Part shown: in pieces, positions 1 to 35,755 of the stretch | How the letters are laid out: each line of letters opens with the position of its first letter | Position numbering within the stretch: position 1 is the stretch's first letter | Virus record (IMG/VR): IMGVR_UViG_3300045454_000108 | Location: 1-35,755 of that record | Strand: one strand, 5' to 3' | Length of the DNA: 35,755 nt | Origin: a virus | The notes under the pieces: generated by a model | Seen by the model: only the letters and a program-made list of their open reading frames with translations | What the model was told of the DNA's origin: nothing | Databases searched by the model: none | Position numbers and translations under genes: made by a program

Positions 1-411
1 TCAACCTTCTTCAGCCAGAGTTCTGAAGAACGCGATGTCCTCGTCCGGTTCGTCCCATCGGTCCGCAAGCCGTGCCCAACGATCGACCCGATCGCGAAAT
101 TCAGGGTCATCGATCGAGAGATTGAACGTGTAGAGCCGACTGACGATTTCCTTCATCAGCGCGCGCATCTGATCGTTGTCGAGATGGGAGGCGTCATTCC
201 ACGCTATCTCGCGCCCATCAGCATCAATGACGCGGACGTCGGAATAGTCACCAGTATGGGTGACAGGGACGATGCCCGCATGAAGAGTTTCGAGGGCGGT
301 GTTGCGGACGCACATCATCGCGAGCGTTTTCGCCATCATGGCGGCAATGCGCTTTTCATCCTCGCGATCCATGAGAACAGGATGGCATAATGATCCGTCA
401 TTGTCTGCCAC
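1..411 (-). CDS. Hypothetical protein, left end of prophage
   Basis: Soluble acidic protein of up to 136 aa with no signal peptide or membrane segment. It contains a conserved-looking core (AMMCVRNTALE, THTGDYSDV, SHLDNDQMR) followed by a Trp- and Asp-rich helical C-terminus. I do not recognise a function. The longest reading uses GTG at 411; an internal ATG at 372 (MDREDEKR) is an alternative, and neither has a strong Shine-Dalgarno. It lies 12 bp downstream of the holin-like gene and would be the last gene of the leftward late operon. It could be a lysis-region accessory or a moron expressed from the lysogen. Confidence 0.7.
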   Translation of the reverse strand: MADNDGSLCHPVLMDREDEKRIAAMMAKTLAMMCVRNTALETLHAGIVPVTHTGDYSDVRVIDADGREIAWNDASHLDNDQMRALMKEIVSRLYTFNLSIDDPEFRDRVDRWARLADRWDEPDEDIAFFRTLAEEG

Positions 412-423
412 CCTGTACTTTCA

Positions 424-618
424 TCAGCCAATCCGCGCCTTGGCCGTCTTCCGGAACACCACGCTGCCGATGCCGGTCAGCGCGAGTACGACGGTCAGGA
501 CGTCGGCCTGGGTCAGGCCATCGGGCAGAATGCCGAGCGCTGCGGCCACGCCCCACAGGCTGCCGATGACGCCGGTCCAGATGGCCTTGGATGCCCACCA
601 GGGTTTCAGTTCTTCCAT
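424..618 (-). CDS. Small two-segment membrane protein, holin-like
   Basis: A 64-aa protein starting at ATG 618 with a good Shine-Dalgarno (GGAG, 7 nt upstream). The N-terminus is acidic and Trp-rich (MEELKPWW). It has a hydrophobic stretch near residues 12-27, a short turn and a second near residues 32-48, then a basic C-terminus (FRKTAKARIG). Size, topology and position next to the endolysin fit a class II-like holin or pore-forming protein that permeabilises the inner membrane at the end of the lytic cycle. That role is inferred from topology and context, not from a recognised family. An intrinsic terminator sits immediately upstream (632-656), so expression would need read-through or antitermination. 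Confidence 0.7.
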   Translation of the reverse strand: MEELKPWWASKAIWTGVIGSLWGVAAALGILPDGLTQADVLTVVLALTGIGSVVFRKTAKARIG

Positions 619-631
619 GTCATTTCTCCAC

Positions 632-656
632 AAAAAAGCCCGCAGGAATTGCGGGC
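632..656 (-). terminator. Intrinsic terminator upstream of the holin-like gene
   Basis: Read on the minus strand there is a perfect 6-bp GC stem (GCCCGC / GCGGGC) with a 7-nt loop, followed directly by six T residues. This is a canonical rho-independent terminator in the operon direction. It lies after the endolysin stop (684) and ends just before the Shine-Dalgarno of the holin-like gene, so it would uncouple the last two genes from the main tail-lysis transcript unless it is leaky or antiterminated. Confidence 0.75.
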
Positions 657-683
657 CGACGGGTTGATGATGGGGGTGGCGGT

Positions 684-1220
684 TCAAGCCTCGTTCGTGG
701 ACAGCACGCCGTTGGCTGCGAGTTGGATGGACTTCGCGGTCTCAGGCGTCTTGCGATAGGCCGGCCTACGAATAGCGATGCAGCGGTCCTTGGCGATCCG
801 GGTAATGGTGACCCCGTCGGACTGGTTGCCGCCCAGCACGTGGAAGGCGCCGTAGTCTTCTCCGACATAGAGCCCGACATGGCCTGATCCCTGTGCCCGG
901 CGGAACACGAGGATATCGCCCAACTGAGGCCGGTCGGCTGGTATCCCGAACTTCGCCCAGTTGCGCGCCCAGAGCGGGCCTTCCACCACCGGCCTGCCTG
1001 CGCGCTTGGCGACCACGGCCATGAACAGCCCGCACCATGGAATGGAGTCGGCGGTGAAGGTCTTCGTGAGGCCCGTCTCCTTGGCCCAGCCTATGATGAC
1101 TGCGTTATTGCCAGGCCCGGGAACCTCGAAGGTGCCGTAAAGCTTGCGGGCCTCATCCAGCATCCGGGGCAGCGGACGCAGGTCATCGATCCAGCCATAG
1201 GCCGGTGGCAGCGGTTTCAT
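684..1220 (-). CDS. TIGR02594-type endolysin with CHAP-like peptidase fold
   Basis: A 178-aa protein starting at ATG 1220 behind a GGGAGA Shine-Dalgarno. It resembles the TIGR02594 family of phage lysis proteins: an N-terminal region with EVPGPGNNAVIIGW, then a nucleophile motif PWCGLF with Cys63 and a basic motif GSGHVGLYVG with His114, as in NlpC/P60 and CHAP-type amidase/endopeptidases that cut cell-wall peptides. There is no signal peptide, so release probably depends on a holin. Membrane-protein genes flank it (XhlA-like upstream, holin-like downstream), giving a compact lysis cassette. No spanin pair is evident. The family assignment is from motif recognition. Confidence 0.87.
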   Translation of the reverse strand: MKPLPPAYGWIDDLRPLPRMLDEARKLYGTFEVPGPGNNAVIIGWAKETGLTKTFTADSIPWCGLFMAVVAKRAGRPVVEGPLWARNWAKFGIPADRPQLGDILVFRRAQGSGHVGLYVGEDYGAFHVLGGNQSDGVTITRIAKDRCIAIRRPAYRKTPETAKSIQLAANGVLSTNEA

Positions 1221-1237
1221 GGATGTCTCCCGGAAAG

Positions 1238-1462
1238 TTAGCGGCCGGACAGGCCTTTGACGGTGGCGTAGAGAACGGCGAGCGCCGTCGCGAAGGTCGA
1301 GAGCCACTTCACGAACCGGACCATTCCGGTCGCGGTGTTCCAGGCCTCGAGCAGGTCCTTCAGCTCCTTGCGGACGGCCTTCAGGTCCTCCTGCATGGCC
1401 TCGAGATCCGCTCGGATCAGGGCAATCTCCACGGCTGGATCGCGATCTGGATTGGGCGACAT
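1238..1462 (-). CDS. XhlA-like coiled-coil and single-TM lysis protein
   Basis: A 74-aa protein whose ATG (1462) overlaps the stop of the upstream tail gene as TGATG, indicating translational coupling. Residues about 10-40 form an amphipathic coiled coil (IRADLEAMQEDLKAVRKEL), followed by one transmembrane segment near residues 53-68 (LSTFATALAVLYATV) and a short C-terminus. This architecture matches XhlA/hemolysin-type proteins that work with holins and endolysins in cell lysis. It could instead be a spanin-like or holin-regulating protein; the length and order of segments favour XhlA-like. Confidence 0.75.
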   Translation of the reverse strand: MSPNPDRDPAVEIALIRADLEAMQEDLKAVRKELKDLLEAWNTATGMVRFVKWLSTFATALAVLYATVKGLSGR

Positions 1463-2043
1463 CAGCGCAGCCTCCCGATGATGGCGATGTCGCTCGGGGT
1501 CGCATCGAGGGTATGTCCGGCCGGCAGATCGAAGTCCGTCTGCCGTTGCCGCGCACCGTTGGCGTAGTGAACGAACAGTGTCTCGCGATCGAGCACAGCT
1601 GGCCCCGCCAGCACCTCGAAGTGGTACTGCAGGCCCGGCGTGCGCCGGAACTTCTGCACCACGCAGCACAGCGTGAAGTCGTCATGGAAACGCCGCGTGA
1701 ATTCGCCGGCCGGCAGATATCCGCCACCGTTTTCGACATTGTGACATCCAGGCGTCCAGCGCTGGGTAATCGGCCCCTTTGGCCCCTCGAAAACGTAATC
1801 GGCCGATCCATTGATGCAGACCGACACGTGCTCGCACAGGGTCCAGGCGACGCCGGCATCGTACATTTCGGCGATGGTGGGGTTCAGCTTTGGGGCCACG
1901 AACTCCAGCATCGGCCAGAGCCGCCAGGAGTTGGCTGGCCGGCGGAAGGTGAACCCGTTCCTGAACACGCCGTAGTTGATCTCGAGGTCGTCGTTGATCG
2001 CGATCACCTCGTCGGTGACCGTGGGCCGGCGATCTGCCTGCAT
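1462..2043 (-). CDS. Tail-region protein of unknown function
   Basis: A 193-aa protein starting at ATG 2043; the longer reading to 2265 lies antisense-like within the next gene and looks non-coding. Composition suggests a mixed beta fold rich in aromatic residues (YGVFRNGFTFRRP, GGGYLPAGEFTRRF). It contains several Cys (CEHVSVC, CHNVENGG, CC) and no TM segment. It lies between a fibre-like gene and the lysis genes and is coupled to the downstream gene by a TGATG overlap. It is probably a virion or tail-tip accessory, possibly receptor-binding or fibre-assembly related. I do not recognise a family. Confidence 0.75.
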   Translation of the reverse strand: MQADRRPTVTDEVIAINDDLEINYGVFRNGFTFRRPANSWRLWPMLEFVAPKLNPTIAEMYDAGVAWTLCEHVSVCINGSADYVFEGPKGPITQRWTPGCHNVENGGGYLPAGEFTRRFHDDFTLCCVVQKFRRTPGLQYHFEVLAGPAVLDRETLFVHYANGARQRQTDFDLPAGHTLDATPSDIAIIGRLR

Positions 2044-2056
2044 CGCTGTTTTCCTT

Positions 2057-2965
2057 CTAGCTGACCGTGACCGAGACCACCTCACGCACGACATGGGCGC
2101 CCGACTGGACGCCCGAGGTGCCGATCGCGGCGCCACCCTGCGTGGCGGAGAGGTTGAAGGTGTCGGTCGCGGCGTTGATGACGAAATAGGTGGTGTTGGC
2201 GAGGATCCCGGTCGGCAGCGCACCAGTGGTCGTGAACTGAACCCGCTTGCCGTTGGCGAGCCCATGTCCAGCAGCGGTCACCGTCGCGGGACTGGCGATG
2301 GTGATGGTGGCCGCGCGTGGCAGCATGCTGGCAAACACGTTGCCGCTCAGCGCACCGCTCGCCTGATAGGACGTGATCGGGTTCTTGTAGCCGTAGCGCG
2401 TGCCTGACCCGGAACCGGTGAAGCTGATCGCCGCCCCGCCCGCGGTGGCTGCAATCTTGAACGCGCTCGCGCTCACCACGGACTGGACGAAGTAGACGGT
2501 GAACGCCGTGATTCCAGTTGGCATGCCGCCGGTACAGTAGAACTGGACCGGATCGCCAACGGCCAGACCGTGCGAGGTCCAGTTGATGTTGTTGGTCGGC
2601 GACGGGCTGAAGGTGATCCCGGTGACGTTGGTGAGCCAGGAGACCGAGCCCGCACTCAGGGTGAAGTTCGTGCCGTTAATGCGCAGCCGCTGCGGAGCAG
2701 GCGTCGCATTGTAGCCGTCGAGACCGATGAGTGTCGACGAGACGCCGGCGTAGAAATCATAGCTGTGCACGACAGCGCGGATGGCGCGCCCCTGCCAGGT
2801 GGCGGGAGTAAAGTTCCCGCCGGAAAGGTAGGTGAAATAGCCGCCGTCGGCACCGTACTGCTCGCCCGCGCTGTACTTGTCGCCCCACGAATAATTGCTG
2901 ACCGGCAGCGCGATCTGTTGGCCGTCACTGCCGCTTCCCAGCAGGGCCATGAGCACGCCCGCCAT
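2057..2965 (-). CDS. Tail fibre-like protein with two FCCH-like beta repeats
   Basis: A 302-aa protein rich in Gly, Ser, Thr and Asn, typical of phage fibres or adhesins. Two diverged copies of one module are visible: HGLAVGDPVQFYCTGGMPTG...YFV and HGLANGKRVQFTTTGALPTG...YFV, each ending in an FKIAAT or FNLSAT strand and a GGAAI turn. The HGL-G-VQF-G-LPTG-YFV signature occurs in many phage tail and fibre proteins (annotated as FCCH-like domains). It overlaps the upstream fibre gene by one base (TGATG). It is probably an exposed tail-tip or fibre component involved in host recognition; the receptor is unknown. Confidence 0.8.
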   Translation of the reverse strand: MAGVLMALLGSGSDGQQIALPVSNYSWGDKYSAGEQYGADGGYFTYLSGGNFTPATWQGRAIRAVVHSYDFYAGVSSTLIGLDGYNATPAPQRLRINGTNFTLSAGSVSWLTNVTGITFSPSPTNNINWTSHGLAVGDPVQFYCTGGMPTGITAFTVYFVQSVVSASAFKIAATAGGAAISFTGSGSGTRYGYKNPITSYQASGALSGNVFASMLPRAATITIASPATVTAAGHGLANGKRVQFTTTGALPTGILANTTYFVINAATDTFNLSATQGGAAIGTSGVQSGAHVVREVVSVTVS

Positions 2966-4065
2966 CAGTTGAGGCCCGCCCCGATGATCACCCAGGTCGT
3001 GGCCGCAACCTTGACGAGGGTCGCGAGGCCATAGCCATCGAGCGTCCGGCTGCCGGTATTGGCGCTGCCGGCCTGGCGCAGCGTGTCGGTGGTGATCGAG
3101 ATCGTCTGGGCCGTGGCGCTGTCATTGTAGATGGCGATCGTCGCGCCGATCGGAAACGCGACCGAGCCATTGGCCGGGATGACAATGCCGCCGGTGGTGA
3201 TGCTGATGTGCTTGCCGTTGTCGGTCAGCGCCAGAGTGTATGCGGCGGTCTTGCTGTTCTGGGGCACGCCCCGGAAGCCCAGGCTCGTCGTGGCGATGGT
3301 GCCACTGTCACTGACGGTGGATGCGGCGTTGAGGGCACCTCCGTTGATCGCGGGACTGGTCAGCGTCTTGTTGGTGAGCGTCTGCGTATCGGTGGTTCCG
3401 ACCACCACGCCCGAAGGCACAGCTTTTCCGGCCCATGAGGTGAGCGTCACGTTGTAGGCTTGGACGTCGGTGCCGATGGCAAGGCCAAGGTTGGTGCGCG
3501 CCGTCGCTGCATCCGGGGCGCCGGTGCCGCCACTGGCGATGCCGACAGTCCCGGTAATCTTGCTGCCGGCCAGCGAAGTCAGCCAGCTGGGGTCCGCATA
3601 ACTGCCGGTCGCCAGCAGCGCATTCGACCCTTGCGAAGGCGCGGCCAGCGCCACCGTCCAGGCTGCCATCGTGCCGCTGCCGCCGATCATGCCGACATTG
3701 ACGACCAGCGCGCCGGTCCCGCTGGTGTAGGCCGTGATCTGGCCATGCATCCAGTTGGCGGGCGACGCGGTGCTGGTGATCGTTACCCACTGGCCGACAA
3801 CGAAGGCCTTGCCGGTCTGGACCGTCAGGGACTTCGAGCCGGTGCCGACGGCAAGGCTGGTCGTGCTCGTGGCGCTGGTGCCGGGCGCGTTGATCGCGGT
3901 GGCGGCACTGGCCGCAGCATCCGCGGCATAGCCATTGGTCTCGGTGGCGAGCGCGTTGGCCTGGGTGACGAACGTCGGCAGCGCGCCGAGGAAGGATTCG
4001 GCGCGCACGTTGAAGTTCGCCGCGTCCGTCCGGGACGGCGGCGTCGGCAGAGCAGTAATGGGCAT
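2965..4065 (-). CDS. Phage tail fibre or collar protein
   Basis: A 366-aa low-complexity protein rich in Thr, Ala, Gly and Ser, with phage-fibre signatures: GTVGIASGGTGAPDAATARTNLGLA and TQTLTNKTLTSPAINGGALN motif types, which occur in many trimeric tail fibres. The N-terminus (MPITALPTPPSRTDAANF) resembles sequences that attach fibres to the baseplate. A helical stretch at residues about 30-60 precedes the beta-rich shaft, and the C-terminus (about 265-366) is a compact beta domain resembling receptor-binding tips. It is coupled to the next fibre gene by TGATG. It likely determines adsorption. Confidence 0.85.
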   Translation of the reverse strand: MPITALPTPPSRTDAANFNVRAESFLGALPTFVTQANALATETNGYAADAAASAATAINAPGTSATSTTSLAVGTGSKSLTVQTGKAFVVGQWVTITSTASPANWMHGQITAYTSGTGALVVNVGMIGGSGTMAAWTVALAAPSQGSNALLATGSYADPSWLTSLAGSKITGTVGIASGGTGAPDAATARTNLGLAIGTDVQAYNVTLTSWAGKAVPSGVVVGTTDTQTLTNKTLTSPAINGGALNAASTVSDSGTIATTSLGFRGVPQNSKTAAYTLALTDNGKHISITTGGIVIPANGSVAFPIGATIAIYNDSATAQTISITTDTLRQAGSANTGSRTLDGYGLATLVKVAATTWVIIGAGLN

Positions 4066-4098
4066 GGGAGCTCCCCGGGAGGGTTTAGGCCAGAAAAA

Positions 4099-4992
4099 TC
4101 AGGTGAGCCCCTCGATGGTCAGGCTGCAGTAGCTGACCGTCGGGTAGGCAAGGTCGATCGAGAACTCCTTGTAAAAGCCGTAGACGGTCAGGCTTTCGAA
4201 GGTCTCGGAGCCGATCCAGAGGACCGGCGTGGCGCGGAGCGCGGCAAGGTTACGATGGACGTCATCGACCGCATCGGTCTGCATGACGACACGGGCGGTC
4301 ATTCGCTTGGCAAAGGCCCGCTCAACCACCGAGATGACGCCGAACTGGTCGGCCTCCTTGCGGCTGTAATCGATGATGCCGATGTCGGCACCGTGTTCGG
4401 TCTCGCCGATGGAGAACTGGCGGCCCACCAGCAGCGTGCCGCAGGAGACAGTATCGGCCGGGTTGTCGCGGGTGATGGTCACCGACACCACGCCGTTTGC
4501 GTAAACCGGCACATCGAGGAACAGCAGCGTCGACTTGCGGCCGATCGGCTCGAAGAACCACGAGAACCAGTTGTCGATGGCATTGCCGCCGAGGTTGAAG
4601 CTCTGCGTGCTGGTGTAGTTGGTCACCCCATCGACGGTCAGCCTGACAGTCGCGCTTTCGGCATCGGTGTCGATCAGCGCCACGGCATCGACCGCACCCG
4701 GCGCCAGCACGGCCTGGAGCGACGCGGTTCGCGTGGTTGCTGTGCCGACCCGCGCATCGAACATGGCCCAGCGGTTGGTCGGGCCAAGGTCGAGCCATTT
4801 GGCCGGGTCCGTAGCCGGGTTGATCCCCGTCGAGGCCGCCAGCGCCTCGTAGCGCCGGTGGGTCGAAGCGAGGATCACCCGGTTGCCGGTCACATAGGCC
4901 GTGCCGGCGCTCCAGGCAGGATGGTCGTTCTCGGCGACCGTGCTGCTCGACAGCATGGCGTCGGTGATCTCGATCGGGCGGATCAGCTTCAT
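4099..4992 (-). CDS. Tail tip / distal tail protein candidate
   Basis: A 297-aa protein whose ATG overlaps the tape-measure stop (ATGA). Residues about 26-70 contain a small carbohydrate-binding-like module (WSAGTAYVTGNRV, then a YEALAASTGINPATDPAKWLDLG motif type). This resembles CBM5/12 modules in virion proteins. The rest is beta-rich (SFNLGGNAIDNWFSWFFEPIG, VSVTITRDNPADTV). Immediately downstream of the tape measure is the usual place for the distal tail protein that nucleates the tip, which makes that the most likely role. No classical gpL, gpK, gpI or gpJ homologue follows it. The function is inferred from position and domain style. Confidence 0.75.
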   Translation of the reverse strand: MKLIRPIEITDAMLSSSTVAENDHPAWSAGTAYVTGNRVILASTHRRYEALAASTGINPATDPAKWLDLGPTNRWAMFDARVGTATTRTASLQAVLAPGAVDAVALIDTDAESATVRLTVDGVTNYTSTQSFNLGGNAIDNWFSWFFEPIGRKSTLLFLDVPVYANGVVSVTITRDNPADTVSCGTLLVGRQFSIGETEHGADIGIIDYSRKEADQFGVISVVERAFAKRMTARVVMQTDAVDDVHRNLAALRATPVLWIGSETFESLTVYGFYKEFSIDLAYPTVSYCSLTIEGLT

Positions 4993-7900
4993 GCCGCAGT
5001 CCTCGTCGACAGGGCATCGCCGTCCGGCGTCACCCGTTCGAGGATCCGCGCGGTCTTGCTGGTGCCCGAGGCGATCGTGGCCGAGGCAATGCGCTGCTCA
5101 CCGCGCAGGTCCGCCACTTCCTGCCGCAGAGCCCGCAGCTCATCGAGCAGCGCCGACTGGTCATCATTGGCCGGAATGGTCGCCGTGCCCATCTGGTTGG
5201 TCGCAAACTGCTCCCACCAGCTCGGCTCGGGACTCCCGGTCGCATCGGTGGTCGTACCGCTGCCGGCAGCCTGGGTGATGATTGCCAGCGTCTGCTCGAG
5301 GCTGGCCGCCGTCAGGCCTTGTAGCCGGGCCAGATCTTCCGAGGTGCGGGCGGTTTCGGCAGCCTGCGACAGCAGGGCCTGGCTGAGACCCGGCAGTGAC
5401 TTGGCCGCCTCCTGGTCACCACCGCGGGCCAGCATCGAGGCATTGTTGAACTTCGTCAGCGCCTCGGCATAGCTGCCGGCCTTCGTACCCATGACACCGC
5501 GGATCCGCTCGATCTCGGCAATCAGCGCATCGGTGATCGTCGCCCAGGCCGACCGCAGCTTCTCGGCGGCACTGGCTGCCGCTTCCGCCGCCTGCCGTTG
5601 ATCTTCGAGCGCCCAGATCTGCTGCTGCAACGCGCGGTTAGATGCATCGAGGTGAGCCAGGTCGAGTGCCCGCAGTGCTGCCGTATCGCCCTGCAGTTCG
5701 AGCATGCGCCGCTGCAGCGACAGGCGTTCGTCGGCAATGGCTGCGGCACTGGCTGCATCCTGCGCTGCGCCCACCAAGTCCGCGAACGCCGGGGCCAGCT
5801 GGATCAGGGCGACATAGGCCGACCGCCCGGCCTCGGTGGTCAGGTCCTGGGCTTCGACCAGTGCCCGGAAGCCCGCGATGCTGTCGGGCATGGCGAGGCC
5901 CATGCTGGCCAGCACAGAGGTCATCTGCGCCGTGCGCGCGGCGGCCTGTTCGGTGCCGGTGTAATAGAGCGCAAAATATTCAGCCGTAGCCGCGGTCATG
6001 TCGCTGACCGTGCCAAACAGCTCGACGAGGTTCATGGACGCGGCGATCGTCAGCTCGGTGGACCGGCCCAGCATGGTCATGGCGCTGGTGACCGCCTCGA
6101 CGCTGGAGGCAACCCGGATCAGAGTCTCGAAATAGCCTTCACCAACCTGCTGGAACTGGTCGAGCCCGGCAATGGCGTAGCGAGCCAGATTGTCGGCCGC
6201 AGCGCCGAACACGGCCGCCAGCTTCTCCTGGATCTGCGCGCCGGTCAGGCCCTTGAGGTCGATCTTGCCGATATTGATGACGAAGCTGTCGAGCCGGGCC
6301 TGCACCTCGTCCAGCGACAGCCCCAGCGGTCCGGCAGCGGCCGAGATGGCGTCGTAGAAGCCCGTGAAGATCAGGCTGAACTGACGCTCGAGCTCGCCGC
6401 TCGCCTCGGAATATCGCGTGCTGTAGCGGGTGCTGGTCGTGATCCCGAGGAACTTCTTCTTTTTCTGGATGTCGGTGTAATACTGCCCCTGGAACCCGCC
6501 GGACATGATGGCGCCGAGCGACTGGGCGCCGCCATAAATGCCCTGGCCGACGACGCTGGTCTTGGTGCCGAACAGCGAGCCGATCAGCTTGCCGATCGCG
6601 CCCACAACGCCGCCAAGAATGCCGCCGATCACCGGGATCTTGTCGAGGACCGAGCCGACTTGTCTAGCAGCGCCGCCCAGAATGGCGGTGACGCCGGTCG
6701 GCTTGAACCCGGTCTGCACACCGGCAGCGAGATCCTCGGCGCCATTGGTGCGGATGATGAGGTTGGTGAGCCCGCCGATATTGGCCTCGATGCTGCGCAG
6801 TGACGCCAGCATGGCTGCCGAATAGCGCATGGTCAGCGTGTCGACCTCGCGCAGGTGATCGATGGCCTTGGCGATGCTCTCGGACTTGGCTTCTGCATCG
6901 CCGAACACCGTCCCGGTCCCGTCATTGGCAGGGTCCAGCTTCTGCCCGCCGCCGCCAAAGGCGCCACCGATGGCAACACCGAGCGAGGCAATGACCCCGG
7001 CCGTGACCGCACCGGCTGCGATGTTGAGCGGGAACGGCAGCGAGCGGATCGCATTCACCACGGCTTCCACCGCCTTGATGCCGGTGGTGATGATCGAGTT
7101 GCCCTGTTCGACACCGGCCCGCGCCGTATCGGACGCAGCCATGGCAGTGTCGGAGGCAACCTTGGCGGTCGTCTGCGCACCGATCAGGCCGATTTTGACC
7201 GCGGCGTTCTTGATCGCGACGGCCAGTTCATAGGCCCGGAAAGCCTTCTCGGCCGCTTCCAGCGCCTGGAACCCCTTGGAGCCCGCCTTGAAGAAGCCCT
7301 TCGCGGCGCTGGCGAGATTGCCGTAGTGGTTGATCTCAGCGGCTGCCTGCGCAGTACGGGCTGCCGCATACTGGAACGAGGCCCGGCCGTATTCGCGCTC
7401 GGCCTCGGCGATGCGCCGGGTGGCATCCTCCTGGTCGGCGGCATAGCGGGCAAACTCGGCTGCAACCGCACCGATTGCGCCGCCGACACTGCCGAAGGCT
7501 TCGGCCATGCCCTGCGCCGCGGTCTGGGTCTGGTCGGCCATTTCCTGGAGCGTATCGAGATACTGCTCCTGCTCCTTCAGGCCAAAATCATGCTCGATCA
7601 GCTGGCTGCGCGCGGCACGATAGCGTTCCCAGGCCTCGACCCCGCGTTCGAGCACGATCTGCTCGCGCTCGGCCTCGAGATTGGCCAGCGCCTGCGCGCG
7701 GGCCGACTGGCCGAGCAGCGAGACCTGCAGTTCGAGCGGGGCCACCGTCTGGCGCAGGAATTCGGAACTCGCGAACGCGCGGGTGGCCTGCTCCCAGGCT
7801 TCGCCGGCTTCGAGAATGGCGATGCGCGCGGCGTCGGTCGGGGCTTTCAGCGCCGCCATGGCGACTTCCATCCGCTTGATCTCGATCGGGGTCTTGCCGA

Positions 7901-9125
7901 TCTTTGCGGTTTCCAGCGCGAGATTGGCAGCGAACTCCTGGGCTGCCTGCAGGGCGCGTTCCGCTTCGCTTTCCTCGCGGCTGTTGCGGCCGGACCCAGC
8001 ACGGCCCGCCCGGTCCGAACGATCAGCGCGGATCCCGGCAGCGTCGGCGGCGAGCCGATCGCGGGCAGCCTGCAGGGTGTTCTCGCGCCACTGGGCCGAG
8101 AACGCATCCATCATGGTCATGGCGTCGCCAAAGGCCGAAGTGAACTCGTCGCGCACCGTCGCGCCCATGCGGGCGGTTGACCCGGCAAAGCTGTTCTCCA
8201 TCCGCGGCAAGGCGACCATCTCGATCTGGCCGATGGTGGCAAGGCCCACCCGGTCGAGCACCGGATTAACCCAGCCTGCCAGCCAGTTGAGTGCAGCGAT
8301 GGCCTTGTTGGCGAGATATTCGATTCCGCTGATGGCGAGATTGGCGGCACCGACAGCAGCCTCACCGATCACCCCGGGCAGCGCCTGCCAGACAGTGCGA
8401 ATCGCACTGAACCCGCCGACCCAGCCAGCATAGATCACCGCGATGCTGATCTTGCCGACCTCGAGCACCTTCTGGAACGCCCAGACGGCCCAGTCCTTGA
8501 GGCTGGAAAAGACCGGGCCGAGGTTGAGCCCGTTGCTGATCGTGCGCCACAGCCCGCGCATGACGTCGCCGGCGGTCATCCCAACCGGGCCCAGCTTCTC
8601 CATCTCCTTGGTGGTCAGACCAAGGCTCTGGGCATAGCGGTCGAGTTCGCCCGACTGCTTCACGCTCGACTGGAACAGCTTGAATGCGCCGAAGGCGATC
8701 CCGGCCGCGGCGGCCGCAGCCAGCAGATACGGATTGGCGAGTGCAGCAGCCGCTGCACTGGCGGCAAGCCCCAACACGGCCCGGGCCATACCGCCGATGC
8801 CGACACCGGCCTGCATCGCGATCTGTCCGATCTGCGAGCCCTGCTGCATGAACACGGTAATCGGCTTCTGGCCCGATGCGAGGCTCACCACCACGTCGTT
8901 CAGCTGGTAAACGAGGTTCTGCATCTGGTGCCCGGCAAGCTTTGCCGAACCGCCCATCCGGGTGATGCCGCGCGTGCCGACGGCCTCGATGGCCCGGTCG
9001 GCGCGCCCGGCGGTCGCGGCGATATCATTCATCGTCCCGCCGACGGCGCGCTTCATGTCGGCCATCTCCTTCTGGAGACGGGCGATGTTGGTAATCATTT
9101 CGATCTCGAGGGTGCCGGCTTTCAT
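4989..9125 (-). CDS. Tail length tape measure protein
   Basis: A 1378-aa protein, by far the longest in the window. The N-terminus holds the TMP_2-type (prophage tail length tape measure) signature, with helical segments and the motif NLVYQLNDVVVSLASGQKP at residues about 70-90. An Ala/Gly-rich hydrophobic segment follows at about 113-157. The remainder is mostly helix and coiled coil, Ala- and Gln-rich, with two further hydrophobic stretches near the middle. It scaffolds tail assembly and is ejected during infection. At roughly 1.5 angstrom per residue the tail would be about 200 nm long. Start and stop both overlap neighbours (ATGA). Confidence 0.93.
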   Translation of the reverse strand: MKAGTLEIEMITNIARLQKEMADMKRAVGGTMNDIAATAGRADRAIEAVGTRGITRMGGSAKLAGHQMQNLVYQLNDVVVSLASGQKPITVFMQQGSQIGQIAMQAGVGIGGMARAVLGLAASAAAAALANPYLLAAAAAAGIAFGAFKLFQSSVKQSGELDRYAQSLGLTTKEMEKLGPVGMTAGDVMRGLWRTISNGLNLGPVFSSLKDWAVWAFQKVLEVGKISIAVIYAGWVGGFSAIRTVWQALPGVIGEAAVGAANLAISGIEYLANKAIAALNWLAGWVNPVLDRVGLATIGQIEMVALPRMENSFAGSTARMGATVRDEFTSAFGDAMTMMDAFSAQWRENTLQAARDRLAADAAGIRADRSDRAGRAGSGRNSREESEAERALQAAQEFAANLALETAKIGKTPIEIKRMEVAMAALKAPTDAARIAILEAGEAWEQATRAFASSEFLRQTVAPLELQVSLLGQSARAQALANLEAEREQIVLERGVEAWERYRAARSQLIEHDFGLKEQEQYLDTLQEMADQTQTAAQGMAEAFGSVGGAIGAVAAEFARYAADQEDATRRIAEAEREYGRASFQYAAARTAQAAAEINHYGNLASAAKGFFKAGSKGFQALEAAEKAFRAYELAVAIKNAAVKIGLIGAQTTAKVASDTAMAASDTARAGVEQGNSIITTGIKAVEAVVNAIRSLPFPLNIAAGAVTAGVIASLGVAIGGAFGGGGQKLDPANDGTGTVFGDAEAKSESIAKAIDHLREVDTLTMRYSAAMLASLRSIEANIGGLTNLIIRTNGAEDLAAGVQTGFKPTGVTAILGGAARQVGSVLDKIPVIGGILGGVVGAIGKLIGSLFGTKTSVVGQGIYGGAQSLGAIMSGGFQGQYYTDIQKKKKFLGITTSTRYSTRYSEASGELERQFSLIFTGFYDAISAAAGPLGLSLDEVQARLDSFVINIGKIDLKGLTGAQIQEKLAAVFGAAADNLARYAIAGLDQFQQVGEGYFETLIRVASSVEAVTSAMTMLGRSTELTIAASMNLVELFGTVSDMTAATAEYFALYYTGTEQAAARTAQMTSVLASMGLAMPDSIAGFRALVEAQDLTTEAGRSAYVALIQLAPAFADLVGAAQDAASAAAIADERLSLQRRMLELQGDTAALRALDLAHLDASNRALQQQIWALEDQRQAAEAAASAAEKLRSAWATITDALIAEIERIRGVMGTKAGSYAEALTKFNNASMLARGGDQEAAKSLPGLSQALLSQAAETARTSEDLARLQGLTAASLEQTLAIITQAAGSGTTTDATGSPEPSWWEQFATNQMGTATIPANDDQSALLDELRALRQEVADLRGEQRIASATIASGTSKTARILERVTPDGDALSTRTAA

Positions 9126-9601
9126 GGGGCATCCTCCTTCGAGCTGATCAGGGACCGGAAGGCCTGGGTGACCTTGCGGGATATCGTCGCGCGGTTGTGT
9201 TCGTCGGCCTGTGTCGTCCAGGGCGCCGGGCGATCAGGTTCGTGCGCATTCTGGCTTTCGGTGACGAACTCGACCGACAGGCGGCGGAGCAGCCGGCAGA
9301 GCCAGGGCGGAAGATCAACGCCCATGCACGCCTGCCACTGGGCGATGGTGCCCCACGACAGCGGCACCGGTCCCATGGCGCCCGGCTCGCTGGGACCGAT
9401 GTCCATCAGGGTGTCGATGATCCATGGCGCCCGGATCGGCGGCATGTCGGGGACAATGCCGTCCGCGGTCATGCGCTGGAGCCGGGTCTGCGGATCAGGC
9501 TCTTGCCTGGTCGTGGCTGCAGACTGGCGCGGCTTGGGTGCAGTGCCGAGCCAGGCCAACTGCCGGACGTAGAGGCTCAGCTCGCGGCCGAGCTCGTCGT
9601 A
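9122..9601 (-). CDS. Tail assembly chaperone T domain, made by -1 frameshift
   Basis: The frame encodes a C-terminal extension of 159 aa, beginning YDELGRELSLYVRQLAWLG at the frameshift site and ending at 9122. The only conventional initiator is a TTG at 9559, but the frame stays open back to the slippery site at 9607-9601, and coding-like sequence precedes the TTG. It is therefore best read as the T part of a G-T fusion: the ribosome slips -1 near the end of the upstream G gene, giving a product of about 290 aa. In phages of this type GT binds the tape measure before the tube polymerises. The gene lies in the conserved slot between G and the tape measure. Confidence 0.8.
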   Translation of the reverse strand, partial: YDELGRELSLYVRQLAWLGTAPKPRQSAATTRQEPDPQTRLQRMTADGIVPDMPPIRAPWIIDTLMDIGPSEPGAMGPVPLSWGTIAQWQACMGVDLPPWLCRLLRRLSVEFVTESQNAHEPDRPAPWTTQADEHNRATISRKVTQAFRSLISSKEDAP

Positions 9602-9607
9602 AAATTT
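9577..9607 (-). promoter_or_regulatory. Programmed -1 ribosomal frameshift signal
   Basis: On the minus strand the in-frame codons are GCA AAT TTT ACG. They contain the heptamer A AAT TTT (X XXY YYZ form) at 9607-9601. A 6-nt spacer follows, then a perfect 6-bp stem with a GCCG tetraloop at 9594-9579 (AGCTCG / CGAGCT), which ends at the T of the G stop codon. After a -1 shift the frame continues into the T ORF without a stop. All three classic elements are present with normal spacing. Confidence 0.8.
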
Positions 9608-9993
9608 GCCCAGTCATTGATATGGGCCGCGACCTGGGCCGCGATGAAGCCGATCGAGGGATCCTCGTAGGCCTTGCGGAACAGGGCGGCGCCTTCCAGC
9701 CCTTCGGCCGGCGGATAGGTGAAATGGTTGAAGCTGACCGTGCAGGCCGCGAGGAACTCGGCCTGTTCGGCGAGCTTTTCCTCAGCGCTCTGGTCCATCT
9801 TCCCGCGCTTCTTGATCTTGTCGACCAGCAGGTTCTGCTGGCGGGCCTGGGCGCGCTGGTAGGTCCGGGTACCCGGGCCATAGACGGTGATCGAGAGGCG
9901 CTGGCCCTTGTCGTCATAAAGCGGGGCGTCATCGCCGCCGACCAGTTCAACGGTCGAGGTTTCGGTCGCGGCAAGCTTGGTAATGTCGAACAT
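9577..9993 (-). CDS. Tail assembly chaperone G
   Basis: A 138-aa protein starting at ATG 9993 (MFDITKLAATETSTVEL). The upstream extension to 10164 runs through another gene and is rejected. The N-terminal third looks like a beta region (VELVGGDDAPLYDDKGQ), followed by a helical chaperone core. Position between the tail tube gene and the tape measure, and the -1 frameshift signal near the 3' end (slippery site 9607-9601, eight codons before the TGA), identify it as a gpG-like chaperone. The unshifted product ends NDWANFTTSSAAS. A reverse-strand moron now separates it from the tube gene. Confidence 0.87.
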   Translation of the reverse strand: MFDITKLAATETSTVELVGGDDAPLYDDKGQRLSITVYGPGTRTYQRAQARQQNLLVDKIKKRGKMDQSAEEKLAEQAEFLAACTVSFNHFTYPPAEGLEGAALFRKAYEDPSIGFIAAQVAAHINDWANFTTSSAAS

Positions 9994-10036
9994 GAATGTT
10001 AAGCCTCTTTGATGGGAAAATGCGCGGGGAATATTG

Positions 10037-10354
10037 ATGCAGGCTGGGGGATTGGACGTTGAGACCAGCAGTTTCTGGTTCAAGATAGTTGATATGCTGC
10101 AGCATAACTGGGCAGTAATTTTGCCGCAGGAAGATGGCGTTGAAGTGATCTTCTTTGGTGACACCAGCTACATCTTCGACCGTATGAATTTTGCGCAGGC
10201 AGAGGAGGCTGCAAAGGCGCTTCGGCGCAATGGCTTCGCCCTGTTTGATGATGACAAAGACGCCCAGAGCTTCATCGCAAAACCAGCGGCACAGCTGAAA
10301 GACGAAGGCATCTACCACCGCCCGATATATTCAAGCGGGGAGTTTTGGCGTTAA
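10037..10354 (+). CDS. Moron: reverse-strand protein of unknown function
   Basis: A 105-aa protein on the plus strand, opposite to all surrounding tail genes. It starts at ATG 10037 with GGGGA 6 nt upstream; a TTG three bases earlier is an alternative. Base composition is visibly more AT-rich than the flanks, and residues are those of a real soluble protein (WAVILPQEDGVEVIFFGD, NFAQAEEAAKALRRNGFALFDDDKDA). Predicted folding is alpha/beta, with no TM segment and no known motif. It lies between the tail tube and chaperone genes and overlaps the tube stop by 4 bp tail to tail. It is a typical moron insertion, probably expressed from the lysogen. Function unknown. Confidence 0.8.
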   Translation: MQAGGLDVETSSFWFKIVDMLQHNWAVILPQEDGVEVIFFGDTSYIFDRMNFAQAEEAAKALRRNGFALFDDDKDAQSFIAKPAAQLKDEGIYHRPIYSSGEFWR

Positions 10355-10812
10355 GGCGCCAACACCTCAACCACACCGACACCGGCGGAGTTCGTGGTCA
10401 GTTCCAGCGTCACGCTGGCCGTGGTGATCTGGTCGACCGAGCCCACGTTCACCTTGAAGCTCATGACCTGCGCCTGGAAATAGTACTTGTCGCCGTTCTG
10501 GGTGGTCACGAGGAAGCTGTGATCGCTGTCCGAGGTGGAAGCGGATTTCAGCAGAATCTGGCCAGCATCGTCGGTGTCGAGACCGAGCTGGATGGTCATC
10601 GTGCCCTGGTTGAAGCTGCCCTTCTTCTTGACGACGCCGCGGCTGCCGACGGGGTTGAAGGTGACGAGGTTGTACTCCCGGCCGAACTCGCCAAGGTCCG
10701 ACACCTCGCCAACCAGCGTCATGGTCAGCGCATTGTAGCCGGTGGGATCGAAGGTCGCGGGGGTGGAGGCCGACACCTTCAGAGTGGTGCCGGCGGAAGT
10801 CCGAACGGTCAT
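10351..10812 (-). CDS. Major tail tube protein
   Basis: A 153-aa protein in the slot of the tail tube protein, between the tail terminator and chaperone genes. It is beta-rich with Gly/Thr turns (MTVRTSAGTTLKVSASTP, YYFQAQVMSFKVNVGSVDQ) and ends in a strand-rich stretch (TTASVTLELTTNSAGVGVV), as in HK97/lambda tail tube folds. The motif YNALTMTLVGEVSDLGEFG resembles the start of many phage tube proteins. Hexameric rings of this protein would build the tail tube. It starts at ATG 10812, 12 bp after the terminator gene. The moron on the opposite strand converges on its 3' end. Confidence 0.83.
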   Translation of the reverse strand: MTVRTSAGTTLKVSASTPATFDPTGYNALTMTLVGEVSDLGEFGREYNLVTFNPVGSRGVVKKKGSFNQGTMTIQLGLDTDDAGQILLKSASTSDSDHSFLVTTQNGDKYYFQAQVMSFKVNVGSVDQITTASVTLELTTNSAGVGVVEVLAP

Positions 10813-10824
10813 ATTAGCTGGTCC

Positions 10825-11244
10825 TTATGAAGGTGAGGCTAGCCGTGCCTCGTTGAATGAGACGCGGAAATCCTGCGTCTGCATGTGGATGCCGGTCTCC
10901 TCGTCGAGGAAATCAGGGCCGGCGGATTCGGTGTGGACGGTCACATCGGTGAGCCCGTCGATTGCGGGCATGCGGTCGGCCGCTGCCGCCCGGACCGCGC
11001 GGATAATGGCCTTGGCGGCCGGATAGCTGGCGGCGAGCACCGTCACCTGCACCCGCTCGGTCACCCTGCGTTTCGGGCCGGGCGCGGCGATATTGCGGTC
11101 GGTGCTGCTGACCGACATGAGCGAGATCGCCGGGAGCGAGGTGCCCTGCGGCAGCATTCCAGCGACAATCCGCACCGCAGGGACGAGGGCCGTCACCCCG
11201 GTGTCAGCCACCAGGAGCGAACGGACCACAATGACCCCGTTCAT
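10825..11244 (-). CDS. DUF3168-type tail terminator / completion protein
   Basis: A 139-aa protein with the layout of DUF3168 phage proteins: an N-terminal helix (MNGVIVVRSLLVADTGVTALV), a central strand pair (PAISLMSVSSTDRN), a helical stretch (YPAAKAIIRAVRAAAADRM) and a C-terminal strand (MQTQDFRVSFNEA). Members cap the tail tube at its head-proximal end and set its final length. It lies between the HK97 gp10-like gene and the tube gene, the usual place, and its start overlaps the upstream stop (ATGA). Confidence 0.82.
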   Translation of the reverse strand: MNGVIVVRSLLVADTGVTALVPAVRIVAGMLPQGTSLPAISLMSVSSTDRNIAAPGPKRRVTERVQVTVLAASYPAAKAIIRAVRAAAADRMPAIDGLTDVTVHTESAGPDFLDEETGIHMQTQDFRVSFNEARLASPS

Positions 11245-11804
11245 TCGTCGTCGACCTCGAGGCTGGGCGCCTTCAGGTTCCCGATCTGGACCCGGTGCGC
11301 GATGTAAGCGCCCATGGCGTTGACGGCTTCCTCGGCCTTCTGGTCCAGCGCCGGACGCAGGAACGGCTTGGCCGCATGGCCCGGATGCATGATGACTGGA
11401 CCGACGAAGTTCTCGCCGATCTTCAGGCTGCCGCGCTTCGCCATCTTGTTGATCGTGCCAATGCTGACCTTGCGGGGGCCACGACGGGTGTTGCGCACGG
11501 GCTTGTCGGCCTCGGCGACCGAGATCAGGTGCGGCGCAACGCCGTATTCAATGAACAGGCCGAGATAGGAGCCGGACCCGCGCAGCTTCACGTAAGAACT
11601 GAGCCGGCTGCCGGCCGTCCGGGTGCCGATCCCTATCGCCTTCTTGAGTTGGCCGGTGCGGACCGGGACATTGGTCTTGGCCTGCTGCTGGATGACCTTG
11701 GCCCCGGCGCGCAGCCCGCCACGGATGACGTTGCGCTCGAGGTTCTTGGGCAGTTCATCGAGCAGGCGGAGCAGTTCAGGGCCGCCCTTGAGCCGGATCG
11801 TCAT
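11241..11804 (-). CDS. HK97 gp10-family tail protein
   Basis: A 187-aa protein starting at ATG 11804, overlapping the preceding stop (ATGA); the longer reading to 12059 crosses another gene and is rejected. It shows gp10-family features: MTIRLKGGPELLRLLDELP at the N-terminus, a helical region with VIQQQAKTNVPVRTGQLKKAI (substituted on a theme found in many gp10 proteins), and a GYLGLFIEYG-like strand followed by HPGHAAKPFLRPALDQKAEEA-type residues. It acts in the head-tail junction or tail completion. A basic insertion (RRGPRKVSIGTINKMAKRG) between about residues 105 and 130 is longer than usual. Confidence 0.85.
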   Translation of the reverse strand: MTIRLKGGPELLRLLDELPKNLERNVIRGGLRAGAKVIQQQAKTNVPVRTGQLKKAIGIGTRTAGSRLSSYVKLRGSGSYLGLFIEYGVAPHLISVAEADKPVRNTRRGPRKVSIGTINKMAKRGSLKIGENFVGPVIMHPGHAAKPFLRPALDQKAEEAVNAMGAYIAHRVQIGNLKAPSLEVDDE

Positions 11805-12148
11805 GGCGCGGCTCCTTCGCTGCTGTGCTGTTCGACAATGAGCTCGATGCCTTCCCGGCGGCCGATTTCGGCGGGGCCCGACACGATCTGCAGGACGCGG
11901 ATCCCGATGATCACCCGCATATCGGCGGTTATCCCAGCCAGATGCCTCATGCGGATCCGTGCTGGCCGATTGGCGATGACAATGCTGTCGGCCAGGCGCT
12001 CGGCCCGGCTCGGCAGGACGTCCTGCACCTCGGCCCAGACCGAGGCGAATTCCTCCCACGCGACGGTTTCCGTCCCATAGAGGGGATCAGGGGTGGCGAT
12101 CTTCCGCTCGATCCGGATCCTGGTGTCGAGCCTGGAGGCTAGACCCAT
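11801..12148 (-). CDS. Head closure protein, SPP1 gp16-like
   Basis: A 115-aa beta-barrel-type protein. The pattern LDTRIRIERKIATPDPLYG...ETVAWEEFASVWAEV and LADSIVIANRPARIRMRH, followed by VIIGIRVLQIVSGPAEI, is the familiar signature of the phage head-tail joining family (Phage_H_T_join). Such proteins close the connector after packaging. Its start overlaps the gp6-like stop by 10 bp and its stop overlaps the gp10-like start by 4 bp. Confidence 0.88.
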   Translation of the reverse strand: MGLASRLDTRIRIERKIATPDPLYGTETVAWEEFASVWAEVQDVLPSRAERLADSIVIANRPARIRMRHLAGITADMRVIIGIRVLQIVSGPAEIGRREGIELIVEQHSSEGAAP

Positions 12149-12681
12149 CGCGCGGCCAGCTGATTCATGAGGGTATCGAAGGCGAGACAGCCTGCACCCT
12201 CGCGGTTCTCGAACAGGGAGGCGGTCTTCACGAGGATCGCGGCCCGAGCGATCGCCAGGTCCGGGTGACCTTCGGCAAAACCGGCCGACAGGGTGATGGT
12301 GATCTGGCCGTCAGGTGCCAGCGTGGGCCATGATGTGCCGGCAGCTGGCCGAATGCGCACGAAGCCATGACGTGCCCGGGCAACATAAGCAGCCTCGGGC
12401 AAGGTGACCGTCGCACCGCCGGTGGCAGTGTAGGTGATGGCCGCAATCGTCACCGGCCGGACCGGCACCGTGAATTCCTCAGGCCAGTCCTCCAGCACCA
12501 TGGCGAGCGTCTGCGGACAAAGTCTGACATCCGCGAGCCGTTCGAGTTCGGCTTGGGCTGCGTCGAGGTGGACAGCCAGCAGCATGTCCTCGTCATGCGC
12601 GTCGAGACGCAGCTGCTGGCGTGCTTCCTCAAGCGTCACGGGACGGTCCTGGGGCGGCTCGATCGTTGCAATCTCGGACAT
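12139..12681 (-). CDS. Head-tail connector protein, HK97 gp6-like
   Basis: A 180-aa protein with a typical gp6/gp15-like N-terminus: VTLEEARQQLRLDAHDEDMLL, then a helix AVHLDAAQAELERL. The middle is beta-rich (VRPVTIAAITYTATGGATV) and a C-terminal helix packs back (LAIARAAILVKTASLFENRE). Such proteins form a 12- or 13-mer ring under the portal. At 180 aa it is longer than HK97 gp6, and the extra beta region is common in phages of this type. Its ATG overlaps the stop of the small upstream gene (TAATG). Confidence 0.88.
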   Translation of the reverse strand: MSEIATIEPPQDRPVTLEEARQQLRLDAHDEDMLLAVHLDAAQAELERLADVRLCPQTLAMVLEDWPEEFTVPVRPVTIAAITYTATGGATVTLPEAAYVARARHGFVRIRPAAGTSWPTLAPDGQITITLSAGFAEGHPDLAIARAAILVKTASLFENREGAGCLAFDTLMNQLAARWV

Positions 12682-12881
12682 TATTCCGCCTTGGTGCGGT
12701 GCGTGGATCCCGATTTGCGCGTGACCGTCGGTGCAGGTTCGTCGGATGCAACTTCCACCGCGAGCCCGCGTTCGATCAGCTGGCGGCCGAAGTGGTCGTC
12801 GAGCTCGAAGCTCTGGCCGGCCAGAATGTTGTTGGAGCTGACCGAGCTGATGTGCACGGTATCAAGGGCTTTGAGGATCAT
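12681..12881 (-). CDS. Small head-region protein
   Basis: A 66-aa protein between the capsid and connector genes. The first half has a strand-turn-strand pattern (HISSVSSNNILAGQSFELDD), then a helix (HFGRQLIERGLAVEV) and a basic, disordered tail (RKSGSTHRTKAE). Similar small proteins sit after the major capsid gene in many HK97-type phages and may act as head accessory or decoration factors. Function is not established from sequence. It couples to the connector gene by TAATG. Confidence 0.7.
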   Translation of the reverse strand: MILKALDTVHISSVSSNNILAGQSFELDDHFGRQLIERGLAVEVASDEPAPTVTRKSGSTHRTKAE

Positions 12882-12935
12882 GGGTTATCCCTTCCGGTGG
12901 ATGAGAGGGGCCGGAACGAGCCGGCCCCATCATCA

Positions 12936-14168
12936 TCAGGCGGCCGTTGCCGCGGTGGTAGCTGCCGCGAAGTCGCCCTTCACGAAAGCCTCGGGCCGGT
13001 AAACCGCGAGCGCGAGGCGCTCTTCGGCCAGCACCGTCACCAGGTTCTTGCGGAAGTTCTGGTCGTCCTCGGTCGAGATCTCGACCATGGCGTCCATGCG
13101 GTCGAAGATCTGCGCACCAAGCTGGAAGGCACCGGTCAGGAACTTGCCCGTCGCCATCGACTGCGTTGCCACTACCGGCTGCCCCCACAGCGTCGGCGAC
13201 AGATTGCCCTGCGGATTGCCGATGATGAACTGGCCGGTCGTGTCCTTGAGCAGTTCGATCGCCGCCCAGTCCGACGGGTGCAGCACGACGCCCGTCGACA
13301 TCAGCTCGGAAAGAGCCGTCTGCAGCATGGCGAGGCGCAGGACATCGATGCGGGTGACAGGCGCCGGGATGGTGATCGGCGGCGCAAAGGCGGTAGCCTG
13401 TGTGTAGACGCCGTGCAGATCGGTGCCGGTACCGCCGCCGTTCAGCAGCTGGTTCTCTTCAACCAGCGCCAGGCCATAGGTCAGGCGGCCGTCGATGTAG
13501 GACTGCAGCATGGGCACATCGTCCAGGATCTGGCGGGTGGCCAAAACCCAGTGGGCGATCGTGGTAACGCTGCTGGTCACGACATCGAACTTAATGTCGG
13601 TCTGCGGCTTGGTGGCGCCTGCGGTTTCCGAAACGGTCGCCGCTGCATTGGTGAAGCCGGTTTCCTTCACATACTGGACGGCGTTGCTGTTGGTGCGGCC
13701 CGGGGTCAGCAGGTCGCGGACCGTCAAGCGGCGCTGGCCAGGGGTAATGATCCCCGGCTGACGATCGGGCACGATGAGGTCGCCGGCCGAGCCGTTGGCA
13801 TCGGTCGTGAGGGCAGAGACGATCGCCTTGACCTCGACACTGGCGCGGCCGCGGGCGGTCTTGCTGTTCAGGAACGGCTTGATGGTGTCGGACGAAACGA
13901 CGCGTTCACCGATGGTCCGATAGTCGGAGCGTTCGTCGTCCTGCTTCTTGCGGGCGAGCTTCTGCTCGACCTCGTCGAGGCGAGCCTTGGCTTCATTGAG
14001 CGCGGTCAGCGCCTCGTCGGCCAGTTGCTTGGTCGCGGCCGAGAGCTCTTCACCCTTGGCAGCCTTGCCCAGCGCCTCTTCGGCGATGGCTTTTACCTGG
14101 TCATGGCGCGTATCGAACGCAGCCTTCACTTCTTGCGCCAACTGATCGGCGCTCTTGGTCTCGGTCAT
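12936..14168 (-). CDS. HK97-fold major capsid protein
   Basis: A 410-aa protein. Residues about 1-100 form a charged coiled coil (EALTALNEAKARLDEVEQKL), the delta scaffold domain usually removed by the prohead protease. The HK97 core follows with family motifs: DLIVPDRQPGIITPGQRR, then ATVSETAGATKPQTDIKFD, the helix SYIDGRLTYGLALVEENQLL and the P-domain GTGTDLHGVYT. A cleavage site around residues 95-125 is inferred, not seen directly. It assembles the icosahedral shell. It lies just downstream of the protease gene, with no separate scaffold gene, which fits the fused delta-domain strategy. Confidence 0.95.
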   Translation of the reverse strand: MTETKSADQLAQEVKAAFDTRHDQVKAIAEEALGKAAKGEELSAATKQLADEALTALNEAKARLDEVEQKLARKKQDDERSDYRTIGERVVSSDTIKPFLNSKTARGRASVEVKAIVSALTTDANGSAGDLIVPDRQPGIITPGQRRLTVRDLLTPGRTNSNAVQYVKETGFTNAAATVSETAGATKPQTDIKFDVVTSSVTTIAHWVLATRQILDDVPMLQSYIDGRLTYGLALVEENQLLNGGGTGTDLHGVYTQATAFAPPITIPAPVTRIDVLRLAMLQTALSELMSTGVVLHPSDWAAIELLKDTTGQFIIGNPQGNLSPTLWGQPVVATQSMATGKFLTGAFQLGAQIFDRMDAMVEISTEDDQNFRKNLVTVLAEERLALAVYRPEAFVKGDFAAATTAATAA

Positions 14169-14192
14169 GGGATTGCTCCGTGGGAGGTGGGT

Positions 14193-14852
14193 TCAGCCGC
14201 GGATTTGCGCGGCAAGAGCCGACAGAAAGTCGGTGTTGGACTCACTGCCGGACTCACTCCGGAGCAGCGATTTGAGGCCTTTCCCCGCGATTGCGGTGGC
14301 CTGGCTTTTCGAGAACCCTGCCTCGCGCAGGAAATTCTCAAAATCGGATAGCGACGGCATCGTCTGCCCGTCGGTGACGGTCTTGACCGCCGTCACCTTC
14401 GCCTCAGTGTTCATGGGCATGGTGACGAGGCTGATTTCGCGAAGATCGATCTTTTTCAGCCGCAGAACGCCGGCCTTGTAGGGATCGGGAGCCGCACCGC
14501 CCTTGGGGATGGTGTATCCGATCGAGAGGCCGCCAAGCGCCCCGTGCTTCAGCTTGCCGTAGGCACGCTGGGCAACCGGATCGCCGTCCAGGATCAGCTG
14601 CCCGCGCACGAACAGGCCGCGGTCATCTTCGAAGATGTCGCGCCAGACGCCGATGGGTTCGCGCTGGTCGTGCTGCCAGAGCATCGGGATGCCCCAGCCT
14701 TCGGCGCGGGCCTTGGCGACACTCTCCCGGAATGCGCCCGGTTCGATGAGATCGCCGCCCTGGTCGACATTGCCGAAGGTCGAGGCGTAGCCCTCGAACT
14801 GCCCGGTGTCCTGAAGGTCACTGGATTTGAGGGTCAGGGTGAGATGTTTCAT
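14193..14852 (-). CDS. HK97-family prohead protease
   Basis: A 219-aa serine protease of the U35/HK97 type. Visible motifs are FEGYASTFGNVDQGGD at residues about 19-34, the catalytic-His motif MLWQHDQREPIG (His61) and the catalytic-Ser motif GALGGLSIGY (Ser about 109). A loop REISLVTMPMNTEAKV follows, typical of the family. The C-terminal 60 residues are helical and may direct it into the prohead. It removes the capsid delta domain during maturation. Its start overlaps the portal stop by 4 bp. Confidence 0.94.
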   Translation of the reverse strand: MKHLTLTLKSSDLQDTGQFEGYASTFGNVDQGGDLIEPGAFRESVAKARAEGWGIPMLWQHDQREPIGVWRDIFEDDRGLFVRGQLILDGDPVAQRAYGKLKHGALGGLSIGYTIPKGGAAPDPYKAGVLRLKKIDLREISLVTMPMNTEAKVTAVKTVTDGQTMPSLSDFENFLREAGFSKSQATAIAGKGLKSLLRSESGSESNTDFLSALAAQIRG

Positions 14853-16108
14853 GGTCGTGGCTCCGATGGGGCATTCGCTCCGGTGGGCGGCAGGGCGCCG
14901 GCCCCGATACCGGCCTGCGTGATGGGGACATTCTGCATCTGCATGCGGGGGACATCGCCGCCTTCGACGGGCGGCAAGTTTTCAAGGGCGCGGACCTCGT
15001 TGATGGTCATCACGCCATTGCTGAGCATCTGCTGGTAGAAGGAGGCGCGCGCGCCGCTGTCGCCGCGCAGCAGACCTTCGAGGTTGAATTCAATGGCGAG
15101 GCCGGCCTGACGGTCGGCCGGCGACAGGAGTTGCTTCGCCAGTGCCTGTTCGATGCGCTTCAAACGCCGACGCAGCGTGAACTTCTGGAACCCGAGCGTC
15201 TGCTGTTCGAGCCCGGTGCCCCAACTGGTGGTCTTTTCGGTGTGACCGACCATGAACGGCGGCACGCCGAAGAAGCGGCAGACCTCCTCAACCGAGAAGG
15301 CCCGGCTTTGAAGCATCTGCGCATCTTCCGGGCTGATCGAGAGCTGGACCCAGTCCATGCCCCGGTCGAGCAGCATCGGCCGCCCGGCGTTGATTGCCCC
15401 GGCAAACTTCTCCTGCAGCAATTCCTCGGCCTGTTTGCGCTGGTCGAGGGTCAGGCTGTCGGCGGTTTTCAAGAGCCCGGACGGCCGCACCCCATTACGG
15501 AAGGTATCACCCGATGCCCGTTCGATCGCCTGCGCCAATCCGAAAGTCTGACGGCCGAAGCTGAGGGTCGAAAGACCGCCCAGCGGATTGCCGCCAAAGC
15601 CCCGGATGTGGAGCATGTTGTCCTGGCTGACGACACTGCGAATGCCGCCATCCGACCACTCATATTCTAGGCTGCCGTCGCGTAGACGGCGCACCGTCAT
15701 CAGCTCAGGCGCGATAGGCACGCTCAGTGCGACCACTCGGCCATTACTGCCCCGGATGATCTCGGCATAGGCGTTGCCGTTCAGCTCCAGGCACGCGCAG
15801 ATGAACTCCCAGAAGTCGACCGCAGTTTGGTCGGCGTTCGGGCTGTCGTGCAGAATCCGGTAAAGTGGGTGGTCGGTTGCGACAGTCCTGGCTCCACCTC
15901 GGGTCCGGTAGACCATGAGCGGGAGCGAGGCGATCGTGCCGGCCAGCAGGTTGACGCAGGCCCAAGCTGAAGCGAGCCCCAGCACGGAGCTGGTCGAAAC
16001 CAGTTCACCGGTCGTGGTCGTGCGGCCACCAGCGGACTGCACCAGCCGGGGGTCAGTGAGGCCGATCGAGCGCGCGAGGTAGCTAATCGCCTTTTGAAAA
16101 AGGTTCAT
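14849..16108 (-). CDS. Portal protein, HK97 family
   Basis: A 419-aa protein starting at ATG 16108, which overlaps the TerL stop (ATGA) behind a GAAGAG Shine-Dalgarno. A TTG at 16126 is possible but less likely. Family motifs are VLGLASAWACVNLLAGTIAS, PLMVYRTRGG, PLYRILHDSPNADQTAVDFW and ELNGNAYAEIIRG at residues about 40-130; the stem region GVRPSGLLKTADSLT and the C-terminal segment IRDLNG-like LLSNGVMTINEVRALENLPPV are also recognisable. It forms the 12-fold vertex through which DNA is pumped. Confidence 0.94.
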   Translation of the reverse strand: MNLFQKAISYLARSIGLTDPRLVQSAGGRTTTTGELVSTSSVLGLASAWACVNLLAGTIASLPLMVYRTRGGARTVATDHPLYRILHDSPNADQTAVDFWEFICACLELNGNAYAEIIRGSNGRVVALSVPIAPELMTVRRLRDGSLEYEWSDGGIRSVVSQDNMLHIRGFGGNPLGGLSTLSFGRQTFGLAQAIERASGDTFRNGVRPSGLLKTADSLTLDQRKQAEELLQEKFAGAINAGRPMLLDRGMDWVQLSISPEDAQMLQSRAFSVEEVCRFFGVPPFMVGHTEKTTSWGTGLEQQTLGFQKFTLRRRLKRIEQALAKQLLSPADRQAGLAIEFNLEGLLRGDSGARASFYQQMLSNGVMTINEVRALENLPPVEGGDVPRMQMQNVPITQAGIGAGALPPTGANAPSEPRP

Positions 16109-17892
16109 GCGAGGCTCTTCAGCCAATCATCAATGGAACCGAAGGTGTCGCCTGCCATCGCTGCCCCCACTGCCATGCACAGCGCGACGGCTGCATCGAT
16201 CTTGTTGATGGCCCGCTGCTTGGAGAGCCACTTGTTGTCCCAGCGGTCGGTCTCGGTGACCGCCGACATCATTGCCGAGATGAGGACCGGATTGTGTTTG
16301 AGCCGGATGCGGCCCTCGAGGATCAGTTCTTCCAGGTGCCGAAGCGAGCCCGGCATCCACAGACCTTCCACAGATCCATCCACAGGTCGCGCACGCTTGG
16401 TGCCGCCCTGCGGGTGTTCGACAAAGGTAAGGTCGAGCCCGAGTTCGGCGACCTCCTCCTCGAACCGCCGGAAGGCGTAACGGTCATAGGCGACTGCCTC
16501 GACCCGGTAGTCCGATGCCATCTCGGCGAGCGCCTGCGCCACATGGCGAAAGCTGATGTTCTCGCCCGCCGGCGCATTCAGAAATCCGTCTGCGACCCAC
16601 AGGTCGTAGGGCTGCTTGTCGCGCAGCACGCGGGCGCTCAGCGTGTCGCCCGGCGTCCAGACCTCGACCCATGCGTCAAAGCAGGGTTTACCGTCCTTCT
16701 CGCCATTGCGTTGAACCGCAGCCAGCGCGGTCAAATCCCTATTCTGGCTGAGGTCGAGCCCGAGCCAGACTGCCCCCCCAGCCTTGGGTTCAAACTCCGC
16801 CAGGAGAGGCTCGAGCGTTGAGCGCGCCATCCAAGCGGTTTCGGCATCCGTCCACACACAGAAGTGGAGCCGCAGTATCCCGTTCAATTGCCCCGGAATG
16901 GCTTTGGCCTGCGCCACGACTTCCGAGAGATATTGCTCGGTGATCGTAACGCCCAACAATGGGTTTGCCTTGATCCAGCAACTGGGGTCGCTCAGCGGAT
17001 CGTCGCCTTCATCGAGCGCGCAGACATAGCTGAACGTGGTGTCGTCGATGACCTGACCCAGAAAGGTCGGGTCGGTCACGGCATCGGGATTACCGGCCGC
17101 CACCCGGATCGCGTGTTCGTGTTCCTCCCATGCGACCGAATTGCGGTCCGAGCCCGAGTTGGTGATCATGAACAGCAGCGGGTCGCGGCGGAATTTGAAG
17201 CCGCGCTCCAGCATCTCGATGATCGAGCGATCCGGAAGCTCGTGGACCTCGTCCGCCAGCACGAAATACGGTCGGGGGCCGGACCCAGTCTTGCCGGTAT
17301 CGCGCGACACCGGGCGAAAGAAACTGCCCGAGGACAGATGCGCGATGTTGAATTCGCGCCCAGGTCCGCCCGAAAACTCCAGTCGCCGTGCCAGCGCCGG
17401 TGATTGCCGGACCATCCGCACCGCATCGCGGAACAGAATGTTGGCCTGCTCCTTCTTGGCCGCAGCCGCATAGATCTGGGCGCCAGCTTCCTTGCAGGCT
17501 GTCATCCCGTAGATGCCGATACCACCCGCGACCGGCGATTTGCCGTTGCCCTTGCCCTGCTCGATATAGGCGCGGCGGAACCGCCGCCGTCCGTCTTTGC
17601 GCTTCCAGCCGAACAGCGAGCCGACAATGAAGGCCTGGCTGGGCTGGAGCTCGAAGGGCTCGCCCTCGAACTGGCCTTCGGAAAGCTTCAACACCTCCTC
17701 GAAGAAGGCGAAGGCGTGGTTTGCCGCATCCTGGTCGAACCAGACCCCGTCCTTGCGCTTCAGATCCGCAATGTGCCGTTTGCAGGCATTGCGGACATGC
17801 GGTCCGGCCACGATCTCGCCCGCGACCACCGCAGTCGCATAAGCTAACGTCCGGTCAGGTGAAGAAGCGGTCGGCGGGGTCCGCGCCTTCAT
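16105..17892 (-). CDS. terL: Terminase large subunit
   Basis: A 595-aa packaging motor of the Terminase_1 type. With start at ATG 17892, the ATPase has a Walker A-like motif EQGKGNGKSP at residues about 111-120 and a Walker B YFVLADEVHEL at about 209-219. The C-terminal RNase H-like nuclease shows GLDLSQNRDLTALA and a late Asp in INKIDAAVALCMA. It pumps DNA into the prohead and cuts the concatemer. The frame stays open to 17925, so an earlier start cannot be excluded; either choice overlaps the TerS gene (38 bp for the chosen start). The initiation region lacks a strong Shine-Dalgarno, suggesting coupling to TerS. Confidence 0.93.
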   Translation of the reverse strand: MKARTPPTASSPDRTLAYATAVVAGEIVAGPHVRNACKRHIADLKRKDGVWFDQDAANHAFAFFEEVLKLSEGQFEGEPFELQPSQAFIVGSLFGWKRKDGRRRFRRAYIEQGKGNGKSPVAGGIGIYGMTACKEAGAQIYAAAAKKEQANILFRDAVRMVRQSPALARRLEFSGGPGREFNIAHLSSGSFFRPVSRDTGKTGSGPRPYFVLADEVHELPDRSIIEMLERGFKFRRDPLLFMITNSGSDRNSVAWEEHEHAIRVAAGNPDAVTDPTFLGQVIDDTTFSYVCALDEGDDPLSDPSCWIKANPLLGVTITEQYLSEVVAQAKAIPGQLNGILRLHFCVWTDAETAWMARSTLEPLLAEFEPKAGGAVWLGLDLSQNRDLTALAAVQRNGEKDGKPCFDAWVEVWTPGDTLSARVLRDKQPYDLWVADGFLNAPAGENISFRHVAQALAEMASDYRVEAVAYDRYAFRRFEEEVAELGLDLTFVEHPQGGTKRARPVDGSVEGLWMPGSLRHLEELILEGRIRLKHNPVLISAMMSAVTETDRWDNKWLSKQRAINKIDAAVALCMAVGAAMAGDTFGSIDDWLKSLA

Positions 17893-18337
17893 CTGGCGGC
17901 TGGGCCGCGATCCTGCTCCTGGCACTCGGCGTCATCCCGAATTCTGCGGCGTAACGCATCATGTCCGCCGCCGCCTTGTTGGCGGTGCCCACCAGCGGGT
18001 TCTGGATCGCGTTGCCGTTCGATGTCTTGATCATGAGGCCGCCAGTCAGCTGGTCCTTCTCGGCCATCTTCGCGATCGCGCGTTCGGCCTGGACCCAGCG
18101 GCCATAGGCCATGGCGTAAGCGGCGAGCGCTGCCCGATCGATCTCGGAGAGGATCCCGAGGTTGTAGAGCTCGGTCGCCACCCGGTTCCATTCCTCAACC
18201 GCGTCTGTATTGAGATGGGCTGGCGGTGCCGGGATGGCTGCTTTGGCCTTTGCCTCCTTGCGGTTGACCTGCCGTTTGCCGGGGTTGGAGGTCACAAGCT
18301 TCAGCTGCGTGGGCTTCGGCTTTCTGCCGGTAATCAT
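17855..18337 (-). CDS. terS: P27-family terminase small subunit
   Basis: A 160-aa protein with P27-family features: a basic N-terminus (MITGRKPKPTQLKLVTSNPGKR), the motif PAHLNTDAVEEWNRVATELYNLG, then LSEIDRAALAAYAMAYGRW and a helical C-terminal half with NPLVGTANKAAADMMRYAAEFGMTPSAR. It recognises the packaging site and recruits TerL. The start overlaps the methyltransferase stop by 4 bp (ATGA), linking the methylase to the packaging operon. Confidence 0.93.
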   Translation of the reverse strand: MITGRKPKPTQLKLVTSNPGKRQVNRKEAKAKAAIPAPPAHLNTDAVEEWNRVATELYNLGILSEIDRAALAAYAMAYGRWVQAERAIAKMAEKDQLTGGLMIKTSNGNAIQNPLVGTANKAAADMMRYAAEFGMTPSARSRIAAQPPDEGADPADRFFT

Positions 18338-19587
18338 GCAGCCTCAGCTATTCTCCCGCCTGCAATCTCGTCAAAGGTCCGGCCGTCACCCTCGAGGGTC
18401 GCAGCTTTGCCCGTAAAATCCTGCCAGCGCTTCACGGCAACATCGATGTAAGCGGGATTCAGCTCGATGGCGTGGACAACGCGGCCGGTCATCTCACCAG
18501 CAATGATGGTAGTGCCCGAACCAGAAAACGGCTCATAGACTGCTTGTCCCGGGCTGGAATTATTCTCGATCGGGCGCTTCATGCACTCGACTGGCTTTTG
18601 CGTTCCGTGACCCGTCTCGTTCTTCTTGGGCTTGGCGATATGCCAGACGGTGGTCTGCTTGCGGTCACCGGCCCAGTGACCCTTCGCGCCCTTCTTCACA
18701 GCGTACCAGCAGGGCTCATGCTCCCAGTGATAATCGCCGCGCGAGAGCACGAGCTGGCCCTTGTCCCAGATGATCTGGGAGCGGAGCATAAGATCGCAGG
18801 CAGCAAGACTGTCGCCGACAACGCCAGCGTAGAGCCCGGCGTGCCAGACATAGGCAACGTCGCCCGGGAACAACGCCCAGGCCTCGCGCCAATCGGCCTT
18901 GTCGTCGTTCAGGACCTTTCCTTTGGCAGTCCCGGAGGCGGCAACGCCGGCCTTTTCCCGCCACGCTGGATCGTACTCGACGCCGTAAGGCGGATCGGTG
19001 ACCATCAGGTGGGGCGAGACGCCGTTCAGGGCCTTGGCCACGGTGTCAGCATCAGTGCTGTCGCCGCAGACCAACCGGTGCTTGCCCAGCAGCCAGACAT
19101 CACCCGGCCTGGCGACTGGATCGATGGGCGCCTCTGGAATCTCGTCCGGGTCGGTGTTGCCCTCGGTCTTCTCGGCGAGCAGCTTTGAAAGCTCATCATC
19201 CGAGAACCCGGTCAGCAGCAGATCGAAGTCGAAGCCTTGCAGATCGCCGAGTTCGACCGCGAGCAGTTCAAGGTCCCAGCCGGCGTTGAGGGCCAGCTTA
19301 TTGTCGGCGATGACATAGGCCTTCTTTTGGGCCTCGCTCCAGCCCTTGGCGACCATGGTCGGGATATGGGTCAGGCCCAGCTTGCGTGCAGCCGCCAAAC
19401 GTCCGTGCCCCGCGAGAAGTCCACCGTCCTCATCAACGAGGATCGGGTTGGTCCAGCCCCACTCGCGGATCGAGGCTGCGATCTGCGCGACCTGTTCGTC
19501 CGAGTGCGTGCGGGAGTTGCGCGCATAGGGCGTGATCTTCTCTATCGGCCAGAGCTCGCTGCTCTGGGCCGGCCAGTTCTGATCCAT
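18334..19587 (-). CDS. ParB-domain DNA methyltransferase (N4/N6 type)
   Basis: A 417-aa two-domain protein. Residues about 12-110 are a ParB/sulfiredoxin-type domain (KITPYARNSRTHSDEQV, GLLAGHGRLAAARKLG). The methyltransferase follows with the DPPY catalytic motif at 198-201 (VTDPPYGVEYD) and the AdoMet motif YEPFSGSGTTI at 351-361. Motif IV precedes motif I, as in beta-class amino-methyltransferases. It probably methylates phage DNA to evade host restriction. The target site cannot be read from sequence. Such fusions are common beside TerS in alphaproteobacterial prophages. No cognate nuclease is nearby. Confidence 0.93.
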   Translation of the reverse strand: MDQNWPAQSSELWPIEKITPYARNSRTHSDEQVAQIAASIREWGWTNPILVDEDGGLLAGHGRLAAARKLGLTHIPTMVAKGWSEAQKKAYVIADNKLALNAGWDLELLAVELGDLQGFDFDLLLTGFSDDELSKLLAEKTEGNTDPDEIPEAPIDPVARPGDVWLLGKHRLVCGDSTDADTVAKALNGVSPHLMVTDPPYGVEYDPAWREKAGVAASGTAKGKVLNDDKADWREAWALFPGDVAYVWHAGLYAGVVGDSLAACDLMLRSQIIWDKGQLVLSRGDYHWEHEPCWYAVKKGAKGHWAGDRKQTTVWHIAKPKKNETGHGTQKPVECMKRPIENNSSPGQAVYEPFSGSGTTIIAGEMTGRVVHAIELNPAYIDVAVKRWQDFTGKAATLEGDGRTFDEIAGGRIAEAA

Positions 19588-19679
19588 AGATGTCCTTGAA
19601 ACGGGTTCGGCCGCAGGAGTCCGGAAGGGCTTGCGGCACTTGTTTGCAATGTCGGTAAGCCGCTATGGCGCTGGAGGTG

Positions 19680-19756
19680 GGGCCTGTAGCTCAGTTGGTT
19701 AGAGCTGGCCGCTCATAACGGCTAGGTCGCGGGTTCAAGTCCTGCCGGGCCCACCA
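19680..19756 (+). tRNA. tRNA with CAU anticodon (Ile2 or elongator Met)
   Basis: A full cloverleaf is visible: a 7-bp acceptor stem (GGGCCTG / CGGGCCC with one G-U), D arm GCTC / GAGC at 19689-19705, anticodon stem 19707-19723 with loop CTCATAA and anticodon CAT at 19714-19716, T arm with TTCAAGT at 19734-19740, discriminator A and encoded CCA. The acceptor and T-arm style look more like tRNA-Ile2 (lysidine-modified, reads AUA) than elongator Met, but this is not certain. It lies on the plus strand, opposite to the flanking phage genes. Confidence 0.9.
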
Positions 19757-19757
19757 A

Positions 19758-19982
19758 TCAAATAAGTTCGAGCTCGCTCAGCACCTTCGCTGCGTCGAGC
19801 AACTGGTCGGTCTGGACCGTGATCTCGATCGTCATGCTGTCTGCGGTCGCGCTGGCGTAAACGCCGCCCTCGTAGAGTTCCTGTTCAATCGTCTCGATCA
19901 CCGCGATGATCCGGCTGCGGTCGAAGTTCTCGGGCAGCGTGCGGATCGCAAGGCGGATAGTGCTGGTGATGCCCGCGCTCAT
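19758..19982 (-). CDS. Small hypothetical protein
   Basis: A 74-aa acidic protein with an alpha/beta pattern (SRIIAVIETIEQELYEGGVY, then SMTIEITVQTDQLLDAAKVL). No TM segment or known motif. Its stop codon lies two bases from the 3' end of the oppositely oriented tRNA. The start overlaps the next gene's stop (ATGA), so the two are co-translated. Function unknown. Confidence 0.72.
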   Translation of the reverse strand: MSAGITSTIRLAIRTLPENFDRSRIIAVIETIEQELYEGGVYASATADSMTIEITVQTDQLLDAAKVLSELELI

Positions 19983-20341
19983 TCTGCGTCTGCCATGATC
20001 TCGTAAAGGCCGACAAAGCCGGTCAGGTAAGGCAGGCCCTTTGGAATGCCATGTTCCCGCGCAGTGTTGCGGTCGATCTTCCAGCCCATCCAGCGGGTGA
20101 TGGCGGCGTCGATGGCCCTTTCAAGGCCAAGCCCGGTGTGCATGCCGTTGTGCACATCGTCGGCGAAGTGTCGACCGTGGCGGCTGTCGAGGAAATCCCG
20201 CACCCCTTCCGCGCTGCCCACCGTGACCTTGGTAATCGCCGGGAAGGCAATGGCCCAGGCTGCATCGGCATCGGCGAAGGCGCTGCTGGTGCCGAAGAAG
20301 CCCCAGGCTTCGTTGGCAGTTGGCAGGGTCGAGTTGGTCAT
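19979..20341 (-). CDS. Conserved hypothetical protein of alphaproteobacterial mobile elements
   Basis: A 120-aa protein starting MTNSTLPTANEAWGFFGT at ATG 20341, chosen because a GGAG lies 8 nt upstream; an ATG at 20347 is only 2 nt from it. The family-like core has WAIAFPAITKVT, then VRDFLDSRHGRHFADDVHNG, LERAIDAAITRWMGWKI and GIPKGLPYLTGF. I associate this kind of protein with plasmids and prophages of alphaproteobacteria, but no function is known to me. It precedes the 74-aa gene with ATGA coupling. Confidence 0.8.
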   Translation of the reverse strand: MTNSTLPTANEAWGFFGTSSAFADADAAWAIAFPAITKVTVGSAEGVRDFLDSRHGRHFADDVHNGMHTGLGLERAIDAAITRWMGWKIDRNTAREHGIPKGLPYLTGFVGLYEIMADAE

Positions 20342-20527
20342 CTGCATCGCTCCGTTTTCGTGAAGCGACTACCGCTCTTATCGCGGCGACTATCCAGTCA
20401 ATTCGATGGAAAACATCGACCCTATGGGATCTGACCCCCGGTCCGAGTTTCGCGGTTGCGTAAAGTTTGGGCCAAGCGCGGTGTCCCCCGCCGAGGGCCC
20501 AGACTTTCGAGCCGCCCCCCGGCCTGG
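20342..20527. other. Non-coding region with cos-site candidate
   Basis: About 186 bp without a convincing gene, between the HNH nuclease and the packaging-side genes. It contains a C6 run (G6 on the minus strand) at 20515-20520 and a 12-bp dyad with two mismatches, AAAGTTTGGGCC at 20462-20473 and GGCCCAGACTTT at 20496-20507. HNH nucleases beside TerS/TerL usually accompany cos cleavage, so this is the best cos candidate. The evidence is positional and structural only. Confidence 0.4.
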
Positions 20528-20854
20528 TCAGCCGATCGGCCACCCGTCGGGGCCCACGGCGACCGTCCTGCGTCGGCCGAATTGTTCGGCAGTCCGCTTG
20601 GCATGGCACTCGGCGCAAAGGCAGCGGATGTTACTGTCTTCGTCCGATCCGCCATGGGCCAGCGGCACGATGTGATCAGGTACGGTCGCCTCGCGGACAA
20701 TCCCGGCGGAGTAGCAATCGCGACAGAGGGGTTCTGCCTTTAATCGACGCAGGCGCTGTGCAACGCCTTGGCGTCCCCGAAGTCGTTCAGCCATTGCACA
20801 GCGCCTGCAACGAGAAACGCCCGGAAGCTGGTAAGCCCCGGGCGCAACTCGCAT
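20528..20854 (-). CDS. HNH endonuclease, packaging-associated
   Basis: An HNH nuclease of up to 108 aa. The zinc and active-site signature is clear: CRDCYSAGIVREATVPDHIVPLAHGG, then EDSNIRCLCAECHAKRT. In HK97-type phages such proteins assist terminase in cos cleavage. The start is uncertain. ATG 20854 (or GTG 20857) gives the longest form, including an extra CRRC motif, but lacks a Shine-Dalgarno. ATG 20794 (MAERLRGRQG) matches the usual family start but is embedded in a 15-bp inverted repeat. It is separated from the terminase genes by the methyltransferase, tRNA and two small genes. Confidence 0.87.
   Translation of the reverse strand: MRVAPGAYQLPGVSRCRRCAMAERLRGRQGVAQRLRRLKAEPLCRDCYSAGIVREATVPDHIVPLAHGGSDEDSNIRCLCAECHAKRTAEQFGRRRTVAVGPDGWPIG
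20749..20808. repeat. Perfect 15-bp inverted repeat over an HNH start codon
   Basis: GCAGGCGCTGTGCAA at 20749-20763 and its exact complement at 20794-20808 are separated by 30 bp. In the minus-strand mRNA the first arm covers the weak Shine-Dalgarno (AGGCG) and the A of the ATG at 20794, so folding would block that start. Confidence 0.7.
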
Positions 20855-20872
20855 CACTACATTTCGGAAACA

Positions 20873-20899
20873 ACTATAGCAGATCTATGCTCCCGTCAA
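20873..20899 (-). promoter_or_regulatory. Possible promoter for the HNH gene
   Basis: On the minus strand TTGACG (20899-20894) and TATAGT (20878-20873) are good -35 and -10 matches, though the 15-nt spacer is short. The site sits in an AT-rich tract at the 3' end of the 224-aa gene and would produce a short leader before ATG 20854. Confidence 0.3.
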
Positions 20900-21548
20900 T
20901 GCTGAATTGTATTTTTATCGTTGAATCACAGTTTGTTATATCAATCGCTAGGGCGGACGATACTGGAAGCGAACTGTCCCTATTGATACCGAACAGGGTT
21001 ACCAGTGCTTCGAGCCCGTGCGCCAGATTACGCAGGTCCGCATCTCCCCAGCCTGCGGCATCCACCTCGTAGCAGACCACCGCGTGGACAAGCATGCTCG
21101 GTCGCCGACCGGTCGCGGCGATGGCATCGTGGTCAGCAGTCCGCAGCATCAGGATTGCCGCCGCTGCCCGCTTGCGGATCTTTTCAACGTAGTCCGGATC
21201 GTGCTCCGTGAGACTGCGACCGAAGATCCCTTCGTCGAGAAGCAGACCGCTGGCCGAATGCGGGTGGATGGGCGGCATCCCCATGACAGCCCGGTTGCGA
21301 GCCATCAGGTCACCATAGAGTTCGGCTGCCGCCAGTTGCTCTGCCGAGATCTTGCCGGCGAATGCCAGCCTCCCGATCGCCGACCCCAGGCGCTCGTCCT
21401 TCGCCTGCCTGGCGGTGACGCCATACTGACGCTGGCGGGCATCAAGCACGGTTGCTGTGACCTCCCGCATTGTCTCGGCTTTGCCCGGTTGCACCAGCTT
21501 GCCGCAGGGGTGGCGGCGGCCCGCCTTGCGCTTACGACCGCGTGCCAC
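20874..21548 (-). CDS. Hypothetical phage protein at the early-late boundary
   Basis: A 224-aa protein starting at GTG 21548, chosen because GGAG lies 7 nt upstream (an ORF extends to 21575). The N-terminus is strongly basic (VARGRKRKAGRRHPCGKL), as in a family of phage proteins of unknown function, and the rest is helical (LGSAIGRLAFAGKISAEQLAAAELYGDLMARNR). The final 30 residues are encoded by unusually AT-rich DNA. The basic N-terminus and position between replication and late genes would fit a DNA- or RNA-binding regulator such as an antiterminator, but this is inference only. It overlaps the DUF6378 gene by 17 bp. Confidence 0.8.
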   Translation of the reverse strand: MARGRKRKAGRRHPCGKLVQPGKAETMREVTATVLDARQRQYGVTARQAKDERLGSAIGRLAFAGKISAEQLAAAELYGDLMARNRAVMGMPPIHPHSASGLLLDEGIFGRSLTEHDPDYVEKIRKRAAAAILMLRTADHDAIAATGRRPSMLVHAVVCYEVDAAGWGDADLRNLAHGLEALVTLFGINRDSSLPVSSALAIDITNCDSTIKIQFSIDGSIDLL

Positions 21549-21801
21549 GGATGATCTCCGGGATGAGCGCCGCATAGCCGATCACATCGACGGGGCCGTC
21601 TACGTAGCTGGGGTCGTGCGCCAAGCGGGCCAGCTTCAGGTCGATCATGCACAGCGCCACCTGCTGGGCGGTGACAGGCGTGCCAAGGGTGATCGACCAG
21701 CGCCGGGCGATGGCCTCCATCTGGGTTTTGGGATCTCCGTAGGCGGCACCGCGATCTTCGAGCACCTGCGCTACGCGCTTCAGGAATCCAACCGCGCTCA
21801 C
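21532..21801 (-). CDS. DUF6378-domain protein
   Basis: An 89-aa helical protein with the DUF6378 pattern: LEDRGAAYGDPKTQMEAIAR, then WSITLGTPVTAQQVALCMI and DLKLARLAHDP, ending VDGPVDVIGYAALI. The charged YGDP motif and helical layout resemble small MazG-like proteins, but catalytic residues cannot be assigned, so a nucleotide-metabolic role is only a possibility. It overlaps the RuvC-like stop by 4 bp (ATGA). Confidence 0.83.
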   Translation of the reverse strand: MSAVGFLKRVAQVLEDRGAAYGDPKTQMEAIARRWSITLGTPVTAQQVALCMIDLKLARLAHDPSYVDGPVDVIGYAALIPEIIRGTRS

Positions 21802-22337
21802 CGGACACCTCCCCGGGTCTCGATGGCCCAGAGCAAGATCGCGATGGCGTCAGCCTCGTTGTCGTCGGCGGGCGCAAAGCCCTTGGCCTGAACGGCCGCG
21901 ATGACAGCCGCCTTGTCGGCATTGCCCTTGCCGGTGATGAACCGCTTGATCGTCCCAACGGGGACGCCCTGGTAAGCAACAAGATGCTCTTCGCACCACG
22001 CGGTCAGCATGCCCAGCAGGCCGCCATAGACATGGGCCGCATCGGTACCGGCATGCCGGCGGACCTCCTCGAAGTAGATCGCCTTGATCGGACCGGCATC
22101 GAGATCTAGCTGCTCGAGCCAGCGCCGGAAGCGCAGGTAGCGCATACCGCCGCCATCGTAGCGGGTGTGCTTCAGCGACACCGTCCCGGTGCTGATATGC
22201 CCGTCGGGCGATTGGAGCGCCCATCCGGCACTGGTGCCGAGATCAAGGGCAAGTATGGCTCCGCGGGTGATTGTGCCGGTAAGCTGGGCTTGGGAACCAT
22301 TCGGGCAGGCAACGGCCTGCAATTCAGGCAGGGTCAT
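21798..22337 (-). CDS. RuvC-like Holliday junction nuclease
   Basis: A 179-aa protein with the RuvC/RNase H-like acidic set: Asp32 in AILALDLGTSAGW, Glu90-91 in IKAIYFEEVRRH, and a C-terminal DDNEADAIAI (Asp158/159, Asp163). These form the metal site of junction resolvases that resolve branched DNA before packaging. The start at ATG 22337 has a strong Shine-Dalgarno (GAGGAGG). It is the first gene after the AT-rich intergenic island and heads the leftward segment with DUF6378 and the 224-aa gene. Confidence 0.88.
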   Translation of the reverse strand: MTLPELQAVACPNGSQAQLTGTITRGAILALDLGTSAGWALQSPDGHISTGTVSLKHTRYDGGGMRYLRFRRWLEQLDLDAGPIKAIYFEEVRRHAGTDAAHVYGGLLGMLTAWCEEHLVAYQGVPVGTIKRFITGKGNADKAAVIAAVQAKGFAPADDNEADAIAILLWAIETRGGVR

Positions 22338-22740
22338 GACGACCTCCTCTTCGTTTGGGGCGGTCGGGGCGAGGCAGTGGGCCGGTGAAGGCTGGCAGCT
22401 CGCCCGGACCCGAAGCGGGTCTGGTCAGGTCGTCATTGGGGCGGACTTCTCCACCCGTAATCTTTATGAGGTTTCATGCGGGCCGATTGAAACATCGGAG
22501 CCGCCAACCCCTTGTGTAACCGAGGTAATATACAATCTTTCAATTATTATTATTTTCATAGGGGTATACCTCTCTCCCTATAAAATGCGCGCGTACGCGA
22601 GGGGATATATAGGGCTCCCCTTGAAAGATTGAACATTCCAGGTCATCCGGATTTATCGTTTATATTCATCGCGATATACCTCGAAATCCTGATTGTGACG
22701 AATTCCACCACCTTGAAGGACCACCTTTCGATGGCAGGGG
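22338..22740. other. 403-bp intergenic region with structured AT-rich island
   Basis: The longest non-coding stretch, between the RuvC-like start and the primase stop. Bases 22338-22450 are GC-rich and carry a strong hairpin at 22404-22424. Bases 22460-22740 are AT-rich and include a perfect 11-bp inverted repeat (22533-22543 with 22621-22631), an 8-bp palindrome GGTATACC, a 10-bp palindrome CGCGTACGCG and a 6-bp stem AGGGGA / TCCCCT. TATACCTC occurs twice (22565 and 22675). An origin or a leftward promoter/leader is plausible. A possible 31-aa minus-strand ORF lies at 22464-22559. Confidence 0.6.
22464..22559 (-). CDS. Possible 31-aa peptide in the intergenic island
   Basis: A minus-strand ATG at 22559 is preceded by a GGGAGAGAGG Shine-Dalgarno-like sequence 9 nt upstream and opens 31 codons (MKIIIIERLYITSVTQGVGG...). 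It is AT-rich at the start, with no recognisable motif. It could be a leader peptide for the RuvC-like operon or chance. The start overlaps the palindromic structures. Confidence 0.25.
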   Translation of the reverse strand: MKIIIIERLYITSVTQGVGGSDVSIGPHETS

Positions 22741-25068
22741 TCATCCCGGTGCAGCGCGTTGGGGCTCGATCGTCTTGCCACTCGCGTCCCGCCAATTACC
22801 CGACCAGCGCGCCAGTCGGTAGACCATGGCCTGCCTGGTGGCTGAACTGCGCATGCCCGTCGTCACGTCACCGCTCTCGATCAGAGTCTGAATAATATCG
22901 TCGCGATCCCGAGATTTGAGCCACTGGGAGCAGCGCGTCAGTTCAGACTTGGTGATGCCCTTGGCGCCGGCTGCCCGGATAAGTTCACGCAGTCGTTTCA
23001 GGTGTGCCTCGGTTTCGGTATCGGCGACATGGCGCTCGACGGCTTCCATGGCCCGCTGCGCATAGTGACGCACGAAAGCAATGGCCCAGTCCGCATCGTC
23101 GATGGTGATGACGGGGTTCACCGGATCATTGCCCACCGCGACAATCAGCGCGAGTTTCATGGCGATCTCACCGATGCGCGCAAGGATGGCGGTAAAGGCC
23201 GTGCCCGCAGCCGCCCGCAATTCGTCGGTCAGCTCCCCACTCAGCGCCTTGAACCGCGCACGTGCCTCGTCGGTCATCGGCACCGTTGTCAGCACGACAG
23301 CGGTTTGCGGACCAGACGTGGCGCCCGCCAAATTGCCGCGCTGCTGCCCGGGCCCCGACGCCAGCAGCTGGAGCCCTGCGATCAGGTCCGCAGGCGGGGT
23401 GCGAAGCCCGACGGCGACGTTTTCGTCTGGGTAGTCCTCGTCACTGGGCAGGATCAGGAAGCGGGCGAGCGAGCCATCCACCACATTGGCTCCTTGCAGC
23501 GCGCCCCAGAAGTGCAGCGGGGTCGTGGTGCCATAGACGCAGAGACACGGCTGAACGATGTCACGCCGCTCATTCGTGCCGTCGCGGTTGGCATATTCCG
23601 CACCCAGGAAGATCCCACCGGCCGAGGTGTAAAGCTCGGTCATGTTGTCGAGGATCTCGGTGATATGGCGCGGGCTGCGTTTGCGATCTGCCGCTGCGGA
23701 GAGGAACATCCCGAACTCGTCGATCTGGAACAGGATCGCCGGCTGGCGATGCAAGGCGGTCAGCAGTCCCGCTCCGGACGCGATCTTGTTACCGCCCAGG
23801 TGGTTCGCAAGGCCGGCCTCGAACAGCACCTCGTTGATGATCTCACGCGAGTGGTTCTTGCCCGAACCGCTGTCCGCGATGCCGACCACATATAGGTTGG
23901 AGCGCAGGTTGCTCTCCGTGCGGTACAACCGCCCCATGAGCGCGCCGATCGCGCAAAGGCTGGCGCCAAGCGACAACAGTGGCTGAGGACGACGAGCGGT
24001 CGACAGCATGTAATCGGTCAGCTTGCCGACGAGCCCACCTGGGATCGTGAGGTTGAAGGTTGCGGGCGCAGTCACTGCTTCGGCATCTGCCGCAACGTCG
24101 AGCCGGGCCAACATGCCGGAAGCAGGATGGCATCCGTCGGTCGGCTGACTGCCATCGAGCACCATGCCGGGCTCGGGCTTCCAGCCGCGTTCCATGGCGA
24201 GATGGTAGATGGTGCCCGCACCAATCCGGTCCGGGCGGAAGCTGGCCCACGCCTTCTCGGTGACGGCAGGATCATTCTTCGCCGCCTGATCGGACCAGTC
24301 GGTGAAGACATCCTTGCCGGCTTCACCCAGGCTGCCCTTGATGGCCAACCCGATCCGCACCCAGCTGTCGTAATCCAGATCGTTGTTGGGGATCTGGGTC
24401 AGCGCCGAACACACCGCCTCGATGGTGCCGGTCTTAGCGTGACCCGGTACGGCCGAACTTGTGCTCGCAGGCGTGCTCAGGCTTGCCGGACGCAGTTCAG
24501 GCGGGACCAGCGCCAGTGCCTCATCCATGAACGCTGCGGCCATCTCTGCATCGATGACCGGCAGGCTTTCCAGATCGAGTTCTGACAGACCTTCCTCGGG
24601 CCAGGCGTAGGGCTGTCCGGTATCGGGGTGGTCGGCGTAAGCGACGAACTGTTGGCCCAGACACAGGACCTCCAGTGGAGCCCGGCGAATGCCGCGGAAC
24701 GGAGCGCTGGTGCGATAGACAAGCAGGCGTTTCGGCGCCCTGCCAATGCGCAGTGCCGGGGTGTCGCCAAGCCGCGCGCGTGCCAGCTGCTCGATCTGCA
24801 GCGCAAGGTCCGGGTCCGACAGGATGTCGATATCGATAGCCGCAACGTCGCCGCCGACAATACCGATGCCGCAGTCCGGCCAGCCCGACCATGTCGCAAC
24901 CTCGACCTCAGTGGTCGGCCGCTCTGCATGACGGTTCCATTCGGGGTAATCGACCCATGCGCCGCGCTGGTACCGGCCCGGCTTCTTACCGCCGGGCGCG
25001 ATGGGCAGGATCGTATAGCCGTTGGCTAGGAGGCGCGAGCCGTGGCGCGCCATGAAGGACGTGCTCAT
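22741..25068 (-). CDS. Prim-pol / PriCT-2 / DUF3987 helicase-primase
   Basis: A 775-aa fusion for phage replication, starting at ATG 25068 (overlaps the DUF6511 stop as TAATG); longer readings are rejected. Residues about 5-190 form an archaeo-eukaryotic prim-pol domain (HGSRLLANGYTILPIAPGGKKP, GIVGGDVAAIDIDI near 70-82). A PriCT-2 segment follows at about 216-300 (CSALTQIPNNDLDYDSWVRIG). The C-terminal DUF3987 ATPase has Walker A GIADSGSGKNHS at 396-407 and Walker B ILFQIDEFG at 445-453. It probably primes and unwinds DNA at the phage origin, for which the adjacent AT-rich island is a candidate. Confidence 0.92.
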   Translation of the reverse strand: MSTSFMARHGSRLLANGYTILPIAPGGKKPGRYQRGAWVDYPEWNRHAERPTTEVEVATWSGWPDCGIGIVGGDVAAIDIDILSDPDLALQIEQLARARLGDTPALRIGRAPKRLLVYRTSAPFRGIRRAPLEVLCLGQQFVAYADHPDTGQPYAWPEEGLSELDLESLPVIDAEMAAAFMDEALALVPPELRPASLSTPASTSSAVPGHAKTGTIEAVCSALTQIPNNDLDYDSWVRIGLAIKGSLGEAGKDVFTDWSDQAAKNDPAVTEKAWASFRPDRIGAGTIYHLAMERGWKPEPGMVLDGSQPTDGCHPASGMLARLDVAADAEAVTAPATFNLTIPGGLVGKLTDYMLSTARRPQPLLSLGASLCAIGALMGRLYRTESNLRSNLYVVGIADSGSGKNHSREIINEVLFEAGLANHLGGNKIASGAGLLTALHRQPAILFQIDEFGMFLSAAADRKRSPRHITEILDNMTELYTSAGGIFLGAEYANRDGTNERRDIVQPCLCVYGTTTPLHFWGALQGANVVDGSLARFLILPSDEDYPDENVAVGLRTPPADLIAGLQLLASGPGQQRGNLAGATSGPQTAVVLTTVPMTDEARARFKALSGELTDELRAAAGTAFTAILARIGEIAMKLALIVAVGNDPVNPVITIDDADWAIAFVRHYAQRAMEAVERHVADTETEAHLKRLRELIRAAGAKGITKSELTRCSQWLKSRDRDDIIQTLIESGDVTTGMRSSATRQAMVYRLARWSGNWRDASGKTIEPQRAAPG

Positions 25069-25430
25069 TAGAAGGGGCACTCCGACATGTCGGCGGCAAG
25101 CTCGCGAAGGTGGTCGCAATAGCCCGTGACCAGATGCTCGACGAAGGCGGACCACTCCGCGTCGGTCAGCGCCACAAGGTCGGTCTTGCCGATCTGTTCG
25201 AGATAGCGCCCACCGGCTTGTCCGCCGCGCATCATGGCGGCCTGTTCATTGCGGTTGGTATTGATCATGCCCTGCCTCCGGTGACAGAGTTCCTGGCAGA
25301 CGCGGCTGCAAAGATATTTCCGGCTTTCGTCCCGGCGGGAATCGGAAACCCGGTAGTGCGGGACGAACCAGCCGAAGCCGCGGGGTTCGCGGTGGCAGAC
25401 GGAGCAGAGCCCTGGGTTGGCGTATGGCAT
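25068..25430 (-). CDS. DUF6511 zinc-ribbon-like protein
   Basis: A 120-aa protein with an N-terminal Cys cluster (CSVCHREPRGFGWF, then YLCSRVCQELCHRRQGM) and the DUF6511 pattern NTNRNEQAAMMRGGQAGGRYL, KTDLVALTDAEWSAFVEHL and TGYCDHLRELAAD. A zinc-binding replication accessory is likely but unproven. Its first 166 bp overlap the 3' end of the helicase gene in another frame, unusually long for this operon. It couples to the primase by TAATG. Confidence 0.87.
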   Translation of the reverse strand: MPYANPGLCSVCHREPRGFGWFVPHYRVSDSRRDESRKYLCSRVCQELCHRRQGMINTNRNEQAAMMRGGQAGGRYLEQIGKTDLVALTDAEWSAFVEHLVTGYCDHLRELAADMSECPF

Positions 25431-27010
25431 GTGTCGAACCTTGCCCTGGTAATTTCGGTGTAGTTGCCTGATGGGCGCACAGCGATGTGGCTGGGGCGGC
25501 GCAGACGGTGGACCAGCTGGAGAGCCGCATAGACCGAGCGCGGCACAGGAATGCCAGGCGCCCGTTCACGCCACCATGCCTCGGCCTTGGTGCGGGGGTA
25601 GCCGGTGTGCTCGAGACAGATCCACTCGTGGTGCCAGCCAAGGCCACACTGATAGGTGACCTTGAGCGAAGGGCGGCCACCCGGCTTTTCATGGCGCTGG
25701 TAGGTGACGTTGGAGACCTGCAGCCATTCCGGACGCTTGGGCTTGCCTGACGACAGCACGGCCAGTGTCGATGCGGTGGGTGCCAGTTTCACCTTGCGGG
25801 CCGGAAAAATGTATCCGCAATCCGGACATTCCAGAGCTGCGGCAGCAACGATGCTCTCGCACTCGGGGCAGACCTTGACCGGCGCATCACCGTCGCCCGA
25901 ACCCGGCCGCTTCGGCTTCACGAGATCGATCGGACCGTGACGTTTCACGTTTCCGGCGAAGTCCAGGACGAGGCAATTGTCCTTGCCTTGCGCCAGCCGC
26001 GTGCCGCGCCCAGCCATCTGGACGTAAAGCCCGGCCGACTTGGTCGGACGCAGCATGGCGATCAGGTCAACGGCCGGGGCGTTGAAGCCGGTGGTCAGCA
26101 CCCCCATCGATGCCAGCGCGCGGATCTTGCCGGCCTTGAACTCCGCAATGATGCGATCGCGTTCGTCCTTGGGGGTATCGCCGAAGATGGTAGCGCAACT
26201 GATCCCGCACCGGCGGAATTCCTCGGCGACGTGGGTCGCGTGACTGACGCCCGAACAGAAGGCGAGCCACGACTTCCGGTCTTGGCCATATTCGATGATC
26301 TCACCGACGGCGGCCTTGGTGATCGCGTCCTGGTCGACCGCCTTCTCGAGATCACGGGCGATGAACTCGCCCCCACGCGAACCGACGCCAGTCACATCGA
26401 GCTTGGTCTTCGGCTGCTTGGACATCAGCGGACTGAGGTAGCCAGCCATGATCAGGTCGCGGACCGACACCTCGTAAGCGATGTCGGTGAACAGCGCGTT
26501 TTCGCCTTCGTGCAGCATTCCGGAATCAAGGCGATATGGCGTGGCCGTCAGCCCGATCACCTTCAGTTTCGGGTTGATCCGCTTCATAGCATCAAGGAAT
26601 TTGCGGTACATCGTGCTGGCCTTGCCCGGAATGAGATGGGCTTCGTCGATCAGGATGAGATCGCAGTGGCCGATTTCCGATGGCCGGCGGTGGATCGACT
26701 GGATGCCTGCGAAGAGGATACGTGCTTCGACATCGCGGCGACCGAGGCCAGCCGAGTAGATACCTGCAGGCGCTTGGGGCCACAGGCCCAGCATCTCGGC
26801 ATGGTTCTGGGCGATGAGTTCGCGGACGTGCGTCACAACCAGAATGCGCTGGTCCGGCCAGGCCTTGAGGACCCCGTCGATAAACGAGGCCATGACCAGA
26901 CTTTTGCCGCCAGCTGTCGGGATAACTACCAGTGGGTTGCCGTTGCTGTCTTCGAAGTAGCTGTAGATCGCGGCGATCGCCGACTGCTGATAGGGGCGGA
27001 GCTTAAGCAT
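25265..27010 (-). CDS. DEAD/DEAH-box SF2 helicase
   Basis: A 581-aa superfamily 2 helicase. Motif I is PTAGGKS at 31-37, motif II DEAH at 122-125, motif III TATP at 155-158 and motif VI QMAGRGTRL at 331-339. A CPEC-CPDC zinc ribbon follows (Cys381, 384, 395, 398) and then a C-terminal DNA-binding-like region. The recognisable protein seems to end near IAVRPSGNYTEITRARF; the last 55 residues are low-complexity and lie in the overlap with the DUF6511 gene, probably a read-on tail caused by a lost stop. It probably unwinds DNA in phage replication or recombination. Confidence 0.92.
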   Translation of the reverse strand: MLKLRPYQQSAIAAIYSYFEDSNGNPLVVIPTAGGKSLVMASFIDGVLKAWPDQRILVVTHVRELIAQNHAEMLGLWPQAPAGIYSAGLGRRDVEARILFAGIQSIHRRPSEIGHCDLILIDEAHLIPGKASTMYRKFLDAMKRINPKLKVIGLTATPYRLDSGMLHEGENALFTDIAYEVSVRDLIMAGYLSPLMSKQPKTKLDVTGVGSRGGEFIARDLEKAVDQDAITKAAVGEIIEYGQDRKSWLAFCSGVSHATHVAEEFRRCGISCATIFGDTPKDERDRIIAEFKAGKIRALASMGVLTTGFNAPAVDLIAMLRPTKSAGLYVQMAGRGTRLAQGKDNCLVLDFAGNVKRHGPIDLVKPKRPGSGDGDAPVKVCPECESIVAAAALECPDCGYIFPARKVKLAPTASTLAVLSSGKPKRPEWLQVSNVTYQRHEKPGGRPSLKVTYQCGLGWHHEWICLEHTGYPRTKAEAWWRERAPGIPVPRSVYAALQLVHRLRRPSHIAVRPSGNYTEITRARFDTCHTPTQGSAPSATANPAASAGSSRTTGFPIPAGTKAGNIFAAASARNSVTGGRA

Positions 27011-27947
27011 TTGCGGCCTCCTTCTGGCGCGCGTCGTTCAGCCAGTCGGAACCGTCGACCATCCGGTAGGCGACGAAATCCTCGCCGGCGTCAGTGACGG
27101 TTCCGGGGACGAGATCAGGGATGAAGAGATGGCGGGCGCAGGCGCGGCGCTGATCCTGGGCATCAAGCCTGCGATCGTGGCGGGCGCAGTGCCAACCGCC
27201 GTCTACGGGCGTGGAATGCAGACAGGTCCGGCAGTTTACGGCCGCAGCCTTACTAGCGTGGCAGGCAGCATGGTGCGAGCACATGCGGCACTCGAACCAG
27301 GTAGGATCATCGCTGATCCTAGCCGGAGCATGCTGGGCCTCGATGGTGCGTTTGGCCTTGTCGAGCAGCCGCGCCGCAGCCTCAGGATCGGCCTCGATCC
27401 GCTCGATGTGCAAAGCGTCGGTGTCCTTGCAGACCGCAATGTACATGGCCCGGGTCAGCCCGGTGAGGTGCATGTAGATCTGCATCTGGGCCGCGTGCTG
27501 GGGCTTTGATTTCACGACGCCCTTGGCAACGAGATCCGCGAAGCTCTTGATCGAATGGGTCTTGAACTCGACGACGTGCCAGGTTTTCGGTGCCTCCAGC
27601 AGGCCAAGGGCGACGCCATCAAGCGAGCCGCCAAAATGACCGCCATGGGCTTCGACGCGGAACTGGCGACCGGTTTCGGGATCGACCTCCAGCACCGTGG
27701 CACCGGTCGAGCGCAGGTTGGCGACGATCCGGTCTTCCTCGCGCTGACCAGTCTCGAACAGGCGAAGCATGCGACCAGAGAAGCGCGAAGGCGTGACCCA
27801 GCGGAAATCAAACCACAGCGCGCGGCCGCAGGGCTTGCCGATCAGCGATGCGCCGAGATGTTCGCGGAAGCCGTCACCCTGGCGGTTTTCGTATGCGGCA
27901 TAGATCGCCGTCAGGGTCGGTGTCGGCGGGGCGGGAAGTTCTGCCAT
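27003..27947 (-). CDS. PD-(D/E)XK exonuclease, Cas4/RecB-like
   Basis: A 314-aa nuclease starting at ATG 27947 with a GGAGG Shine-Dalgarno; TGATG overlap with the upstream gene. Core motifs are FGGSLDGVA (Asp110), VVEFKTHS (Glu127, Lys129) and AAQMQIYMH (Gln154). Cys40 plus a C-terminal Cys/His cluster (CRMCSHHAACH, CRTCLH, HCARH) suggests an Fe-S or zinc site like Cas4 or AddB. It probably resects DNA ends to supply substrate for the Sak4-like ATPase and DUF669 protein. It is not a CRISPR component: no array or cas genes are present. Confidence 0.9.
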   Translation of the reverse strand: MAELPAPPTPTLTAIYAAYENRQGDGFREHLGASLIGKPCGRALWFDFRWVTPSRFSGRMLRLFETGQREEDRIVANLRSTGATVLEVDPETGRQFRVEAHGGHFGGSLDGVALGLLEAPKTWHVVEFKTHSIKSFADLVAKGVVKSKPQHAAQMQIYMHLTGLTRAMYIAVCKDTDALHIERIEADPEAAARLLDKAKRTIEAQHAPARISDDPTWFECRMCSHHAACHASKAAAVNCRTCLHSTPVDGGWHCARHDRRLDAQDQRRACARHLFIPDLVPGTVTDAGEDFVAYRMVDGSDWLNDARQKEAANA

Positions 27948-28309
27948 CACAGTTCCTCCGCTTCGCTGCGGACGCGCGCTTCGGCGAGCAGTTCGGCCCA
28001 GACGTCGGGATCGTGTCGGGCGCGCAGGATGTCGATCAGCGCGTCCTTGACCTTGTTGCGGCGGTGCCAGCCGCTGCCATCGGCAAGCAGTTCAGCCCGT
28101 TCGCGGTAGAGGTGGCGCTGCGCGGTCCGGGCGCGGTTGAACCACACCGGGTCGATCGGCTTTCCCTGCGTCTGGCGGGTCAGATCGGCGGTCGCGATCT
28201 GGGTGCGGATCTTGGCGATGGCGTCGTCGAGTTCGATCAGGCGGCGCTGTTTTTCAGGCAAGCCGGGGGCGTTCGCGGCCACAGGGGCCGCGTTGAGCGG
28301 TTCAGTCAT
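27947..28309 (-). CDS. Coiled-coil hypothetical protein in the recombination operon
   Basis: A 120-aa charged helical protein starting at ATG 28309. Residues about 18-40 (PEKQRRLIELDDAIAKI) and 60-80 (RARTAQRHLYRERAELL) form coiled coils. No enzyme motif or TM segment. It sits between DUF669 and the exonuclease, with TGATG coupling to the latter, so a role as a recombination accessory is likely but unproven. Confidence 0.78.
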   Translation of the reverse strand: MTEPLNAAPVAANAPGLPEKQRRLIELDDAIAKIRTQIATADLTRQTQGKPIDPVWFNRARTAQRHLYRERAELLADGSGWHRRNKVKDALIDILRARHDPDVWAELLAEARVRSEAEEL

Positions 28310-28366
28310 GGTCAGTCTCTTTGTCTGGCTGAGGCCGCCGCGATTTCCCGCAGCGGCCTGCAGGGG

Positions 28367-28855
28367 TCAGCCGTTACGGTTCCAGGGGGCAGCAGCCGGA
28401 GCGGCCGGAGGCTGCGAGGCCGCGGGCGCTGCCTGATAGGCAGGTGCCGCCGGCGCCTTTTCCGGGACGAGGTAACGGATCGTGTTCTTCTCCGAATACC
28501 CGTCCTTGGGCGGCTTCACGCCAACCTGGATCGACATCGGTACCAGGTGCAGATCAACGCTGTCATTGACCTGCAGCTTGCCGGTCGCATGGCAAATGGC
28601 CGACAGAGTGCGCTGCGCGATCTCGACCGTCTGCGGGTTCGAGTTCACGAGGTTCAGCTGGTCGAACAGCTTGCGGCCCTGGTACGGCCCTTCGATGATG
28701 TCGAGCATCAGCCAGAGAAACTGGCCCATGCCGTTGCGGGTGACGCGCATCTCGCTCTCGACGATTTGGGCGCGGTATTTGCCGGCGGGGAGAACGTCGT
28801 AGCCAGTGGTGGGTTCGATGCCGGTCGCATCGAAGGCGGTATCAAAACGTGCCAT
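28367..28855 (-). CDS. DUF669 single-strand-binding-like protein
   Basis: A 162-aa protein starting at ATG 28855 with GGAG 9 nt upstream. The DUF669 signature is clear: YDVLPAGKYRAQIVESEMR, MGQFLWLMLDIIEGPYQGRK and LFDQLNLVNSNPQTVEIAQR. The C-terminal 30 residues are Ala/Pro-rich and end in WNRNG, like the flexible tail of SSB proteins. DUF669 proteins commonly accompany Sak4-type ATPases and are thought to bind single-stranded DNA. It lies directly downstream of the ATPase gene. Confidence 0.9.
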   Translation of the reverse strand: MARFDTAFDATGIEPTTGYDVLPAGKYRAQIVESEMRVTRNGMGQFLWLMLDIIEGPYQGRKLFDQLNLVNSNPQTVEIAQRTLSAICHATGKLQVNDSVDLHLVPMSIQVGVKPPKDGYSEKNTIRYLVPEKAPAAPAYQAAPAASQPPAAPAAAPWNRNG

Positions 28856-28875
28856 GGTGGAAATCTCCGGTCTGA

Positions 28876-29628
28876 TTAGGACTGTTCGGGCTGGGGCATG
28901 GCCGCGACGAAGGCTTTCCAATCGAGCGGAAGCGTGTCGGGCAGGCCGTAGCGGTTCTTGGCGAGGAAGGCCGGACGCTCGGCAGTGTGAAGTACGCGTT
29001 CACCGGAGCCGAGCGCACGGGCTACCTTCTTGTTAAAGCCAACGTCGGCCTTCGCGATGGACATGCGATAGTTGGCAAAAAGCACGACATCGCAGTGCTC
29101 CTGCAGCAGGGCTGCGGCACGGGCCTGAAGCTTGATGACGTAGCGGTCGTAGGGCTCGTGCTCAGGGCTATCGAAGCGCTTGATGTCGGTGTGGGCGATC
29201 TGGACGATGGCCATGCCGCGGCGATCGCGAAGGGCATTCAGGCGGTCGAGATATTCGCGCCAGACCGTGAGCGCCTCGGCATAGCCCTTGCCGAAACCCG
29301 GGGCTTCGATCGAGGCCCAGCCATTGCGGCGGCAGGTCTCGGCCCAGACCAGCGGTTCCAGCCAGTCCACGCTGTCAATGACGACGGTGCTGTAAGCGTG
29401 CTCTTCGTTGAGCAGAGCATCGAGCGCTTCGACTACATCGGCGTAGCTGGTGGCGAGCGGGAAATGCGGGACCTTCAACATGCCAAGGCCGTCCTCGGTC
29501 ATGATCACGACGGGGGCGTCGGCTCCAGCAGCGAAGGTGGTTTTCCCGACCCCATGCACGCCATGCATAAGGATACGGGGCGGGCGCAGCGTGCTCGACG
29601 TCTGCAGAGAGGAAAGGGAGATCGCCAT
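28876..29628 (-). CDS. AAA_24 / Sak4-like RecA-fold ATPase
   Basis: A 250-aa ATPase starting at ATG 29628. Walker A is GVHGVGKTT at 23-31, Walker B STVVIDSVDWLEPL at 80-93. Family-like segments ADAPVVIMTEDGLG and MAIVQIAHTDIKRF follow. This matches phage Sak4-type recombinases that catalyse single-strand annealing. With DUF669, the exonuclease and helicase it forms a phage recombination system. The start overlaps the stop of the 102-aa gene by a single base. Confidence 0.9.
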   Translation of the reverse strand: MAISLSSLQTSSTLRPPRILMHGVHGVGKTTFAAGADAPVVIMTEDGLGMLKVPHFPLATSYADVVEALDALLNEEHAYSTVVIDSVDWLEPLVWAETCRRNGWASIEAPGFGKGYAEALTVWREYLDRLNALRDRRGMAIVQIAHTDIKRFDSPEHEPYDRYVIKLQARAAALLQEHCDVVLFANYRMSIAKADVGFNKKVARALGSGERVLHTAERPAFLAKNRYGLPDTLPLDWKAFVAAMPQPEQS

Positions 29629-29936
29629 CAGTTGGCACTCCCCTTGAGCGCGGACTTCACGGCCGGGTCGATACCGATGGCGCCGGCTTCGCGGGCCATC
29701 TTGTACAGGCGCTTCAGGGCCGAGGCGCGGTTGGAAGCAGTGATGCTTTCCTGGTCGGCAGCAACGATGGCGAAGGCGATATCATCGACGGTCGCATCTT
29801 CGAGCGGCAGCGGGTCACCGCTTTCGCGAGCCGGATGCTTGGGGAACGTAACCGCATCGGGTAGGTCTTCGAGGGCGTAATGGGCTTTGCGCAGACGCGC
29901 GATCGGGTTCGGGAACAACATGGCGAGACCTTTCAT
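29628..29936 (-). CDS. Small early protein, unknown
   Basis: A helical protein of up to 102 aa. Start MKGLAMLFPNP at 29936 overlaps the upstream stop (ATGA); an internal ATG at 29921 has AAAGG 7 nt upstream and may be the true start. Pattern PIARLRKAHYALEDLPDAVTFPKHP, then SNRASALKRLYKMAREAGA, with no TM segment or known domain. It lies just upstream of the Sak4-like ATPase. Confidence 0.74.
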   Translation of the reverse strand: MKGLAMLFPNPIARLRKAHYALEDLPDAVTFPKHPARESGDPLPLEDATVDDIAFAIVAADQESITASNRASALKRLYKMAREAGAIGIDPAVKSALKGSAN

Positions 29937-30136
29937 TCGGGGAAATCGCTGGCCCGGGCATCGACCTCAGGCTCGCTGGAGTAGACGGCCAACAGCGGCG
30001 TGCCGTCGGCATGGGTGCCGGCTTCTTCGATGTGATACCGGCGCTGGACCTCGAAGATTTCCGGCAACTCCCAGCGACGATAAAGGCCAGGGATCCGCTT
30101 CAGAGGTTCAGTCGGGATGGCAGTAATGTCGCTCAT
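29933..30136 (-). CDS. Small early protein, unknown
   Basis: A 67-aa protein starting at ATG 30136 with AGGAAG upstream; longer readings are not supported. Rich in aromatics and charge (IPGLYRRWELPEIFEVQRRY, HIEEAGTHADGTPLLAVY). It overlaps the next gene by ATGA. No function recognised. Confidence 0.72.
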   Translation of the reverse strand: MSDITAIPTEPLKRIPGLYRRWELPEIFEVQRRYHIEEAGTHADGTPLLAVYSSEPEVDARASDFPE

Positions 30137-30221
30137 CAACTGGGACTTCCTTTGTGTGGAAGGACGCTCGGTGCGTCCGAAGTTGAAAAGCCAAGGGCGC
30201 GCACCGAGCGGGACAACAGGG

Positions 30222-30908
30222 TCAGGATTTTTGTTCGGCGTGTTCGCGCAGGCGCTTGAGCGCGCGCTGGAACCGTTTGCGCGCGGCCGGTTCTGAAAGG
30301 CCCAGTTGCTGGCCCGCCTCCGCCTGGGTGTATCCGTCGATGACCACACGAAGGACCAGTTCTGCATCGACGCCGATGAGGTCGGTCAGCTCTGCAAGCA
30401 GGCGTTCCGGTGAAAGGTCCGGATCAACGAAATCCGCGATCCCGCCGTGCAGGTCAGTGTCGAACTCATCCTGTATGCCCTGGCGTGCGATTTCCCGATT
30501 GTGCGACCTGAGGATGTCCCGCTCGACGTTCTTGATGATGGTCGCAGCAATCCAGCTGACCTTCGAGAGATCAAGATCCCGGATCGCGGCCGTGGCACGC
30601 CCAAGAATCTCGGAGGCAAGTTCGTCAATCTGGCCGAGGCGTCGGGCGCGGGAACGCCGAAAGACGCCATCCAGTCCAGGCCACAGTGCAAGCAGCATAA
30701 GGGTAAGAGCACAGTCCCCGGCACGGTCGTTCGATTTGGCGCTCTCAATCAGCCCAGTCAGGATGGTGTTCTTTTTGTCCGCGGGCGCATCGCCGCGATG
30801 GAGGTGATCCAGCAATGCCGCCGGATCCGGAAAACGGTTCAATGCGCGGTGGCTGCTACGGACCGCGGCGAAGCCGCGATGGAAGTTAAGGGTGGAAGAA
30901 GAATGCAT
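30222..30908 (-). CDS. Sigma-70-like transcription factor
   Basis: A 228-aa protein starting at ATG 30908 (MHSSSTLNFHRG); an upstream ATG at 30944 is possible. Residues about 100-165 resemble a sigma region 2 helix set (ILGRATAAIRDLDLSKVSWI, NVERDILRSHNREIARQG). The C-terminus holds a region 4-like helix-turn-helix (GYTQAEAGQQLGLSEPAARKRFQ, then ALKRLREHAE). It lacks a full-length sigma layout and is shorter than housekeeping factors. It is probably a phage-encoded sigma-like regulator redirecting RNA polymerase to phage promoters; which genes it controls is unknown. It sits at the head of the early operon. Confidence 0.82.
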   Translation of the reverse strand: MHSSSTLNFHRGFAAVRSSHRALNRFPDPAALLDHLHRGDAPADKKNTILTGLIESAKSNDRAGDCALTLMLLALWPGLDGVFRRSRARRLGQIDELASEILGRATAAIRDLDLSKVSWIAATIIKNVERDILRSHNREIARQGIQDEFDTDLHGGIADFVDPDLSPERLLAELTDLIGVDAELVLRVVIDGYTQAEAGQQLGLSEPAARKRFQRALKRLREHAEQKS

Positions 30909-30944
30909 GAGATTCCCGTGGAAATCGTGCCACGTGAAGGACAT

Positions 30945-30973
30945 TGGACGCCTGCCTTGCGGCCGGGCGTCCA
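30945..30973. repeat. 8-bp inverted repeat upstream of the sigma-like gene
   Basis: TGGACGCC (30945-30952) and its complement GGCGTCCA (30966-30973) flank a 13-nt loop, giving a stable GC-rich hairpin just before an alternative ATG (30944) and 37 bp upstream of the preferred ATG of the sigma-like gene. It could be a leader structure. Confidence 0.45.
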
Positions 30974-31044
30974 GCGCCTCCTTCCGGCCAGGTCAGGACG
31001 TCGAGCGCCTCTGCGTTTTTGGGATTTTGGAGAGTGTTCGCGCC

Positions 31045-31287
31045 TCAGCGCAGCGCGGGGCTGGTCGCCGTATTCAGCGACGCGCAACCGCGGCAGGTGG
31101 CCACCACGGGGAAGCCCACGAGGTATTCGTGCCCCCGCGCGAAGCGCAGGTGCATCTGGCCGTCACGGCAGACGCCGAGCAGCTTGGCACAGCTGGTGCA
31201 GCGCCATTCACGTTCAGTGGTGAAAGGGGGCGTGCCGGCGTTGTGGTTCTGATTGGCCACGCGGCGAGAGTGGTAGGGAGTCGTCAT
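31045..31287 (-). CDS. Com-like zinc-ribbon protein
   Basis: An 80-aa protein starting at ATG 31287 with GGAG 8 nt upstream. It carries two CxxC pairs, CTSC and CRGC, in a Com-like frame (EWRCTSCAKLLGVCRDG ... FPVVATCRGCASLN). In phage Mu, Com is a zinc protein that binds the mom mRNA and relieves a hairpin that hides the mom ribosome-binding site. No mom homologue is present. The gene's own Shine-Dalgarno is buried in a perfect 11-bp hairpin (31289-31319), suggesting translational self-control or control by another factor. Confidence 0.82.
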   Translation of the reverse strand: MTTPYHSRRVANQNHNAGTPPFTTEREWRCTSCAKLLGVCRDGQMHLRFARGHEYLVGFPVVATCRGCASLNTATSPALR

Positions 31288-31288
31288 C

Positions 31289-31319
31289 GGGTGTGCTCCT
31301 CGTTTCAGGGAGCACACCC
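31289..31319. promoter_or_regulatory. Hairpin burying the Com-like Shine-Dalgarno
   Basis: GGGTGTGCTCC (31289-31299) and its exact complement (31309-31319) flank a 9-nt loop: a perfect 11-bp stem. On the minus-strand mRNA the 3' arm contains the GGAG of the Com-like gene and ends two bases before the ATG. No T run follows on either strand, so it is not an intrinsic terminator. It is best read as a translational operator. Confidence 0.7.
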
Positions 31320-31333
31320 AATAATCACCTCTT

Positions 31334-31371
31334 TGTTCGACCGTCCCGCATCGTATGTTCGACGCTTGTTA
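31334..31371. promoter_or_regulatory. Tandem operator candidate upstream of the Com-like gene
   Basis: TGTTCGAC occurs at 31334-31341 and 31356-31363, 22 bp apart (two helical turns), so repressor or activator dimers could bind the same DNA face. The right part also reads GTTC-N7-GTTA, one mismatch from the LexA consensus. The site lies between the 736-aa stop and the Com-like gene hairpin. Confidence 0.4.
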
Positions 31372-31378
31372 GACGGAC

Positions 31379-33589
31379 CTATGCAGTCTGCGTTGCGCCG
31401 ACCGCCAGCCGCCAATAACCCCGCTTGGCGCCTTGGGAGATGTAGACGTCCCGAATGCTGTTCCAAGCTTCCTTGCGGAAGGCACTTTGTGGGCTGCGAG
31501 TGCCCGGCCCTTCCATAAGCACTTTCACCTGCACGTCAGCGCTACCGGCAATATGCGCCGATACCAGTCGTTCAAAAATCTTGATTTGCTCAGCGCCAGT
31601 GAGGGTGAGCGGATCCTTGCCTGGTATATGCAGCGTAGCTGATTGCGTCCCAGACCGCAGAACTTGCGGTATCGCGCCGCCCCGTGCGAGCGTCAGGTTG
31701 TTTCGGTAGGCAAGCTCCAGGCCATCACGTGCAATCACCAGCTCTTCGCCAACTGGCGAAAGGTTGGAGAGTATGGGCACAACCACATTGGGGCCAAGGT
31801 AGGCAGGCATTTCGGAACTTGCGCACAGGACGATTCCCACGCCCGCGCTGTTCCGGGCACGGAGCATGACATCCAACCGGCTGATGGTTTTCAGATCATC
31901 GAGCCGCCGCGCGAAATACAACGGTACTTCAGCTGCATCGACCTGCATCGAGCCGAGCAAAGTCAGATCATCGTCAAAGGCTTCAGACGCACGCTTGTGC
32001 AGCAACGGCTTAAGCAAACGCAAAATGGTTTCGTGCAACCAATCCTTGTTGATCACATACATCTGCAGGTCAGGAGCTGGCCGTGTGCCCCCATCTTCAC
32101 CGAATGGGCCGATTGTCTGCACCATCGCAAGGGTGGCAGAGGGTTGGACACGGAACTCGCCATCGATCCCATGATCATCTCCGTGGATGACATCCTGCCG
32201 TTCGCGACGCTCCAGCAATCCGCCTTCGATCAGACGACCTGGATCCAGCCCCATTTCCTGAAGGCGCGAACCGCTCACTTGCTCGTCGACGCGATCGTAC
32301 AATTCCACCAGCTGCGAGAATATCGACCGCAAGTCGCCGTTTTCGATCTGCCTGAATGCGGTCATGATCCCCCAGGAGTCCAGCAATGCATATCCAAAGC
32401 TACGTTCTTCCGGATCCTTGTTGCTTTGAAGGTTGCAACTCTTGCTGCCCGCGATCGTAATGTTCAGCGTGCGCTCGCGCGCATCACCTTCCTTGCTGTA
32501 GGCAACAGCAATGCCGATCTTGCTGAAACCCTCGGCTCGGCTGAAGACGTTATTCGGCCTGAGGTACTGGTTTGCGATTTCCTCGATATCGTCTTCGATC
32601 GAAACCTTAAGCGACAGCTTTCGACTCCAGGATCCGAGCCGGACCTCGGCTTCGAGGACACGGGCAAGGCGGATGTCAAAGCCGGGAATGGAAGGAAGCG
32701 GCAGGCTGAACCCTGTCCGAAATCGCGAGAGGTTGTACCGCTTCCATGTGAGCGGCTTGCGCGAAACATCGTGTCCAAGCGCAACCTCGGCGAACGCACT
32801 GCTGATTTGTTGTCGGACGTTGGCGCTGTCGGCGCACACTTCGATCTGTCGGCTCGATGGCGTGTAAATCAAGGTCGCTTCGTTCGGCGGGCGGAAATAG
32901 ATCGTACCTCTGCGTCCATCGGCTTTATGGTCGTAGACGCTCGACAAGGGCCCGCCGTGCCGCACAATCAGCATAATTGATGCCAGATGCGTGGTTGTCG
33001 CGGGGAGATCCAGAGCTTTGACTGTGCAGGCAGTCTTGAGATCAAGAACCTTTGTGATTTGCTTCGCCAGCGCCGCTTCGTCGATTAAGGAAGCATCGAC
33101 GGCGACTGCCTTCTCGAGCTCGACCTCGAAGGCGTCGTACATCTTGCCATAGTCTCGGAACTGGCGTGCGAAATAGAAGCTCTCTGCGTCCTCGAAGCCC
33201 CTTCGCGCATTCAAGAATGACCATATGCTGCGGCAAAGTGGATCAGGCTGGTTCGTGAATTCTCGCAGCACATCCTCTTCGAACTGCTTTTCCGCAATTG
33301 TGTCGAGTGAGGAAATGCCTTTCCCGTCAGCAAGTGACCTCACCCTTCGACAGCGCTGCTCAATCGGACGCAAGTCATCAGTATCGAATTGTGACAGCGT
33401 ATCGATCAACTGTTTCCGAAAATCGCTGGCAGCATCAAAATTACCGGGATCAGGCACTTCATCCTGCAACCCGAAATCGGGCTCCGTGTCATTTTCACGA
33501 ACTGCGAGAAGCGACGCAAGAAGGTCGATCCTGGCATCTTCGATAATACCAAGGGCGAACGGTCCGATGGAATTTGGTTTTCGTGACAT
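31379..33589 (-). CDS. Orphan 736-aa protein with possible C-terminal winged helix
   Basis: Starts at ATG 33589 (MSRKPNSIGPFALGIIED) behind an AGGGGG Shine-Dalgarno. No known catalytic motif, signal peptide or TM segment is visible. Residues about 170-440 are mixed alpha/beta with conserved-looking strings (LIVRHGGPLSSVYDHKADG, GTIYFRPPNEATLIYTP). The last 70 residues look like a winged-helix module (LTGAEQIKIFERLVSAHIAG, then AFRKEAWNSIRDVYI and KRGYWRLAV). It occupies the usual repressor position, divergent from the recombinase cassette and downstream of a LexA-type box. A regulator or a cargo (for example, defence) function are both possible; neither is established. Confidence 0.85.
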   Translation of the reverse strand: MSRKPNSIGPFALGIIEDARIDLLASLLAVRENDTEPDFGLQDEVPDPGNFDAASDFRKQLIDTLSQFDTDDLRPIEQRCRRVRSLADGKGISSLDTIAEKQFEEDVLREFTNQPDPLCRSIWSFLNARRGFEDAESFYFARQFRDYGKMYDAFEVELEKAVAVDASLIDEAALAKQITKVLDLKTACTVKALDLPATTTHLASIMLIVRHGGPLSSVYDHKADGRRGTIYFRPPNEATLIYTPSSRQIEVCADSANVRQQISSAFAEVALGHDVSRKPLTWKRYNLSRFRTGFSLPLPSIPGFDIRLARVLEAEVRLGSWSRKLSLKVSIEDDIEEIANQYLRPNNVFSRAEGFSKIGIAVAYSKEGDARERTLNITIAGSKSCNLQSNKDPEERSFGYALLDSWGIMTAFRQIENGDLRSIFSQLVELYDRVDEQVSGSRLQEMGLDPGRLIEGGLLERRERQDVIHGDDHGIDGEFRVQPSATLAMVQTIGPFGEDGGTRPAPDLQMYVINKDWLHETILRLLKPLLHKRASEAFDDDLTLLGSMQVDAAEVPLYFARRLDDLKTISRLDVMLRARNSAGVGIVLCASSEMPAYLGPNVVVPILSNLSPVGEELVIARDGLELAYRNNLTLARGGAIPQVLRSGTQSATLHIPGKDPLTLTGAEQIKIFERLVSAHIAGSADVQVKVLMEGPGTRSPQSAFRKEAWNSIRDVYISQGAKRGYWRLAVGATQTA

Positions 33590-33795
33590 GCGCCCCCTGA
33601 GCATCGGTGATGCGTATACTGTGATTCGAGAGGGATGATCGCTGCCGCAGAGGCAGTTCGCAAGGGGGATGTTCCGCACTTGTTCACACCCTGTGGGCAG
33701 TCTTACCGCCCAGTGTCCCATTGAACATCGCTGCCTGGCTTTTCCGTCTTGGCACCACCGCTCGATTCCGTCGGGCACTAGACGGAGACCCCCAA
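33590..33795. promoter_or_regulatory. Divergent control region with LexA-type box
   Basis: A 206-bp region between the leftward 736-aa gene and the rightward recombinase cassette. It contains GTTC-N7-GTTC at 33671-33685, the LexA direct-repeat operator of alphaproteobacteria, and a GGGC / GCCC inverted repeat near 33693-33713. It must contain promoters for both directions, but no clear -35/-10 pair was found. Confidence 0.6.
33671..33685. promoter_or_regulatory. LexA-type SOS box GTTC-N7-GTTC
   Basis: The sequence reads GTTC CGCACTT GTTC, an exact match to the alphaproteobacterial LexA consensus. It lies 82 bp upstream of the 736-aa start and 110 bp upstream of the 68-aa start, so LexA could control either or both. 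Confidence 0.6.
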
Positions 33796-34002
33796 GTGAA
33801 ACGCCCGAACCCACTTCACCCGGACAAGATGTCGCCAGCCGCGCGGCGGGCTGAACTGTGTGATCTGCTTGGTGCGGGGCTTGCTCGCCTGCACCTGGGG
33901 AATATTAGTCAACTATCTGAAGAAGATGGAGACTTTCCGCTACACAACTCGCTCGAACAGAGCGGTAGTGCCGGTGCAACTCACCGGAGCAACGCACAAT
34001 GA
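33796..34002 (+). CDS. Small protein of the DUF2924-recombinase cassette
   Basis: A 68-aa protein starting at GTG 33796 with GGAG 8 nt upstream; the frame is open to 33721, but this start matches the usual form of such proteins (KRPNPLHPDKMSPAARRAELCDLL). The C-terminus is Ser/Gly-rich. Similar small proteins precede DUF2924 genes in alphaproteobacterial elements. Its stop overlaps the DUF2924 start by 4 bp (ATGA). Function unknown. Confidence 0.8.
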   Translation: MKRPNPLHPDKMSPAARRAELCDLLGAGLARLHLGNISQLSEEDGDFPLHNSLEQSGSAGATHRSNAQ

Positions 34003-34448
34003 AACCTGATCCCGTACTCGCACGGCTGGCGGCCATGAAGGAAGCGCCCATCGCTGAACTGAAGAAGCAGTGGCGCGAACTGTTCAATGAGGAGCCGCCG
34101 GCCTTCAACCGGCGCTACCTCGAAAGCCGACTGGCCTACCGCATCCAGGAACTGGCCTACGGCGGCCTGAAAGTGGAAACGGTCAAACGGTTGCAGCAGC
34201 TGGGCGAACAGCTCGACGGCGGCAACATCACTACCCGCCGAGTCCGCGCCGACCTGAAGCCCATCACCGGCACACGCCTGATCCGTGAATGGCAGGGGGT
34301 GGAGCACACCGTGACCGTCACCCTCGACGGCTTCGAATGGCAGGGGCGCCCCTACCAGTCACTGTCCGCAATCGCCCGCGCCATCACGGGCTCACGCTGG
34401 AACGGCTGGGTCTTCTTCGGCCTCAAGGATCATCGGAGGGCAGCATGA
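33999..34448 (+). CDS. DUF2924 protein
   Basis: A 149-aa protein with the DUF2924 pattern: LKKQWRELFNEEPPAFNRRY, LESRLAYRIQELAYGGL, GTRLIREWQGVEHTVTVT and a C-terminal YQSLSAIARAITGSRWNGW followed by FFGL. Found beside large serine recombinases; it may be a recombination directionality or DNA-binding factor, which is inference from linkage. It overlaps the recombinase start by 4 bp (ATGA). Confidence 0.92.
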   Translation: MKPDPVLARLAAMKEAPIAELKKQWRELFNEEPPAFNRRYLESRLAYRIQELAYGGLKVETVKRLQQLGEQLDGGNITTRRVRADLKPITGTRLIREWQGVEHTVTVTLDGFEWQGRPYQSLSAIARAITGSRWNGWVFFGLKDHRRAA

Positions 34449-35755
34449 ACAAACCGCTCGTCCGCAAGCTGCGCTGCGCGGTCTACACGCGCAAATCATC
34501 GGAAGAAGGTCTCGAGCAGGAGTTCAACTCGCTGCATGCTCAGCGCGAAGCCTGTGAGGCCTACATCACCAGCCAGCGTGCCGAAGGGTGGGTGCTGGTC
34601 CGCGACCAGTATGACGACGGCGGAATTTCCGGTGGCACCCTCGATCGCCCGGGATTGAAGCGCCTGCTTTCGGACATCGAGGACGGGCTAGTCGACGTGG
34701 TGGTGGTCTACAAGATCGACCGCCTTTCGCGATCCCTGATGGACTTTGCCAAGCTGGTCGAGGTGTTCGACCGAAACGATGTGACGTTCGTGTCGGTGAC
34801 GCAGGCGTTCAATACGACGACCAGCATGGGCCGGCTGACCCTCAATGTCCTTCTGTCCTTCGCCCAGTTCGAGCGCGAGGTGACCGCTGAACGCATCCGC
34901 GACAAGTTCGCAGCTTCCCGGGCCAAAGGGATCTGGATGGGCGGCGTCCCCCCGCTGGGTTATGATGTTCAGGCGCGAAAGCTGGTGGTGAATGAAACGG
35001 CCGCTGCCAATGTCCGCTACATTTTCCAGCGGTTCCGCGATGTCGGCTCGGCCACACTTCTGCTGCGGGAATTGCGGGAGCAAGGTATCACGACCCGGCA
35101 AGGCAAGACGATTACCAAGGGCTACTTGTATCGCCTGCTCGCCAACAAGGCCTACATCGGCGAGGCCGTTCACAAGGGTAACAGTTATCCCGGCGAACAT
35201 GACGCGATCATTGATCAGGAGCTCTGGGATGCTGTGCGCGCCATCACGAAGGAAAGCCCTCGGACCCGGGCAAACCGTTCGCGCGCCAATACGCCTGCGC
35301 TGCTGAAGGGGCTGCTCTGGGGTTCGGACGGCGGGGCGTTTTCACCGACCCACTCCTGCAAGCACGGCAAGCTCTACCGCTACTACGTCAGCCAGACGCT
35401 GCTCCGCCACGGAGCAGGCTCCACCACGGTCGGACGCGTGCCTGCCGCCGAAATCGAAGGCGCGGTCGTCAACCAGCTGCGGGCCGTGTTCCGGCAGCCG
35501 GAAATCATCATCGGCGCATGGAAGGAGGCCGTCAAACACGCCCCCGCAATGACCCAAGATCAAGCGCGGGATGCACTGATCAATCTGGACCCCATGTGGG
35601 ATGAACTGTTCCCGGCCGAGCAGGCCCGGATCGTGCAGCTCTTGGTCGACCGGGTCATTGTTGGCAGCGCCGGACTGGAACTGAAGCTGAGGGTTGACGG
35701 GCTCGATGCGCTGGCCCGCGAACTGCAGGTGCCTGAACTGGAGGAGGCAGCGTGA
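34445..35755 (+). CDS. Large serine recombinase (probable integrase)
   Basis: A 436-aa recombinase starting at ATG 34445. The N-terminal resolvase domain has the nucleophile motif VYTRKSSEE (Ser18), the DDGGISGGTLDRPGL loop, YKIDRLSRSLMDF and the helix FAQFEREVTAERIRDK. The recombinase domain follows (GIWMGGVPPLGYDV, TKGYLYRLLANKAYIGE). The C-terminal zinc-ribbon region is degenerate: only one Cys (THSCKHGKLYRYY) is visible where a four-Cys ribbon is usual. It could excise and integrate the phage, but a transposon-type or independent cassette is possible because att sites were not seen. It ends exactly at the window edge. Confidence 0.92.
   Translation: MNKPLVRKLRCAVYTRKSSEEGLEQEFNSLHAQREACEAYITSQRAEGWVLVRDQYDDGGISGGTLDRPGLKRLLSDIEDGLVDVVVVYKIDRLSRSLMDFAKLVEVFDRNDVTFVSVTQAFNTTTSMGRLTLNVLLSFAQFEREVTAERIRDKFAASRAKGIWMGGVPPLGYDVQARKLVVNETAAANVRYIFQRFRDVGSATLLLRELREQGITTRQGKTITKGYLYRLLANKAYIGEAVHKGNSYPGEHDAIIDQELWDAVRAITKESPRTRANRSRANTPALLKGLLWGSDGGAFSPTHSCKHGKLYRYYVSQTLLRHGAGSTTVGRVPAAEIEGAVVNQLRAVFRQPEIIIGAWKEAVKHAPAMTQDQARDALINLDPMWDELFPAEQARIVQLLVDRVIVGSAGLELKLRVDGLDALARELQVPELEEAA

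Follow-up and report, generated by a model that had tools for sequence, protein, structure and literature searches.

The 736-aa gene at positions 31379..33589 (minus strand) of the window, the whole stretch of viral DNA of 35,755 nucleotides that was analysed here, is probably an SOS-controlled master regulator of the early lytic genes of its phage. This gene, called c0 below, probably encodes an activator that works like PrtN of the Pseudomonas pyocins; we infer the sign of regulation from the arguments given below. The assignment draws on comparison of c0, of the DNA on both sides of it and of its gene neighbourhood across related loci.

The open reading frame fills the interval, with an ATG at 33589 and a stop codon at 31379; the plus strand across the same interval contains many stops. 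A G-rich Shine-Dalgarno sequence (CAGGGGGCGCATG) lies upstream of the ATG, and dN/dS is 0.07-0.10 in comparisons with four relatives (L001, L011, L012 and L014). c0 is a real, intact gene under purifying selection, and the long, Shine-Dalgarno-led gene described in an earlier sequence-only reading is confirmed, as is its slightly low GC content (0.53-0.59 along c0 versus 0.60-0.68 in most windows nearby). Profile searches returned a single family, PHROG 37634 (E = 7e-20), which covers the N-terminal half only and has no assigned function; no meaningful match was obtained in Pfam, NCBIfam, PADLOC or PDB sequences. The same reading had called the product a protein without a recognisable family and the best candidate in the window for an undescribed function, and the lack of a characterised family and the undescribed function were both borne out. 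The literature searched (mostly non-subscription papers) contained no account of the c0 family, nor any report that these phages use a LexA-controlled regulator, and the family appears to be undescribed so far.

Approximately 100 c0-related loci were collected from bacterial genomes, viral contigs, a few plasmids and the Acidithiobacillus phage AcaML1; among the bacteria, Roseisalinus antarcticus CECT 7023 and Roseibaca ekhonensis CECT 7235 harbour relatives. Within a large group of temperate phages, whose hosts are mostly Alphaproteobacteria, c0 belongs to the core genes and gene order is nearly constant: a recombinase and a DUF2924 gene and, divergent from them, c0, a Cys-pair protein, a sigma-like protein and the replication genes. 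In the neighbourhood survey, c0 opened the early operon, divergent from the DUF2924-recombinase pair, in about 80 loci. In the window, the DUF2924 protein is encoded at 33999..34448 (plus strand; PF11149, E = 2e-52) and the serine recombinase (integrase), assigned from its translation and present in 81 loci, at 34445..35755 (plus strand); the AcaML1 counterpart of the latter is annotated as 'site specific recombinase large subunit'. On the other side of c0, the first gene past the operator, as in most loci, encodes an 80-aa, zinc-ribbon-like protein with two CxxC pairs (31045..31287, minus strand), for which no Pfam match above cut-off was obtained. The 240-aa phage sigma factor, Sig, is encoded at 30222..30944 (minus strand) and matches Sigma70_r4_2 (E = 3e-07) and PHROG 1740 (RNA polymerase sigma factor; E = 1.3e-09). 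Elsewhere the record carries terminase, portal, capsid, tape-measure and replication genes, recognised largely by inspection of translations. The DUF2924 and recombinase genes form its right end, and it stops (position 35755) at the recombinase stop codon. Relatives have an additional gene of ~127-131 codons beyond this point, so that the window probably ends short of the prophage end.

The sequence-only reading had placed the gene in the repressor position, where a lysogeny regulator or a defence cargo gene is usually found. The position is indeed that of a regulator, at the start of the early operon. The word repressor probably does not fit: c0 is co-directional with the lytic genes and first in their operon, and is therefore not an opposing repressor gene, whereas a CI-type repressor gene would be opposed to the early lytic operon. 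Among 44 members of the c0 family, no Pfam match to an XRE-type HTH or to an S24 peptidase domain was found.

Judged by profile-profile comparison, c0 corresponds to two genes fused into one; in other phages these are adjacent but separate. Its N-terminal half comprises residues ~1-412 and its C-terminal half residues ~423-730; a split N gene (~390 aa) matches residues 12-412 (E = 3.9e-24) and a split C gene (305-330 aa) matches residues 423-730 (E = 9.6e-22). Many of the split N-C pairs are divergent from genes for an XRE-type regulator and an ImmA/IrrE-type peptidase (Peptidase_M78). Since these phages already have a separate XRE/ImmA switch beside the pair, it is likelier that a switch controls the c0 protein, or the proteins of the pair, than that they are the repressor of that switch, and a lysogeny repressor is judged unlikely on this ground as well as on gene order. 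The loci with this second type of switch (L120-L154, L113 and L114) contain neither a sigma gene nor the TGTCCC-N17-GGCTTT motif described below. Several of the split pairs have other genes beside them. An Xre-RES toxin-antitoxin-like pair is inserted right after the C gene in L114 (8441-9675) and also in L135 and L139; in L163 (4366-10431), a large gene that looked primase/helicase-like on inspection comes after a chromosomal island-like N-C pair; and the Tenderia electrophaga plasmid of L029 (7839-12520) has its split N and C relatives immediately 5' of Multi_ubiq, JAB and ThiF genes.

AlphaFold models of c0 have a mean pLDDT of 84 for the whole protein and 88 for the C-terminal half. Residues 661-730 (31400..31609, minus strand) show the winged-helix order of helix, strand and wing at a pLDDT of ~90, so that the possible C-terminal winged helix of the sequence-only reading is now supported by structure models. 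A fold search with the whole model returned weak likeness to RdgC, CENP-N and RnlA, too weak for a fold to be named: the local similarity to E. coli RdgC, RnlA NTD/NRD and CENP-N has a TM of 0.33 or below and is accompanied by no sequence match. This likeness raises the question of whether c0 is instead a replication or recombination protein, such as an RdgC-like toroid or an origin binder, with the repeats behind the gene serving as origin or loading site. The RdgC comparison has a probability of 0.98, with a TM of 0.15-0.33 and an rmsd >10, and the replication genes do lie downstream of c0, but no c0 match to RdgC was found in the sequence profiles of Pfam or in PDB, and a fold search with the C-terminal half alone gave no match below E 0.03 and returned none of RdgC, RnlA and CENP-N. 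The repeats, moreover, number just three and are followed by a predicted -10 element and the next gene, and an iteron-type origin was rejected because c0 and its flanks contain no long repeat array. We regard a role in replication as very unlikely.

The repeats themselves form the putative operator. The stretch from c0 to the next gene carries three helically phased direct repeats (minus strand): repeat 1 (GTCTAACA, 31367..31374), repeat 2 (GTCGAACA, 31356..31363; 11 bp from repeat 1) and repeat 3 (again GTCGAACA, 31334..31341; 22 bp from repeat 2). The 11+22 bp spacing is 11+23 in divergent alleles. In most fused loci the triple repeat comes right before a conserved TGATTA, which in the window is TGATTAT (31321..31327, minus strand), lies 14 bp on from where repeat 3 starts and is predicted to serve the next operon as its -10 element. 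When repeats were scored at fixed spacing, 30 out of 35 non-redundant loci reached 21/27 or more, versus 2 out of 999 control windows.

The word that is repeated differs between loci and does so together with the winged helix. Proteins with SPQQAF in this domain are paired with GTCTAACA, those with SP[AP]DAW with [GA]TCCGA, those with G[IL]QQML with GTCGATGA and those with SVGQLF with [AG]TTGATG; the repeat words of classes other than that of the window include GTCGATGA as well as GTCCGACA. Mean operator identity was 0.60 among 251 pairs of loci with similar flanks and different winged helices, and 0.93 among 21 pairs with different flanks and similar winged helices. Locus L062 is, from its sequence, a natural chimera with the body of one class and the tail and operator of another: its residues 1-600 match proteins of the GTCTAACA class at 62-74% versus 54-55% for L025 and L074, whereas its tail is nearest to those of L025 and L074 (60-65%), and so is its operator. 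The segment at residues 676-721 predicts the repeat word best: the partial rank correlation with the operator, calculated in sliding segments along the protein, is highest at residues 676-715 (0.42), with a second, weaker peak at residues 421-460; the loci are related, so these correlations do not represent independent events. A single-residue code at residue 702 (Q/S/N) was considered and rejected: it is clean in 4 loci but is broken by L075 and by L073, which has SPQSAF and yet carries GTCTAACA repeats.

The split-gene phages served as an independent test. Comparable repeats, spaced 12+23 or 12+22 bp, were found behind their C gene in two classes of C (maximum in shuffled sequences, 21/27); a third class of split C had no such repeats behind the gene. 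In L120 and L121, the XRE, ImmA and N products are 97-100% identical to the same reference, and it is C and the repeats behind it that differ. The operator varies with the DNA-binding domain, as in a regulator with a linked operator, and the pairing of the c0 winged helix with the repeats is strongly supported by these sequence comparisons.

The alleles also appear to move as a unit. c0 alleles that are only ~34% identical occur in phages whose flanking genes are ~90% or more identical; between L013 and L080, for example, identity is 92% for the recombinase, 93% for DUF2924, 95% for the Cys-pair protein and 95% for Sig, but 35% for c0. DNA similarity between these two loci ends ~150-190 bp 5' of c0 and returns just before the next gene, which would make the c0 gene, its upstream control region and its operator one exchangeable cassette. 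In another locus, L087 (1-2262), the early genes after c0 are ~87-98% identical to those of the window and c0 is only 33% identical; there, repeats of another word, GAACTC, lie within the end of the c0 coding sequence. Deeply divergent alleles in near-identical phages might also be expected of a defence or superinfection-exclusion gene diversified by conflict with other phages, and the plasmid relative does adjoin Multi_ubiq, JAB and ThiF genes. However, c0 has no PADLOC match and is core, not optional, in its phage group, which speaks against the defence cargo of the sequence-only reading; changes of allele are matched by changes of operator; and no convincing c0 relative turned up at 10 other Multi_ubiq loci, of which some were truncated by the end of their contig, so that membership of a bacterial ubiquitin-like operon was rejected. 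We therefore consider a defence function highly improbable.

On the upstream side, GAAC-N7-GAAC was found 87-100 bp 5' of the start codon in 57 out of 71 close relatives, with 33 different spacers, compared with an overall background of 0.06 per kb; the information content of the half-sites was set by the search, so weight is placed on position, frequency and spacer variety. In the window this element is GAACAAGTGCGGAAC (33671..33685, minus strand), which we predict to be a LexA (SOS) box of the alphaproteobacterial type. The SOS box of Caulobacter is GTTCN7GTTC (PMC9578287, PMC12700426), and it is this sequence, read on either strand, that is present in the c0 promoter region. The same box adjoins lexA in three carrier genomes (G001, G002 and G003). 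It is followed by TTGC and, ~17 bp later, by GATTAT-like elements; alignment of the upstream regions of 29 non-redundant loci yielded the predicted c0 promoter TTGCGA-N17-GATCAT (33635..33663, minus strand). A sigma-70 consensus scan did not detect a c0 promoter, and the prediction stems from the comparison; a sigma-54 reading of the region was rejected for its wrong spacing (by inspection), and an Rfam search returned nothing. Some observations count against the proposed reading. The box sits just 5' of the -35 element and not over it. LexA of some Alphaproteobacteria has been reported to activate as well. The exact box is absent from 14 of the 71 close relatives and from all 11 distant loci, namely nine alleles ~34% identical from the same phage group, AcaML1 and the plasmid relative.

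It could be argued that c0 is a regulator but that c0 itself, or another phage factor, and not LexA, binds GAAC-N7-GAAC. The half-sites are 11 bp apart, as are operator repeats 1 and 2, and an AAC(A) core is common to the box and the operator repeats. Against this, L025 and L062 keep the box unchanged although their winged helix and operator are of another class; the box is independent of the class of winged helix, which makes a host factor a likelier binder than c0. It also matches exactly the box that precedes lexA in carrier genomes. A binder other than LexA thus seems quite unlikely, and LexA remains our preferred candidate.

With the box and the operator in place, the sign of regulation can be considered. 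c0 might bind the repeats and repress the next operon, as a lysogeny repressor or a Cro-like repressor made from the LexA-box promoter. Repeat 3 falls between the predicted -35 and -10 elements, which fits repression, and allele swaps inside near-identical flanks recall the way in which immunity regions are exchanged. We nevertheless hold repression to be unlikely, given that c0 is upstream of, and co-directional with, the lytic genes. Three further points count against it and favour activation: (i) an SOS-induced repressor of the lytic genes would oppose and defeat induction, (ii) the split-gene phages already possess XRE/ImmA, with which the pair coexists, and (iii) C and the repeats of L121 are set apart by a terminator-like hairpin and its T run, so that the next operon needs a promoter of its own.

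The sigma factor would extend such activation to other operons. TGTCCC-N17-GGCTTT was present in 84 out of 86 loci with Sig versus 5 out of 67 without, and those five hold c0 relatives or fragments; among the 184 hits in Sig-bearing loci, 182 had a spacing of 17. Two copies in the window are predicted Sig-dependent promoters, one for the rest of the early operon (30187..30215, minus strand) and one for the DUF2924-recombinase genes (33714..33742, plus strand). From this co-occurrence we infer that Sig may act at TGTCCC-N17-GGCTTT promoters.

In the mechanism that we propose, host LexA in a lysogen would occupy GAAC-N7-GAAC at the c0 promoter and keep c0 off. DNA damage leads to cleavage of LexA, upon which c0 would be made first. 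Its winged helix would bind the three phased repeats directly behind its own gene and thereby switch on the next operon, encoding the Cys-pair protein and the sigma factor. The sigma factor would then serve the TGTCCC-N17-GGCTTT promoters of the replication genes and of the DUF2924-recombinase pair.

Among known systems, PrtN, LexA-controlled antirepressors and GIL01 come closest to c0, and the likeness is one of function. PrtR keeps PrtN off and is cleaved by way of RecA, whereas host LexA is predicted to play this part for c0 (PMC8609362); c0 further differs from PrtN in being a two-part protein of 736 aa with an operator directly behind its own gene. Tum of phage 186, AntC of N15 and GfoA/GftA of the Gifsy phages are LexA-controlled antirepressors, which, like c0, tie prophage induction to the SOS response via a LexA box before one phage gene (PMC3121763). 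These antirepressors are small and inactivate a phage repressor, whereas c0 appears, from prediction, to bind DNA itself, and no gene for a phage repressor was recognised in the window. In GIL01, as proposed here, host LexA serves as the phage repressor, and no c0-like protein was seen in the part of that report that was available (PMC4551915). AcaML1 gp6 is a sequence relative of c0 (27.7% over 88%) but has a different gene order, and neither a LexA-type box nor a significant triple repeat was found there.

In its broadest form, which we put forward as possible rather than probable, the proposal describes a widespread group of alphaproteobacterial temperate phages without a repressor of their own, in which lysogeny depends solely on host LexA and its silencing of a single gene; this gene would be the founder of a new regulator family and would travel in a self-contained, swappable cassette (box, regulator and triple-repeat operator) whose exchange between otherwise near-identical phages changes both operator specificity and mode of induction. 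For a hitherto unnamed gene, core to a large phage group, the main proposal suggests a role, a target site and a signal for induction. The family would also offer a ready system for the study of specificity, with at least six natural repeat classes (four fused and two split), a natural chimera and phage pairs in which the DNA-reading gene is the main difference. Prophages with the box are predicted to respond to DNA damage; those with divergent alleles without it may not.

A further element was noted between the operator and the Cys-pair gene. A near-perfect 14-bp inverted repeat at 31286-31322 ends at the start codon of this gene and spans its Shine-Dalgarno sequence, and its GCTCC...GGAGC arms are also found in relatives, which suggests translational control of the Cys-pair protein.
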